A stretch of 57,542 nucleotides of DNA from an uncultured Planctomycetota bacterium. Its GTDB lineage: Bacteria > Planctomycetota > Phycisphaerae > UBA1845 > UTPLA1. Shown here one piece after another: positions 1-57,542 of this stretch. The notes beneath the pieces were generated by a model that was not told the DNA's origin, ran no database searches, and was given only the letters and a program-made list of their open reading frames with translations. Each line of letters opens with the position of its first letter. The stretch's first letter is position 1. The stretch spans positions 1 through 57,542 of the forward strand of contig CAADGE010000039.1 of assembly GCA_900696465.1 (NCBI GenBank), given 5' to 3'. Made by a program: the position numbers and the translations under genes.

Positions 1-65
1 GCCCAACAAGGAAAAGAAAATCGCGGGGGACAACAACCCCCCAGGCGAAGGATAGAGGTATCCCT

Positions 66-86
66 CCCCCCCCCCCCCCCCCCCCC
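66..86. repeat. Homopolymer tract of 21 C
   Basis: An uninterrupted run of 21 C residues (a shorter CCC and one T precede it) lies about 170 bases upstream of the first gene. Nothing else recognisable is in bases 1-258. Such a tract is prone to slipped-strand length change, so it could modulate a promoter, but it is also a place where assembly and base calling fail. No promoter could be tied to it with confidence. Confidence 0.9.
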
Positions 87-258
87 GTTAAAATATACGC
101 CTCCGTGGAGTAGGTGTACAATATCGAAGAATGGAGAAGTCTACAAATTCCGTGGGCCTTGGAAGTTTACACAGCAAGCAGTTTCGTTCCTGCACTTGAA
201 GATTGAGTGTGCGTTTTGCTATCTGCTATAGGGCTATCGACTTAGAGCGGAGGTCCAA

Positions 259-1461
259 ATGAACCATTCACAGAAAACTTGCGTCCGACGACGTCTCTTC
301 CTGTGGTCTGGCATTTGCGTTCTTTGTCTGTGCTCTTTCCTGCCTGCGATCCTGGCACAGTCGTCGAACAACGGCAGAAAGAAACCCGTTGCCGAACTGA
401 AGGAACTTCTCCGTGAGTTTGAGCGCGTGCAAGGCGACACGAAGGCATCGCAACTTACGCTGAATGATAAGCATTCCTGGCGCGATAAACTCCTGAACGC
501 CGCAGGCACGCCACCCGTAAATTCGCTGGAGGCAAGCGTACTCCTTGAAGCGGCGCTGCTGACCGGCCAGCTTGACGAGCCGGAGAAAGCACGCGCGATG
601 CTGCTCGAGATTGCCGAAAACAAGAATGCCGGATTCTCGAACCAGATGCGCGCCGCACAGCATGTGATCGGCTTCTGGATCGATGGCACAGATCCCGGTT
701 TGATGATCCGAGCACTTGATTCGTACTCGAATGCAGCTACGCAGCGGGAACACGCTTCCTCATCGAATCATCGAGACGAGTACCAGAAGCGTACCGATCC
801 GTTGATGCAAGCGGCGGCTTATCATCGGGGGCGAGCATGGCTCGGTTCGGCACTGCATGCCGCCACGGAAGACCCCGCACGTTCCGCGCTTGCCAGAAGC
901 GCGCTCAGAGAATTCGACACTTATCTTGCTTCTGTGCCCGCGTCGGAAGCAGTCTCCGGATTCATTCCCCCCTTGAGGTATGTTTATTACCAAAAGGGGT
1001 TGGCACTTGCGATGATCGGGGATCAGGCATCGTTGCGAGAAACCGTACTCGAGATGCAGACGAAGCCCTTCAAAAATCCCATCAACCTGCTCGAATCAGC
1101 AGGGTATCTGCTTTATCAGGCAAGTCTCCAGGCCTCGTCACACGGCTCATCTTCTGAAACTGCACCTCAAGGTGACTCGCGCACAAACCTTGCCGCACAG
1201 ATGCGTAAGTACGAATCCCTGATTCGGCCCGACGATCGTTATTATGTTGAATATCAAAGGCAAATCATTCTGGCAGACCACGATGAACATAACTGGAAAA
1301 CCTGTCTCGAACGGATAGAAAACCTGCTGAATACGGAATATTCAAGCGTAAGAGATTACCTGGAGTCAAAGCCACGAATTCATAGCAATCTCCTGTACTT
1401 GCAGGGCGATTGCCTTGTACAGTTGGATCGAATGAGTGAAGCCCGCGCTGTTTTTGAGTAA
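259..1461 (+). CDS. Secreted TPR-like protein, probably cut short by an in-frame stop
   Basis: The start is set by a good ribosome site (GGAGGT ending 5 bases before ATG). Residues 1-33 form a signal peptide (basic RRR, hydrophobic core, LAQ cleavage). The rest is helical, with Ala/Leu/Arg-rich stretches typical of tetratricopeptide-type repeats, and its last part (LQGDCLVQLDRMSEARAVFE) is half of a TPR. The ORF stops at TAA 1459-1461, but the same frame continues LIDRFPNDSDSLLARSRVEKGW to a TAG at 1528-1530, which is the natural second half of that TPR (Tol-Pal-type 'RAxFExLIxRFPxS'). A single CAA to TAA change explains this. The family is inferred from pattern only; function unknown, probably periplasmic protein-protein interaction. 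It may be a pseudogene, or the stop may be an error. Confidence 0.6.
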   Translation: MNHSQKTCVRRRLFLWSGICVLCLCSFLPAILAQSSNNGRKKPVAELKELLREFERVQGDTKASQLTLNDKHSWRDKLLNAAGTPPVNSLEASVLLEAALLTGQLDEPEKARAMLLEIAENKNAGFSNQMRAAQHVIGFWIDGTDPGLMIRALDSYSNAATQREHASSSNHRDEYQKRTDPLMQAAAYHRGRAWLGSALHAATEDPARSALARSALREFDTYLASVPASEAVSGFIPPLRYVYYQKGLALAMIGDQASLRETVLEMQTKPFKNPINLLESAGYLLYQASLQASSHGSSSETAPQGDSRTNLAAQMRKYESLIRPDDRYYVEYQRQIILADHDEHNWKTCLERIENLLNTEYSSVRDYLESKPRIHSNLLYLQGDCLVQLDRMSEARAVFE

Positions 1462-1564
1462 CTTATTGATCGCTTTCCAAATGATTCCGATTCCCTGTTA
1501 GCCCGCTCCAGGGTCGAAAAGGGATGGTAGAAGAGAATGGTAACACAATCAGCACGTTGAACAA

Positions 1565-2371
1565 TTGACAACAGACTTGTTTACAGGGTCCACTGAAGGA
1601 GGATTTCTTGCGGCGGCTGTTACAGCATCGTACTTGTGGTTAGCAGCAGTATTCTCTTCGTTACCCTCGGCGCCATGCCAGTGCTCATATAACTTCATTG
1701 GTAACGACTGCTGTGACTATGATTTTACGTGCTTTGATGTTGGATTCGGCACTCCCGTTGTCATTTCGGACACGACAGAGGAAATGACACTTTGTGTACA
1801 GATCATACAGAACTGCAGCCCATGTACGGGTGCCTTTGGCGGCTGCTCAGGATCTATTACGTACACGGATACGGGCAGCACATCGTATGAAGGCGGCTTG
1901 CAAGCGGGCCTGAATAACCTGCTGAAGGGGCTACTCGGAGCCACGTTTAACGTAACAGCGCAATTCTCGGCCGGTCACACAACATCGACATCTCTCAGCG
2001 TTACCATCGAGCATACCTGCAGCGGCCATCCGACACCGTGCCAGGGCCTGATGTTTACTCAGAAGCTTCGTAACCGTTCTGTGGAGTTCAGGGTACCCAA
2101 GCTTGGCCAGACCTTCTTCCGAACGCGTGGTATCAGGCATGGAGCGGCGCTTCCCTGCTACCAGCATCCTGAAGATTGTCCAGATGAAGCTTCGTGGACC
2201 CATGTGGGCACACAAGAATTTCCATGCGAAACAGGATCGAGCGAAGGAACTGGAACTGATGATATTACAGGATTGTGTCACATCCAGCCGTCAACAAGCT
2301 GTGGTGCTGGCTGCATTCCCTGCGGTACCGGACCGAATTACAACGAACTGATACGGATTGAAGTGCCATAG
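1565..2371 (+). CDS. Secreted cysteine-rich protein of unknown function
   Basis: The ORF has no ATG start; TTG at 1565 is the first possible start after an in-frame stop. A hydrophobic stretch (about residues 14-36, ending SAPCQC) looks like a signal peptide. The mature part is rich in cysteine (CQC, DCCDYDFTC, CSPC, CGAGCIPCG), so disulfides are likely and an exported location fits. A strong GAAGGAGG (1595-1602) precedes a TTG at 1608 in the other frame, whose reading (LRRLLQHRTCG) begins like a signal peptide but stops at once; a one-base indel would join it to the main frame. The true start is therefore uncertain. No family recognised. It follows the TPR-like gene by about 100 bases. Confidence 0.5.
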   Translation: MTTDLFTGSTEGGFLAAAVTASYLWLAAVFSSLPSAPCQCSYNFIGNDCCDYDFTCFDVGFGTPVVISDTTEEMTLCVQIIQNCSPCTGAFGGCSGSITYTDTGSTSYEGGLQAGLNNLLKGLLGATFNVTAQFSAGHTTSTSLSVTIEHTCSGHPTPCQGLMFTQKLRNRSVEFRVPKLGQTFFRTRGIRHGAALPCYQHPEDCPDEASWTHVGTQEFPCETGSSEGTGTDDITGLCHIQPSTSCGAGCIPCGTGPNYNELIRIEVP

Positions 2372-2455
2372 CTGCACAGTGAATGAATCGTGAGTTGCAT
2401 ATCCAGACTGAACCTTGATACCAGTTCTTTTCGTCAGACATGAGCTCATGGCCTT

Positions 2456-3310
2456 TCATCCTTTGACGGCGCCGAGACTGAGTCCGCCGACGAACTGCCG
2501 CTGAGCGACGAAGAAGAGCACGATGCAGGGGATCATCGTGACGATGCTCGCGGCCATCAGGTAGTGCGCATCGCGGAAATCACCGTACTGATTCTGGAAA
2601 CTGTTCAGCGCCACGGCCAGCGTCATCTGTTCTTCGCTTTGCAAGTAGATTAACGGACCGAGGAAGTCGTTCCACGCAAAGATGAACGTGAAGATAGCGG
2701 TGATGGCGATCACCGGCTTGCAGATCGGCAGCATGATCTGCCACCAGATGCGCAGATGGCCGCAGCCGTCGATCCGCGCTGCTTCGACCAGGGCCTCGGG
2801 CACTTGCGCAAAAAACTGTCGGAAAAGGAAAACGTAAAAAGGCGTGCCGAAGAACATGGGCACGACGAGTGGCAGAAACGTATCCACCCAGCCGAAGGTG
2901 CGGAACATGATGAACATCGGAATCATCGTCACCTGCGCCGGCAGCATCATCGTGGCGATCATGAGAACGAAGAGCGTGTCGCGGCCGCGAAAGCGCAGCC
3001 GGGCAAAGCCGTACCCGACCAGACTGCACGAAAGAATCTGCCCGACGACGGAGAGGGTGGTGACGACGGTGGTGTTGGCAAGGGCATCCAGAAACCCGCG
3101 CCACGGCTGCGACCCCATCTTGGCTAGCGCGGCCGGATAATTATGCCACTGCGCCGACTCCGGCCAGAATTTAATACCGGTAGCCGCTTCCGTCGCCTCG
3201 GCCTCGGTCGACAGACTCGTCACAAACATCCACCAGAATGGAAAGAGCATGATCACACTGCCGCAGACGAGCGCGGCGAGGATGCTTGCATTCTTCCAGT
3301 TCGGCCGCAT
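2456..3310 (-). CDS. Carbohydrate ABC transporter permease, MalG type
   Basis: This 284-residue inner-membrane protein has six hydrophobic segments and the cytoplasmic EAA loop (EAARIDGCGHLRIWWQIMLP) that docks on the ATPase of MalFGK-type importers. The frame is open further upstream, but the ATG at 3310 (MRPNWKNAS) is chosen because it overlaps the stop of the upstream gene as TGATG, giving translational coupling. It is the last gene of the leftward operon lacI, GH13, binding protein-permease fusion, malG. With a glycosidase in the same operon the substrate is probably a malto-oligosaccharide (inference). No MalK-type ATPase is encoded nearby, so a shared ATPase elsewhere is expected. Confidence 0.9.
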   Translation of the reverse strand: MRPNWKNASILAALVCGSVIMLFPFWWMFVTSLSTEAEATEAATGIKFWPESAQWHNYPAALAKMGSQPWRGFLDALANTTVVTTLSVVGQILSCSLVGYGFARLRFRGRDTLFVLMIATMMLPAQVTMIPMFIMFRTFGWVDTFLPLVVPMFFGTPFYVFLFRQFFAQVPEALVEAARIDGCGHLRIWWQIMLPICKPVIAITAIFTFIFAWNDFLGPLIYLQSEEQMTLAVALNSFQNQYGDFRDAHYLMAASIVTMIPCIVLFFVAQRQFVGGLSLGAVKG

Positions 3311-5688
3311 CACTTCAACGCCTCGTAATACACGAACCGCCGCGAAGTCTTCATCAGGATCAGCGTCAGCGCGAGGATGATGAGCAGGAGCAGCCACGCC
3401 ATGGCCGACGCGTAGCCCATGTCGTGAAAATCAAACGCCTGGTTGTACAGGTACACCACGTAGAACCGCGTCGCGTCGCCGGGGCCGCCGCCGGTCATGA
3501 CGAACGCCTGCGTGAACACCTGAAACGACGCGATGATCGCGATGATCACATTGAACAAAATCACCGGACTGAGCATCGGCAGCGTCACACTGATGAACTT
3601 CCGCCAGCCCACTGCCCCGTCGATCTCCGCGGCCTCGTACATGTCCTTCGGAATACCCTTGAGGCCGGCGAGGTAGATCATCATCGTGCCGCCGATCGTC
3701 CACAGATTCACGATCGCAAACGCAGGCACGCCCCACACGTCAGCATCCTTCTCAAACCATGCCGGCGTCTGCCAGCCGAAAGGGAGCATCGGATCGACCG
3801 CCGAACGAATCAGCCCGTGCTCATGATGAAACACCCATTTCCACATGACCGCCATGCCCACGCCGGCCAGCACGCTCGGTAGATACCAGATCGCGCGAAA
3901 GACGCCGATCGACTTAAACTCGTGATTCATCAGCATCGCCGCGAGCAGCGCCAGAAGCTGTCCACTTGGCACGGCGAGCAGCGTATAGATGGCCGTCTTC
4001 GTCAGCGACTTGCGAAAGGTGTCGTCGCTTTGCCACATGGCGAAAAAGTTGTCGAACCCGACGGCCTGGGCGTGGTCCAGCGTCGTCATGCCGCTCCATT
4101 TGGTAAAGGCCAGCAAGATCGACAGGACTATCGGAAACGCAGTAAAGGCAGCAAACCCGATCACCCACGGGCTCACCATGAGGTTCCCCGCGAGTTCCTC
4201 GTGCATCGACAGTCCGCGCGGTCGCCCTCGCCACCAGAAGAACATCATCACCGATGCGGCCGCCATCATCGGCAGCCCCAGCACCCACGCCAACATCGCC
4301 CACGGCATCGGCGGATAGTCCTGATTGAACACCGCCTTGGCGTCATTATCGCGCCACTCCCGGCCGACGCGCGTCATCGCCGGCGCCACCGGCTTGTTCA
4401 ATTTGAAGATGTCCTCCATCCGCACGCGAAGCTGGTGCAGATAGCGCGGGTCCGCAGGCCAGTCGATCGGCTCGGCATACTCGGCCGCATCAAGAAAGGC
4501 CTGACAATTCGCCGGCTTCTGCTTTGGGTCGCAGAACGCGTCGCTGTGCGCCACGCTCCGAAGTGCCGGCATGGCGAGCCCCGCACGGCACATCAACTCC
4601 TGCCCGCGGGGGCTGTTGAGATACTTGATGAACCGCCACGCCTCGCTGCGGTGTGGGCTGCTCTCGGCGATCGCCCACGCTGTGGTGAAAATTCCATTTC
4701 GTTTCGGCTTGCCGGGTACGTACGGCAATGGGGCGAAATCCCAGTCGAACTTGTCGATCAGTCGATAGGTCGGGCACTTCCACCTGCCCAGCGGGCCGGC
4801 CATGCCGACGTTGCCGGCGAGGAACGGCTCCATAAGCGTTTCAAGCTGCGTCTTCGCAGAAACGAGGGTGCGGCGTTCATCGTGAAACCAGCTTTGCAGC
4901 TTTTCGAGAACGGCGTGCATTTGCGGATCGTCAAACTTGTACGTCGCCCAGTCGGGCGTCGCGAAGTCCTCTCCATGAGTCCAAAGAAAAATGCGAACCA
5001 TCGACTCCCAAGTAACGAAGTCGGCGCCGTAGCAGTCCGGCAGTTTGGCGATGGCCCGCGCGCGCTCGATGAACTGGTCCCACGTCCAGCCCTCGCGCGG
5101 CGGCTCGGGGACGCCGGCGCGGCGAAACAGGTCCTTGTTGTAATAGAAGCCGACGGTGGTGAAGTCCTTCGCAAGGCCGATGAGCTTGCCGCTGCCGATC
5201 CGACCCTTTTCCGCGTCGTAGCGAAAGCAGCGCAAAACAGAAGGAAAATAATCGTCGAGATCGACCGTCGGGATGCCTTCGGTCTTGTCGCGGGCGATGA
5301 GTTCGTCCAGATCGACGAGCAGGTCTTTTTCGGCGAGGTCTGCGGCCTTTTCATAACCAAGATAGAAGACGTCCGGCGGATCGCCCGCGGCGAACATGGT
5401 TTGCAGCTTGGTGTTGACCGACGCGGCCTGCCCGAGATTGATCCGCAGAATCTTGACGTCCTTGTTCACCGGCAGCGATTCGAAATCGGCGCAGAGCTGG
5501 CGGACGATCTCGTCCTCATTCTTCTCGCCCCAATGAAGAACCTTGAGCTGTACCTGCCCGGCGCGAAGACGCTCCTGTCGCCACGGCCGCGAGCCGACCC
5601 ATGCGAATGAGAACACAAGCAGGACCGTCGCGGCGAGGACAACAACTCCACGTAAAACACGACCGATTTGAAGTGTCAGGTCCCGCAT
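3310..5688 (-). CDS. Fused solute-binding protein and MalF-type ABC permease
   Basis: One 792-residue chain holds two parts of a sugar importer normally made separately. Residues 14-32 are a membrane anchor. Residues about 45-445 are a family-1-type extracellular solute-binding protein (KVLHWGEKNEDE start, GDPPDVFYL, GFYYNKDLFRRAGV, ETLMEPFLAGNVGMAG). A second membrane segment lies at about 461-486, followed by a MalF-like permease from about 503 with the EAA loop at 685-708 (EAAEIDGAVGWRKFISVTLP). The binding domain would be held outside between two membrane spans and the permease would be the rest. The frame is continuous with no sign of an error. It starts 21 bases after the glycosidase gene stop and overlaps the MalG-type gene by one base. 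Substrate probably maltodextrin, from context. Confidence 0.88.
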   Translation of the reverse strand: MRDLTLQIGRVLRGVVVLAATVLLVFSFAWVGSRPWRQERLRAGQVQLKVLHWGEKNEDEIVRQLCADFESLPVNKDVKILRINLGQAASVNTKLQTMFAAGDPPDVFYLGYEKAADLAEKDLLVDLDELIARDKTEGIPTVDLDDYFPSVLRCFRYDAEKGRIGSGKLIGLAKDFTTVGFYYNKDLFRRAGVPEPPREGWTWDQFIERARAIAKLPDCYGADFVTWESMVRIFLWTHGEDFATPDWATYKFDDPQMHAVLEKLQSWFHDERRTLVSAKTQLETLMEPFLAGNVGMAGPLGRWKCPTYRLIDKFDWDFAPLPYVPGKPKRNGIFTTAWAIAESSPHRSEAWRFIKYLNSPRGQELMCRAGLAMPALRSVAHSDAFCDPKQKPANCQAFLDAAEYAEPIDWPADPRYLHQLRVRMEDIFKLNKPVAPAMTRVGREWRDNDAKAVFNQDYPPMPWAMLAWVLGLPMMAAASVMMFFWWRGRPRGLSMHEELAGNLMVSPWVIGFAAFTAFPIVLSILLAFTKWSGMTTLDHAQAVGFDNFFAMWQSDDTFRKSLTKTAIYTLLAVPSGQLLALLAAMLMNHEFKSIGVFRAIWYLPSVLAGVGMAVMWKWVFHHEHGLIRSAVDPMLPFGWQTPAWFEKDADVWGVPAFAIVNLWTIGGTMMIYLAGLKGIPKDMYEAAEIDGAVGWRKFISVTLPMLSPVILFNVIIAIIASFQVFTQAFVMTGGGPGDATRFYVVYLYNQAFDFHDMGYASAMAWLLLLIILALTLILMKTSRRFVYYEALK

Positions 5689-5709
5689 GGATGAATGAAC
5701 GGGCGATGG

Positions 5710-8700
5710 TTATCGATCGGTTTTTGCCAGAATGGCGCCTTCGTACGGATGCAGCATCAGCCCGCGAAGATGACCGCCTTCGACGCGAACGTGCTCGTGC
5801 TTCATTGCTCTCGGACGCACGGTGGGCCGCGCCTTGGGATCGTCCGACGGCGGCATCACCAGCTCGCACTCCTTCGGATCATCCAGCCGAACGATCCTCG
5901 TCCCGTCGGGCCACGGCGAGGGCACGTCCAGCCGATGGCTCTCGCCGCTGCTGTTGAGGACGACAACAACCGATTCGCCGTTCAGTGTGCGTGTGTAGGC
6001 GAAGACGCCCTTGTCGTCCACCGCCGCCAAAGGATCGAACGAGCCGAGTTGCAGGGCGAGATACGAGTTGCGAATGGCGATCACCCGGCGATAGTGCTCT
6101 AGCACGTCCTGCTCGATCTTTTCTTCGGGATCGTCATACGGCATCAACTCGGGCCAGAGCATCGGCTTGCGGCACGAAGGATCGTCCGCGCCGTACATGC
6201 CCAACTCGTCGCCGTAGTAAATCATCGGTGCGCCGAGATAGGTCATCTGGAAGGTTGCCGCCAGCTTCTGCCGCACGTAACACTCCGGCGTCGGCTTGTG
6301 CGGGTTGTAGTTCGGACCGTTGTCCTGCAACCGATTGGCCTGGTCGTACTCCAGGTCTGGGTTCATGAACATCGACGCCAGCCGGTCGGTATCGTGACTG
6401 CCGTAGAGGTTCTGAAGGACGTAGTTCACATGGGGCGCGTACCAGCCGAGGACTTTCTTTAACTCTTGTTCAAACTCGCTCGGCTTGCTCCGCTTCTTGT
6501 CGTTCACAATAAAACGTTGTCCGGCACGTGCAAAAGGATAGTTCATCACCGCGTCGAAGGTCTGCCCGTCGAGCCAGGCCTTCGATTCCTCCCAGAGTTC
6601 CGCCACGATGTAAGCATCCGGGTTGATCGACTTGACGAGTGCCCGCCAGTCGCGCCAGAAGTTCGCATTGATGTCACTGGCTACGTCCAGCCGCCAGCCG
6701 TCGATGCCGTCGGACGGGTCGCCGTCGCCGTTCGGGTCCATCCAGCGGCGCGTCACGGCGAAGAGATGCTCACGCACTTCCTCGGCCAGACCTAGCGCGT
6801 CGTCATGTTTGAGGCGAGGCAGCGAGCCGTCGTCCCGATCCCACGCCATGTAATGAAACGGTTCCCAACTGGTGATGTCGAACCAGCCGGCATAACGCGA
6901 CTTCTTGCCGTGCTTGAGCACATCCTGAAAAGCCCAGAAGTCGCGGCCGACGTGGTTGAAGACGCCGTCAATAATCACCTTGAAGCCCTGCCGATGGGCT
7001 TCCTGTAGAAAATCGAGAAAGACCTTGTCGCTCTCTGACCACTGCCATGTTGCCGGATCGATCGTCTCGCCCTTGATCTTCTTGAGACTGTCTTTGACGC
7101 CGAAGTAATCATCGACGTGGCGAAAGTCCGACGCGTCGTACTTGTGCAGAGATTCGGCGAGAAAGATCGGATTGAAGTAAATCGCCGTGATGCCCAGTTC
7201 CCGCAGATAGGGCAGCTTCTCGCGCACGCCCTGCAAGTCTCCACCGTAGCGACGATCGTAGATGTACTCGTGGAAGCCGCCCTTCTCCTTGAAACGCCGA
7301 CGCGCGTCCTTCGCATGTGAGCCGTCGTAGGGCTCAAACCACTTGTGCGTCCACGGTACGGTCCGTGGCGGATCGTTCGCCGGCTCCCCGTTGCAGAAAC
7401 GCTCGGGGAAAATCTGATACCACACCACCCGCTTGGCCCAATCCGGCGTCTCGAAGGACATTCGCACCTCTGCCTCGAACGGGAGCTTCTCTCCGAAAGA
7501 CGGATCATCGGCCTTTGCAGGCAGCTTCTGGCATCGGGCCGAATCGAGCAAGGATCGCGCCGTCCCATCCTTCAACGTGAAAGTGTATGTTGCGGTCGGC
7601 GGCCGAATCCTGCACGTGGCCGACCAGTAATCATAACCGCCCCGCGTGTCGACCTTTGCCAGGGGCAGACTCCCGTTGACCTGCTCAATCCCCATGAATA
7701 CTTCTTCAACGTCGTCCTTCAGTGTCCTGACCGTGAACCGAACGATGTCCCGGCCGATCGGCTGGAAGTACTCCGGCCGGGACGGATCATGCCGAACCGC
7801 GCCGCACGCGATCTCATTCGAAATAGGCGAGCCGAACGTTGCCGCGTCGGGTCCGATGCGCAGGCCGCTGTTGTGTCCGCCGGCGCTGTTTGCTGTGCGC
7901 AGCGAAGGATCGGCCATCGGATCTTCGATCCATACCACGCCGTTGATCAGCAGCTTGTAAGCATGGAGGCCATCGGGCAGACGGACAATTCCCCGGAGGC
8001 GACACGGATCGTAGGTCTCCCGATAAAGCGGCGTCGCGCCTGCGCTCCAGTGATTGAAGTCGCCGACGACATCGACGCGTTCGATCTCGTCACGCCGAAG
8101 ACTGCTCGGCAGATTCGCGGCAGTCGGGTCAAACTCGAATTCGTGCCAGCCGTCGCGGTCGAGCGAGAGTGTACCGGTCGCCGAATCGAAGACCGCCAGA
8201 TAGTCGCCGGGCTCGAAGTTGCGAATCGTTCGCTCCGCGCGCGGCACGGCCTTGCCTGTCACCGGCATCACTTCAAGGACGTATGTGTGGTTGTCCGGAA
8301 TCGTCATGCGGGCGGCCCACTGGTCGCCGCCGGTCGGCAGGAGGAGTTTCGCAGCGCCGCCGCCTTCCTGTTTCGGATTCACGAGGAGTTGAAATCCAGG
8401 CCCGAGTACGCCGACCCAGCGTCCCTCACGTTCCTGTTCTCCGTAGTCCGCTTGCAGCAGAATCTCGTAGCGCCCTCGGCTGTCAAGCCGGAGCAAAGGT
8501 CGATGGATCGTTGCCGGCGATTTTGTAGTGAGCTTCCAGTTCTTTTTCTTCGAATCCACCCTCCGGACAGACCACTTGAGTTTCGGTTGTGCCTCGCCGA
8601 GATTCATCGCCGCCAGTTCGACGGTCGAGGTGTGCGGATTGGCCACACCGATCACAGGCGTCGGATATCGGCCGGCGACTGGTTCGAGACCCCAGTGCTT

Positions 8701-9141
8701 GTCATCCGGTTTGAGCCAGACGACGTACTCGCCTGATCGCGGAATGACCAGGGGAATGTTCTGTCCCGGCTGCACGAGTCGATCCTGCCCTGCGCTGCCG
8801 AGATGATGCGCCCAGGTGCCGTCGAAGACGAATTTGAATTCATACGCGCCGCTCTCCCAGAAACGTTCGAGCTGCCAGCGATCATCAACGCGCGAGAGTG
8901 CAAAGGACTTGTCACCGGTCGCCCAGTTGTTGAACGAGCCGGCCAGATTGACCGTACGCACATCCTGCGATGCGCGGACGACCGGCAGGAAACTGATGAT
9001 TCCACCGAGCAGCGACGCGATCGCTGCAACTCGTGCGAGCAGGTCCGCTCCGCGGCGCGGTGGATGAATCACGAATCTCCGAACGACGGTCGTTTGCGAA
9101 AACGTTTCAGCAAGTCGGCGGATGCCGGATCGAAGTCTCAT
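5710..9141 (-). CDS. Multidomain GH13 glycosidase (neopullulanase/cyclomaltodextrinase-like)
   Basis: An 1143-residue exported enzyme. A hydrophobic signal or anchor lies near residues 34-56. Two glycogen/starch-binding-like modules follow: one near 63-115 (VNLAGSFNNW) and one near 352-415 (VDVVGDFNHW). A third Ig-like N-terminal amylase domain lies near 470-555. The GH13 barrel runs from about 568 (VVWYQIFPERF) with region I DGVFNH, nucleophile Asp819 (DGWRLDVAS), acid/base Glu848 (VAELWEE) and Asp917 (GSHDTDR). A C-terminal beta domain ends the chain. The YQIFPERF opening favours alpha-1,4/1,6 malto-oligosaccharide hydrolysis. It lies 13 bases after lacI and 21 before the transporter fusion, so one operon would carry regulator, enzyme and import. 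Exact specificity cannot be told from sequence. Confidence 0.92.
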   Translation of the reverse strand: MRLRSGIRRLAETFSQTTVVRRFVIHPPRRGADLLARVAAIASLLGGIISFLPVVRASQDVRTVNLAGSFNNWATGDKSFALSRVDDRWQLERFWESGAYEFKFVFDGTWAHHLGSAGQDRLVQPGQNIPLVIPRSGEYVVWLKPDDKHWGLEPVAGRYPTPVIGVANPHTSTVELAAMNLGEAQPKLKWSVRRVDSKKKNWKLTTKSPATIHRPLLRLDSRGRYEILLQADYGEQEREGRWVGVLGPGFQLLVNPKQEGGGAAKLLLPTGGDQWAARMTIPDNHTYVLEVMPVTGKAVPRAERTIRNFEPGDYLAVFDSATGTLSLDRDGWHEFEFDPTAANLPSSLRRDEIERVDVVGDFNHWSAGATPLYRETYDPCRLRGIVRLPDGLHAYKLLINGVVWIEDPMADPSLRTANSAGGHNSGLRIGPDAATFGSPISNEIACGAVRHDPSRPEYFQPIGRDIVRFTVRTLKDDVEEVFMGIEQVNGSLPLAKVDTRGGYDYWSATCRIRPPTATYTFTLKDGTARSLLDSARCQKLPAKADDPSFGEKLPFEAEVRMSFETPDWAKRVVWYQIFPERFCNGEPANDPPRTVPWTHKWFEPYDGSHAKDARRRFKEKGGFHEYIYDRRYGGDLQGVREKLPYLRELGITAIYFNPIFLAESLHKYDASDFRHVDDYFGVKDSLKKIKGETIDPATWQWSESDKVFLDFLQEAHRQGFKVIIDGVFNHVGRDFWAFQDVLKHGKKSRYAGWFDITSWEPFHYMAWDRDDGSLPRLKHDDALGLAEEVREHLFAVTRRWMDPNGDGDPSDGIDGWRLDVASDINANFWRDWRALVKSINPDAYIVAELWEESKAWLDGQTFDAVMNYPFARAGQRFIVNDKKRSKPSEFEQELKKVLGWYAPHVNYVLQNLYGSHDTDRLASMFMNPDLEYDQANRLQDNGPNYNPHKPTPECYVRQKLAATFQMTYLGAPMIYYGDELGMYGADDPSCRKPMLWPELMPYDDPEEKIEQDVLEHYRRVIAIRNSYLALQLGSFDPLAAVDDKGVFAYTRTLNGESVVVVLNSSGESHRLDVPSPWPDGTRIVRLDDPKECELVMPPSDDPKARPTVRPRAMKHEHVRVEGGHLRGLMLHPYEGAILAKTDR

Positions 9142-9154
9142 GCGAGTGCCTGAT

Positions 9155-10210
9155 TTACTCGGTTCGTGGGGCGGATGCGGACTTGCGAACGCACATGGTG
9201 ACCGGATGCGTTTCCTCGACGGATGCGACTTTGCCTTCGATCAGATCGAGGAGACGATCACAGGCGCGCTCGCCCATCTCGTAAATCGGTGTGTGGATCG
9301 TCGTCAGCGGCGGATCACAGAAGGCCGCCTGGTGCATGTCATCACAACCGACGACGCTGACGTCCGCGGGAACACGCAGACCGGATTCCTTGAGATTGCT
9401 GATCGCACCGATGGCCATCTTGTCATTGCCCGCGATGATCGCGGTGATCGCGCGATCGCGCTTCAGGAGTTTCGCCGCGGCCTCGGCGCCGCCCTCCTCG
9501 GTGTAAAAACCGTCCTCGATCCGCTGCGGCGTGAGCTTCAATCCTGCCCGGGCGAGGGCCTCTTCGATACCGGCACGGAAATCGTGCGTCGTCTGCACCT
9601 CAGCAGCGCCGTGAATAAGAGCGATGGCACGGTGCCCAAGCTCCAGCAAATACTCGCAAGCCATGCGACCGGCTTCGTGGTAATCGCAACGGACGAAGTT
9701 GAAACGATGACCCGGCAGGTAATTGTTGACGATGATCACCGGCCGCGGTCGCGCTGCCTGTTCGGTATCGTGGCGCTCGAAATCGCTCAGGTAGTCGTCA
9801 CGATTGGTAACACCCAGGCAGAGAATGCCGTCCACGAAGTGGCGATCGAACAGCTCGAGGTGCTGGCGCGTGCCGAGAAAGTCCTCGTCGGCCACTTCGA
9901 GTAGGACCTTGTAGCCGGCAGATCGGGCATGATCGTGGATGGCGCTGATGATCTCCCCGAAATAGGCATCGGCGAAGGCATGGCGAAGCTGAGGCACGAG
10001 GATTGCCAAGAAATAGGTCCGCTGGGACTGGAGACCCTGTGCCAGGCGGCTGGGACGATAGCCCAGCCGTTGAACGGTTTGGAGGACTCGATCGCGGGTC
10101 GCCTCGCTGATACGGCGATCACGCTTATTGAGCACCAGTGAAACAGTAGTCAGACTGGATCCGCTTTCTCGTGCTACGTCCTTGATACTGACGGCCTTAC
10201 GTTTCGCCAT
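9155..10210 (-). CDS. LacI-family transcriptional regulator
   Basis: A 351-residue DNA-binding repressor. The start is placed at MAKRKAVSIKDVARESG because the LacI helix-turn-helix begins here; the frame stays open 48 residues further but that part looks unrelated. Residues about 7-30 are the helix-turn-helix (IKDVARESGSSLTTVSLVLN), followed by the hinge helix (RPSRLAQGLQSQRT) that inserts in the operator's minor groove. The rest is a periplasmic-binding-protein-like sensor domain (VSVVGCDDMHQAAFCDPPLTTIHTP). It heads the starch operon leftward, and the palindrome at 10380-10401 is its likely operator. The effector is probably a malto-oligosaccharide, from neighbours only. Confidence 0.93.
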   Translation of the reverse strand: MAKRKAVSIKDVARESGSSLTTVSLVLNKRDRRISEATRDRVLQTVQRLGYRPSRLAQGLQSQRTYFLAILVPQLRHAFADAYFGEIISAIHDHARSAGYKVLLEVADEDFLGTRQHLELFDRHFVDGILCLGVTNRDDYLSDFERHDTEQAARPRPVIIVNNYLPGHRFNFVRCDYHEAGRMACEYLLELGHRAIALIHGAAEVQTTHDFRAGIEEALARAGLKLTPQRIEDGFYTEEGGAEAAAKLLKRDRAITAIIAGNDKMAIGAISNLKESGLRVPADVSVVGCDDMHQAAFCDPPLTTIHTPIYEMGERACDRLLDLIEGKVASVEETHPVTMCVRKSASAPRTE

Positions 10211-10368
10211 GGGCAGGGATCGCGTTGCGGATACAACCTGGGACGGGGAAACATCCTCGCCCGACGGCCTCGCTGGTTCTATCATAACATGATGCACAGA
10301 GTTGTGATAACTCGGCATAGAGCACCCAAAAAACGGTTCGGAGCGGTCTTGCAATTCTCCCCCCAGCG

Positions 10369-10408
10369 TATATACTTCTGCTAGTAAAAGGTTTTACTAG
10401 CTTATAAT
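10369..10408. promoter_or_regulatory. Divergent promoters with a LacI-type operator palindrome
   Basis: A 22-bp inverted repeat at 10380-10401 has perfect 10-base arms (GCTAGTAAAA and TTTTACTAGC) around a central GG. On its right the plus strand has TATAAT (10403-10408), a perfect -10 box facing the pseudopilin gene. On its left TATATA (10369-10374) serves as a -10 for the leftward lacI operon. The palindrome thus fills the -35/spacer zone of both promoters, where a bound LacI-type protein would block both. The -35 elements themselves are poor. The regulator assignment is inferred from adjacency. Confidence 0.7.
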
Positions 10409-10434
10409 TTACCCTGCTAACCGACGGAAATCAA

Positions 10435-11451
10435 ATGCAGCGAGAGGTCGGTCTCAGAGCACGGAATTGCCGCCATCCGCGGTCCTCCCCAATGGATCGA
10501 CCTCAGATGGTCGGGCAAAGGCAATACCCTGCATCGCCGTACGACACCCGTTGTAAAAAGCCGACCCGCAATTGGCCCCGAATCGCCCGCCCACTCGCTC
10601 CTGCCTTCACCCTGATCGAACTCCTCATCGTCATCGCCATCATCGGGTTGCTGATTTCCATCCTCGTGCCGGCGTTGTCCCGCGCCCGCGAGGTCTCGCG
10701 ACGCACTGTCTGCGGTTCGAATCTTCGCCAATTCGGAATTGCCCTCCTCAATTACGCACAGGACAACGAAAGCTGGCTGCCGGCCAAATCCTTGCCGAAC
10801 TCTCCCACGGCGAGTGTCGCGGCCCGTGCCGCTGCACAACAGAACAGCAGCAGCCAGTACGGCCCGAACTTCGCCGGCCTGGTTCGCGATGTGATCGAGC
10901 GACGCGTAACGCGTGAATCCGGTACGGAATTGCAGGGCTCGGCTCAGCCGCAGTATCTGCCCGACCCCAAGATCATGCTTTGTCCAAGTGATCGCTTCAA
11001 CAATCCTCCCGGCACGCGCTACACCGGGGTAGCCCCCTTCAACAAGCTATGGGATACCGAGCCCGTAACCCGATTTGAGCAGTTGCCACGAACAGCGGCG
11101 CAGGAAGCAACGGCCCAGAAGACCTACATCAGCTATCTGTACGTGGCCATGTGGCGAAATGACGACCGAGGCGATTTCATCGCGATGGCGGATCAGAGCA
11201 ACGACAAGGATCTAGCCGAGTCGTCGTTTCAGTATTTGACCCCGGAAGACAATCACGGAACGCGAGGGATCAATGTCCTTCTGCTCGATTCCCACGTGGA
11301 GTGGGCGCAGTCGCAGACCGGCACCTTTGCGCACGTTCAGGATCTGTCCAATCGATACTGGGGCCCGATCATCGCGACAAAGGCCCGATATCCAGATCCT
11401 GTGCTGAATCCCGACAATCGACGAGCCGTGGAGGTACGTACGATCGAATAG
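10435..11451 (+). CDS. Type II secretion-like pseudopilin of the planctomycete H-X9-DG kind
   Basis: Residues about 58-80 ([25 protein letters not shown]) are a class III prepilin signal: the peptidase would cut before Phe and methylate it. The globular part has the typical [16 protein letters not shown] segment and a C-terminal [14 protein letters not shown] motif, matching planctomycete DUF1559-like proteins, which occur in many paralogs. The leader before the signal is unusually long (about 58 residues); internal ATGs at 10492 and 10507 would shorten it, so the start is uncertain. It diverges from the lacI operon across the operator and precedes a secreted repeat protein and an amylase. 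A role in binding or moving polysaccharide at the surface is speculation from context. Confidence 0.85.
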
Positions 11452-11782
11452 CGGACCCATACTGCCAGCTTCCTGACCGACCAACGGGAGTTCAGGTAAA
11501 GCGTTTTTTGATAGAATGGGATGGGGAGGGAGCGTCCTCGTTTTCCGCAGCCCGATCGGGGGATCGGGCAACACTCAAGCGTCGTCAAGACAACGAACTG
11601 TCCGCCTTCCAGTAGTTCGGAAGACAGACGGTTGATCGTCAGCGCACCCACGGATGTGGTCGCGAGAAGCAAGTTTCGAGACCGGTGGCACGAGGATCGC
11701 ACCACGGCCTCAAGTGGAAAGTAACTCGGCAGCAAGGTGGTTCGGCTACCGGCCGGACGTGAAACGGATCTGGAGGTGGATT
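11452..11782. other. Intergenic region without a convincing gene
   Basis: This 331-base gap holds a GC-rich hairpin at 11550-11569 (GCCCGATC, GGGG loop, GATCGGGC) with no T run. The frame of the next gene is open from 11654, but that upstream stretch is not protein-like and the next start is better placed at 11783. No promoter stands out. Confidence 0.5.
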
Positions 11783-14700
11783 GTGGCTCGTCGCGTCTTT
11801 ACATCGTTTGCACTGGTCATTCTCAGTGTCGTTCTCACGCTCGTAGCGGGGCACCCCGTCGCCTCGGCCGGAGATTGCAGCGGTCAATCCACCGTCCTCG
11901 GAACTGACATCCCGTCGGTTTTCCCGTTGCTGCCGCGGGCACTGCAGGACAATCCGACCGGATTCGGTGACGCCACGCCGCCTTCCGCGGAAGACACCGA
12001 AGGCAACGAGCTTTGCCGACTCTTCGCAGCGAATGATTCCACGCATCTGTACCTAGCTGTCACCGGAAATACCGAACGATCTGACGGTTTCGAAAACACG
12101 GTTCTGATCTTCATCGACACCGGCAACAACGGGGGCACCGATGTGCTCAATACGTCGGGCTTTACCGGCGGCTCGAACGCGCTGCGCAGTCTCGACCCCG
12201 ATGACATGACCGACGGCGTAAAGCTTGACTTCGCCCCGGAATACTGCCTTGCGGTCTGGAACTCCGGCGGAACGCAATTCGCCTACCTGCACAACCTGAC
12301 TGATCCGGAAGACGCCGGCACGCTGCTCGTTGAAGGTGTCGACTTCGCCGTTGATAACAGCAATCTCGCCGGCGTCAACGATGTGCCGTCGAGCGATCCG
12401 ATTTTCCAGGAGGAGAACGCCCTTTCCGCTACGACGGGCTTTGAGTTCAAGGTGGCACTTGAAGACCTGGGGATCGACAATTCCTCAACGATCCGCCTGC
12501 AGGCGCTGCTCGCTTCCGGCGGAGGATTCATCAGCAATCAGAGTCTTCCTCCGCTGCGGGCAACCGTAGGCAGCAGCGGCGGCGGCGTGGCCTGCGTCGG
12601 CAGCCACAACCCCAATGGCGATCCGCCGAACGTCGTCGACTTCTCTGACAACGCCCGATTCCCCGGCCTGCAAAACGTTCAGTACAATTGTAACCCGAGC
12701 GGCCTGGCGCCAGCCGGTATGATGGACGGCACCAATCTGCCGAATCGCTACACGGCAGCCGGCGTCGCACTCACCCGTCAGAACAACTACACCTGCTTCG
12801 GCAATGCACAGCCCTTCTCGCCGGTCCCCACCGGTGGTGCGGAATTGAATCGCATTTTCGCTCGGGCCGATTTTTCCAAGCTCTACATCGGCGTCACCGG
12901 AAACATACCGTTCTTCGGCGGCAACAACGACACACTTCTCATCTTCATTGACACGGGACCCGGTGACGGCACTCAGACGCTCTTTACGGCGAACTTCTCT
13001 GGCGGATCGGGCGCACTGCAAGGGCTTTCCCAGGGCGCTGCCGGCGGTTTTACGTTTGATAACGGATTTGAACCCGAATACTGCATCATGTACTGGCGCG
13101 CGGGCGGCCAGCACAACGCCCGGATCATGAGCTGCGTTTTCGATGAGCACGTGGACGGGCTCGAGTTCTCGCCGTCCTCCGATCGACATCAGAATCCGGC
13201 GGTGAACGCCTTCTCGGCGGACCTGGGCAACATTCTCGGTGTGAACGACATCGCCGGCGACGATCCGATCCGGCAGGAGGCCTTCGCCCCGGGCGCCACC
13301 AGCGGCATTCAGTTTTCCCTGCGGCTGGCCGACCTGGGACTCGATGCGTCGGGCGGCTCCGTGGACTTCAAGATGACGGCCTGCATCGTCAGCGGCTCGG
13401 GCTTTGTGAGCAATCAGTTCCTTCCACCGCTGAACCCGACAGACCCGACGCCGGAATCCGACAGCGCGAACTTTTCCGATTCACCGCTGCCGCTGGCAAT
13501 CCCAGACGACGAGACGACCCCGGCGACTGATTCGCGCGGCGTAACGATGGCCGGCATCGACCGGGTCACCGACATCAATGCCTCCGTGAACATCACTCAC
13601 CCCGACGTGAGCCAGCTCGAAGTAAAGCTGACGCACGATGACAGCGGACGACAGGTGGTGCTCGTGGCGCCTGGGGATCGAACAGGGGCGAATCTGAATC
13701 TTACGTTTGACAGTGAAGGCGCACCGGCGGTTCAGCCCAGCGAGTCGCTGCTCGCATTCAACGGTGTCGATCCGAACGGCAATTGGACATTGTCTGTGCT
13801 GGACACCGTCAACGGCGATACTGGCACGCTCAATTCCTGGGGCATCTCGGTCACGGAATACACCGGCGGCAATGTGCCGTGCCTGGGTCAGTTCGATGCG
13901 GTGGAAAATCCGCTGAATCTCCAGACCGATCCGCGCACGCCCGGCAACCAGTTCTTCGATCTGTCGTTGGCAGCCAGCCCGGCCAACCGTCCTACCAGTT
14001 ACACGGGCCTGGGCATTCCCGCGGCCTTCGGCAATACGCCGCTGGTCGGCGGCACACAGAACAACCACACCTGCTTCGGCAATGCCGTTGAGGCGCCGAT
14101 CGTGAATCTGCCCGGCTCCGAGCTGAACCAGATTCGCATCCGCAACACGAGCAGCCGACTTCGCGTAGGTCTCACCGGCAATCTGGAAGGCAACGGCAAC
14201 GCCGTGGTGCTGCTGCTGGATACAAATCCGGCCACAGGACCGACGACGTTACCGATCCTGTCCTCACCTCCGGACGCGGCACAGGGGCTGGACGGCCTTA
14301 CGCTCGATGCGGGCTTCCGCCCGGATTATGCCGTCGTGGTACAGCGCGACCCGACGACGGGCGTGCCGGATGACGACTACAACGTGTTCATCAAGAACAT
14401 CAACTCGAACGTGACCCGCTCGATCGGACGACTGACGCGCAACGCGCCGACCGGCGAGCTGGCCGAGGCCATTCCCAACCAGAACGGCAGCGAGCTGAAT
14501 CAGCTCTTCGTGCAGAATGACGCCGACCGCCTCTACCTCGGCATCACGGGTAACCTCGAGGCGAACGGCAACACATGGATCATTTTCCTGCAAACGACGC
14601 CGACGGGATCGGGCACGAACATCCTTAACACCAATCACACGGGATACCCGACCGCGCTGCGGTCGATCAGCGCCGATCGCATGGATATCGGCTTCCAGCC

Positions 14701-15868
14701 GGACTATGCGATCGTCATGCATCGCAGCGGTGGGTTCTACAATGCCCAGTTGGTCGACCTGCTCGACACCGAAGCACCGCTTACCATTACCTCGCTGACA
14801 TTCTCGTCGACCATCGGCGACAACGTCTACTTCGGCGACAATACCAACGCTTCGGGCGTAAGCAGCAACTCGGCGCACGACGACGACATGGGCTCGCCAC
14901 CGAGCCAGCAGATTCTCAACGCACAGACGGCATCTCGCGGCGTGCAATTCTCGATTGCCCGCAGTTCACTTGTGCACGACGGCGGCCCACCGCTGAACGA
15001 CGGCGCGACGGTCAAGGTTGGCGCGATACTTGTTTCCAGCACGGGCTTCTGGAGCAATCAGACGCTGCCAGGCCTGGGCGGCGGCAAGGCCAACCTCGGC
15101 TTCCCACCGCCTCCGGGGCGTCCGACGACGTTCATTGACCTGTCGGCCGAGTCGGTCGCGCCGGGCAACCAGTATGCGACGTATGTGCTCGCTTCCTCCG
15201 GCGGGTATGCCGCGCCGAGCACGTTCAACGGGGCGAACATCCCCACGGCCATGGGCACCGCCCTCGCCACGCAGAACAACTACACTGGCTTCGGCAACGC
15301 AACACTGGTCAACCCCGGCAATGCGAACTGCAGTCAGGTGGCCTTCAACAACCTGAACATCCTCGGCGTCACCGCGTCGAGCGCAACGCCGGCCTTGGCC
15401 GAGAGTGCGACCAGCGGCTTCCACTTCGATCTGGACTTCGCGGACATCGGCCTGACACCGGTCGATCCGATCAGCGGGCCGTTCGTGGAAGTCAAGGCGA
15501 TGGCCGTCATCACCGGCCGATTCGGCTACTTCTCAAACCAGTTCCTGCCGCCGCTCATGCGGACGCCACCGGCCGGCAACCTGGGCGACATACCGGGTAA
15601 CTGGACGGGCGATTTATCCGACAACCTCATCGCGCCGGGCAACCAGTATCTCTCGTACACCCTGGTTCCCTTCTGCGGTGAGTTTGCGGCCGACATCAAT
15701 GGCGATGAGGCCGTGGACAGCAATGACATCTCGGCATTCGTCGGCGTCCTGCTGGGGACGAACACGAATCCGTGCGACGTACAGAAGTCCGACGTAAACG
15801 GCGACACGCTACGCAACGCGCTGGATATCGCGCCGTTCATTGACACGTATCTGGACTTCTTCGACTAG
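11783..15868 (+). CDS. Large secreted repeat protein with P-domain and C-terminal dockerin-like pair
   Basis: The GTG at 11783 is chosen over the open frame upstream because GGAGGTGG (11772-11779) precedes it and a signal peptide follows at once (MARRVFTSFALVILSVVLTL, cleavage near VASA). The 1361-residue chain repeats a module about five times: QNNYTCFGNA, then GGAELNRIF, then LYIGVTGN, a NDTLLIFIDTG strand and FEPEYC. The module looks like a DOMON/CBM9-type beta sandwich, but that is only resemblance. Between modules lies a subtilisin-type P-domain (THPDVSQLEVKLTHDDSG to DTGTLNSWGISV). The end is a dockerin-like EF-hand pair (DINGDEAVDSNDI, DVNGDTLRNALDI). It stands between the pseudopilin and the amylase, so extracellular polysaccharide binding is a fair guess. 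Confidence 0.8.
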   Translation: MARRVFTSFALVILSVVLTLVAGHPVASAGDCSGQSTVLGTDIPSVFPLLPRALQDNPTGFGDATPPSAEDTEGNELCRLFAANDSTHLYLAVTGNTERSDGFENTVLIFIDTGNNGGTDVLNTSGFTGGSNALRSLDPDDMTDGVKLDFAPEYCLAVWNSGGTQFAYLHNLTDPEDAGTLLVEGVDFAVDNSNLAGVNDVPSSDPIFQEENALSATTGFEFKVALEDLGIDNSSTIRLQALLASGGGFISNQSLPPLRATVGSSGGGVACVGSHNPNGDPPNVVDFSDNARFPGLQNVQYNCNPSGLAPAGMMDGTNLPNRYTAAGVALTRQNNYTCFGNAQPFSPVPTGGAELNRIFARADFSKLYIGVTGNIPFFGGNNDTLLIFIDTGPGDGTQTLFTANFSGGSGALQGLSQGAAGGFTFDNGFEPEYCIMYWRAGGQHNARIMSCVFDEHVDGLEFSPSSDRHQNPAVNAFSADLGNILGVNDIAGDDPIRQEAFAPGATSGIQFSLRLADLGLDASGGSVDFKMTACIVSGSGFVSNQFLPPLNPTDPTPESDSANFSDSPLPLAIPDDETTPATDSRGVTMAGIDRVTDINASVNITHPDVSQLEVKLTHDDSGRQVVLVAPGDRTGANLNLTFDSEGAPAVQPSESLLAFNGVDPNGNWTLSVLDTVNGDTGTLNSWGISVTEYTGGNVPCLGQFDAVENPLNLQTDPRTPGNQFFDLSLAASPANRPTSYTGLGIPAAFGNTPLVGGTQNNHTCFGNAVEAPIVNLPGSELNQIRIRNTSSRLRVGLTGNLEGNGNAVVLLLDTNPATGPTTLPILSSPPDAAQGLDGLTLDAGFRPDYAVVVQRDPTTGVPDDDYNVFIKNINSNVTRSIGRLTRNAPTGELAEAIPNQNGSELNQLFVQNDADRLYLGITGNLEANGNTWIIFLQTTPTGSGTNILNTNHTGYPTALRSISADRMDIGFQPDYAIVMHRSGGFYNAQLVDLLDTEAPLTITSLTFSSTIGDNVYFGDNTNASGVSSNSAHDDDMGSPPSQQILNAQTASRGVQFSIARSSLVHDGGPPLNDGATVKVGAILVSSTGFWSNQTLPGLGGGKANLGFPPPPGRPTTFIDLSAESVAPGNQYATYVLASSGGYAAPSTFNGANIPTAMGTALATQNNYTGFGNATLVNPGNANCSQVAFNNLNILGVTASSATPALAESATSGFHFDLDFADIGLTPVDPISGPFVEVKAMAVITGRFGYFSNQFLPPLMRTPPAGNLGDIPGNWTGDLSDNLIAPGNQYLSYTLVPFCGEFAADINGDEAVDSNDISAFVGVLLGTNTNPCDVQKSDVNGDTLRNALDIAPFIDTYLDFFD

Positions 15869-15871
15869 ATT

Positions 15872-15892
15872 GATTCCGCTTCATGCGGAATC
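15872..15892 (+). terminator. Short hairpin after the repeat-protein gene
   Basis: An 8-bp stem (GATTCCGC / GCGGAATC) with a 5-base loop starts 4 bases after the stop codon. No T run follows, so it may be an RNA-stabilising hairpin or weak terminator rather than an intrinsic terminator. Confidence 0.4.
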
Positions 15893-16006
15893 GTACCGTG
15901 CATCGGACCGGGCCCCGGCCGTGCTGCCGTGGGCTTTCGGTCCGGGTACCGCTGAGCATCGGCACGAATGCCCGGCAAGTGATTGACAGAAAGTCCGGAG
16001 AGAATC

Positions 16007-18826
16007 ATGCAGATCTGCAACAAACACGCACTTGTGTTTCGGACGGGGCAGCGATTCGGAATCCTGGCGCTGCCGGCCGTCTGCGCAATGCTCAGCATAA
16101 GCAGCCACGCGCGTGCCCAGAATCACAACATGCTGCAGTACTTCGAAGCCAAGTGGGAAGTGATGCAGTATCGCATGCCGGACGTGTTCATGGCCGGGTA
16201 CGATTCAGTCTGGCTCCCCCCGCCCCAGCGCGGCGGCAGCGCCACGAACACAAACAGCGTCGGCTATGACTTGTTCGACCGGTTCGACCTCGGATCGAGT
16301 ACGTTGCCTACTCGTTATGGCTCTGAATCCGAATTCCGCACCCTCGTGCAGGAGTTTCATCGGGCGAACAATCTGGTCTATGTCGACTGGATCATGAACC
16401 ACAATGCCCCGAGTGACAACAACACGCCGAATTTCATCACGCAGGGCGGTTATCCCGGCTTCGTCCTCACCACGGGCGGTGACCCATTTGGAGATTTCAA
16501 CGCGTATGGAAGCGGCTGTCCGCAATCAACGTCGCCCTGCTGCGGCTTCTCACTGGCCAACCCGGTATGCGGCGGCTGCTGTTATCACCTGTATGAAGGT
16601 CGGCTCCTCGGGCTGATTGACATCGCTCAGCAGAAGTCGCACATGTTCATCCGCCACCCGGTCGAGACGGGAAATCCGAACAACATCCCGGCCGGCACAC
16701 AGCGCAACATACCCAATGCCAACAATCGGCGCTTCTACCCGGACATGGCGCTGCCGCTGCAATCGCCGAACAATCCCGGCACGCCGCGAAACCCGTCGCC
16801 GCCGCAGTACGCTTTCTATCCCTTCAATCTCGACGATCCGATGGCCGGCGACCCGGTCATTGAGAATGCCAACGACCTGCTGCTTCGCTCGACGAAGTAC
16901 TACCTCGAAGTGCTCGGCGTAGACGGCTTCCGACTCGATGCGGCCAAACACGTCCCCGCCTGGTTCTGGGACAATCTCTGGGATGCCTGCGTTTATGACA
17001 ACTGGGTCGGTTTCGACGGAGTTCGGCGAACGCCCTACTCCTTCGTGGAGGCGGTCGAAAGCAACTCCAACATCGCCGAGTGGGTACGCAAGCCCGGTGA
17101 GCCGGGAAGCGGCTCCGGCTGGCCCTCGTTCGGCTGGGAGTTCGGCAACCGCGACGCGCTGGATCTCAACGAGGCCGGTGCACTCCGAGATTTGATGACA
17201 GCCAATGGGGCCGGCTCCTGGGAAAATGTCATGAACAGTTCGGTGGACAACGCTGACGGTTTCAACAACGGAACCATCGGCGTCCACCACGTCAACAGCC
17301 ATGACAACACCATTCCTTCCGGCGAGAACGACACAACGGCCCACGCGTATGTGCTCATGCGAACCGGTCCGTCGATCGTCTACCACAATGCGCTGCAGTT
17401 CGGGACGAACCCCGAGAACTTCCCGCGGGCCAACGGACGCAGCGATGCGCTGGGCCTGGGCTCCAGCGAAATCACGACGCTCGTGCGGATGCGCAATCAG
17501 TTCGCCCGCGGCTGGTTCATTCCGCTCACCGCAAACAGCCACGATGTCCTGATCTTCACCCGACGCACACCCAGCAGCGTGGACAACGTCCTGATCGGTC
17601 TCAACGATCTCGAATCCAACGGATTCGACAGCCGTACGGTCACGACCAGCTTCCCGGCGGGGACGCGGCTTCACGAACAGACGGGCAACGCCGCCGACCC
17701 GGTGGTTGACCCGAACAACGATATCTCCGAGGTACTCACGGTGGGCGGCGGCGGCAGCGTCACGGTCCGCGTGCCGCGCAACCGCAACGCCAACGGCGTC
17801 TTCCACGGCCGCGGGTACGTCATCTATGCGCCGGCGGTCCCGACCGGTACGCTTTCAATTGCCAATGCGAGCACGTGGATCGCCCCGGCGGATCACGGCG
17901 GCGTGCCGGCTCATCGACGGCGTGTGAATCCCGTTACGGTGGTCACTTCGCCGACTTTCGACCTCCTTCTTCAGACGCAACAGACCGATCCGCTCGATTC
18001 CAACACCGACAACCAGGCCGTTTTTCGCATCGACTCGGGCTTCAAGGATTACAATGGGAATGGTTCGACGTACAACGGCAATCCGACGTCGGACTTTCAT
18101 GCGGGCAATTCATCTCCGCAGGACCCGCGCTACGGCTTTGAGAACTTCACCACGGAAAACTCGCCGCTTTTCGGAGGCGGAACCGGCACGTACCGCCAGA
18201 CCATTGACGCAGCGGCGCTCGGCGAGGGCTACCACTACATCACGGTGCGAGCGTTTCGCCATCGCAGCGTGGGCGACCCGATCTTCACGGAGCTGCGCCA
18301 CGTCATTTATGTCGATCTTGAGGATCCGGACTTCGATCTGATCACCCCGAGCGCGACGTGCAACAACGACGTCACCTCGATGCCGGCCAACTTCGTGGTC
18401 AAGGCGCAGGATGCGACGGTGGACAAGGTCTATATCTTCTTCGACCTTCCGGAATCCACCGACTTCATCACCCAGGCCACGGGCACTTCGAATCTTGCCG
18501 CGCGCTTCATGGACACCTTTACCCGATCGCGCAGCTCATACGTCAGCGGCAACCATCGCGTCGATGTCGTCGCCTATGAAACCCTTCCCGACGGCTCGAC
18601 CAAAGTACGGCACAGAACGTATGCAGGTATAGAGGCAACGACCGGCACTGGCTTGGGTGCCGGCGATGTTGACGCCAACGGCGTCCGCGATGCGCGCGAC
18701 ATAAGGCCTTTCATCTGGTTGCTCACGGGTTTCAACCCGAACTTCGGCCCGGCGGCGGACATGAATTGCGACGGCCTGAACGACCTGGATGACATTCCGC
18801 TCTTTGTGGAGAGCTTGCTTGAATAG
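16007..18826 (+). CDS. Secreted GH13 alpha-amylase with C-terminal dockerin-like domain
   Basis: ATG 16007 follows GGAGAG by four bases and starts a signal peptide (MQICNKHALV to SSHARAQ), so it is preferred to a TTG eight codons earlier. The 939-residue enzyme has the GH13 signature regions: VDWIMNHN (region I), nucleophile Asp311 in VDGFRLDAAKH, acid/base Glu348 in FVEAVES, and His432-Asp433 in HVNSHDN. Beta-rich modules of unknown type follow the barrel. The end is a dockerin-like calcium-binding pair (DVDANGVRDARDI, DMNCDGLNDLDDI). It would cut alpha-1,4 glucans outside the cell, feeding the transporter of the divergent operon. It lies 138 bases after the repeat protein in the same direction. 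Confidence 0.93.
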   Translation: MQICNKHALVFRTGQRFGILALPAVCAMLSISSHARAQNHNMLQYFEAKWEVMQYRMPDVFMAGYDSVWLPPPQRGGSATNTNSVGYDLFDRFDLGSSTLPTRYGSESEFRTLVQEFHRANNLVYVDWIMNHNAPSDNNTPNFITQGGYPGFVLTTGGDPFGDFNAYGSGCPQSTSPCCGFSLANPVCGGCCYHLYEGRLLGLIDIAQQKSHMFIRHPVETGNPNNIPAGTQRNIPNANNRRFYPDMALPLQSPNNPGTPRNPSPPQYAFYPFNLDDPMAGDPVIENANDLLLRSTKYYLEVLGVDGFRLDAAKHVPAWFWDNLWDACVYDNWVGFDGVRRTPYSFVEAVESNSNIAEWVRKPGEPGSGSGWPSFGWEFGNRDALDLNEAGALRDLMTANGAGSWENVMNSSVDNADGFNNGTIGVHHVNSHDNTIPSGENDTTAHAYVLMRTGPSIVYHNALQFGTNPENFPRANGRSDALGLGSSEITTLVRMRNQFARGWFIPLTANSHDVLIFTRRTPSSVDNVLIGLNDLESNGFDSRTVTTSFPAGTRLHEQTGNAADPVVDPNNDISEVLTVGGGGSVTVRVPRNRNANGVFHGRGYVIYAPAVPTGTLSIANASTWIAPADHGGVPAHRRRVNPVTVVTSPTFDLLLQTQQTDPLDSNTDNQAVFRIDSGFKDYNGNGSTYNGNPTSDFHAGNSSPQDPRYGFENFTTENSPLFGGGTGTYRQTIDAAALGEGYHYITVRAFRHRSVGDPIFTELRHVIYVDLEDPDFDLITPSATCNNDVTSMPANFVVKAQDATVDKVYIFFDLPESTDFITQATGTSNLAARFMDTFTRSRSSYVSGNHRVDVVAYETLPDGSTKVRHRTYAGIEATTGTGLGAGDVDANGVRDARDIRPFIWLLTGFNPNFGPAADMNCDGLNDLDDIPLFVESLLE

Positions 18827-19030
18827 TATAGAGGAACGTCTGGGCACGGCCCCCTGGTGAACGTTTCGGGGCTGCCTTTGCGAGCACCGGGAAACATCGC
18901 CCCAGTGGGTCGCGGTCATGCTCGGAACAATGGCAAACTGGAGAAAATGGTCTGTCTGTGAGCACAGCCCGGCGATGACCGATTCGATGACAGACTTACT
19001 CGGAAATCCGAGGCCGCTGCCCGTTAAACC
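18827..19030. other. Intergenic region, no gene seen
   Basis: The gap from the amylase stop to the next start (19240) is 413 bases. Open frames here have no plausible start or protein character. The only notable signal is the promoter-like pair further right at 19031-19059. Confidence 0.5.
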
Positions 19031-19059
19031 TTGACCGGACGGCAGGATTCTGGTAAATT
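19031..19059 (+). promoter_or_regulatory. Sigma-70-like promoter for the PEP-CTERM gene
   Basis: TTGACC (19031-19036) and TAAATT (19054-19059) are separated by exactly 17 bases, close to the consensus pair. Transcription would start about 170 bases before the ATG at 19240, leaving a long leader. Confidence 0.5.
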
Positions 19060-19239
19060 GTTTTTCCAGAGCCGAGAACTCGGTTTCACCGGGTTCTTGT
19101 GGAGACGGAAACGAAGCCAATTCTCGGCTGACATCGGCAACATCACGGACCTGTCGATCGGGTGTCCGATCCGGTTCGTTCGTGTCTGCGTCAAAGCATG
19201 ATCTGGATCAGAAACTGGATCGCTCGCAGGAGTAAGGAA

Positions 19240-19935
19240 ATGAAAAAGCTGTTGACCATCACTGCCTTGCTGGCCCTCGCCGCCGTCCCGGCGCAGGCGT
19301 CCGTCTTTTCTGTCACGTACCAGGACTCAGTCAACGATCTCTTTGCTGGCGTCGCGGGCAATGGCACCCTCGACATCGTGTCGGTTGAAGTAAGTAACGA
19401 CGCCACCGATCTCTATTTCAAGTTCACGGTGAACGGTGACATCGTTGCGACTGACTGGGCCAAGTACATGTGCATCATCGACCGGGCACCCGGCGGTGAC
19501 AGCTCAGGCAACGGCTGGAACCGACCGATCGGTATGCCGTCAGGCGCCGACACGTGGATCGGTTCGTGGGTGGACGGCGGAAACGGAATGGAACTGTACA
19601 ACTACAGCGGCGGCTGGCCCTTCCCGCCGAACTACGCCACCTGGTTGGGATCGCCTGAAATCGGCATCAGCAAGACTACTAATACCGTCACGCTGAGGGC
19701 TAACCTCTCGACGATGGGTCTGGGTGTCGGCGATCTGTTCCTCTTTGACTGCTTCAGCAGCGGCGGTGGAGGCGGTGACGGTGCCATCGACTCACTCGGC
19801 AATCCGAATCAGCAGGTAGGTGACTGGGGCGAATACTCGGTGGCCCATCCGCTCACGTATCGAATCAAGCCAGAGCCGACGACTCTTTCGCTGCTCGGCA
19901 TCGGTGCTTTGCTCATGATCCGACGCCGACGCTGA
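19240..19935 (+). CDS. PEP-CTERM-anchored secreted protein
   Basis: ATG 19240 follows AGGAG at 19228-19232; the open frame upstream lacks protein character. Residues 1-20 are a signal peptide (MKKLLTITALLALAAVPAQA). The body has DIVSVEVSNDATDLYFKFTVNGD, a beta-strand pattern reminiscent of the repeats in the large protein at 11783-15868. The C-terminus KPEPTTLSLLGIGALLMIRRR is a textbook PEP-CTERM signal (PEP, hydrophobic helix, basic end) recognised by an exosortase for cleavage and surface release. No exosortase is in the window. The gene ends at a strong terminator and is the last of the rightward starch-related set, though membership in that set is inferred only from position. Confidence 0.88.
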   Translation: MKKLLTITALLALAAVPAQASVFSVTYQDSVNDLFAGVAGNGTLDIVSVEVSNDATDLYFKFTVNGDIVATDWAKYMCIIDRAPGGDSSGNGWNRPIGMPSGADTWIGSWVDGGNGMELYNYSGGWPFPPNYATWLGSPEIGISKTTNTVTLRANLSTMGLGVGDLFLFDCFSSGGGGGDGAIDSLGNPNQQVGDWGEYSVAHPLTYRIKPEPTTLSLLGIGALLMIRRRR

Positions 19936-19982
19936 TTCAGCACACGGCTGGTCTTGACCATTTTTTCGTGGTTCTCCTTTTG

Positions 19983-20022
19983 GCGGCTCGTATCCCCAGC
20001 GGATGCGAGCCGCTGCTTTTTT
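19983..20022 (+). terminator. Intrinsic terminator
   Basis: An 8-bp GC-rich stem (GCGGCTCG at 19983-19990 and CGAGCCGC at 20006-20013) is followed within three bases by six T residues. It ends the PEP-CTERM transcript. Confidence 0.85.
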
Positions 20023-20370
20023 GAGTGGGCCGGTTCTTCCGCCTGTAGGGAAAAAGTATCGCTCCGAGGCGAATCGTCCACCGAGCGACGGATTCGCGCG
20101 CAGGAACATACATCCGCTGACGGCAGCCGTCTGCCACGGGTCAACCCGGCATGTCATACTGGCAGGCAGACAGGTCCAAGTGCTGATGATCCAAGCTGGT
20201 GACCGCGCGTAACTCATTGAAATTACATACCCTGCGGCATGTTACCGCTCGACGGGCTCGTGGCACCACGTTTGCATTCTTCTCACCAGCGGCCCGGGCG
20301 GTCGTTTTCTGCACATCGACCCCCGCATCGCCGTCCCGGCCTCGCTCAGCGTGGCCCAAAGGAGTAAGCA
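20023..20370. other. Region upstream of dnaK
   Basis: No gene is convincing in these 348 bases. A weak promoter-like TTGAAA (20217-20222) lies about 150 bases before dnaK, but its partner -10 is poor. No CIRCE inverted repeat (TTAGCACTC type) is visible, so HrcA control is not supported. An AAAGGAG ribosome site ends seven bases before the dnaK ATG. Confidence 0.5.
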
Positions 20371-22296
20371 ATGTCCAAGATCATCGGAATCGACCTCGGC
20401 ACCACCAACTCGGTCGTCGCCGTGATGGAAGGCGGTCAGCCCAAGGTTCTGACCAATGCCATGGGTTCGCGACTGACGCCCAGCGTCGTCGGCTTCACGG
20501 ACAAGGGCGAGCGCGTCATCGGTCAGGTGGCCCGACATCAGCAGGTCACCAACCCGCGTAATACTGTCTATTCGATCAAGCGCTTCATGGGCCGTCGGCA
20601 CAGCGAAGTGAAGGCCGAAGAGAAGATCGTGCCTTACGAGGTCGTCGGTGGCTCGGAGGAACTCGTCAAGGTCCGCATTCGCGAGAAGGAGTACACGCCG
20701 CCGGAGATTTCGGCGATGATCCTTCAGGACCTCAAGAAAACTGCGGAAGACTATCTCGGTGAGAAGGTCACCGCCGCGGTCGTCACGGTCCCCGCCTATT
20801 TCAACGACGCCCAGCGCAAGGCGACGCAGGAGGCCGGCATCATCGCCGGTTTCGATGTGAAGCGCGTCCTGCCGGAGCCGACGGCCGCGGCCTTGGCATA
20901 CGGCATGGACAAGAAGAAAGGCGGCAAGATCGCCGTCTTCGACCTGGGCGGCGGGACCTTCGACATTTCCATCCTCGATGTCGGTGACGGCGTCTTCGAA
21001 ACGCTTTCGATCAACGGCGACACACACCTGGGCGGCGATGACTACGACCAGGTGCTGATCGACTACGTCGCCGAGGAGTTCCGCAAGCAGTACGGCATCG
21101 ACCTGCGCACAGACCCCATGGCCCATCAGCGCCTAAAGGAGGCCTGCGAGAAGGCCAAGTGCGAGCTTTCCACAAGCATGGAAACGGCGATCAATCTGCC
21201 GTTCATAACCGCCGACGCCAGCGGACCGAAGCATCTGAATCTGACCATCACCCGTGCGAAGTTCGAGCAGATCACCGAAAAGCTGACCGAGCGCTGCCGG
21301 GGTCCTGTGCTCAAGGCCCTGGAGGACGCGAAGCTCAGCCCGAAGGACGTCACGGAAGTGATCCTCGTCGGCGGCTCGACGCGCATGCCGGCCGTGCAGC
21401 GGCTCTGCCAGCAGATCTTCGGCAAAGAACCGAACAAGAGCGTCAATCCGGACGAAGCGGTGGCGATCGGTGCGGCGATTCAGGCAGGCATCATCGCGGG
21501 TGACGTGAAGGATATTCTTGTTCTGGATGTCACACCACTGTCACTCGGCGTGGAGACGCTTGGCGGCGTGATGACCGTCATGATCCCGCGGAATACGACG
21601 ATCCCCACGAGCAAAAAGGAGATTTACTCCACCGCGGCGGACAATCAGAGTGAGGTAACGATCCACGTCCTGCAGGGCGAGCGGCCCATGGCGGTGGACA
21701 ATCGCACGCTCGGCCGCTTCAACCTCGCCGGCATTCCCCCGGCCCCGCGCGGCATGCCGCAAATCGAGGTCACTTTCGACATCGACGCCAACGGCATTCT
21801 GCACGTCTCGGCCAAGGACCTCGGCACCGGCAAGGAGCAGAAGATCCGAATCGAGGGCTCCAGCGGATTGTCCGAAGCCGAAGTCGAGCGGATGCGCAAG
21901 GAGGCCGAGAGCCACGCCGAGGAAGACAAGCGCAAGCGCGAACTGATCGACGCCCGCAACCAGGCCGATCAGGTCATCTACCAGACGGAGAAGACGCTCA
22001 AGGAACACGGCGAGAAGGTTCCCGCGGACGAGCGCGGCAAGGTAGAAAGCGCCATCAGCAACCTCCGTGACGTGGTCAAGAACGACGACGCCGGTGCGAT
22101 CAAGCGGGCGATCGAGAACGTGATGACCGCTTCGCAGCAGATTGGCAAGATCATCTACGAAGAGGCCGCAAAGGCCGCAGGTGCTTCTGCCGGTGGTGCG
22201 GGCGCTTCACCTGCCGGCGAGCCGGTGGGCGCGGGCGTCTCCGGCGGCAAGAAGGACGACGATGTGATCGACGCAGAATTCGAGGTGAAGAAGTAA
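20371..22296 (+). CDS. dnaK: Chaperone DnaK (Hsp70)
   Basis: A full-length 641-residue cytoplasmic chaperone that binds exposed hydrophobic peptides in an ATP-driven cycle with DnaJ and GrpE. The start [21 protein letters not shown] is the phosphate-1 loop; other marks are the [13 protein letters not shown] stretch, [11 protein letters not shown], the phosphate-2 loop [12 protein letters not shown], the adenosine loop [13 protein letters not shown], the linker region [16 protein letters not shown] and the C-terminal [13 protein letters not shown], which ends like the EEVD-like tail of bacterial DnaK. AAAGGAG precedes the ATG. It stands alone, without grpE or dnaJ next to it, between two terminators, so it is probably monocistronic. 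Confidence 0.98.
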
Positions 22297-22348
22297 ATCT
22301 CGGAGTGTGGCCTTTCGCCGTCCATACTTCGCCAGCGAGTTTTTCGAC

Positions 22349-22384
22349 AACGCCCCGGGCAAATGACCCGGGGCGTTTTCTTTG
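22349..22384 (+). terminator. Intrinsic terminator of dnaK
   Basis: An 11-bp stem (AACGCCCCGGG at 22349-22359 and its complement at 22367-22377) with a loop of seven bases runs into TTTTCTTT. It lies 52 bases after the dnaK stop. Confidence 0.9.
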
Positions 22385-22705
22385 CATCACTATCGATTGC
22401 GCACGTTCAACGTCTGACTTGAACAGTGACGCGGTCGGCCACGCTGCCGGAACCTTCATAGACAACGCAGAATCGCAACTGTTACGGCGCAGAGCGAGAA
22501 CTCGTCAATCGGCATAATCGTGTGTACTTCATGCGAACCTTTCTCTGAGCGGGATTGTACCCATCAATCACATGAAGTTGATCCGAGCCCGGAGCGCGAG
22601 CGACGGAACGTCCTCTATTCACGCACGTGGCAATGTCGAGCACCCGCTCCAGCCGCAGCCGTCCGGCTTGCGAGCGGATGCGGGGCTTCGTAAGCTCATC
22701 GCATC
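22385..22705. other. Intergenic region before the sugar ABC operon
   Basis: No gene or clear promoter is visible in these 321 bases. The operon promoter should lie here, but no consensus pair stands out. Confidence 0.4.
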
Positions 22706-23776
22706 ATGCAGGGTAAATACCTGACCAACCTGCTGCGAGCGAAGGAAACGGGGCTGATCGTCGTCATCCTCGCGCTGGGCACGCTGCTGTCGATCTTCGG
22801 CGGGACCGTCACGCAGCGGGTGCGCGACCCGGAGACCGGCCGGGTCACGGGTCAGGTGCAGGTCAACAAGTTCCTGCAGCCGATGAACATCGACATCATT
22901 CTCAAGAACAGCTCGTGGACGGCGGTGATGGCGGTCGGGGCGACGATGCTCATCATTTCCGGCGGCATCGATTTGTCCATCGGGGGCATCTACTGTCTCG
23001 CGGCAGTTTGCGGGGCGATGCTTCTGCGATGGCTGGGACCGTCGGGGGCGCATGCCGATGCATCGCCGATCTGGGTCGTGCCGCTGGCCATTGCTCTGAC
23101 GATGACCGTGGGGATGCTCTGCGGCCTGGCCAACGGGCTCATGGTCGTACTGCTGAAGGTGCATCCTTTCATCATCACGCTGGGGACGATGTCGATCTTT
23201 CGCGGGATCGCCTTCGTGACCACGCAGGCACAAGCGGTGACGGATTATCCCGAGGTCTTCGGACAAATGTTTCGGCACACGATGGGTGACTTTACACTCC
23301 TGCCGATTGCGATGGTCGTGATGGTTGGCCTGGCGGGTTATGTCTTTCTGCAACATACGGTCTTGGGGCGAAGCGCGTACGCTGTGGGCGGCAACGAGAC
23401 GGCGAGCATGTATTCAGGAATTCGCGTCTCACGGGTGAAAGTGCTCGTCTTCGCGCTGGCAGGTCTTGCCGGAGGCATTGCCGCCGTGATTACGCTGGGC
23501 ACGTTTGGCTCTGCGGATTCATCAACGGGCCGAGGATACGAGCTGGATGTCATCGCCGCTGCGGTGGTGGGTGGTGCGAGTCTGTCCGGCGGGCGCGGCA
23601 CGGCGCTGGGGGCGGTGCTGGGGGCGATTGTGATTCAGCTCATCGCCAACGGGATCGTCATTCTGGAGATCGATCAGAATTACACGGAGATCATCAAGGG
23701 AGCGGTGATCATCCTCGCCGTGGTGATGGACCGCGTGAGCACGGCAATGAATGAGCGGCGACTGGTTCGGGCGTAA
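22706..23776 (+). CDS. Sugar ABC transporter permease, RbsC type
   Basis: A 356-residue inner-membrane protein with 8-10 hydrophobic helices of the BPD_transp_2 (ribose/galactose) family. Telling stretches are SGGIDLSIGGIYCLAAVCGA, ANGLMVVLLKVHPFIITLGTMSIFRGIAFV, VLGRSAYAVGGNETASMYSGI and the loop GRGYELDVIAAAVVGGASLSGGRG. A soluble-looking insert between helix 1 and 2 (residues 35-60) is a little longer than usual. It is the first gene of an operon with a binding protein, a small membrane protein and a double ATPase. Substrate (a monosaccharide) is not deducible. Confidence 0.92.
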   Translation: MQGKYLTNLLRAKETGLIVVILALGTLLSIFGGTVTQRVRDPETGRVTGQVQVNKFLQPMNIDIILKNSSWTAVMAVGATMLIISGGIDLSIGGIYCLAAVCGAMLLRWLGPSGAHADASPIWVVPLAIALTMTVGMLCGLANGLMVVLLKVHPFIITLGTMSIFRGIAFVTTQAQAVTDYPEVFGQMFRHTMGDFTLLPIAMVVMVGLAGYVFLQHTVLGRSAYAVGGNETASMYSGIRVSRVKVLVFALAGLAGGIAAVITLGTFGSADSSTGRGYELDVIAAAVVGGASLSGGRGTALGAVLGAIVIQLIANGIVILEIDQNYTEIIKGAVIILAVVMDRVSTAMNERRLVRA

Positions 23777-23795
23777 GACAATCGGAGCAGGAAGA

Positions 23796-24758
23796 ATGCG
23801 AATCCTATTGTGTGCAATGGCGGCTACGGCGTGGCTGGTCTCGAACGTGGCGCAGGCCGAGCCGATCAAGTACAAGATCGGTCTGATCGCCAAGAGCGAG
23901 AGCAATCCGGTCTTCATCGCGGCACGCGTGGGGGCGGAAGACGCGGCGCGCGAGCTGGGGAAGAAGTACGGCATCGAGATCGAGATTCTCTGGCGGACAC
24001 CGGCGGACGAAGACGCACAGCGGCAGGCCGCTTTCGTCGAGCAGCTCATGGTGGCCGGCGTGGACGCCCTGGCGATCAGTTGTACGGATGCATCAAAGGT
24101 GACGCCGGCGATCAATCGCGCGGTCGATCGCGGCGTACTCGTTGCATGTTTTGATTCAGACGCACCGAACAGCAAGCGTTTCGTCTACCACGGGATCGAC
24201 GATGTCGAGTGCGGCCGACAGGTGATGCGCGAACTGGCCGAACGCCTCGGACCGGAAGGCGGACGAATTGCGATCCTCGGCGGCAACCAGACGGCGCCGA
24301 ATCTACAAGCCCGCGTGCGCGGCGTGCGGGACGAACTGGCAAAGCATCCGAAGATCAAGCTGGCGGATGTGTACTACCATCGAGAAACGGCGCAGGACGC
24401 GGCGGCGAAGGTGCAGGAGGTGCAGACGGCGAACCCGGACATCGTCGGCTGGGCGATGGTGGGCGGATGGCCGTTGTTCTCGGATGCGCTGATGAGCTGG
24501 GAGCCGGGTCGCGTGAAGATCGTGGCGGTCGATGCCCTTCCGGCGCAGCTCAAGTATGTGGAGCGCGGCATCGTACAGGCCCTGCTGGCCCAGCGCGTTT
24601 ATCACTGGGGCTATCGCAGCGTAGAACTGCTCGTCGAAAAGCTGCACAACGACGCATCGCCGAAGGACCCGCGCGACATGGCGGAACTGGACCGCGTGAC
24701 ACAGGAAAACGTGGCGACGTACGGGAAGAACTGGGAGAAGTGGTTAAGGAAGAGTTAG
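23796..24758 (+). CDS. Sugar ABC transporter substrate-binding protein, RbsB type
   Basis: ATG 23796 after a GGAGCAGGAAGA ribosome site starts a signal peptide (MRILLCAMAATAWLVSNVAQA); the open frame reaches back into the permease gene but is not used. The 320-residue protein is a type I periplasmic binding fold: YKIGLIAKSESNPVFIAARVGAEDAA, the two-lobe crossover VDALAISCTD, ACFDSDAPNSKRFVYHG, RIAILGGNQTAPN, VAVDALPAQLKYVERGIVQALLAQ. It delivers the sugar to the RbsC-type permease 19 bases upstream. The exact ligand is unknown. Confidence 0.92.
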   Translation: MRILLCAMAATAWLVSNVAQAEPIKYKIGLIAKSESNPVFIAARVGAEDAARELGKKYGIEIEILWRTPADEDAQRQAAFVEQLMVAGVDALAISCTDASKVTPAINRAVDRGVLVACFDSDAPNSKRFVYHGIDDVECGRQVMRELAERLGPEGGRIAILGGNQTAPNLQARVRGVRDELAKHPKIKLADVYYHRETAQDAAAKVQEVQTANPDIVGWAMVGGWPLFSDALMSWEPGRVKIVAVDALPAQLKYVERGIVQALLAQRVYHWGYRSVELLVEKLHNDASPKDPRDMAELDRVTQENVATYGKNWEKWLRKS

Positions 24759-24804
24759 TCCCGCCACGGCAGTCTGTCGCGCACTTAAGTATGGCAGGTA
24801 ATCC

Positions 24805-25221
24805 ATGCAACTCGAACTTGCCAGCGGAAAATGCTACAAGACCCCCCAGTCATGGGAGATTGATGACGCCCTGGGCACGCTCGACGGGGAAGACAACAAC
24901 TTCGCGATACTCAGCCGCGAAGACGAGGTGTACATCCAGACCTGCGGCACGCCGAAGGATGGATATGTTCTTGAATATCGCGAGGGCACGGATGACACGC
25001 ACTACCAATCGGTGCGCGAGGACATCCCCATTCGGGAAGTGCGGGAGGCCTTCACGAAATACGCTTCGGGCGACGAGTCGTGGCGAGGCATGTTTGAGTG
25101 GAAGCTGCTCGATCTGCGTGAACTGGTTCGCAAAGAACGCATCGCGCTCGCCTGGGTGCTGGTGCCGCTGGGGATGATCGTCGCGGCTGCACTGGTCGGC
25201 TGGCTCATCAAGGCGCAGTGA
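24805..25221 (+). CDS. Small tail-anchored protein inside the sugar ABC operon
   Basis: A 138-residue protein not known as a component of rbs/mgl-type transporters. Residues 1-108 are soluble and acidic, with alternating strands (DNNFAILSREDEVYIQTCG, GYVLEYREGTDD), vaguely like small Imm1-type beta/alpha folds; that resemblance is weak. Residues about 112-136 (IALAWVLVPLGMIVAAALVGW) are a single C-terminal membrane helix, so the bulk probably faces the cytoplasm. It lies 46 bases after the binding-protein gene and 6 before the ATPase gene, so co-expression is near certain. A role as a regulator or assembly factor of the transporter is only inference. Confidence 0.8.
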   Translation: MQLELASGKCYKTPQSWEIDDALGTLDGEDNNFAILSREDEVYIQTCGTPKDGYVLEYREGTDDTHYQSVREDIPIREVREAFTKYASGDESWRGMFEWKLLDLRELVRKERIALAWVLVPLGMIVAAALVGWLIKAQ

Positions 25222-25227
25222 GGACCC

Positions 25228-26724
25228 ATGGGTAGCGCACTCCTGCGATTCGAGAACATCACCAAACGCTTTCCCGGCGTCACGGCGCTGGAAGGCGTCA
25301 CGTTCGACGTTGCCGCAGGTGAATGCCACGCCCTGGTCGGTGAAAACGGCGCCGGCAAGAGCACGCTGGGCAAGTTGGTAGCGGGCATCTATCAGCCGGA
25401 CGACGGGAGAATCCTCTTCGACGGCCGACCTGCGGATTTCGGCTCGCCGCTTGACGCAGCGCGGGCAGGCATTCGCATCGTGCATCAGGAGCTGGCGTTC
25501 TGTCCGAATCTGTCGGTAGCGGAGAATCTCTTTCTCGGGCAAATGCCGTCAGCTTGCGGGTTCGTGCGTCGGCAGGAGATGGAGCGACAAGCGCGAGCAC
25601 GGCTGTCCGACGTGGGGCTGTCGATCAACCCACATGCACCGATGAACAAGCTGTCCACCGCACAGGAGCAGCTTGTGCAGATCGCCGTGGCCGTGGGGCA
25701 GAAGGCGCGCGTAGTTATTTTCGACGAGCCGACGAGTTCGCTCTCGCCGGCCGAGGCGGAGCGGCTCTTTGCGATCATCGGCCGACTCAAGGCAGATGGC
25801 GTCACAATCCTCTACGTCTCGCACCACCTCTCGGAGATCATGCGGCTGACCGATCGAGTCACCGTGCTGCGCGATGGGCGCTGCATCAACACGCTGCGAA
25901 CGAGCACGACGAGCCCCGACGAGATCGTGCGGCTGATGATCGGCCGGCCGCTGGGAGACTACTATCCGACGCATGTCGGTGCGCAGCGCGGGCCTGCACT
26001 GCTGCGCGTCCGCGGGCTGAGTTCACCGGGGAAGTTCGAGGATATCAGCTTCGACGTACACGCCGGTGAAATCGTCGGCCTTGCCGGCCTCGTCGGCGCG
26101 GGGAGGAGCGAGATTGCCCAGGCGATCTTTGGTATCGAACCGGCGGCGCAAGGGACGATCGAGGTTGAGGAGCGGCCGGTTGTCCTGCGCGATCCGAGGA
26201 ACGCGATCGAGCATGGCATCGGTCTGCTGCCGGAAGATCGCAAGCGGCAGGGGCTGGTGCTGACGATGGACTGCAAGGCGAACCTCACGCTGGCCATGCT
26301 GGACCGGCTGCGCGGAGGGTGGCTGCTCGACCGGCGGAGTGAACGGGCAGTAGCGCAGGAATATTTCGGGTGGCTTCGCATCCGCGCGCCAAGCATCGAC
26401 GCCCCAGTCGCCGGGCTATCGGGAGGAAATCAGCAGAAGGTGGCCCTGGCCAAGTGGCTGGCGAGAAAGTGCCGCGTCTTGATGCTCGACGAACCGACGC
26501 GCGGCGTGGACGTGGGGGCCAAGGCGGAGATTCACGCGCTGATCGACGCGCTGGCCGCCGAAGGCCGCGCGGTGCTGCTCATCAGCTCGGATCTGCCGGA
26601 AGTGCTGAACCTCTCGACGCGAATACTAGTGCTCTGCCAGGGCCGGCTGGTAGGCGAACTGGCACGCGACGAGGCGACGCAAGAGAAACTCATGCGGCTG
26701 ATGGCAAATGTGCCTGCGGTGTAA
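25228..26724 (+). CDS. Sugar ABC transporter ATPase with two nucleotide domains, RbsA/MglA type
   Basis: A 498-residue duplicated ATPase. Domain 1 has Walker A GENGAGKST, a degenerate signature LSTAQEQLVQIA and Walker B VVIFDEPTSSLS. Domain 2 has the degraded P-loop GLVGAGRSE normal for this family, signature LSGGNQQKVALAKWLA and Walker B VLMLDEPTRGVDVGAKAEI. This arrangement defines the CUT2 class, so it fits the RbsC-type permease of the operon and not the MalFG-type permeases at 2.4-5.7 kb. Its 3' end (about the last 56 codons) recurs as a fragment at 28493-28665, evidence of a local duplication. Confidence 0.95.
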   Translation: MGSALLRFENITKRFPGVTALEGVTFDVAAGECHALVGENGAGKSTLGKLVAGIYQPDDGRILFDGRPADFGSPLDAARAGIRIVHQELAFCPNLSVAENLFLGQMPSACGFVRRQEMERQARARLSDVGLSINPHAPMNKLSTAQEQLVQIAVAVGQKARVVIFDEPTSSLSPAEAERLFAIIGRLKADGVTILYVSHHLSEIMRLTDRVTVLRDGRCINTLRTSTTSPDEIVRLMIGRPLGDYYPTHVGAQRGPALLRVRGLSSPGKFEDISFDVHAGEIVGLAGLVGAGRSEIAQAIFGIEPAAQGTIEVEERPVVLRDPRNAIEHGIGLLPEDRKRQGLVLTMDCKANLTLAMLDRLRGGWLLDRRSERAVAQEYFGWLRIRAPSIDAPVAGLSGGNQQKVALAKWLARKCRVLMLDEPTRGVDVGAKAEIHALIDALAAEGRAVLLISSDLPEVLNLSTRILVLCQGRLVGELARDEATQEKLMRLMANVPAV

Positions 26725-26736
26725 GTTGACTCCGGT

Positions 26737-27183
26737 TTACGGCACGGGGTCCACTGGTTCACTCGGCTGCGATGTTGTGTTTCCGCAGGGGTCTCCGCAA
26801 GCATGGCTGGATGGTAAAACGTCCTCATAGAGGTTACCGACCAGCACGACGCAATCGCCATTGTCACTGCATGCACGTGTGATCTTACGAACGCGACAGC
26901 TCGATGCGCAGCAATGTTTAAGGCCGCCCTCAGAACCGCCAGAACAGTTCATGATCGGTTCATAGATATGCTCTTCCAATGCGCAAGTCACGCCACTGTC
27001 GCATTGTGAGCTCGACAATACTACGTCAGTTCCGCACTTTGGACCTACGTCCGTCTTCTTGCAATTCGGATGTGGCGAGGGACCCGGCTGACCCATCGCT
27101 TCCTGTTCAATGTCAGACGCAATTACAACCAACATAATCACAATGGCTGCCACCGCGGCGCAACACACATGTGAATTACACAT
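26737..27183 (-). CDS. Small secreted cysteine-rich protein
   Basis: ATG 27183 follows GAGG on the minus strand. Residues 5-23 are a hydrophobic signal or anchor (HVCCAAVAAIVIMLVVIAS). The remaining 125 residues hold at least 13 cysteines in spaced pairs (NCKK, KCGT, QCDSGVTC, HCCASSC, ACSDNGDC, ACGDPC), pointing to a small disulfide-rich extracellular domain. The family is unknown. It ends 12 bases beyond the stop of the ATPase gene and converges on it. It is one of two cargo genes lying between the intact rbsA-type gene and the rtcB 3' fragment. Confidence 0.6.
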   Translation of the reverse strand: MCNSHVCCAAVAAIVIMLVVIASDIEQEAMGQPGPSPHPNCKKTDVGPKCGTDVVLSSSQCDSGVTCALEEHIYEPIMNCSGGSEGGLKHCCASSCRVRKITRACSDNGDCVVLVGNLYEDVLPSSHACGDPCGNTTSQPSEPVDPVP

Positions 27184-27269
27184 CGTTTACCTCATTGTTC
27201 GCTAAGTTGACGAGAACAGCCCCGATCCTCAGAAGCTCTCGTGACAACTTCCCCAAAATGAGGACCACA

Positions 27270-28193
27270 TCAGGGCGAGAGATCAGACGATAGGACTTGA
27301 TCTTGCTTGTAATCCACCCTCACAATGACATCGAGCGGAAGGTCGAAGGATCGAAAGCCAGACGTGTTCACTACGCTGGCAACTGCGTCCACAGGATCGA
27401 GCAGATTCACTTTGATGTCACGATAAAGAATCGATTCGCCGCCGCGTGTCGGATTATCAGAGCGGTAGTGCACCCACCCAGGCACCAGGCGATCACCGAC
27501 ACGCTGGAAATCGCCATAGCTCCAATTCAGCGGTACCGATCGCCGGGTCTGCGAAATGGACGTAATCACCCAATGCGGACTTCGCGCCTCCAGCACGATC
27601 TCAAATGTATCTTTGTCAAGCTCGACAGTGGCATCAAGTGATTGTGTCCGCCTTTGCACATTCTTGAGGGTAGCTCTCTTGGTAGCTCCCTGAATACCTC
27701 TGGCAGCCAGGATCGTCTTAAGTTCACTTCTGGCTTGCGCTACGAGTTGTTCAGCCGACGCAATGGATCTTGCTTGTTCACCCTCGCGATACTTCTCAAT
27801 TCCATTTTTGTGGTAAACGCATAGACTGCGACCAACAGTCCACCACAGCACCTCGGCCGATTCACCAAACGCTATCTGGTTGGAAGGCGATTCCCTTTCT
27901 ATCCAGGTAACCGTACCTCGTAGCCATTTTCCGCCATTGGGAGTCATGATACGCCACCGCTGAATGATGGATCCTGCATCCCGACTCAATTCCTCCATCG
28001 CAGAGTAGTTTATTTGCAACTCGAAATGGGTTTCGCCGCAGAAGTTATCTAGTGAACTAGCAAGAAGCGCACGCTCGGCTGCTTGCACATCAGTTCTCGC
28101 CGGAGAAACAACCGCTGCAGCTTGATCCTCAGAGAGGGCTATCTGGCATGAGATGCCTACGAGCAAGAGAGCAACCGACATCCGCAGAATCAT
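27270..28193 (-). CDS. Secreted protein of unknown function
   Basis: The start at 28193 is set by AAGGAGG seven bases upstream; an open frame of 20 codons before it is ignored. Residues 1-21 are a signal peptide (MILRMSVALLLVGISCQIALS). The 307-residue product is beta-rich with long amphipathic strands (WIERESPSNQIAFGESAEVLWWTVG, VPLNWSYGDFQRVGDRLVPGWVHYRS), vaguely like outer-membrane lipoprotein sorting or carrier folds (LolA-like), but I cannot assign it. It is the second cargo gene between rbsA and the rtcB fragment, and lies 86 bases upstream of the cysteine-rich gene in the same direction. Confidence 0.65.
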   Translation of the reverse strand: MILRMSVALLLVGISCQIALSEDQAAAVVSPARTDVQAAERALLASSLDNFCGETHFELQINYSAMEELSRDAGSIIQRWRIMTPNGGKWLRGTVTWIERESPSNQIAFGESAEVLWWTVGRSLCVYHKNGIEKYREGEQARSIASAEQLVAQARSELKTILAARGIQGATKRATLKNVQRRTQSLDATVELDKDTFEIVLEARSPHWVITSISQTRRSVPLNWSYGDFQRVGDRLVPGWVHYRSDNPTRGGESILYRDIKVNLLDPVDAVASVVNTSGFRSFDLPLDVIVRVDYKQDQVLSSDLSP

Positions 28194-28266
28194 GGATTCC
28201 TCCTTGTGAATCAGTCCCGATGACTGGCAGATTGTATCAGCAACTACGAACACATTCAGTAGTTTA

Positions 28267-28276
28267 CCCCCCCCCC
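28267..28276. repeat. Homopolymer tract of 10 C upstream of the secreted-protein gene
   Basis: A run of ten C (ten G on the coding strand) sits 73 bases before the start codon of the gene at 27270-28193. Its position allows slipped-strand tuning of the promoter, but no promoter boxes could be fixed. Confidence 0.85.
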
Positions 28277-28367
28277 GATTGCGGTCAAGATGTTTTCAGT
28301 CGAATTATTGTCTCATTTCCGAGACCTTTACCAGATGGGGCAACGCGTTGTTGTGGACTGAGAATTT

Positions 28368-28500
28368 TCAACCCTTGATGACGCCGATCGTTTTCAACCG
28401 TGCGACTTTCTGGCTGATCCCCGCCTCGTGAAGCACGCCGACAACGGCCTGTACATCCTTATAGGCGTCGGGCTGCTCCTCTTCCAAACCTGTGCCGCCG
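28368..28500 (-). pseudogene. Fragment of the rtcB 3' end
   Basis: This minus-strand stretch encodes [18 protein letters not shown] continuing to VARLKTIGVIKG and a stop, matching the last 41 residues of the intact RtcB at 29411-30874 with two changes. About 113 of 131 aligned bases are identical; a central stretch of 68 bases has one mismatch, while both edges are more diverged. It has no 5' part and cannot be functional. It abuts an rbsA 3' fragment pointing the other way. Confidence 0.9.
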
Positions 28501-28665
28501 AGGGCAACGCGGCCGTGCTTTTCTGTTCGGATTTTTCCGGAAGTGCTGAACCTCTCGACGCGAATACTTGTGCTCTGCCAGGGCCGGCTGGCAGGCGAAC
28601 TGTCACGCGACGAGGCGACGCAAGAGAAACTCATGCGGCTGATGGCAAATGTTCCGTCGGCGTAG
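28493..28665 (+). pseudogene. Fragment of the rbsA-type ATPase 3' end
   Basis: This repeats the end of the gene at 25228-26724. From 28538 to about 28650 only three of roughly 112 bases differ; before that (28493-28537) similarity is lower and one base is inserted, breaking the frame ([13 protein letters not shown] then [16 protein letters not shown]). The natural end [10 protein letters not shown] plus TAG is kept. It is a dead remnant that marks the junction of a tandem duplication. Confidence 0.9.
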
Positions 28666-29398
28666 GCCGTGGCATCGAGCGACTTCCTGATGCCCTACGA
28701 CCAAAGATCGTTATAGAAAAACACATGATCATTAAAGCGGAGGGTTCCGGCACCTTTGCGAATTGTACTTTCACGACGCCATCGCCGAATAATGGCTGCA
28801 GGTCTGCGGTTCCTCCACCATCGACGTAAAGCGTCATAGCATAGCTGACGACGTACATATGACCGGCAGGCAGAATCATACTTTCTGCAATCGAAAGTGC
28901 GCCGGACAGCGGATCGCTTCCAGCCACTACGTCGTCGGATTCGGACCAGATGACAACGAAACCGGGGCCGGGAAGCTCGATCCTGCCCACAGTCATTTCG
29001 AGCACTGCTTCCGTCGTGCTACCTGGAAGGATGAAATCATACGAAGCGCTCAAGGAAATATCGAGAGCGAAGCTCGAAGTCAGGCCAATGAAGCCCCCGC
29101 ATGTGGAATACGAATACTCACTTGTGTTTGGACCGGTCTGCAACGCATTGACGAGAAACTGCCCTGCGAATGAGTCCCACCTAAAATCGTACGCGGCTGC
29201 CGCTTGCAGATCACCCAACTGTGCGGCGTGGCTGCCTACGAAAGGACTCTCAATATCGTCGTAAACGACAACATCCTCGTTTACACCATCGTAAACGGAA
29301 CAGCCGACGCTCGTACTCCAAACGAGATTCGCGGGAGCCAAGCCCGGCAGGGCCATGATAACAAGCGTGACAAGGAATAGTTCAACGATGCGCGACAT
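28631..29398 (-). CDS. PEP-CTERM secreted protein with an appended tail
   Basis: The ribosome site AGGAGG overlaps the TAG stop of rtcB (TAGGAGG), nine bases before this ATG, so it is probably translated from the rtcB message. Residues 1-23 are a signal peptide. The body is beta-rich, and [20 protein letters not shown] is a PEP-CTERM signal for exosortase processing. Instead of stopping after the basic end, the frame continues for about 20 residues (ending [11 protein letters not shown]) through the antisense of the rbsA fragment, where it finds its stop. The tail is probably an accident of the duplication and would be removed with the signal if exosortase cuts. Function of the mature part unknown. 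Confidence 0.82.
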
Positions 29399-29410
29399 AG
29401 TGCGATCCTC

Positions 29411-30874
29411 CTACCCCTTGATCACACCGATCGGCCTGAGCCGTGCGACCTTCTGGCTGATCCCCGCCTCGTGAAGCACGCCGACGACGGCCTGTACATC
29501 CTTATAGGCGTCGGGCTGTTCTTCCTCAAGACCGGTGCGACCGCGGGCGCGGGCAATGACGCCGCGATCGAGTAGCTCGCGCTGGATCGAGCGGCCCTTG
29601 CTGGCGCGAATCGCCGCGCCGCGGGACATCATACGTCCCGCGCCGTGGCAACTGCTGCCGAAGGTGTGCTCCATGCTGCCGGGCCGACCGACGAGCACGT
29701 AGCTGGCCCGACCCATGTCGCCGGGCACGAGCACCGGCTGGCCGATGCCGCGGTAGCGCGGCGGAAGCTCAGGGTGGCCCGGCGGGAAGGCCCGCGTTGC
29801 ACCCTTGCGATGGACGCACAGCTCGGTCGTGCGGCCGTTCACTTCGTATGGCTCCATCTTGGCAATGTTGTGGGCAACGTCGTAGATCAGGTGCATGCCC
29901 AGCCGCTCAGCGGGCTTCTCGAAGATCTCGGCAAATGTCTGGCGGGCCAGATGGGTCATGATCTGCCGATTGCACCATGCGTAGTTCGCCGCGGCGCGCA
30001 TTGCGCCAAGATACTTCTCGCCCTCTGGTGAATGCACTGGCGCGCAGACAAGCTGCCGGTCGGGCAGATCGATGCCATATTTTTTCGGGACGTGCTGCAA
30101 TTCTTTCAACGCATCCTCGCAGACCTGATATCCCAGGCCGCGCGAGCCGGAGTGGATCATGATCGTGACCAGCCCCTTTTCGAGGCCCATGACCTGCGCG
30201 GCGTGCGGATCGTCGACGTGATCGACGACCTGCACTTCGAGGAAGTGGTTGCCGCTGCCGAGGGTACCGCACTGCGGGCCGCCGCGCTGGTATGCCGAAT
30301 CGGAGACATAGTCCGGCCTTGCGCCCCTGATGCAGCCACCGGCCTCGGTAACTTCGAGATCGCTCTCCCAGCCGAGGCCATGCTTGTTGACGACGTAGGA
30401 CGAGCCCTGCTCCATGAGCGTCCTGAGTTCGGCTTTGCTGAACTTGATGCGGCCGCCCTGGCCGACGCCGCAGGGGACGTTGGCGAATAGCCGGTCAACA
30501 AGTCGCTCGAGCCGCGGGCGGACTTCGTCGATCTTCAGGTCGGTGCGAAGGAGGCGGACGCCGCAGTTGATGTCGTAGCCGACGCCGCCGGGGCTGATGA
30601 CGCCGCCGTCGTCGGGGTCCGTCGCGGCGACACCGCCGATGCAGAAGCCGTAGCCCCAGTGGATGTCCGGCATGGCGAGCGAATACTTCACAATGCCGGG
30701 CAAACAGGCGACATTGGCGACCTGCTCAGGGGATTTGTCGCCGCGAATGGCGTCGATGAGGGCTCCATCTGCGTAGATAAGGCCGTCGACGCGCATGCCG
30801 GACTTGTACGACCGCGGGATACACCAGCGGCAGGCGTCGAGGCGATTCAATGGACCGGTGAAAGCGTCGGGCAT
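29411..30874 (-). CDS. rtcB: RtcB RNA-splicing ligase
   Basis: A 487-residue GTP- and Mn2+-dependent ligase that joins 2',3'-cyclic phosphate or 3'-phosphate RNA ends to 5'-OH ends; in bacteria it serves RNA repair. Visible ligands are Asp101 and Cys104 (GYDINCGVR), His210 (GSGNHFLEV), His241 (HSGSRGLG) and His335 (YDVAHN), and His410 in SSCHGAGRMMSR is the guanylate acceptor. The N-terminal part (LNRLDACRW, MRVDGLIYAD) matches the longer archaeal/eukaryotic-type chain, supporting the start at 30874. The archease gene lies 101 bases upstream. Its own 3' end is copied at 28368-28500. Confidence 0.97.
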   Translation of the reverse strand: MPDAFTGPLNRLDACRWCIPRSYKSGMRVDGLIYADGALIDAIRGDKSPEQVANVACLPGIVKYSLAMPDIHWGYGFCIGGVAATDPDDGGVISPGGVGYDINCGVRLLRTDLKIDEVRPRLERLVDRLFANVPCGVGQGGRIKFSKAELRTLMEQGSSYVVNKHGLGWESDLEVTEAGGCIRGARPDYVSDSAYQRGGPQCGTLGSGNHFLEVQVVDHVDDPHAAQVMGLEKGLVTIMIHSGSRGLGYQVCEDALKELQHVPKKYGIDLPDRQLVCAPVHSPEGEKYLGAMRAAANYAWCNRQIMTHLARQTFAEIFEKPAERLGMHLIYDVAHNIAKMEPYEVNGRTTELCVHRKGATRAFPPGHPELPPRYRGIGQPVLVPGDMGRASYVLVGRPGSMEHTFGSSCHGAGRMMSRGAAIRASKGRSIQRELLDRGVIARARGRTGLEEEQPDAYKDVQAVVGVLHEAGISQKVARLRPIGVIKG

Positions 30875-30880
30875 GAAGTC

Positions 30881-30886
30881 ATTATA
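30881..30886 (-). promoter_or_regulatory. Possible -10 box directly before rtcB
   Basis: On the minus strand a perfect TATAAT lies six bases before the rtcB ATG, with no ribosome site in between. If used, the transcript would start at or near the ATG and be leaderless. The -35 region (GTGTTG at 17 bases) is weak, so this is tentative. Confidence 0.3.
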
Positions 30887-30975
30887 GAGATCTGTCGCAC
30901 GATCAACACTGAACAGCGAAGCTGCCGGATAGTTATCAGCTGGATTCGTCGTTTTCCGTACTCCGCCGCCGCCGC

Positions 30976-31401
30976 TCAGATATCCACAATAATCGTCGCC
31001 TCATAGCCGCCCTCGGTCTTTCGCACGGCCAGGTCGTGGTAGGTGATCGCCTTGACCTCCCGGTGATAGATGCTTCGCGTTGAGTCGATCGGGCAGAATC
31101 GGCCCTCAGCACGGAGCACTCGATCGCTGAACTCGCTAACTGTCACTTCACAGAATATCTGGTGCCGCGTCTCGAAGTCGAGGAGCAGGCGCGCAAGATA
31201 ATCTCGCAGAAGGGTATCCGGGCTGTCACCGGAGAATTGCAGCAGGACCGGCGCGGAGGCGGCGCCGCATTCGGGGACCAGTTCGCCGATCACGGCGTAG
31301 AGGGCCTCGGCCGCAAGCGGAATTAACGCTTCAAGCGAGGGCGCATGAAGCCGAATACCCAGATCGGCTGTGTGGTCGAAGAGTTCGTAACGAGGCAACA
31401 T
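30976..31401 (-). CDS. Archease, RtcB activating protein
   Basis: The ATG at 31401 begins MLPRYELFDHTADLGIRLHA, the hallmark archease start (FDHTAD); the frame is open much further upstream but that part is the antisense of a terminator and another gene. At 141 residues it has family length. It ends with YHREVKAITYHDLAVRKTEGGYEATIIVDI, again standard. Archease binds metal and speeds RtcB guanylation and turnover. The conserved acidic residues (Asp in HTAD and the C-terminal VDI) are present. It lies upstream of rtcB in the same direction, the usual pairing. Confidence 0.95.
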   Translation of the reverse strand: MLPRYELFDHTADLGIRLHAPSLEALIPLAAEALYAVIGELVPECGAASAPVLLQFSGDSPDTLLRDYLARLLLDFETRHQIFCEVTVSEFSDRVLRAEGRFCPIDSTRSIYHREVKAITYHDLAVRKTEGGYEATIIVDI

Positions 31402-31480
31402 GAAACGTGTTCTACCGCGCCTCCTACATCCGGGCGAATGTCGCGGCAGCCGGTTCCACAAGCAGGCGAGCGGTTCTGTT

Positions 31481-31525
31481 AAAAGACCGACGGCCGCTGG
31501 ACGTCGGAGACACCAGCGGCCGTCG
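31481..31525 (-). terminator. Intrinsic terminator for the dockerin-protein gene
   Basis: A 13-bp GC-rich stem (CGACGGCCGCTGG and its complement, loop of 12 bases) is followed on the minus strand by TCTTTTAAC. It lies about 30 bases past the stop of the leftward gene at 31556-33565 and separates it from archease. Confidence 0.8.
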
Positions 31526-31555
31526 GGGGCACACGTGACGAGCTGAAGGTTTTCG

Positions 31556-33565
31556 TCAGCAGCCGCCCGCCAGGAGGCAGTTGACGAAATTGGTGACGTC
31601 GCTGACGCCGATCTCGCAATCCTTGAGAAGCTGGAGATCGCCCGCACATTTTTCAAGCGGGGTACCTGCGCCCGACATCAGGATCTCGACGAAGCGGGCA
31701 ACGTCCTCGCCGTTGACGAAGCCGTCACCGTTGACATCGCCTCGAACGCACGACAGGGCCGACGGCACCTGGGCGCTGACCGACACGAAGCTCGGCGAGC
31801 CCGGCTTGAAGAGGCCGACCTTGATGGTGCCGGCAGTCGGCGGCGTCGCGGCATCGAAGCGGAAGTTGTAGAGCGTGGCCCATCGCAGGGCGTTGGCGTT
31901 GCTGTTCTGGCCGAATGTCTGGGTCGCCCAGATCACTTGATCCGGAAGGACCGAGCCGGGCCAGTCGGTTCCGTCGTATGGCTCACCGCTGTGATAGAAG
32001 ACGTCATGGAAGCCGAGATTCGTGACGCCGACGCATTCAGGCGTGGTGACCGAGAAGAACTGGGCGCCGCGTTCGCTGTTCATGTTGAACAGGGCATACT
32101 CGTAGTGCCAGGAGCCGTCCTCATTCTCGGATACCTTGTAGCCAAGGAAGAAGCGACCGTCGCTGGGGATGTCGAAAGGTACGATGGTCACGTCGGCGTC
32201 GTAGGCGCGCCACGCGTAGATTGCTGGCTGTTCGCGAACCGTGTTGGCGCCAGGAACTGCACCAGTCACCCAGTTAAGCGGGTAGTTGGTGACGTTGTTA
32301 ACGACCGTGACACGGCGCCAGGATGCGTTGTTGTGAAGATTGCCGGCGGCGGAGTCGTCGTTGGCGACGTACTGGCCTTCAACAAAGTAAAGGGCGCCGG
32401 CGTTCAACATGGGGTTGACGTCTGCCGCGAGGGCCTGGAGGCGACCTCGGACCGTCGAAGAACCACTGGGTGAGGCATGCGGATCGGGGAAGGTGCCGAG
32501 GTATGGATTGACCGGCGACTTGGGACCCAGATTGCCGAATGCGCCGTTGCGGGTAGCCGTGTAGGGATCGCTGCAGTTGACGCCCAGCTGGCTGCAACAG
32601 CCGCCGCAGACCGGCTGGCAACCGGAGGTGCAAAGCCCCTGCTGAAGTGCACAGAAGCCGTACTTGAGCCACGACTGCCCGATCTGCTCGAAACGGCCGT
32701 AATTCGTGCCCGGCTCAGTCTTCAGGCGGAACAGGTTCTGACCGATGACCGGGTGCATGTTCGGCACGCCATCGAACCAGTTGAGCGGAACGGTGCCGAT
32801 GTTGCAGGAGGTCGTGCCGACCGAGTAGGCATAAACACCGCTCGTGCTTCCCCAGCTTCGGGGTTGACCGGCGCTGTCTCCGGTGAGTGCGCCGACGATC
32901 ACGTCGGCACCGGCACGCGGCGATGCGCCTTCCGACGACTGCGGTGGCGTGAAGAACTGGGCATCGCTCAGTGTGGCGTCGGCGATGATCTCAAGGTGGC
33001 CAGCCGGCATGCCAGCATAGGACTTGTCCTGAAGGACTTCAGTGGCGAAGGAATCGGAGATCACCAGGTCCGCAGCGAACGTCAATCGCCCTGTCGCGGG
33101 ATCCATCTCCATCGAGAGGCCGTCGGCTGCGGACTGGAAGATGACCCGGTGCACATCCAGGCCGTCGATCACGGCGATCGTGCGGCCGGAGACCGAGATG
33201 CTGAAGTTACCGATACGAAGCTGATCGGGCTGATCCGCGATGGAAAGCAGCAGGGCCTCTCCGGTCACAGTCAGGGCGCCGCCCACTTGGTGGATCTGAT
33301 CATCCAGGTAGGTCAGTTGAAAGTTGCTCACCGAAGTGTTGATCGGTGAAACCCAGGTCGCATCGGAAGCCGTCGAGAGACCGAGCGCACCAAGCGCCTG
33401 AGAATCGAACGTGAGCGAGGCATGACCGGATGTGACCGACCACGCCGCGAGGGATTCGAAGGACTTGTCGAGCCGCGTATCGGCCGCGACGGGCGAAACC
33501 AGCAATCCTGCCAGGGCAACGAGGCCGAGGAATGCCGCGATGGGTTTCGTGGGGGCTCTTAGCAT
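31556..33565 (-). CDS. Secreted protein with C-terminal dockerin-like pair (paralog A)
   Basis: ATG 33565 has an AAGGAG site and starts a signal peptide (MLRAPTKPIAAFLGLVALAG to VAAD); upstream open frame ignored. The 669-residue protein has a beta-rich N-terminal third, then a module shared with the next gene: ADVIVGAL, TTSCNIGTVPLNWFDG, HPVIGQNLFRLK, RFEQIGQSWLKYGF, a cysteine-rich patch and LGPKSPVNPYLG. The end is a dockerin-like EF-hand pair (GDVNGDGFVNGEDVARFVEIL, then a second less canonical half) finishing VNCLLAGGC. The shared module has no name known to me. No cohesin is visible in the window, so the dockerin partner is unknown. Confidence 0.85.
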   Translation of the reverse strand: MLRAPTKPIAAFLGLVALAGLLVSPVAADTRLDKSFESLAAWSVTSGHASLTFDSQALGALGLSTASDATWVSPINTSVSNFQLTYLDDQIHQVGGALTVTGEALLLSIADQPDQLRIGNFSISVSGRTIAVIDGLDVHRVIFQSAADGLSMEMDPATGRLTFAADLVISDSFATEVLQDKSYAGMPAGHLEIIADATLSDAQFFTPPQSSEGASPRAGADVIVGALTGDSAGQPRSWGSTSGVYAYSVGTTSCNIGTVPLNWFDGVPNMHPVIGQNLFRLKTEPGTNYGRFEQIGQSWLKYGFCALQQGLCTSGCQPVCGGCCSQLGVNCSDPYTATRNGAFGNLGPKSPVNPYLGTFPDPHASPSGSSTVRGRLQALAADVNPMLNAGALYFVEGQYVANDDSAAGNLHNNASWRRVTVVNNVTNYPLNWVTGAVPGANTVREQPAIYAWRAYDADVTIVPFDIPSDGRFFLGYKVSENEDGSWHYEYALFNMNSERGAQFFSVTTPECVGVTNLGFHDVFYHSGEPYDGTDWPGSVLPDQVIWATQTFGQNSNANALRWATLYNFRFDAATPPTAGTIKVGLFKPGSPSFVSVSAQVPSALSCVRGDVNGDGFVNGEDVARFVEILMSGAGTPLEKCAGDLQLLKDCEIGVSDVTNFVNCLLAGGC

Positions 33566-33703
33566 AGAATGAACTCCTTCTCCATAGGGGTGTCCAGCAG
33601 CCGCCGTGTCCCAAGGCAGCGAGTGACACCAAACCGCGCTGACATACGAAGCAGGGCCGGCAGACAACTGCCGACCCTGATCAGTAACCTATCAAAAATG
33701 TGA

Positions 33704-35179
33704 TCAACCACAGCCGCCGTTCAGGAGGCAATCCACGAACTCGGGGAGGTCATCCAGCAGGATCTGACCATCCGTCGGAAGCGCGAGATCACCGGCACAG
33801 CGCTCCCGGAAGGATGCGCCGGCATTGACCAGTCGCTCAACGAAGAGGGCGACGTCGAGACTGTCGACCGAACCGTCGCCGTTCATATCACCCCGCCAGC
33901 ACGGCATGGGCGAAAAGCCGAGCCCCAGAACCGTATCCGGTTGATTGGCGGCCGGCTTGAAGTAGCCCATGGTGATCTCGCCCTTTCCGGGCCAAGGCGG
34001 CACATCCGAATCGAAGCGGAAGTTGTACATCGTGCCCCATCGAATGGCATTGCCGCCGATGTTCTGATTGAAGGTGACGGTCTCCCAATTTACTTCGTTG
34101 TAGGAATGAACCGGCGGCCAATCTGTGCCGTCGCAATTGACGCCGCTCGGGCCGTCGCCGCTGTGGTAGTCGACATCACGAAAGCCGAGATTGGTGACGG
34201 TGGCGCCAGGCCGAATCGGCAGCGAGAAAGAGCGAATGGATCGATCGGAATTGAGATTCTGCAAGGCAAACTCGTAGTGCCACATACCGCCGCCCAGGTC
34301 CGTGGCCTGTGAACCGAGAAGCACCAGGGCCGTCCAGCCGTTGGCCTCGGCCGTCGTGACTTCGGAAATGAATACGGCCGGGTCGACGTCACGCCACGCG
34401 AAGATGGCGGCCTTTTCGCGCTGGGTCGCGCCCGTGCGAGCGAAGTCCCAAGAAGCTCCGCCGCCGGTGACCGACACAGGGCGGTAGGAAGCGTTGTTGT
34501 TCTTGTTGCCTGCCGCGGCATCGTCAGCGGCGACGTACTGGGCCTCGACAAAGTAACGTGTGGCGTTGATGCCACCTCCACCGGTAGACGGCTCAAGGTC
34601 CTCGATCTTGACCTGCAATCGACGAGCGACACTGCCGGAAAAGCCAGGAACCGTGACGCTGTGGGTGTGGACGCCGGTCGTGGCGTTGACCGCCCACTTG
34701 GGACCGAGGGCGCTCTGGCCGCCGTTTCGCGAGGAGGAATACGGATCGGAACAACCGACACCGAGGGTCGAACCATCCGTTCCGAAACAGGTAGAACAGC
34801 AGGCATAATCACTCAGAGCATAAAATCCGTGCTTAAGCCAGCTTTGCCCGAGCTGCTCGAATCGGCGCGTGCCGTCAACCAGTTTCAAGCGGAAGAGATT
34901 CTGGCCGATGACGGGATGGTTGATACCGCCGGACTGCCAAATGAGCGGCGTATTTCCGAGGTTGCAGGAGGTCGTGCCGACTGAGAAGGCCTCAATGCCA
35001 CCGAGACTGTTGTAGTTGGTGATGATGTCGTGCGAGAGCACGCCGACGATGACGTCCGGGCCGGTCGACTGGCCTGGTGTGCCCGGACATCCGGAAGCCC
35101 AGGCGCGTGAGGCCGCGAAGGTCATGAGGGAAGATGAGATTAAAACACAGAATAGCGAACGGGCAATAGAACGGAACAT
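33704..35179 (-). CDS. Secreted protein with C-terminal dockerin-like pair (paralog B)
   Basis: ATG 35179 follows GGAG and begins a signal peptide (MFRSIARSLFCVLISSSLMT to AWAS). The 491-residue product is nearly all the shared module of paralog A (PDVIVGVL, TTSCNLGNTPLIWQSG, HPVIGQNLFRLK, RFEQLGQSWLKHGFYALS, CCSTCFG, GCSDPYSSSRNG), followed by a dockerin-like pair (GDMNGDGSVDSLDVALFVERL) ending VDCLLNGGCG. Unlike paralog A it lacks the extra N-terminal domain. The two genes lie in tandem with a gap of 138 bases, so a tandem duplication with domain loss or gain is likely. An imperfect hairpin at 33653-33678 follows the gene without a T run. Confidence 0.85.
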   Translation of the reverse strand: MFRSIARSLFCVLISSSLMTFAASRAWASGCPGTPGQSTGPDVIVGVLSHDIITNYNSLGGIEAFSVGTTSCNLGNTPLIWQSGGINHPVIGQNLFRLKLVDGTRRFEQLGQSWLKHGFYALSDYACCSTCFGTDGSTLGVGCSDPYSSSRNGGQSALGPKWAVNATTGVHTHSVTVPGFSGSVARRLQVKIEDLEPSTGGGGINATRYFVEAQYVAADDAAAGNKNNNASYRPVSVTGGGASWDFARTGATQREKAAIFAWRDVDPAVFISEVTTAEANGWTALVLLGSQATDLGGGMWHYEFALQNLNSDRSIRSFSLPIRPGATVTNLGFRDVDYHSGDGPSGVNCDGTDWPPVHSYNEVNWETVTFNQNIGGNAIRWGTMYNFRFDSDVPPWPGKGEITMGYFKPAANQPDTVLGLGFSPMPCWRGDMNGDGSVDSLDVALFVERLVNAGASFRERCAGDLALPTDGQILLDDLPEFVDCLLNGGCG

Positions 35180-35544
35180 GAAATCTCCAAGTGGCTCAGG
35201 GCTGGTGAAACAGAACTCCATGTGCTCTGCGCACATGGATACGATCAGCGTCGTGTCCAACTGGCTATCGGGAACCTGATGCGGTCGGGCAGGTTACAGA
35301 TCGGGCAGACCACCCCTCCTACGAAAAGAAGCTCACCTAACTTACAGTTTAACGATATCGGTTATGCCGATCAAGCCGCTTTTGGGACCTTGCCAGTGTT
35401 CCTGGGGAGGCCTGCCAGTAGGCACAAAAGTCCGCGAAAAAACCAGCAGAACCTCACGTCCATCGAAGCCGGCCGGAGCTATACGCCCCGGCACAGAAAC
35501 CATCGCCCTGTGAGTCGGGCAGGCGGCAGACCTCAGACAGGGGT
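35180..35544. other. Intergenic region, no gene seen
   Basis: These 365 bases hold no frame that looks coding. The promoter of the leftward dockerin gene should lie near its right side, but no consensus boxes are clear. Confidence 0.5.
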
Positions 35545-37485
35545 TCAGTATGCCGCGGCGGCACATCGAAGCGCCCCGTAGCGTCGCTGGCTCTCAGCGC
35601 AATAAACCGGGATGACTTCGACTTGATTCCCGAATTCTCGACGAAATGTCTCCACAGCCGCTCGGTCGAGGTCGGCGTAAAGGCCACCACAGGCCGGCAT
35701 GAGGTATTTACCTCGTGCATGAATTCCGTTGAGGTAATTCAGACTTCGATCGCCCTCGGCGAGACTTGGAACGGCGACCACCTTTATGCCGAGCGATTCC
35801 AGGGTGTGCCGCAGAGCAGCACGCTCAGCGTGCCTGCGCCGCAGGACATCCAGATACTCCCGATAGGCCTCGTTCGAAGGCGTGAACGTCGTATCCTGCA
35901 GTGCGGTCGCCAGGTCCATCGCCAGCAGGAAATGCTGGAAGTTCGCCACGCCGGGATCGACCAGACTCGTGGAGAAGTGAGCCGCGAGTGACTCGGGATA
36001 CTGCCCTGGGCGTACGGCATGTCGATCGACGGCCGCTCGCAGCAGGTTTGCGGCGTCAAGAATATCGTCTGCGGCAAGTTTATTATCCACGGTCTGAGAC
36101 GTCGTATCGTCCAAAAGACCGGTCTGTCGCAGGGCGCGTGCCCCGGTGCGCAACAGGATCGCCACGGCACTCGTCGTATCGTTCACGAAGGCAACGAGGC
36201 CACCCCCGACGCTGCGAAGTGACACCTCGTAATCGATGTGGTACGAGTTGGCGAACATCTCGATCTCCACACCTGCGTCGAATTCGACGGCGAAGGCATT
36301 CGAGACTTGCTTCCGCGTAAGACCCAGTGCGACGTTGCGGTAAATCTCGGCTTCGCCAATGAGGAGATAACGTGTCGCTGTCCGCGGGTCGGTGGCGAGG
36401 ATTACATTGCCGCCCTGGAAGAGCAGCGGGGATTGGATGACCGCGTGGCCCGCTGCCCGGAGACCATCGAGCAGCAGATTCTCGCCCGGCACGAGGATGG
36501 TGCCTTCCTCACCGCGATTGGCGTAACGCGGTGCGAGGGTGGCCGGCCGCTGTGTGCCGTCTGCGGCCGATGTAAGAATCCCCATCTTGCCATTGTCCTG
36601 TGCCCACTCGGCTACCGGTAGCTTCTCCGCAATAACCGTCAGTCGTGCATCTCCGGAAGCCGTCGACGAGGATGATTCATGAAGCCAGAGGCGAGCAAAG
36701 CCCAGGAAAGAGTTCACGTGTACGGCCTCGATGCTCACCAGGAACTGTGCATCCGGAAGTACTTCGATCAGTTGCCGACAGACATCGAGACCGCTGCCGT
36801 CGCCGATACCGCGCCAATAGTCTCCGCGCGGCAATTGGAGACGAACCAACGCGATATCGCGATCTTCCGACTCGCTCGTTGCGCGGAACTCCGGCGAGGA
36901 TTTTCGAAATTCGAATGGGAGCGCACGCAGCGTGTCGGCCAGTTCGTCCGCTGATCTGCCCGACGCCAGCAGTTGCTGCACGTATCCCACGATCGGATAG
37001 CGTTCCACCGACGAGGCGCCAGGAATGGGATAGTAGGCCAGCAGATCGACCGGCAGCCCCGTGCGACGAAGCAGATCGGCGTCTTCCGCTTCGCCGCGAT
37101 TGAGATTCGCCAGGCCGACGACTTCCACCACGCGGGCAAGCGTCAGCGGCAGACCGTCGATGGCCAATCGCTCGGCGACGATTCGTGCAGCGCGGTGCAT
37201 GTATGCCGGCGAGCGATCATCGGGCGCGTGAGAGGGCCAGAGTGCGGCGGACGAATCCGTGATCGGGGCGCGAAAACCGGGCAACGTCGGATGCCGCTCA
37301 GGAAGGGATGTCCAGTAGGCCGCGATCGAAGCGGGCGGCGTATGACGGATGACGCGGATTTGCGCGTCGATGCCGGTTGCGGGGCTATCTGCCACTTGCG
37401 AGCCAGCGCGTGACGCGATTACCGCAACAAGTATCAGCGCGAAGCTCCCCTTGTGGCATCGCGAGTGAGGGCGTTTCTTTATCAT
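35545..37485 (-). CDS. Probable secreted pentein-fold enzyme (agmatine/peptidylarginine deiminase-like)
   Basis: A hydrophobic N-terminus (residues 13-25, FALILVAVIASRAG) suggests export. The C-terminal half carries the guanidine-modifying pentein core in order: EWAQDNGKMGI (Asp297, like WxRDxGP), FQGGNVIL (358-360), SYHIDYEVSL (His416 and Asp418), SLNYLNGIHARGKYLMPACGGLYADLDR, and GALRCAAAAY (Cys641, the nucleophile position). This is the pattern of agmatine deiminase and the Porphyromonas-type peptidylarginine deiminase. A helical insert (about 430-570) and a long N-terminal part are unusual. It overlaps the upstream small membrane protein gene by four bases (ATGA). Substrate unknown; peptidyl or free guanidine is possible. 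Confidence 0.75.
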   Translation of the reverse strand: MIKKRPHSRCHKGSFALILVAVIASRAGSQVADSPATGIDAQIRVIRHTPPASIAAYWTSLPERHPTLPGFRAPITDSSAALWPSHAPDDRSPAYMHRAARIVAERLAIDGLPLTLARVVEVVGLANLNRGEAEDADLLRRTGLPVDLLAYYPIPGASSVERYPIVGYVQQLLASGRSADELADTLRALPFEFRKSSPEFRATSESEDRDIALVRLQLPRGDYWRGIGDGSGLDVCRQLIEVLPDAQFLVSIEAVHVNSFLGFARLWLHESSSSTASGDARLTVIAEKLPVAEWAQDNGKMGILTSAADGTQRPATLAPRYANRGEEGTILVPGENLLLDGLRAAGHAVIQSPLLFQGGNVILATDPRTATRYLLIGEAEIYRNVALGLTRKQVSNAFAVEFDAGVEIEMFANSYHIDYEVSLRSVGGGLVAFVNDTTSAVAILLRTGARALRQTGLLDDTTSQTVDNKLAADDILDAANLLRAAVDRHAVRPGQYPESLAAHFSTSLVDPGVANFQHFLLAMDLATALQDTTFTPSNEAYREYLDVLRRRHAERAALRHTLESLGIKVVAVPSLAEGDRSLNYLNGIHARGKYLMPACGGLYADLDRAAVETFRREFGNQVEVIPVYCAESQRRYGALRCAAAAY

Positions 37486-37973
37486 GACACGCTGCCCCCC
37501 TTTCGCATCGCGAGCACGATGCCGACTGCGAGAATGAACACGATTCCGATCCCGAGCGGAAGCCAGGCAAGTATGCGTCGATTCGGATCGGGCATTGCAG
37601 CAGCAGTCGTGGTCGAATCGTGCGAAGATGCTGCCGGTGGCGGCGGGACAGCCAAAGCAGGTCCGGAATCTCGGACGACCAGTCGAAGCTGCTGCTCGAA
37701 AGAGGACTGGATCACCCGGTCGGCAAGGCGCCGCAGATATGCCTCGGGTAAATGCAGTGATTCGAGGGTGGTGAGGCCTGCCGGCTGTCGAAGCAAGCCG
37801 GTGATCACATAGTTCTGCGCCGGTGTGCGCGGCGGAAGATCATCAGGATTCTCCGGCGATCGTGCCGCACAGACGGAGACAAGCGCGATGATCAAGAGCA
37901 TCATCGCCATCGAAGACTTGAGATCATGCCGGTAGATGGTCCGACCTCCGTGGGCTCGACGAATCGACGGCAT
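37482..37973 (-). CDS. Small membrane protein coupled to the pentein enzyme
   Basis: A 163-residue protein with an N-terminal hydrophobic segment (about 22-38, MAMMLLIIALVSVCAA), a middle domain (ITGLLRQPAGLTTLESLHLPEAYLRRLADRVIQ), a Pro/Ala/Ser/Thr-rich linker and a C-terminal membrane helix (ILAWLPLGIGIVFILAVGIVLA) with basic end. The layout, signal plus stalk plus anchor, would hold the middle domain outside. No ribosome site marks the start; an ATG at 37910 right before the hydrophobic segment is an alternative. The stop overlaps the start of the deiminase-like gene, so the two are probably made together. No family recognised. Confidence 0.7.
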   Translation of the reverse strand: MPSIRRAHGGRTIYRHDLKSSMAMMLLIIALVSVCAARSPENPDDLPPRTPAQNYVITGLLRQPAGLTTLESLHLPEAYLRRLADRVIQSSFEQQLRLVVRDSGPALAVPPPPAASSHDSTTTAAAMPDPNRRILAWLPLGIGIVFILAVGIVLAMRKGGSVS

Positions 37974-37996
37974 CTTATTCGAGCCGGCGGGCGCTG

Positions 37997-40900
37997 TCAG
38001 CCATGACTTCGACCGAGTTGGCGCGCCAGCAGCTCGGCGACATGCCAGGCCGCTGCCGGCGTATGGTGCTCAATCTGGCATCGGCAACTGAAACCGGAAA
38101 CGGCGATCGTCGCGTTCGGATGCCGCAGGATTGGAGGAAACAGTCGATGCTCGCCGACGGCAGCCGCCACGTCGTAGTGTTCTTTTTCATGACCGAACGA
38201 ACCTGCCATGCCGCAGCAGCCGGAGTTTATCTCCCCGACAGCGTCACCGAAAAATGCCCGGAGGACGCTCATTGCATCCTCGGAGCCGACCAGTGCTTTC
38301 TGATGGCAGTGGGCGTGATAAAGAATTGCGGAAGGCAGTATGCGGGATGCGGAGCGATTCGCTCTTTCGTCGCTTCCGGAATCGAGGGCTCGTAAGGAGA
38401 GCGACTCAAGATCTTTTGCGAGGAAGGTCTCCAGCATCATCGCGTGATCGGCAATACCGCGTGCTTCAGGCGTACGAACGAGCTGGGGCAGTTCGTCCGT
38501 GAACGTCAGGATGCAGCTCGGCTCAGTCCCGAGAATGGGAATTCCCTGTGCGGCCAAGGGAGCAAGAACACGAACACACTTCTCTGTCTGGCGTTGCGCA
38601 TGATCAAGCAGGCCCTTGCTGATCGCGGGACGTCCGCAGCAGACCTCCGGAGGGATGATGACCTCGTAACCGAGCGCTTCGAGAACCTGGACGGTGGCGA
38701 TGCCGACCTGCGGCGTAAAGTAGTTCGTCCAGGTATCGACGAAATACACGACCCGCATGTCATTTCTATTGCTTCTCGATCTCGGATGCTGGATTGATCC
38801 GAAACCGGCGGATTGCAATCTGTCTGCGTTGGTACTCCTGCGGCTGCTGTACCAGTCTCGAAACGTCTGATGCGCCAGTCGCGGCGGCGGTATTCGTCGA
38901 TCCAGGCCGATCCAGCGATCAAGCAGCGCACGCACCCATCGGCTTTGTCCGACGGCATTGGCCAGCGGCGCGACATGACTCGCCCAGCGGCACCATTCTG
39001 CAGTGTGCGCAATGAGTCGGCTGCGCAGCGGGACACCGATCTGCCGATGCGCGTGGTGCTGCCACTCGGCCTTCAGTCGGGCCATGTCCACGCCAGTCGG
39101 ACACTCCGACTTGCATGCCTTGCATGACAGGCACAGGTCCATCACCTCCGGCAGGGCCGGGTCCTCCAGTCCATCAAGCAACTCGCGATTAGAAAGTGCC
39201 ATCCGTAAGGCATTAGCCCGCGCCCGTGTCGTATGTCGCTCATCGCCGGTCGCCATGTAGGAGGGGCACATCGTGCCGACGAGCCGCTGGCGGCACTGTC
39301 CGACACCGCTGCACATTTCCGCCAGTCCGGCCATGCCGCCGTGGGATGAAAAATCCAGCACGGTCAGCGGCTGCTCGGCGCAGTAATCCGACCCGTAACG
39401 AAATTGACCGATCATCGGAAGCGGATCGACGATCTTTCCGGGGTTGAGGATGTTGTGCGGATCGAACGCTGCTTTTATTCGTCGAAAGGCCTCGATGATC
39501 TTCGGGCCGTACATTTTCTCCAGCCAGCAGGATCGAAGGATTCCGTCGCCGTGCTCGCCGGTCATGGTGCCGCCGAACTCGAGTGCGAGCGAGCTGATGC
39601 GATCGGCGACCCGGTGCATCTTCGCGATGTCGCCGGCGTCTTTGAGATTCAGAATCGGCTTGACGTGAAGACAGCCGACACTTGCGTGTGCGTAATAACT
39701 CGATTCGGGCACGCCCTCTTCCGCGAGCACCTGCATGAATCGTGCGATGTAATCGCGCAACCGCGCGGGATCGACGGCCGTGTCTTCAACGAAGTCGTAA
39801 GTCTGCCGATCGCCGGGGCGCGACATCAGGAGGCCCAGCCCGCTCTTGCGGATGTGCCAGACGGATTCCTGCTCGGCGGCGTCGGTGAGGATGGGCCATG
39901 CGTAGCCCATGCTGCGGGACTTCAGATCCACAGCGAGGGTTTTGAGACGTTGCGTAAGTCGTCCAGCGTCGTCATCGTAAAGCTCAATGATGAGCACGCC
40001 CTGCGGGTCGCCTTCGATGAGCCAGCGACGGCGACGCATCACGGGATTTGTCCGGGCTGCGTCCAGTATCAGCTTGTCGAGCAGTTCGACGGCGGCGGGC
40101 TGGTGCTCAAGCGTTGCCGGTGTCGCGGAAAGGGCATCGAGCAGATCGCCAAAGTGAGCGACGACCAGCCCTTTGTATCCGGGTAGCGGCGTGAGCTGCA
40201 ACACGGCGCCGACAATGATCGCGAGCGTGCCTTCGCTTCCACAAAGGAGCGACTGGACGTTGACGCGCCCATCCGGCTCAACGCGGAGCCGATCCAGTGC
40301 ATACCCCCCGTTTCGACGCATCACCTTCGGAAAGCGTGCAGCGATCTCAGTCGAGTACTCCTCCGTGATGCGCCGCAACGTTTCCTCGCTTTGTCGGTCC
40401 AAGGCGCCGTCGTCGGACAGCGACAAACCACGCTGCGATTCAGGACACGTCGAGAAATCGCCCCAGCTTCGCCGCGAGCCGTCGGAGAGCACCACGTCCA
40501 GCGCAGCTACGTGGTCGACCGTTCTGCCGTACATCACCGAGTGAGCTCCGCAGGAGTTGTTGGCAATCATTCCGCCGATGGTCGCCCGGCTGCTGGTGGC
40601 CACGTCCGGCGCGAAGTGCAACCCGTATGGCGCCAGAGCCGCGTTGAGTTCGTCGAGCACGACGCCCGGCTCGACCACGGCCGTGCGCGATTCCGGATCG
40701 ATCTGAAGGATACGGTTGAGATAACGCGAGCAGTCGAGTTGCAATCCACGATTGACTGCGCCGCCGGCCAGACCGGTGCCTGCACCGCGTGCAGTGATCG
40801 GAATTCGATGGCGAGCACACGAGCGCACAGCCGCCTGTACGTCTTCTACGCTACGCGGGAAGACGACGCCATCGGGCACGATTTCGTAGATGCTGGCGTC

Positions 40901-41020
40901 GGTGGCGTAGATGGCGCGGGTCAGTCGATCGTCTCGGATTTCACCGCGCAGCTCGCCGCGCAATTCGTCGATGGCGCGACGCAACGAAACGTGTGAACTA
41001 TCGATGCTCATCCGGCGCAT
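37997..41020 (-). CDS. FAD-linked oxidase/iron-sulfur fusion, YdiJ-like 2-hydroxyacid dehydrogenase
   Basis: A 1007-residue protein of the length and layout of YdiJ (D-2-hydroxyglutarate dehydrogenase). An FAD-binding-4 domain (about 45-225; PITARGAGTGLAGGAVN, ATSSRATIGGMIANNSCGAHSV) is followed by an FAD oxidase C domain with TGEHGDGILRS. Then come two iron-sulfur motifs (CSGVGQCRQRLVGTMCPSY and CLSCKACKSECPTGVD) and two CCG-type heterodisulfide-reductase segments (EVCCGRPAISKGLLDHA, GCCGMAGSFGHEKEHY). It would oxidise a D-2-hydroxyacid and pass electrons to the quinone pool. Both M1 and M4 could be the start. The gene lies 23 bases before the small membrane protein and may share its transcript. 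Confidence 0.9.
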   Translation of the reverse strand: MRRMSIDSSHVSLRRAIDELRGELRGEIRDDRLTRAIYATDASIYEIVPDGVVFPRSVEDVQAAVRSCARHRIPITARGAGTGLAGGAVNRGLQLDCSRYLNRILQIDPESRTAVVEPGVVLDELNAALAPYGLHFAPDVATSSRATIGGMIANNSCGAHSVMYGRTVDHVAALDVVLSDGSRRSWGDFSTCPESQRGLSLSDDGALDRQSEETLRRITEEYSTEIAARFPKVMRRNGGYALDRLRVEPDGRVNVQSLLCGSEGTLAIIVGAVLQLTPLPGYKGLVVAHFGDLLDALSATPATLEHQPAAVELLDKLILDAARTNPVMRRRRWLIEGDPQGVLIIELYDDDAGRLTQRLKTLAVDLKSRSMGYAWPILTDAAEQESVWHIRKSGLGLLMSRPGDRQTYDFVEDTAVDPARLRDYIARFMQVLAEEGVPESSYYAHASVGCLHVKPILNLKDAGDIAKMHRVADRISSLALEFGGTMTGEHGDGILRSCWLEKMYGPKIIEAFRRIKAAFDPHNILNPGKIVDPLPMIGQFRYGSDYCAEQPLTVLDFSSHGGMAGLAEMCSGVGQCRQRLVGTMCPSYMATGDERHTTRARANALRMALSNRELLDGLEDPALPEVMDLCLSCKACKSECPTGVDMARLKAEWQHHAHRQIGVPLRSRLIAHTAEWCRWASHVAPLANAVGQSRWVRALLDRWIGLDRRIPPPRLAHQTFRDWYSSRRSTNADRLQSAGFGSIQHPRSRSNRNDMRVVYFVDTWTNYFTPQVGIATVQVLEALGYEVIIPPEVCCGRPAISKGLLDHAQRQTEKCVRVLAPLAAQGIPILGTEPSCILTFTDELPQLVRTPEARGIADHAMMLETFLAKDLESLSLRALDSGSDERANRSASRILPSAILYHAHCHQKALVGSEDAMSVLRAFFGDAVGEINSGCCGMAGSFGHEKEHYDVAAAVGEHRLFPPILRHPNATIAVSGFSCRCQIEHHTPAAAWHVAELLARQLGRSHG

Positions 41021-41062
41021 CGTATCGCGCGGGACAGTTTCTTCACGTTCGAATCCAACGCT

Positions 41063-42301
41063 TCATCTACCCATTCGGCAACGACGCCGCAGGAGCGGAA
41101 TCACCGAGAACAGAGCCAGCGTCGTCGGCTCGGGTACAGGCGGGTCGAAGGCCACGGCCAGCGAGCCATTGAAGTCGACGTAGGCAATGGCCGGCCAGCT
41201 CGTGCCGTAGTCGTCGAAGGCCAGCGAAGGTCGACGCGGTCGATTCGCCGGGGCATCGAGCCGGATGGTGCCGTCGACCAGCGTTGACTGCCATGACGAT
41301 GAGGACGTCTGCCATGCGAAGTGTAGTTCTTCCGCCGAGGATGAATGGACCTTGCGCTCATAGGCAATGGCCGGACGGCCATCGACCGGATCAAAGGCAA
41401 GCGAGACGTCCTCAAAGCGGTGCAGCGTAGAGGAAAAGACCTCGGTCGTCTGAAGGAAAGACCCGGTGAACTTGCTGTAAAAGAGCTTCGATGTATTCGA
41501 TCCGCTGTCGAAGGTCGTGTAGGCCAGCGCCACGCGACCATCGCCGGGGTCCATGGCGATGTCCACGCCGTAGATGTTGGAAGCGGATACGAGTACGGCC
41601 GACGGCCACGGCGCGGCCGTGGATGGTTCCGAGGCGATGATCACGCCCTGTCCACCGCCGGAAAGCGCACCGCGGAGGGCCATGTGTCGCAGCCCTCTGC
41701 CGTCCGTGACAAGTGCTGCATCGTGCAGGGATGAAAATCCGCTGATGGTCGCCATGTCCACGGAAGAAAACGAACTGCCGGAGTGGCGGATGTCGAAGAA
41801 GTTACCGGTGCTCGTGCGTGCGAACATGCCGCGCAGCGTGCCGGCCAGATCGTAGGAGATGTCGATGATCGGCCGGGCGGTCGCGGCGCTGCTGCCGACG
41901 GACTGGGCCACGCTGAGGTTGAAGCTGGCCTGCACCGTGCCGTTGGCGTTCACCCAGGCGACGACCGGCCGCTCGGAGCGGTCAAAGGCCAGACTGGTCA
42001 GCAGGCCGGAATCGGCCGTGGCAGGTGCAAGCTGGTGTGTACTCCAAAGGCCCAGGCCCAGCAACTGAGCGAAGTTGACCGTGTTGACGCCGGACGACTG
42101 CGAAACGAGCGACCATGAGACCGCAGGTGTGCCATAGTGATCGAAGGCCAGCGACGGTGATGAGACGTAAAAGTCTGAGGCCGGCGCGGCAGTGACCGAT
42201 GAAAAGACCCAGTTCGGCGTACCGTCCACCGCCTGCAACGTTGCGGACATCCAGAGAAATGTGACCCCCGAAACGATCCCGGCAATCATCTGCATCCGCA
42301 T
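41063..42301 (-). CDS. PEP-CTERM secreted protein with propeller-like repeats
   Basis: GAGGAGG lies eight bases before the ATG at 42301, which is chosen over the GTG one codon earlier. A signal peptide (MRMQMIAGIVSGVTFLWMSATLQA) is followed by repeated strands of the form SLAFDxxGxPAVSW (for example LAFDHYGTPAVSW, LAFDRSERPVVAW, LAFDPVDGRPAIAY, LAFDDYGTSWPAIAY), about every 50-60 residues, suggesting a beta-propeller. The C-terminus VPEPTTLALFSVIPLLRRRCR is a PEP-CTERM sorting signal, although its hydrophobic part is short. Function unknown; surface-displayed binding is likely. The FAD/Fe-S gene begins 42 bases downstream. Confidence 0.85.
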   Translation of the reverse strand: MRMQMIAGIVSGVTFLWMSATLQAVDGTPNWVFSSVTAAPASDFYVSSPSLAFDHYGTPAVSWSLVSQSSGVNTVNFAQLLGLGLWSTHQLAPATADSGLLTSLAFDRSERPVVAWVNANGTVQASFNLSVAQSVGSSAATARPIIDISYDLAGTLRGMFARTSTGNFFDIRHSGSSFSSVDMATISGFSSLHDAALVTDGRGLRHMALRGALSGGGQGVIIASEPSTAAPWPSAVLVSASNIYGVDIAMDPGDGRVALAYTTFDSGSNTSKLFYSKFTGSFLQTTEVFSSTLHRFEDVSLAFDPVDGRPAIAYERKVHSSSAEELHFAWQTSSSSWQSTLVDGTIRLDAPANRPRRPSLAFDDYGTSWPAIAYVDFNGSLAVAFDPPVPEPTTLALFSVIPLLRRRCRMGR

Positions 42302-42425
42302 CACAACTGCCTCCTCTTCATGATAATGAGCTTCAAGCCCTTGTTACATTTACTGCATGCGATCCGGCTCTCCAGCGGCGTCGGCCAGATTGTCGGCGTG
42401 CGTGTCATTGTCGTTGTAATCGACT

Positions 42426-42872
42426 CTACGGTGCTTCGCCGAGGGCACGGGCGCGAAGCTCCGCAGCGGATTGAAGCAGGACCTCCTTGTCAACTGATTG
42501 GCGCGGTTCGAGGACGAGAACGTCCATGACATGGTGATCGTGGATCGTGAAGGGTACCAGACACTCGGCAAAGAAATCGATGAAGGGCCACTGGTACCAC
42601 GGCGCGTCGATCCGCCGATTCGTCTTGAGGGTCTGATAGCCCTCCTTGCGGATGACGATGTCGTAGTCGCCGTACCAGGTAAAAGGAACCTTGACCGGCG
42701 ACTTGCCGACTTCCTGATCGTTGAGGAAGACGGTGGCGCCTTCCGGCTCGGTGTGGATGCTGACCGTGCGTTCCACGCAGCCCGGAAGAAACAGTGCGAC
42801 CAGCAGAGTCAGCATCAGAGCCGGATTCGTCCCTGAACGGCCGTGCCCGCTGCTTCGTGATTCACGGTACAT
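42426..42872 (-). CDS. PEGA-domain lipoprotein
   Basis: The start at 42872 has an AAGGAG site at slightly long spacing. Residues 20-32 form a lipoprotein signal (LMLTLLVALFLPGC), with lipidation expected on the Cys. Residues about 36-75 are a PEGA domain (VSIHTEPEGATVFLNDQEVGKSPVKVPF, then YDIVIRKEGYQTLK), a small surface beta fold. The rest (WPFIDFFAECLVPFTIHDHHVMDVLVL) is of the kind often found after PEGA in planctomycete and myxobacterial lipoproteins. The cellular role is not known. The frame upstream overlaps ruvX only if a much earlier start were used. Confidence 0.85.
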   Translation of the reverse strand: MYRESRSSGHGRSGTNPALMLTLLVALFLPGCVERTVSIHTEPEGATVFLNDQEVGKSPVKVPFTWYGDYDIVIRKEGYQTLKTNRRIDAPWYQWPFIDFFAECLVPFTIHDHHVMDVLVLEPRQSVDKEVLLQSAAELRARALGEAP

Positions 42873-43005
42873 GGCAGGCGTCGCTCCTTCTCGCCTGATG
42901 GCGTAGCCGTAGTCTAGCGAAACCACTCTGGCAGGCAAGAATCTCCCCAGGCAATGGATCGCGTCCGGAGACGGCTTTGTGTGATTCTTTCGCCGCGGCG
43001 TCCGG

Positions 43006-43434
43006 TCACTGAGCAGATGCTTCATCGAGATAGGATTGGAGGATTTTCTGGGCCGCGATGCGGTCGGTCAGCCCTCTGCGGTCCCGCGAGCGGATGCCCG
43101 CCGCGTCCAGCGCCTCATTCGCCGCGTGCGACGTTAGACGCTCGTCGTGGAGGTGGACAGGTACATCGCCGAGCCGCCCCAGTTCGACGGCGAAACTTCG
43201 AGTCAGCGCGGTCTGCTCGCTGTCGCTGCCATCCATGTTGAGCGGCAGACCGACGACCAGCAGGGTTGCTTCTTCGCCATGTGCTGCGTCGAGAACAAGT
43301 CGGGCATCCCGCGATGCGTCGTTTCGTCCTTCCAGCGTCGCCAGTGGAACGGCAATGCGCGTCTCCAGATCGGCGATTGCCAGCCCGATGCGTCGACGGC
43401 CGTAGTCGATCCCCATGATTCGCGTGACAGCCAT
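43006..43434 (-). CDS. ruvX: Putative pre-16S rRNA nuclease / Holliday junction resolvase (RuvX/YqgF)
   Basis: A 142-residue RNase H-fold protein of family length. It shows the first catalytic Asp in MGIDYGRRRIGLAIAD, the strand LLVVGLPLNMDGSDSEQT, the acidic DERLTSHAAN and the closing AAQKILQSYLDE. In E. coli YqgF helps form the 5' end of 16S rRNA; a resolvase role has also been proposed. It sits 10 bases after the manC-like gene in the same direction. Confidence 0.93.
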   Translation of the reverse strand: MAVTRIMGIDYGRRRIGLAIADLETRIAVPLATLEGRNDASRDARLVLDAAHGEEATLLVVGLPLNMDGSDSEQTALTRSFAVELGRLGDVPVHLHDERLTSHAANEALDAAGIRSRDRRGLTDRIAAQKILQSYLDEASAQ

Positions 43435-43444
43435 GCGACACCGG

Positions 43445-44518
43445 CTAGGTATATCGTCCCTGCTCGAAATCCTGGAGCCGGGCCACCAGCTCCCTGATTC
43501 GCTGCGCCTGGTCGCGCCGGCAGATCAGCGTCGCGTCCGGACTGTGGACGACGACGAGATCGTCCACGCCGATTGCTGCGATCAGGTGCTCCGCCTCGCT
43601 GACCAGGATGTTTCCACGGCTGTCGATGGTGATCGAACGCGCACCACACGTCGAATTGCCGACGGCGTCGGTCCCGACCACGGATGCCAGCGCCGACCAG
43701 CTTCCGACGTCGATCCACTCCAGGTCCATCTCCACCATCAGAACGCGCTCGGCCTTCTCCATCACTGCGTGATCAATGCTGACTCGCTGCAGGTCCGGAT
43801 AGCGACGACGCGCCTCGTCGGCAGCGCCCGGCGTGTCCCATTTCGCCGCGATCGCCGCGACGCACTCGGCCGTTTTCGGAAGGTGTTGCCGAAGCTGAGC
43901 GAGGATCGTCTCCGTCCTCCAGACAAACATACCGCTGTTCCAGACGTAGCTACCCGAATCGATGTACGACTTCGCGGTCACCTCGTCCGGCTTCTCATGA
44001 AAACCGGCCGCGAGCCAGACGCCGGGAGCGATCGATTCGCCGCGTTGCAGATAACCCAGACCGGTGTGCGGCTCGGTCGGGCGGATGCCGAAGGTGATCA
44101 AGGCATCGGCGTGTTCTTCGGCGACTTCGTAACCTCGCCGGACCAGCTCGACGAATCGTTCGACGGGTCGAATCAGGTGATCGGCTGTGAACACGCCCAT
44201 GACGTACGACGGATTCCGTCGATGCAGCACGGACGCGGAAAGCGCCACTGCTGCCGCCGTATCGCGCCCGACCGGCTCGCCGATGAGGTTCTCGCGCGGC
44301 AGCTCCGGCAGCGCCGCGGCGATGGCCGGCAGGTGATCGGCCAGCGCGATGACGTAAATGTCTTCGGGCCGGAGCAGCCCGCGGAGCCGCTCGAAGGATC
44401 GCTCGATGAGACTATGCCCATCAAGCAGGCGCAGGAGTTGTTTGGGCCGGTCCCGCCGTGAAAGCGGCCAGAGACGCGTGCCGGAGCCGCCTGCCATGAT
44501 TACCGCGCATCGATGCAT
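43445..44518 (-). CDS. manC: Mannose-1-phosphate guanylyltransferase
   Basis: ATG 44518 begins MHRCAVIMAGGSGTRLWPLSRRDRPKQ, the nucleotidyltransferase signature; an ATG ten codons earlier adds a segment that does not fit the family. The 357-residue protein has the NTP-transferase domain (FTADHLIRP, GYLQRGESI, YVWNSGMFVWRTETIL, DIGSWSAL-like VDVGSWSAL) and a short left-handed helix part (GNILVSEAEHLIAAIGVDDLVVV). It makes GDP-mannose from mannose-1-phosphate and GTP. The phosphomannose isomerase domain found in bifunctional ManC/AlgA proteins is missing. It lies between the helicase gene and ruvX, all leftward. Confidence 0.93.
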   Translation of the reverse strand: MHRCAVIMAGGSGTRLWPLSRRDRPKQLLRLLDGHSLIERSFERLRGLLRPEDIYVIALADHLPAIAAALPELPRENLIGEPVGRDTAAAVALSASVLHRRNPSYVMGVFTADHLIRPVERFVELVRRGYEVAEEHADALITFGIRPTEPHTGLGYLQRGESIAPGVWLAAGFHEKPDEVTAKSYIDSGSYVWNSGMFVWRTETILAQLRQHLPKTAECVAAIAAKWDTPGAADEARRRYPDLQRVSIDHAVMEKAERVLMVEMDLEWIDVGSWSALASVVGTDAVGNSTCGARSITIDSRGNILVSEAEHLIAAIGVDDLVVVHSPDATLICRRDQAQRIRELVARLQDFEQGRYT

Positions 44519-44572
44519 GATCGTTCGCCGGATCGATGAACCAGTCACTTGGAAATCGCGCGCCTGTTGGAC

Positions 44573-46714
44573 TTACTCCATGACGTAGAGCGAGACATGC
44601 TCACAGGCGAAGGAGCGCTCGCCGTACTCGCCAAAGTATATTCGAACGTAGAGCGAGCGGCCGCGCGGTTCGAGCCCGACCACCTCACCTTCGCCATACT
44701 CGTCATGTCGAACGCGCTGACCGGGATAGTAGCCGTCGCCACCCATCCGGCGGAAAGGGTCGTGCGTCCGCCCAAGATGTGCCACGCTGCGATCGCGGTC
44801 TGATTCGAAGATGCTTCGCGCCAGTTCTTCCTGAGGCAGCTCATTGAGAAATCGGGAGGCGCGTGTCCGCTCGGTGATACCGCGGACCATACGATACTTC
44901 GCGTGCGAAAGCGTCAGCAGCCGCATGGCCCTCGTCATGCCCACGAAGCAGAGTCTACGCTCCTCTTCCAGTTCGAGCAGATCCCCCTGCATGGCACGTT
45001 GATGGGGCAGGAGACCATCCTCAAGCCCGACCATGTATACATATGGAAACTCCAGCCCCTTCGCCGTATGCAGGGTCATCAGGGTAATCGCGCCGCCCTC
45101 GGCGAGTGAATCGGCATCACTGACCAGACTGATCTGCTGGAGCCAGTCTTCCAGCGTGCCTTCCGGATTCTCGGCGTCGAACTGTCTGGCCGCGTTGACC
45201 AGTTCGTAGACGTTGGCCAGCGGATCGTTATCAATATCACTTGCATCCGAGAGCGATTTTTCGAGACCGGATTCCCTGAGGACGGCCTCGACCACGGCCT
45301 GCACCGGCCGGCGCGGGACCGCACGAAGCGAGGACAGCAAATCCGCAAAAGCACCGACTTTTCTCGCCGCGGCGCCCTTGTCTGAGCGGATCTTGCCGAG
45401 CGCGGCATCGAAGTCTCCGCCAAGCCGCTGACGCTCGGCCCGGATCCGGTCCATCGTCACCTTGCCGATCCCGCGTGAAGGCGCACCCATGGCGCGGAAC
45501 AGGGCTGTCTCGTCGGCGGGATTCTGGATGATGCGGAGGTATGCGAGAACGTCCTTGATCTCCTTGCGGCCGTAGAACTCGATGCCGCGTGCGATCTGGT
45601 ACGGCAAGTGCCGTGTACGTAGCGCATCTTCCAGGACGCGGCTCAGCGCGTTGATGCGGTAGAAAATGGCGATGTCACCGGGCTCAGCGCCATCTGAAAG
45701 CTGTCGCTCGATGTCCTCGGCAATGCGCCCGGCCTCCATCAACTCATCGTCACACGACCAGACGCGCACCGGCATACCCACATCGCCGCTCGTCCAAAGC
45801 GATTTGTGCTTGCGCTGCGTGTTGTGGTCGATGAGCGTCGATGCCGCCGACAGGATCGCGCCGGTGCTGCGGAAGTTCTGCTCCAGCCGCACCACGCACG
45901 CTTCCGGGTAGTCGGCCTCGAAGTCGAGAATGTTGCGCAGGTCCGCCCCGCGCCAGGCGTAGATCGACTGGTCCGGGTCTCCGGTAGCGCAGATGTTTCG
46001 GTGCAACGATGCCAGCCGCGACGCGATGATGTACTGTGCGCGATTGGTGTCCTGGTATTCATCGATCAGCAGGTAGCGAAATCGCTCCGATAGTTCCCGG
46101 CAGACGGACTCGTCGCACTGCAGCAGCCCGGCCATCCGCATCAGCAGGTCATCAAAATCGCACGCCTGCTGCTCGCACAACAGCTGCTGATATCGGTGAT
46201 AGATCCTCGCGACCGTCTTGGTGGAATAGTCGAATGCCTGGGCTTCAAATTCATCGGGGCCGATCAACCGATTCTTGGCATCGCTGATCCGCACTTCGAC
46301 CGATCTGGGCTGCCAATTCATCGCATCCAGACCGCACTGTTGGATCGCGTCGCGCAGCACCTGTCGCCGATCCGCCTGATCAACGATCGTGTAGTTCGAA
46401 GCCAATCCGGCGGCCTCCGCATATTCCCGCAGAAGCCGGGCACACAGTGAATGAAACGTGCAAACCCACATCCGCCCGGCGACGCCGAGCCCCCAAATGC
46501 GCTCTCGCATCTCGCCGGCCGCCTTGTTGGTGAAGGTGATCGCCAGTACCTGATCAGGGCGCGCTACCGTCCGGGCAATGTGTACCGCCCGCCGCGTGAT
46601 GACCCGCGTCTTGCCAGACCCGGCGCCGGCCAGAACGAGCAGCGGCCCTTCCGTGTGGAGGACCGCTTCGCGCTGCGCGTCGGTCAGGTTTTCCAGCAGG
46701 TCATCGTGAGACAT
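44573..46714 (-). CDS. pcrA: ATP-dependent DNA helicase PcrA/UvrD
   Basis: The start MSHDDLLENLTDAQREAV at 46714 follows GGGAGAGGG. The 713-residue superfamily 1 helicase shows Walker A (LAGAGSGKTRVI), motif Ia (AITFTNKAAGEM), Walker B (LLIDEYQDTNRAQY), motif III (GDPDQSIYAWRGAD), motif IV (LEQNFRSTGAIL), motif V (TLMTLHTAKGLEFPYVYMVG) and motif VI (FVGMTRAM). The C-terminal VRHDEYGEGEVV...LYVRIYFGEYGERSF is the Tudor-like domain of PcrA/UvrD that binds RNA polymerase. It acts in nucleotide-excision and replication repair. The manC-like gene follows 54 bases on. Confidence 0.96.
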   Translation of the reverse strand: MSHDDLLENLTDAQREAVLHTEGPLLVLAGAGSGKTRVITRRAVHIARTVARPDQVLAITFTNKAAGEMRERIWGLGVAGRMWVCTFHSLCARLLREYAEAAGLASNYTIVDQADRRQVLRDAIQQCGLDAMNWQPRSVEVRISDAKNRLIGPDEFEAQAFDYSTKTVARIYHRYQQLLCEQQACDFDDLLMRMAGLLQCDESVCRELSERFRYLLIDEYQDTNRAQYIIASRLASLHRNICATGDPDQSIYAWRGADLRNILDFEADYPEACVVRLEQNFRSTGAILSAASTLIDHNTQRKHKSLWTSGDVGMPVRVWSCDDELMEAGRIAEDIERQLSDGAEPGDIAIFYRINALSRVLEDALRTRHLPYQIARGIEFYGRKEIKDVLAYLRIIQNPADETALFRAMGAPSRGIGKVTMDRIRAERQRLGGDFDAALGKIRSDKGAAARKVGAFADLLSSLRAVPRRPVQAVVEAVLRESGLEKSLSDASDIDNDPLANVYELVNAARQFDAENPEGTLEDWLQQISLVSDADSLAEGGAITLMTLHTAKGLEFPYVYMVGLEDGLLPHQRAMQGDLLELEEERRLCFVGMTRAMRLLTLSHAKYRMVRGITERTRASRFLNELPQEELARSIFESDRDRSVAHLGRTHDPFRRMGGDGYYPGQRVRHDEYGEGEVVGLEPRGRSLYVRIYFGEYGERSFACEHVSLYVME

Positions 46715-46890
46715 CGGCACCCTCTCCCTCATCGTATACTACCGACCATCCGCTTCGTCCATCAGCCATTGCACGACGGTGCAGGATTCATCGGGATATT
46801 GTGTATCTGCATGCCCACAAGATGGCAGGACGATCGGCCAAGGCGTAGAATATGTGTGGGTCGCCCAACCCCCCTGCCGCGGAGGTCTTC

Positions 46891-47949
46891 ATGCCCAGTC
46901 CAAGCCATACTCGCATTGGATCGGGCTTTGTCTCCGCCGTCATCGGACTTGTCGCCGCGATGATCGTGATGGATGCGGTCTCAGCAGAGGATACGGCCGG
47001 CCTGCGAACCTATACCGGCAGAAGAAAAATCCAACTCTGGCCAATTGAGCAGCAACAGCCAAACACCGAAGAAGTCGGACGCCCCATCACCCTCGGCAAT
47101 TGGACCTATCAGGCCAGTCGTGCCGCGGTTCCGCGTGACGGCGTACCCTGGGAACTGATCGTCACGCCGACCGGACCGGGCGCGGAAACATGGAAAAAGG
47201 GCGAAGCCCGAGCCCTGCTCCCCGGCCTGACCGCCGAGTTTCGCGGCGCAGAGATGCCGACAAAGATCGCTGATGCTCTTCCGGTGATTCAACTGCCGGA
47301 TACGCTCTGGAAGAAATGGATGGCCCCCGATCTGCAGGACGTCGTCGGTATCCATTTTCACACGATGGTGACCGACGACCAGGCGAGAATTCTCTACACA
47401 CTTCATAAAGTGCCGCCGGACAACCCGGACGGCACTTCCGGCATGCCTGAGTCCAGCGCACCGCCGGTCGGTACGAGAATCGAGGCGACGCTTCTTGCGC
47501 CGGTAACTTATTGCCTCGATCAGACGATCATCGTCCGTGAAGATCCGCACGATCGGCAGCGCGTCAGAAGCCGCGGTGAGCATGAATTGAGCCACGCGGA
47601 GATTTCGCAGCAGGTGCTCGTCGCCGTGCTACGAGGCCCACAGGACTGGGACCCGATCCGCGGTACCGGTCGGCGCTCGCAGGTATCCTATTACTGGAAG
47701 CGCGAGCAGATCGGCCGTGCCTGGCAGGGATATCGCGACGGAAGCGGCAAGGTGCTGGCCTTGCGGACATCGATCGTGCTGGTACCACCGACGCGATGGT
47801 CGATGCTGCTGCCGATTCCGCCGGAGCGCGTGACGCACAAGCACCTGGAGCGATTCAATGAATCGATCGTGCTCGTGGGCGAATCCTTCGCCGCGACCGA
47901 CCGCCTCGCCCAGGAGAGATTCCACGCTGAGCACGGCGAGTACGAGTAA
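46891..47949 (+). CDS. Secreted protein of unknown function
   Basis: ATG 46891 follows GGAGGT by four bases; an open frame of 13 codons before it is ignored. Residues 1-31 are a signal peptide (HTRIGSGFVSAVIGLVAAMI to AVSA). The 352-residue body is mixed alpha/beta with no motif I recognise. The C-terminal part resembles a long helix (RVTHKHLERFNESIVLVGESFAATDRLAQERFHAEH). It is transcribed away from the helicase gene and has no operon partner. Probably periplasmic or surface-located. Confidence 0.7.
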   Translation: MPSPSHTRIGSGFVSAVIGLVAAMIVMDAVSAEDTAGLRTYTGRRKIQLWPIEQQQPNTEEVGRPITLGNWTYQASRAAVPRDGVPWELIVTPTGPGAETWKKGEARALLPGLTAEFRGAEMPTKIADALPVIQLPDTLWKKWMAPDLQDVVGIHFHTMVTDDQARILYTLHKVPPDNPDGTSGMPESSAPPVGTRIEATLLAPVTYCLDQTIIVREDPHDRQRVRSRGEHELSHAEISQQVLVAVLRGPQDWDPIRGTGRRSQVSYYWKREQIGRAWQGYRDGSGKVLALRTSIVLVPPTRWSMLLPIPPERVTHKHLERFNESIVLVGESFAATDRLAQERFHAEHGEYE

Positions 47950-48482
47950 CTCAGCCGACTGCATTTCTCACGGAGGATGGCCGGCACCCTGCCGAACAAC
48001 TCAATCGCCATTTCGTCGCAAGGGCGACAGGCATTCTTGAACTGCATAGAGCGGACTCCACGTTGAAAAAAAGGATTCAGTGAGCGAAGGCGTTGGCCCA
48101 CTTCAGGCCTTTCGTGGTTTCTCGTAATCATCGTTCGAATCGGAGTTGCTGTGTGCGGAAAGCACATGCACTACAGCAGGTGCGTCAACGAAGCGGTTCG
48201 AGCAGTCTCAGTTTCTCTGGTGCGTCCGTCGTCTCGACGGACGAAGGAGAGTTCGAGGATTTGTCTCGGCCCTCCCGTCCGGATCACGACATCAAATTTG
48301 AAAGTGTTTCAGGCATCGAGTGGTGTTGCTCTGTCTGCCGGAAATCGTCGAGATGAATGAAAGTGCTCCGCCAGAGCGCTTTCACTCGTTTAGCGCGGCA
48401 AGGGGAGAGCGGCCTTCTCACTCAGCACGCTCGAATCAACAGGGACCAGTCTTTCTGATACGATCGCACGATAACGCTCTAG
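47950..48482. other. Intergenic region, no gene seen
   Basis: Short frames here lack ribosome sites and protein-like composition. Base composition is lower in GC than the surrounding genes. I found no RNA gene or terminator with a T run. The stretch leads into the 24-bp repeat array. Confidence 0.45.
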
Positions 48483-48712
48483 CCTGGTTCAGAAGGACGC
48501 TTCGCTGACATCGTTCAAAGACGCTACCCTGACTTGGTTCGAAGACGCTATCCTGACATGGTTCGAAGACGCTATCCTGACATGGTTCAGAGTCGCTATC
48601 CTGACTTGGTTCGAAGACGCTATCCTGACATGGTTCAGAGTCGCTATCCAGACTTGGTTCGAAGACGCTATCCTGACATGGTTCAAAGACGCCGCATTAA
48701 CTCGGTTCGGGA
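48483..48712. repeat. 24-bp minisatellite, about 8-9 tandem units
   Basis: Tandem copies of a 24-base unit beginning GACATGGTTCGAAGACG run without spacers; the best six lie at 48531-48674, and degenerate units flank them (48507-48530, 48675-48698). Units alternate at variable sites (GACA/GACT; TTCGAAGAC/TTCAGAGTC), giving a partial 48-bp higher-order period. Since 24 is a multiple of three, frames stay open on both strands: an octapeptide repeat MVRRRYPD on plus and NHVRIASS on minus. No good ribosome site precedes either. Most likely non-coding. Confidence 0.9.
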
Positions 48713-48809
48713 AGAAATCGAAGCCGACTTGCACAGAGGGCTCGATTCCGCATTCTGCCTTGCTTGACAGCCCCCCGGTCTGCGACTAGATTCACGATCC
48801 AGAAATGAT

Positions 48810-49230
<421 letters not shown>

Positions 49231-49250
49231 TTCGAGAAAGGAAAAATCCC

Positions 49251-49499
49251 ATGCCACGAGAACCCAACAACGCAGACCGCGCCCGCTGGGCGAAAAACGC
49301 GCTTGCCGTCTTCACCGTCGAGACGTATTGCTGCCGCCATCCCCACAACCTGGACCGCGGCGATCTTGAAACCGCCATCTACGACCTGATCGCCGACCTG
49401 CTGCATTACGCAAGCTGCAAGGGATTCGACACCGCAGAAATCATCCGTAAGGCCACGTTTCACTTCGAGGCCGAACTGGCCGAGGAGGCGCAACTATGA
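49251..49499 (+). CDS. Small element-borne protein of unknown function
   Basis: An 82-residue acidic helical protein beginning MPREPNNADRARWAKNALAVF, preceded by an AAAGG-type site. Its stop overlaps the ATG of the following zinc-ribbon gene (ATGA), so the two are coupled. The helical middle (RGDLETAIYDLIADLLHYASCKGFDTAEII) resembles small accessory proteins of conjugative or plasmid-type elements, but I cannot name a family. Confidence 0.65.
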   Translation: MPREPNNADRARWAKNALAVFTVETYCCRHPHNLDRGDLETAIYDLIADLLHYASCKGFDTAEIIRKATFHFEAELAEEAQL

Positions 49500-49747
49500 C
49501 CAACGTCAATTGCCTTCAAGGCATCGCCTGCCCCAAGTGCGGCAACGACGCCATCATCAATGTCGAAGTCCGAATCCTCGCCGCCGTCACCGACGACGGC
49601 GCCGAGACGTTCGGCGACATGGAGTGGGACGGCAGCAGCTACACCGAGTGCCCGGAGTGCAAGCATCGCGGCACCCTTGCCGAGTTTCGCGTCGAAGCAG
49701 CCGAAGGTCAGGCCAGGGAGCATCAGCAGGAGGCGAGCCATGAGTAG
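49496..49747 (+). CDS. Small zinc-ribbon protein
   Basis: An 83-residue protein with two knuckles, CPKCGND near residue 12 and CPECKHRG near residue 54, spaced as in a treble-clef or zinc-ribbon fold, so one zinc is expected. It overlaps the previous gene by four bases and the next by eight (ATGAGTAG), making a tight three-gene set with the DNA methyltransferase. It might be a nucleic-acid-binding accessory; the function is unknown. Confidence 0.7.
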   Translation: MTNVNCLQGIACPKCGNDAIINVEVRILAAVTDDGAETFGDMEWDGSSYTECPECKHRGTLAEFRVEAAEGQAREHQQEASHE

Positions 49748-50452
49748 CACTGCCGTCAATCCGTTCTACCGCGCGCGGCGCACGCTTTCCGCTCCCGCCG
49801 CGCCTGTCGAGAAGGTCGTCATCGGCAACGCCACGCTCTACCGGGCCGACTGCTTCGACGTGCTGCCGACGCTCTCCGGCATCGGGGCCGTCGTCACCGA
49901 CCCGCCGTACGGCATCGGCTTCGCCTACCGCACCTACGACGATGCCCCCGAAAAGTACGACGCGATGATGGCCCGGCTTGTGCCGCAGCTCGTCCGTGTG
50001 ACAAACGACGGCCCATGCTTCGTCTGGCAAACCCCCTCACAGCCGACCGCTGGCACGAGTATTTCCCCAAGGGCTATCGCATCGTCGCGGCGTGCAAACT
50101 GTACCCGCAGCGAAGCGGCAGGACTCCCTGCCTCAGCTGGGACCCGGTCATCTTCTGGAGCGGCCGCACGCTGCTCCGCGACCACCTGCCGCGCGACTGG
50201 CACATGGACGACCTGCGGCCCTGGGACGACTATCGCGGCGATAACCCCGTGCCCTGCCCCCGTCCGCTGTCGCAGGTGCAGTACTTCTGCAACTCGCTTT
50301 CCTGCACCAGCATTCTGGACCCGTTTCTCGGCAGCGGGACTACCGGGGTCGCCGCGATACTCGCCGGCAAGCGATTCGTCGGCATCGAGCGCGACCCGGT
50401 TTATTTCGCGTATGCCTGCAAGCGCATCGATCGCGCCTTCAAAGAGTCCTAG
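49740..50452 (+). pseudogene. DNA methyltransferase (N4/N6, beta-class order) with a frameshift
   Basis: The first frame (MSSTAVNPFYRARRTLSAPA) carries the catalytic motif IV in VVTDPPYGIGF and reaches GPCFVWQT. The frame then breaks in a run of five C at 50032-50036; the correct continuation, PLTADRWHEYFPKGYRIVAACK, lies in another frame and ends at 50452. It carries the SAM-binding motif I, DPFLGSGTTGVAA, after the catalytic motif, the beta-class order. Adding one C (six instead of five) restores a 238-residue enzyme. It may be a real knock-out, a phase-variable tract or a sequencing error. It overlaps the zinc-ribbon gene by eight bases. Phage- and plasmid-borne orphan methyltransferases of this kind often protect against host restriction. 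Confidence 0.85.
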
Positions 50453-50574
50453 GCGGCGGCGTGGGCACCGCAATTCTTGACCCCGCTGCAAACTGGCTGA
50501 TAATCCGGCGTCGGGAGTCCTACAACGCTCGGCAACGCTCCAAGACCGACGCAACTGATAACAGGAGTACATCG

Positions 50575-52881
50575 ATGAAGCGATTCCCGGTGAGCCTCAC
50601 GAAAGAATTTCACAAGAGCCTGAAAGACCTTGAAAAGGCCGGTCGGCGCGAGATCTTGCGAAAGGCACAGGCTGCCGCAACGGAGGCGCAGCTTAACGGG
50701 CACATCAAGAACCTGGAAAGAACTCATCATGGGGAGGACCGGCTTCCCGATTGCGAGAAATTCGACCTTGGAAGCGGTTATCGCTTGGTTGTCCAACTGG
50801 TGGACGGCAAGACGAAACACCGAGCGTTCCTCTATGCCGGAACGCACGACGACGCCGAGAGCTGGCTTGAGTCTCACCGAGATTACCGTTGGGTACGTCG
50901 TGAATCGGATGGAACGCTCGAGTTCATTCCAGTTTCATCCCCGGAACATCTCCAGCCACCCCTTGTTCCCGTCACTCTAGACGCTCCAAACCACCTTGCC
51001 GACGCGCCTTTGTTAGCCGACTTGCCAGCAAGTGCCCTAAGCGCCGCTTGTCCTAACGAAGCCACGAGGACTTTTGCGGAACGAGTTACACGCGAAGATT
51101 GGGAACGCGACGCGAATGGCATCATCGAACGAATCGAGAGGGACGCAGGTGCTGAACTCGCGTGCCTATTCTGCGACCTATTTCAACTTGCTCATGCGGG
51201 CGACCCCGATGCTACTCGACGTCGCATCGAGACGGCAACCGGCGCAGCCACGCAGCCCGTTCCCTCCGAAATGTCCGCAGCGATGCTTGATCCTGCGAAT
51301 AGCGAAAGAATTCTTACCTGGGACGAGTCTGCCGAAATGCCTCCGATCGAAAATTGGCAGGAGTGGATGTTGTTCCTACATCCGGAGCAGCGGAGCGTTG
51401 CCGCGCGCGAGTATCAGGGACCGGCTCGCCTGAGAGGAGTATCCGGGAGCGGCAAGACCTGTGTCATGATCCATCGGGCTCGCCTCCTTTCCCGAAAATA
51501 CGACGCCCCCGTCGCAGTGCTTACTCTGACAGAGAGTATGCGCAAACTGCTCGATCGAATGCTGCGCGACCTTTGCGGCGCAGAATTGGCCAGGATAGAG
51601 ACACATACGCTTTCTGCTTTTGCCAAGGATGTACTGGATCGTCATCATCCTAAAGGAAATGCTTGGTACCGATTCCCAAGTCCGCCTGAGATGGAGTCAA
51701 TCCGGTCCGGAGTCGTAGCTCACGTCCTGGCAAATCCGGATGTGCGGGCCAGCACGATCGCTCATTTCCCGGATAAAGAGGCATTCCTATGGGAAATGGT
51801 GCAATATGTCAGGACTCGGTTTCCAAGGACGCTGTATGCCGATTTTCTTGACCCTTCCAAATCGGTCCGCCACAGTGCGTTAACATATCCCGTCCGCAAA
51901 GCCGTTGTTGCTGCCTGCGAAGAACTCGATAATGCACTACAAAAGAAGTACCTGCTCGACAACGAGGGGCTAGTGCAGGAGGCTTACGAACTCGTCGAAC
52001 GCGCCGCCGAATCAAAGACCATTCTACCAGGTCGATACCGCGCTATTCTGGTGGACGAGGTTCAAGATTGTACGCAGATGGAAGTGCGGTTGCTCGCCCG
52101 GTTATGGACAGTTGACGGCGAGCAGATAGTGAAAGCAACCGATGGATTGTTCTTGGTGGGCGATGGTGCTCAAACCGTTTACAAGAAGGGGTTTGTTCTC
52201 AGCCAGCTTGGCATTGGGATCGCTGGACGCAGCGAGGTACTCAAGAAGAATTATCGAAATAGCCGCGAGATTTTGGAAGCTGCGTATTCACTCGTCTCGG
52301 ATTACGAGTATTCTGACGTGGATGAGGAGAGCATTCGACGCCCTCAATTGCCAGACTTTGCCAGCCGTCGCGGTGAGCGCCCACAGATCGTATTCTGCCG
52401 AAGTCGGGAGGACGAAGCCGATTTTGTGGCAGACAGTATTTGCGAACTTCTCAATCAAGGTATTCTGCCAGGCCAAATCGGCATAATCGGAGTCAACCGG
52501 CAGCACCGCGACCTGTGCGCCACAGCACTAAAAAGGCGAACAATCCAGCCTGTTGAACTTCGAGAGGATGCAGACTTCGATAGCCCAAACGTCAAAATCA
52601 CCACAATCGAATCGGCCAAGGGTCATGATTTCATGGCGGTATTTGTCGTCGGCGTAAACCGTGGCGTGATACCCAAACGGGATGCTGAGCAGGATAAGGT
52701 AGAGTTGGCCCGCGAGGCATCCCGTCTTTACGTGGCAATGACACGAGCAACCCACCTATTGTCGTTGACGTGCACGTCTTCACAATTCGATAAGCCCTCA
52801 GTATTCTTGGCAGAAATCGGCGAATTTGCTCAGCAGCTCCGACGAACGCCTTCCGGCTTGACCCCAATCTTCCAGTCGTGA
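50575..52881 (+). CDS. UvrD-type helicase with an N-terminal RelE/ParE-like domain
   Basis: ATG 50575 follows CAGGAG; the upstream open part is not used. Residues 1-105 look like a RelE/ParE toxin fold (MKRFPVSLTKEFHKSLKDLE, YRLVVQLVDGKTKHRAFLYAGTHDDAESWLE). A linker follows, then a superfamily 1 helicase: Walker A GVSGSGKT with Lys294, motif Ia AVLTLTESM, Walker B LVDEVQDCTQ with Asp494-Glu495, motif III LVGDGAQTVYK, motif IV KKNYRNSREIL, motif V TTIESAKGHDFMAVFVVG and motif VI VAMTRATHLLSL. The first seven residues and basic surface residues of the RelE-like part are kept, but activity is unproven. GC looks lower than in the neighbours, a sign of transfer. It lies 122 bases after the methyltransferase and is probably independent of it. 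A role in DNA processing or defence of the element is an inference. Confidence 0.85.
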   Translation: MKRFPVSLTKEFHKSLKDLEKAGRREILRKAQAAATEAQLNGHIKNLERTHHGEDRLPDCEKFDLGSGYRLVVQLVDGKTKHRAFLYAGTHDDAESWLESHRDYRWVRRESDGTLEFIPVSSPEHLQPPLVPVTLDAPNHLADAPLLADLPASALSAACPNEATRTFAERVTREDWERDANGIIERIERDAGAELACLFCDLFQLAHAGDPDATRRRIETATGAATQPVPSEMSAAMLDPANSERILTWDESAEMPPIENWQEWMLFLHPEQRSVAAREYQGPARLRGVSGSGKTCVMIHRARLLSRKYDAPVAVLTLTESMRKLLDRMLRDLCGAELARIETHTLSAFAKDVLDRHHPKGNAWYRFPSPPEMESIRSGVVAHVLANPDVRASTIAHFPDKEAFLWEMVQYVRTRFPRTLYADFLDPSKSVRHSALTYPVRKAVVAACEELDNALQKKYLLDNEGLVQEAYELVERAAESKTILPGRYRAILVDEVQDCTQMEVRLLARLWTVDGEQIVKATDGLFLVGDGAQTVYKKGFVLSQLGIGIAGRSEVLKKNYRNSREILEAAYSLVSDYEYSDVDEESIRRPQLPDFASRRGERPQIVFCRSREDEADFVADSICELLNQGILPGQIGIIGVNRQHRDLCATALKRRTIQPVELREDADFDSPNVKITTIESAKGHDFMAVFVVGVNRGVIPKRDAEQDKVELAREASRLYVAMTRATHLLSLTCTSSQFDKPSVFLAEIGEFAQQLRRTPSGLTPIFQS

Positions 52882-53513
52882 TGCTCAACAGCAACGGCCG
52901 TGCCAGGCGTGACCCCGCCTGTCACGCCGCTTGCCCTTGAAATACAAAGAGAATCCCTCCGGCTCGGAGCCATGCCGGCAGATTGGTGCGGCGGAGGCGT
53001 TGCCAAGCGCCTCGCCTCCCGGCCGGTCGCGTCGGGTCCCAGCCGCCGGTGAGAACCCGACGGCGACGGCCTTATACGGCAGTCAATCCGGCCCTGCACC
53101 ATGTTCCGAAACGGAACGACCACCCGGCAATCCCTGCCTACCAACTGCCTGAATCCCACCCAAATCATGAGCGTTTTCAAGCCCGATAGAACGTGGTACA
53201 CCAAACTGTACGCAATGAAAAAGCTGTGTCAGACATCTCCCCTTAGCGCTGCTAAGGACAAGTTTCACCGTGAAAGCCTGCATGAAAGCATGTCAGCTTG
53301 CCATCATGCTGGCATGACAGATGGAAGGACGGCAGGCGTGCAAGCCGTATGGAAAGCAACCTGTCTTGATTGCTTGATTGCAAGCAGCCAGGCATGTCAG
53401 ATTGCCTGATTGCAGGCAGGAAATCCTGACGGGTTGCTTGCAGGACGGCGAGCTTGCATGCCGGCAGCAAATAGTGCTTGCCAGCCTGCATGAAATCATG
53501 CTATCCATCTTTC
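52882..53513. promoter_or_regulatory. Repeat-rich region before parA: parS-like palindrome and iteron-like repeats
   Basis: No convincing gene is present in these 632 bases. At 53262-53276 lies TTTCAC-C-GTGAAA with flanking G, which is the ParB-binding parS core (TTTCACGTGAAA) with one base added at the centre. Next to it, 53241-53257 is another inverted repeat (CCTTAGC, GCT, GCTAAGG). From 53281 on there are three CATG-N4-CATG units (53281-53292, 53305-53316, 53489-53500), a 20-base direct repeat at 53368-53387 and 53400-53419 with 3 mismatches, offset 32 bases, and a 15-base repeat at 53289 and 53393. It resembles a plasmid centromere or iteron cluster. Confidence 0.6.
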
Positions 53514-54191
53514 ATGATTATCGTCGTGGCGAACTCCAAAGGCGGCGTCGGCAAATCGACGCTGGCCGTCCACCTAGCCGCGTGGCTCCATGAGCAGGGC
53601 CACAAGGTGACGCTCGCCGACTGCGACACGCAACAGTCATCCTCCGAATGGATACGCGAGGCGATCCCGGAGATCAAAGCCGTCCGCCTCGACAATTCCG
53701 ACATCATCTTGAATGAACTGCCGATTCTGGCCCAGGACGCCGACTACGTCGTCGCCGACGGGCCGGGCAGTCAGACCGAGACGAGCCGTGCGCTGCTCTT
53801 GCGCGGCGATCTTGCCATTGTTCCCTGCAAAGCCAGCATGTTAGAGGTGAGGGCGCTTGCGAAAGCGACCGAGGTGCTTCGGCAGGCCCAGGACATCCGC
53901 GGCGGTATCCCGAAGGCGATCATCGTCTTGAGCATGGTCGGAAAGAACTACCGGCTGACTTAGGACATGAAAGACGCCGCCGAAGCGCTGTCGCTGCCGA
54001 TGGCCGCGACGGCCATGACATTGCGCCAGATCTACGCCGACGCGCCGGGGCAGGGGAACGTCGTCTGGAAGCTGGGTTCGCGCGCCCGCGAAGCGGCGCA
54101 CGAGGCCGATCATCTGTTTCGGGAGATTCTCCCGCAGGCGGTCCGCGGCCACGCCACCAAGGGACCCAAGGTCCAGGCGATCAAGGGATGA
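53514..54191 (+). pseudogene. parA: ParA-type partition ATPase interrupted by an amber codon
   Basis: The chain begins MIIVVANSKGGVGKSTLAVHLA, the deviant Walker A of ParA with the signature Lys9, followed by LADCDTQQSSSEW and DYVVADGPGSQTETSRAL. The first segment stops at TAG 53961-53963, but the same frame continues DMKDAAEALSLPMAATAMTLRQIYADAPGQG to TGA 54189-54191, a normal ParA C-terminus, so a CAG to TAG change is likely. Full length would be 225 residues, a small plasmid-type ParA. ParA moves plasmid copies over the nucleoid. Whether the short form (residues 1-149) works is doubtful. Confidence 0.88.
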
Positions 54192-54505
54192 GCGAGGCAA
54201 TCATCATGGCCGAAAGACGCTCGCTCACCGAAGGACTCAAGGCTACTCCGCCGCCGATCGACACGGCGAAGGAAAAGGCGTTCGTCTTCGGCGAAAAGGA
54301 GCAGCCTAGACAGGCCGCGCCGGCCGTATCGGCCGCGACGTTGAACCGCACTCCGATCAGCACGCGCATCCGCGACGATTTCGCTCGGGCTCTCAAGCGC
54401 GCATCGCTGGAGCGGCAGCTTGAGGGCAGGGAGCCGAACACACTTCAGGACATCCTCGAAGAAGCCATCGAACCGTGGCTCAAGGCCAACGGCTACTTGT
54501 CTTGA
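54188..54505 (+). CDS. Small ParA partner, possible DNA-binding partition protein
   Basis: A 105-residue basic protein overlapping parA by four bases (ATGA), the usual place for the centromere-binding partner of small plasmid ParA systems. The N-terminal half is probably disordered (Pro/Ala/Lys-rich, with ATLNRTPISTRI), and the C-terminal half (RIRDDFARALKRASLERQLEGREPNTLQDILEEAIEPWLKANGYL) reads like a ribbon-helix-helix or helical dimerisation domain. It is not a ParB of the KorB type. The 3' end overlaps the replication gene of the opposite strand by 13 bases. Confidence 0.65.
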   Translation: MSEAIIMAERRSLTEGLKATPPPIDTAKEKAFVFGEKEQPRQAAPAVSAATLNRTPISTRIRDDFARALKRASLERQLEGREPNTLQDILEEAIEPWLKANGYLS

Positions 54506-55149
54506 CCGCCGGCGATTTCCGTTCCGATGCCGGCCTGTTCCAGAATGTCAGGAGCAGGCGAGGGCAGGGCGGCGGCCGATTCAAGCGGGAGTTCCTGCTG
54601 CCGGCCGGCGCCCTTCAAGTGATACGTCCGCACGAACGCGAGGCGGTCGCCGTTGAACATGAAGCGGATGTTGACGAAGAACACGCCGTCCGAGGGACTG
54701 CGGAACAGGAATTCCTTTTCGAGCAGTTCGCGCACGCCGCGCTGGTAGGTGCGGTCGCTGATTCCGTGATCCTTGGCGACGTACTGATTCAGCTTGATTT
54801 CATCAGATCCCGGATTGGCGCGCATTTCGTGGTAGACGAGCTCGAACACCTGCAAGCCGGTCTTCGACAGGTCCGCCGCCTGCTTGATGCCATCGAGGAA
54901 CATCTTCACGAATCGGCTGCTGTCCACTTCCTCCTCCCACCAGAAGCCCATGCCGCCGATGCCCTTGATCTCGCCGCTGCTGTTGTCAACGATGACCGAT
55001 CCTCTGCCGCCCGGCACCTGAAACCGCTTGGTCCGAGTCGTGATGCCATTTGCAGTCGGTACGCTCGGATTCGTCCGGTAGACCGGGAATCTGCGCTTGG
55101 TTGTGACCTGGTTATCCGGCAACGCCGCAATCTGTCGCACTTCCGTCAT
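54493..55149 (-). CDS. RepL-like plasmid replication initiator
   Basis: ATG 55149 has GGAGGAGG eight bases or less upstream. The 218-residue protein resembles the RepL family: the stretch FVKMFLDGIKQAADLSKTGLQVFELVYHEM, then the winged-helix part (NQYVAKDHGISDRTYQRGVRELLEKEFLFRSPSDGVFFVNIRFMFNGDRLAFVRTY). Such proteins start rolling-circle or theta replication of small plasmids. The inverted repeats at 55222-55257 and the DnaA box at 55422 lie upstream of it and suggest an origin. It converges on the ParA partner. Confidence 0.7.
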   Translation of the reverse strand: MTEVRQIAALPDNQVTTKRRFPVYRTNPSVPTANGITTRTKRFQVPGGRGSVIVDNSSGEIKGIGGMGFWWEEEVDSSRFVKMFLDGIKQAADLSKTGLQVFELVYHEMRANPGSDEIKLNQYVAKDHGISDRTYQRGVRELLEKEFLFRSPSDGVFFVNIRFMFNGDRLAFVRTYHLKGAGRQQELPLESAAALPSPAPDILEQAGIGTEIAGGQDK

Positions 55150-55221
55150 TTTCCTCCTCCATTTTTGACTGTAAACAGACAACACACTGGCAGACGAGCG
55201 ACAGAAGCGCAAGTGTTTTTT

Positions 55222-55257
55222 GACGGTTCACCGTCCGATCGTGACGGTCGCCCGTCA
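55222..55257. promoter_or_regulatory. Inverted repeats upstream of the rep gene, possible origin or autoregulatory operator
   Basis: Two palindromes share a GACGG core: GACGGT-TC-ACCGTC (55222-55235) and TGACGG-TCGC-CCGTCA (55242-55257). They lie 73-108 bases before the rep start codon, and a further GTGACG follows at once. The shared half-site suggests repeated binding of one protein, most simply the initiator. Confidence 0.6.
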
Positions 55258-55421
55258 ATTCGTGACGTTTCCGATTCAGGAAAATCAACGACTTGCGACC
55301 TTGCTCTTTCTTACTACTAAATAGGGCACATGAGCCGCCGACGGCGCGCGCCCCCAAAGCGCTGGCGACGGCGGCGGCCCGCCGCAACCATGACAAGAAC
55401 CGCCCCGAAACGGGACGGGGC

Positions 55422-55430
55422 TGTGGATAA
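55422..55430 (+). promoter_or_regulatory. Consensus DnaA box
   Basis: TGTGGATAA is the exact complement of the strong DnaA box TTATCCACA. It lies about 270 bases upstream of the rep gene with AT-richer sequence (GTGAATAAACAAC) beside it. A 9-base match can occur by chance once in a window this size, so its weight comes from location. Confidence 0.5.
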
Positions 55431-55628
55431 GTCAGTGAATAAACAACCCAAGATCGCAACGAGAAGGCGACACCGATATGACAGGTGTTGCGCGATTGTC
55501 ACAAGAGCCGTGACTTCGAGCTTGCGGATCGGCCCATTTACCATCAGGAGGAAGTTCGAGCCAGCCGAACCGCGTTCATTCTCATTAGGAAGCTCGTACA
55601 GACGTGAAGGGCCAAACGGAGAAGTATG

Positions 55629-56597
55629 CTACCCAGAACTCGCCCTGGTAGCATCAATAGCTGATTGGTCTGCCAATCTGCAAAGTGCTGAACGAATCTC
55701 GCTGACGAGTTCTGCGTTTGCCCCCGTTGCGCGAATACGCGACTCAGCAAAGCCGGTTGTAACCAGATGGCCGGCATAGAAATAGGCCACGCCCACGAGC
55801 ATGGAATCACGCGCCCAAATCTCACGAGCCAGGAGCCGACCAACCGCTTCCGCACCCGCGGCCGGATCGGGCCAGGTGGCGCACTGATTCACACTCAGAA
55901 TCAAGGGTTCTTTCAGTTCGCGTTGATGCACTTTGTCATAGCAGGCACGAATCAGCCGATGAGCGTCCTGTTCTTCCGGCCTGTAGCCAACCATGCCGCC
56001 TGTGCCGTGTTCAACGGCGTGCTGCATTTCGGCGGCGTATTGGGGGTCATTCAGCACCACCATCGCTTCGATCAGCACGCGACCGCCGTTCCGTGTGACC
56101 GCGAAATCGACGTTCTTTTTGCCCTCGTCTCCGATGCGAGGATATGGCTCAACCGCCTCCTTTCCAAAATGCGATAGCAGCGCCCATGTCAGCGATACCT
56201 CGAATTCAGCGGCAGCCGAATTGCTCTTCAGCAGATTGCCAAGCAGGTCCTGCCGATTCTGCTTGGGTGCCTTCTCCACAATAAACTCGACAGCGGCGTT
56301 CGCCCTTGCAAGGCAGTCTTTCGGCCAGATTCCGATTTCGAGCTGGAACGGCTCGAAGTAGTACGCCGGGTAAAAGAACTGCGCCAGCGTTCCTTCGGAT
56401 TTCAGCCACTTCGCGATGAACTCTGCTGCCCACTTGTCGGTGAAAAGGTGCTTGCGGAGAACGGGGTATTGTTCCAGATGCTTCATTACCGCGTCATGCC
56501 GTTCGCGCAGATATCGCTGTCCTTCCGCGCTCTGAATCGGCACGTTGTGCGGCTCCAGCACCAGCAGCCTTCCGTCCTGTTCAACTGTCGCTGGCAT
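55629..56597 (-). CDS. Uncharacterised protein with a PD-(D/E)XK-like segment
   Basis: A 322-residue soluble protein starting MPATVEQDGRLLVLEPHNVP. The middle part SNSAAAEFEVSLTWALLSHFG, then EGKKNVDFAVTRNGGRVLIEAMVVL, has the acid-strand-acid pattern of restriction-nuclease folds: a helix Glu, the Asp of VDF and the Glu of LIEA. The usual Lys after that Glu is replaced (EAM), so if it is a nuclease it is divergent or inactive. Its place on a plasmid-like element next to a methyltransferase and an antirestriction gene would suit a nuclease or a protection factor. No family is assigned. Confidence 0.6.
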   Translation of the reverse strand: MPATVEQDGRLLVLEPHNVPIQSAEGQRYLRERHDAVMKHLEQYPVLRKHLFTDKWAAEFIAKWLKSEGTLAQFFYPAYYFEPFQLEIGIWPKDCLARANAAVEFIVEKAPKQNRQDLLGNLLKSNSAAAEFEVSLTWALLSHFGKEAVEPYPRIGDEGKKNVDFAVTRNGGRVLIEAMVVLNDPQYAAEMQHAVEHGTGGMVGYRPEEQDAHRLIRACYDKVHQRELKEPLILSVNQCATWPDPAAGAEAVGRLLAREIWARDSMLVGVAYFYAGHLVTTGFAESRIRATGANAELVSEIRSALCRLADQSAIDATRASSG

Positions 56598-56936
56598 CGT
56601 TTGGGTTCCGAAAGCGTGAATCGTACGCCATGTCCTGCTGGCGATCTATTGGCGCTTCGATGTTAGCTGCTGAGTCCGCGACTCCGCCCGTTCGGCTTTC
56701 AGCCGCGGTGTCCGGCCGGCACCGTTTCGCTTCCCGCCTTTGAGTCTTGCACGCCTCACGCCGGACCCGCCTCGCGCGCCCTTCGGGTCCGGTCCGTCAT
56801 TCGTCCTGCACCGCTTCGCGGGCCTCTCCGGCGGTCTGCCGGCCTTGCCGCCGCTCGCTCCTTTGCCACCCCCGCCGGGGTCCCTCTGGCCTTGCGAAGG
56901 GACCGCACGTCGCGGGTCCCGGCAAGGAGCAAAATC
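56598..56936. promoter_or_regulatory. GC-rich leader before the ArdC-type gene
   Basis: A 339-base stretch without a convincing gene. It holds several inverted GC-rich repeats, among them GGTCCCT and AGGGACC around 12 bases (roughly 56879-56904). AAGGAG at 56924-56929 is the ribosome site of the next gene. Such structured leaders often precede antirestriction genes, but no specific element was recognised. Confidence 0.35.
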
Positions 56937-57542
56937 ATGAAAGCCGAACAAGCCAAGAAAGTCGCCGACCAAGCCCTCGAACAACTCAGCCAGGCGCTCG
57001 CCGTAGGCAGGAGCGACGAACTCACCCGCTACTTGTCGATGCTGGCGAAGTTCCACAAGTACAGCTTCGGGAACGTCATGCTGATCCTGTCGCAGAAGCC
57101 CGACGCGACGCACGTCGCCGGCTTCAACACCTGGAAGCAGGTCGGGCGCTACGTCCGCCAGGGCGAGAAGGGCATCGTAATCATCGCGCCGATGGTCTTC
57201 CGCAAGCGCGATGCCGAGACTGCCGCTGGCGAATCCGCCGAGCGCGATGAGACCGTGCTGCGCTTCCGCGGCGTGTACGTGTTCGACGTGTCGCAGACCG
57301 ACGGCCAGCCGCTGCCCGAGCCGGCCGGCATCCACGGCGATCCCGGCCAGTACCTCGACCGAATCAAGACGGTCGTCGCGTCGCGCGGCGTCGCGCTCGA
57401 TTATGAGATCGGACTCGGCAGCGCCCTTGGCCTGTCCCGCGGCGGTCGCATCAGCATCCGGCCGGGCCTGCCCGCCGCCGAGGAATTCGCGGTGATCGCG
57501 CACGAACTGGCGCACGAGCTTCTGCATCGCGGCGAGGACCGC
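56937..57542 (+). CDS. ArdC-type antirestriction protein, cut by the window end
   Basis: ATG 56937 follows AAGGAG and the frame is open to the last base (202 codons seen). The N-terminal domain (EQLSQALAVGRSDELTRYLS, FHKYSFGNVMLILSQKPDATHVAGFNTWKQVGRYVRQGEKGIVIIAPM) is the ArdC/DUF1738-type ssDNA-binding domain found on plasmids. It is followed by a zinc-metalloprotease segment HELAHELLHRGED (HExxH). ArdC proteins protect incoming plasmid DNA from host restriction during conjugation. The C-terminus lies outside the window. Confidence 0.9.
   Translation, partial: MKAEQAKKVADQALEQLSQALAVGRSDELTRYLSMLAKFHKYSFGNVMLILSQKPDATHVAGFNTWKQVGRYVRQGEKGIVIIAPMVFRKRDAETAAGESAERDETVLRFRGVYVFDVSQTDGQPLPEPAGIHGDPGQYLDRIKTVVASRGVALDYEIGLGSALGLSRGGRISIRPGLPAAEEFAVIAHELAHELLHRGEDR

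Follow-up and report, generated by a model that had tools for sequence, protein, structure and literature searches.

The window analysed here, a stretch of 57,542 nucleotides from an uncultured Planctomycetota bacterium (contig CAADGE010000039.1), encodes a pentein-type enzyme that is probably an exported peptidyl-arginine deiminase, tethered by a partner protein and encoded together with its own protein substrates. This proposal is built on the invariant active site of the enzyme, on its near-constant association with a small partner module, and on one arginine of neighbouring proteins, here called N proteins, whose presence tracks that of the enzyme.

Five genes follow one another on the minus strand. 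First in transcription order comes a gene (37997-41020) for a protein of 1007 aa that has FAD-oxidase and 4Fe-4S domains; it is followed by those for the partner protein of 163 aa (37482-37973), the enzyme of 646 aa (35545-37485), N protein 1 of 518 aa (33704-35260), and N protein 2 of 703 aa (31556-33667). The enzyme and partner genes lie exactly where the original prediction had placed them. Both N proteins are presumably secreted, end in a dockerin-like tail scoring below the Pfam cut-off, and are candidate substrates of the enzyme; the proposed modification sites are Arg178 of N protein 1 (codon 34727-34729, within CSDPYSSSRNG) and Arg373 of N protein 2 (codon 32549-32551, within CSDPYTATRNG). 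Two other minus-strand genes near the N genes (29411-30874 and 30976-31656) resemble by eye those of the known RtcB RNA ligase-archease pair.

The AlphaFold model of the enzyme, based on a 47-row alignment, had a pLDDT of 91.4 and a pTM of 0.90. It has the pentein fold anticipated from the sequence, matching agmatine deiminases, the Porphyromonas gingivalis enzyme PPAD, and animal PADs. The parts singled out earlier as unusual are also present in the model: the long N-terminal part has helices within about 94-187, and the insert, also helical, spans about 437-564. Foldseek matched the model to 1xkn (E 3e-12), PPAD 6i0x (E 2e-10), and PAD3 7d8n (E 6e-6). In the VIA comparison, Z was 26.9 for agmatine deiminase 2ewo (311 aligned residues, rmsd 3.5), 26.2 for PPAD 6i0x (295 aligned, rmsd 3.2), and 21.9 for human PAD3 7dan (303 aligned, rmsd 3.8); judged by the modelled fold, agmatine deiminase and PPAD are equally close to the enzyme. 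Single-sequence searches of the PDB and of genome_contigs with the enzyme returned nothing; profile searches of both did match, weakly in the PDB (best E 0.0057). For the helical N-terminal part, nothing credible was found in the PDB.

The claimed core motifs, Asp297, Gln357-Gly-Gly-Asn, His416, Asp418, and Cys641, were all located. In a non-redundant set of 47 homologues, whose pairwise identities run from 24 to 77% (median 37%), the catalytic positions are invariant in gap-free rows: Asp297 in 46/46, His416 in 47/47, Asp418 in 46/46, and Cys641 in 46/46. The original prediction had staked itself on the conservation of Cys641 and His416, and this expectation is borne out. A fifth invariant residue that it had not named, Asn586 (46/46), falls in the column where PPAD-like proteins have their Asn, and Gln357, Gly358, Gly359, and Arg320 are likewise the same in all 47 homologues. 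The modelled fold together with the Asp, His-x-Asp, and Cys residues assigns the enzyme to the guanidine-modifying pentein superfamily.

Alignment further indicates that the enzyme has the PPAD-type catalytic set of Asp, His, Asp, Asn, and Cys, which in PPAD itself consists of Asp130, His236, Asp238, Asn297, and Cys351 (PMC4893104). A profile alignment with seven PAD_porph proteins from related genomes and from the same genome brought WxxD, GGN, His-x-Asp, Asn, and the C-terminal Cys of both families into register (hhalign 97.5%, E 8e-12); one of these seven, L072 of a related genome, matches PPAD chains at E 2.7e-33. Against the PF04371 (PAD_porph) model the window enzyme scored 16.8 bits (E 0.0043), in its C-terminal part only and below the curated cut-off of 25 bits. 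A paralogue in the same genome scored 48.9 bits over 64-321 of 321, and 36 of the 47 family members matched at E <= 0.01. Neither the window enzyme nor, at E <= 0.01, the 47 members gave a Pfam match to PAD_N, PAD_M, or PAD_C, and the own genome gave none to PF19420 (DDAH-like).

At the N-terminus of the enzyme no 19-residue window exceeds 1.6 on the Kyte-Doolittle scale. The enzyme likely carries a signal peptide and is exported.

Translational coupling to an anchored protein, another element of the original prediction, is supported by a 4-base ATGA (37482-37485), in which the stop codon of the partner overlaps the start codon of the enzyme, and by the C-terminal membrane anchor of the partner. 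This protein consists of a hydrophobic N-terminus, a conserved 58-aa module (residues 47-104; 37662-37835, minus strand), a linker, and, at the C-terminus, a hydrophobic stretch with a basic tail behind it; its hydrophobic stretches begin at residues 18 and 138. An NCBIfam 'invert_tail' match to the hydrophobic N-terminus (E 3.6e-4, below cut-off) was judged spurious.

The pair is also well conserved, as the module, either fused or in a separate partner, was found for 40 of the 47 enzymes. In 24 it forms an N-terminal fusion of the enzyme (three of them weak, 13-15 bits), in 16 it is encoded by the gene just upstream, and in seven, including three enzymes cut at a contig end, it went undetected. 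All 16 split cases have the partner stop overlapping an in-frame ATG or GTG of the enzyme (ATGA in 13, GTGA in three), and all 16 split partners have a hydrophobic stretch within the last 70 residues and a basic end. Among fused forms, the N-terminus looks lipobox-like by eye in L003, L022, and L034, and has a hydrophobic stretch in L018. Every one of the 23 N-adjacent enzymes having an uncut upstream side is accompanied by the module. Because of this near-constant presence in either arrangement, the module looks like part of the working unit of the enzyme. A model of a fused module-enzyme protein is well folded, with a pLDDT of 89. At two loci (L013:2632-6444 and L017:3613-7710) 4Fe-4S domains (Fer4_5 and others), TPR repeats, and the module all precede the enzyme in a single frame of about 1270-1370 aa.

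How widely is this enzyme distributed? A search found it in 5 of 392 genomes of the phylum. The genome of the window holds a second copy, 40% identical (L006/L011, C46:240948-242753, plus strand), which has a coupled anchored partner of its own and no N protein within about 8 kb. With a profile built from six sequences and a limit of E <= 0.001, matches turned up in 34 of 101 close relatives; 24 of these were counted as carriers of the family, genes cut by a contig end included, and the other 10 gave weak C-terminal matches only, four such proteins proving on scanning to be PAD_porph proteins. In genome_contigs (84,980 species) 36 loci were found, all with titles of Planctomycetota or Verrucomicrobiota groups except L033 ('bacterium'), in a scan that runs on short patterns and so does not demonstrate absence from other groups. 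The suggestion that such a system would be new in this phylum has to be corrected, since the family occurs in 24 of the 101 close relatives searched and the PAD_porph cut-off is also passed by a second protein of this genome. The latter (L078, C48:67051-67995, minus strand) is a different protein, with a PAD_porph score of 116.7 bits, a YNRP..ND stretch resembling PPAD, and a repeat-like tail.

The N genes were located by profile searches, since a greedy choice of ORFs had concealed some of them. There are eight copies in the own genome (4.14 Mb), from which we derive a rough chance rate of N adjacency of 1.6% per gene. Taking a distance of up to 2.5 kb to the nearest N as adjacency, 25 of the 47 enzyme genes have an N neighbour, and in 24 of these 25 cases the two genes share a strand. 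No N was found near the other 22, some of which have flanks of 1.5 kb or less; these N-less loci include the own-genome paralogue, with more than 8 kb of flank on each side. At E <= 1e-30 the N family is present in 65 of the 101 relatives, namely in 24/24 enzyme genomes and 41/77 others. Beyond the dockerin-like tail no Pfam or NCBIfam model matched the N proteins, and the N profile found nothing credible among PDB sequences (best E 0.24). The N domain was also seen inside proteins of 1700-2120 aa (three examples: L088, L089, L090). A further conserved neighbour cluster (16 ORFs at 11 loci) was rejected, 15 of its 16 members being opposite-strand ORFs over enzyme or N genes; apart from enzyme and module, N, and that cluster, no conserved neighbour recurred in more than four loci.

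We set 26 N domains taken at enzyme loci against 10 from other places, requiring a residue in at least 85% of the former and at most 40% of the latter. One column met this threshold, the Arg of CSDPYxxxRNG, found in 25/26 N at enzyme loci and 1/10 elsewhere (Leu in seven). A larger set of 152 domains, which overlaps the first 26, comprised the N matches listed (one omitted), chosen regardless of residue, and the earlier loci. Here Arg occurs in 18/18 N within 5 kb of an enzyme gene, in 23/61 N elsewhere in enzyme genomes (Leu in 25), and in 1/73 N of enzyme-free genomes (Leu in 68). The column ranks first of 357 testable ones (Fisher 4e-18, next 7e-9), though these values treat related sequences as independent and other columns also reach p near 1e-8; the next-best value indicates how far relatedness alone inflates them.

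Counted by genome among the N sampled, Arg-N is present in 21/22 genomes with the enzyme and 1/34 without, where 'enzyme-free' means lacking an enzyme-family match and includes some genomes with PAD_porph proteins and some incomplete ones. The one enzyme-free genome with Arg-N (G396) is 75% complete. The one enzyme genome without it (G446) has no Arg-N in five sampled of its eight N, and neither module nor N was detected near its enzyme (L066). At a three-N locus (L026) one N has Gln at the column. These exceptions, like the enzyme genes near which no N was found, weigh against the proposal. A held-out set consisted of nine genomes whose N ranked below the matches listed (one G478 match excepted). 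Both enzyme genomes in it have Arg-N (G419 in 4/5 and G463 in 2/5 readable N, 6/10 in total), and 0/7 of the enzyme-free ones do (0/17 N).

The association of arginine and enzyme indicates dependence rather than chemistry, and the arginine might instead be a docking contact for the enzyme or its module, the residue modified being another one of N or part of another protein. Several enzyme genes with conserved active sites but no N nearby would fit such a role. Against it, enzymes of this class usually act on arginine, and arginine is what occupies the column most closely tied to the enzyme; it is also kept in a few N proteins (L146, L192, L232) whose surrounding DPY/NG motif has changed. We regard docking as unlikely.

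Somewhat less likely still is that Arg-N and enzyme descend as one cassette and co-occur for historical reasons. Two N clades (24 and 17 rows) do contain most Arg-N. However, an N tree built without the Arg column requires 13 changes of Arg, and starred branches force 10 or more of them; in one parsimony reconstruction Arg is gained nine times and lost four times, all Arg rows but that of G396 coming from enzyme genomes. Some small gains occur in enzyme genomes at a large distance from the enzyme gene or on a different contig (L205, L103, L160/L089), and the N sampled from enzyme-free genomes of the window organism's own family are without Arg, G396 again excepted. An independent-pairs test was not significant and is underpowered (median p 0.25, with about 3.5 pairs in line with the association and 0.2 contrary to it), which counts in favour of shared descent. 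With so few informative pairs the phylogeny-corrected association is suggestive, not proven.

An exported agmatine or free-arginine deiminase, serving nitrogen or polyamine metabolism with N as a passenger, appears improbable. Agmatine deiminases are among the top Foldseek and VIA matches, and less than one Z unit separates them from PPAD. However, in the plant agmatine deiminase the agmatine amine is described as held by Asp220 and, through water, by Asp89 (PMC6447857), and the counterparts in the window enzyme, located by counting from the shared His and Asp, are Ala412 and Ala292. In the family these two positions, found by counting and not from coordinates, have Ala, Ser, or Thr in 41 and 39 of 47 rows, and Asp is absent among the residues listed there, which cover 44 and 43 of the 47 rows. 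Moreover, the Glu of EGG in 1xkn aligns with the invariant Gln of the enzyme, at a position where PPAD has Thr. Agmatine conversion is therefore the less likely activity, given Ala or Ser in place of the amine-holding Asp residues, and it would leave the association of the N arginine unexplained. Peptidyl-arginine deimination, the other of the two activities offered in the original prediction, is favoured by the arginine column seen in the N proteins next to the enzyme. Arg320 (47/47) and Arg324 (40/47) lie 23 and 27 residues past Asp297, and PPAD Arg152 and Arg154, reported to bind the C-terminal carboxylate of the substrate, lie 22 and 24 residues past Asp130 (PMC4893104). This possible correspondence is a lead only, because the profile alignment is gapped in that stretch.

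In the explanation that we favour, peptidyl-arginine deimination of the N proteins would proceed as follows. The module, whether fused to the enzyme or carried by the separate partner with its C-terminal anchor, would hold or shape the enzyme at the outer face of a membrane. Asp297 and Asp418 would grip the guanidine, and Cys641, helped by His416, would attack the one arginine of CSDPYxxxRNG; ammonia would depart and water would free citrulline. A charged residue would thereby turn neutral, at a position where N of enzyme-free genomes mostly has leucine. The conversion may take place during or after export, and N may tolerate arginine at this position since it is modified. Conversion to citrulline is the simplest reading because the residue tracking the enzyme is arginine, the substrate of the class, and is mostly leucine where the enzyme is missing. 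It is very improbable, the points in its favour being the tethering and the large neighbouring proteins only, that the Cys-bound intermediate is also released by an amine of a neighbouring protein presented by the module, so that a substituted guanidine cross-links the N proteins or binds them to the cell surface.

We propose that the enzyme works like a peptidylarginine deiminase with the PPAD catalytic set, and is distinguished by its helical additions, its near-constant module, and its linked candidate substrates. With PPAD (PF04371) it shares the pentein fold, the five catalytic residues in the same order, and a residue without acidic character just ahead of GGN (Thr for PPAD, Gln for the window enzyme); both have arginines about 22-27 residues past the first catalytic Asp, which may be counterparts. 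PPAD is secreted and the enzyme here is probably exported. In contrast, identity in structural alignments is 14-15%, the helical N-terminal part and helical insert are features of the enzyme described here, and we know of no partner module for PPAD. The proposed site is moreover internal, whereas PPAD is described as acting on C-terminal arginines (PMC4893104). Agmatine deiminases (iminohydrolases) have the same fold and the catalytic Asp, His, Asp, and Cys, and differ from the enzyme in its probable export, helical additions, QGG for EGG, and amine-holding Asp not found by position. The animal and cyanobacterial-type PADs (PADI) are similar in the catalytic pentein domain (VIA Z 18.6-21.9) and in having protein arginine as substrate, here a proposed one, while PAD_N, PAD_M, and PAD_C were missing from the enzyme in Pfam scans. 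The citrulassin PAD of Streptomyces (PMC12971885) is also bacterial and acts on one defined arginine of a peptide, much as is proposed here for the N arginine. We set it apart by its description, in which the substrate is a lasso peptide and the PAD gene lies outside the cluster, whereas here the putative substrates are larger proteins encoded adjacent to the enzyme.

A survey of PADs reports PPAD- and Giardia-type genes to be more widespread than thought, and its main text does not mention Planctomycetes or Verrucomicrobia (PMC8826395). In the open-access literature searched, nothing linked citrullination or peptidylarginine deiminase with planctomycetes. The literature covered on bacterial citrullination concerns chiefly PPAD, described as acting also on P. 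gingivalis's own proteins (PMC12958381), and the citrulassin lasso peptides, for which a bacterial PAD is reported to act on the bacterium's own product (PMC12971885).

To these the present analysis adds a pentein family of Planctomycetota and Verrucomicrobiota which has a conserved module, and about half of whose genes adjoin proteins with a single arginine that tracks the enzyme. If the proposed activity is true, it would represent a protein-maturation step in bacteria whose exact site can be read from the DNA, and it would give a first handle on the N proteins.
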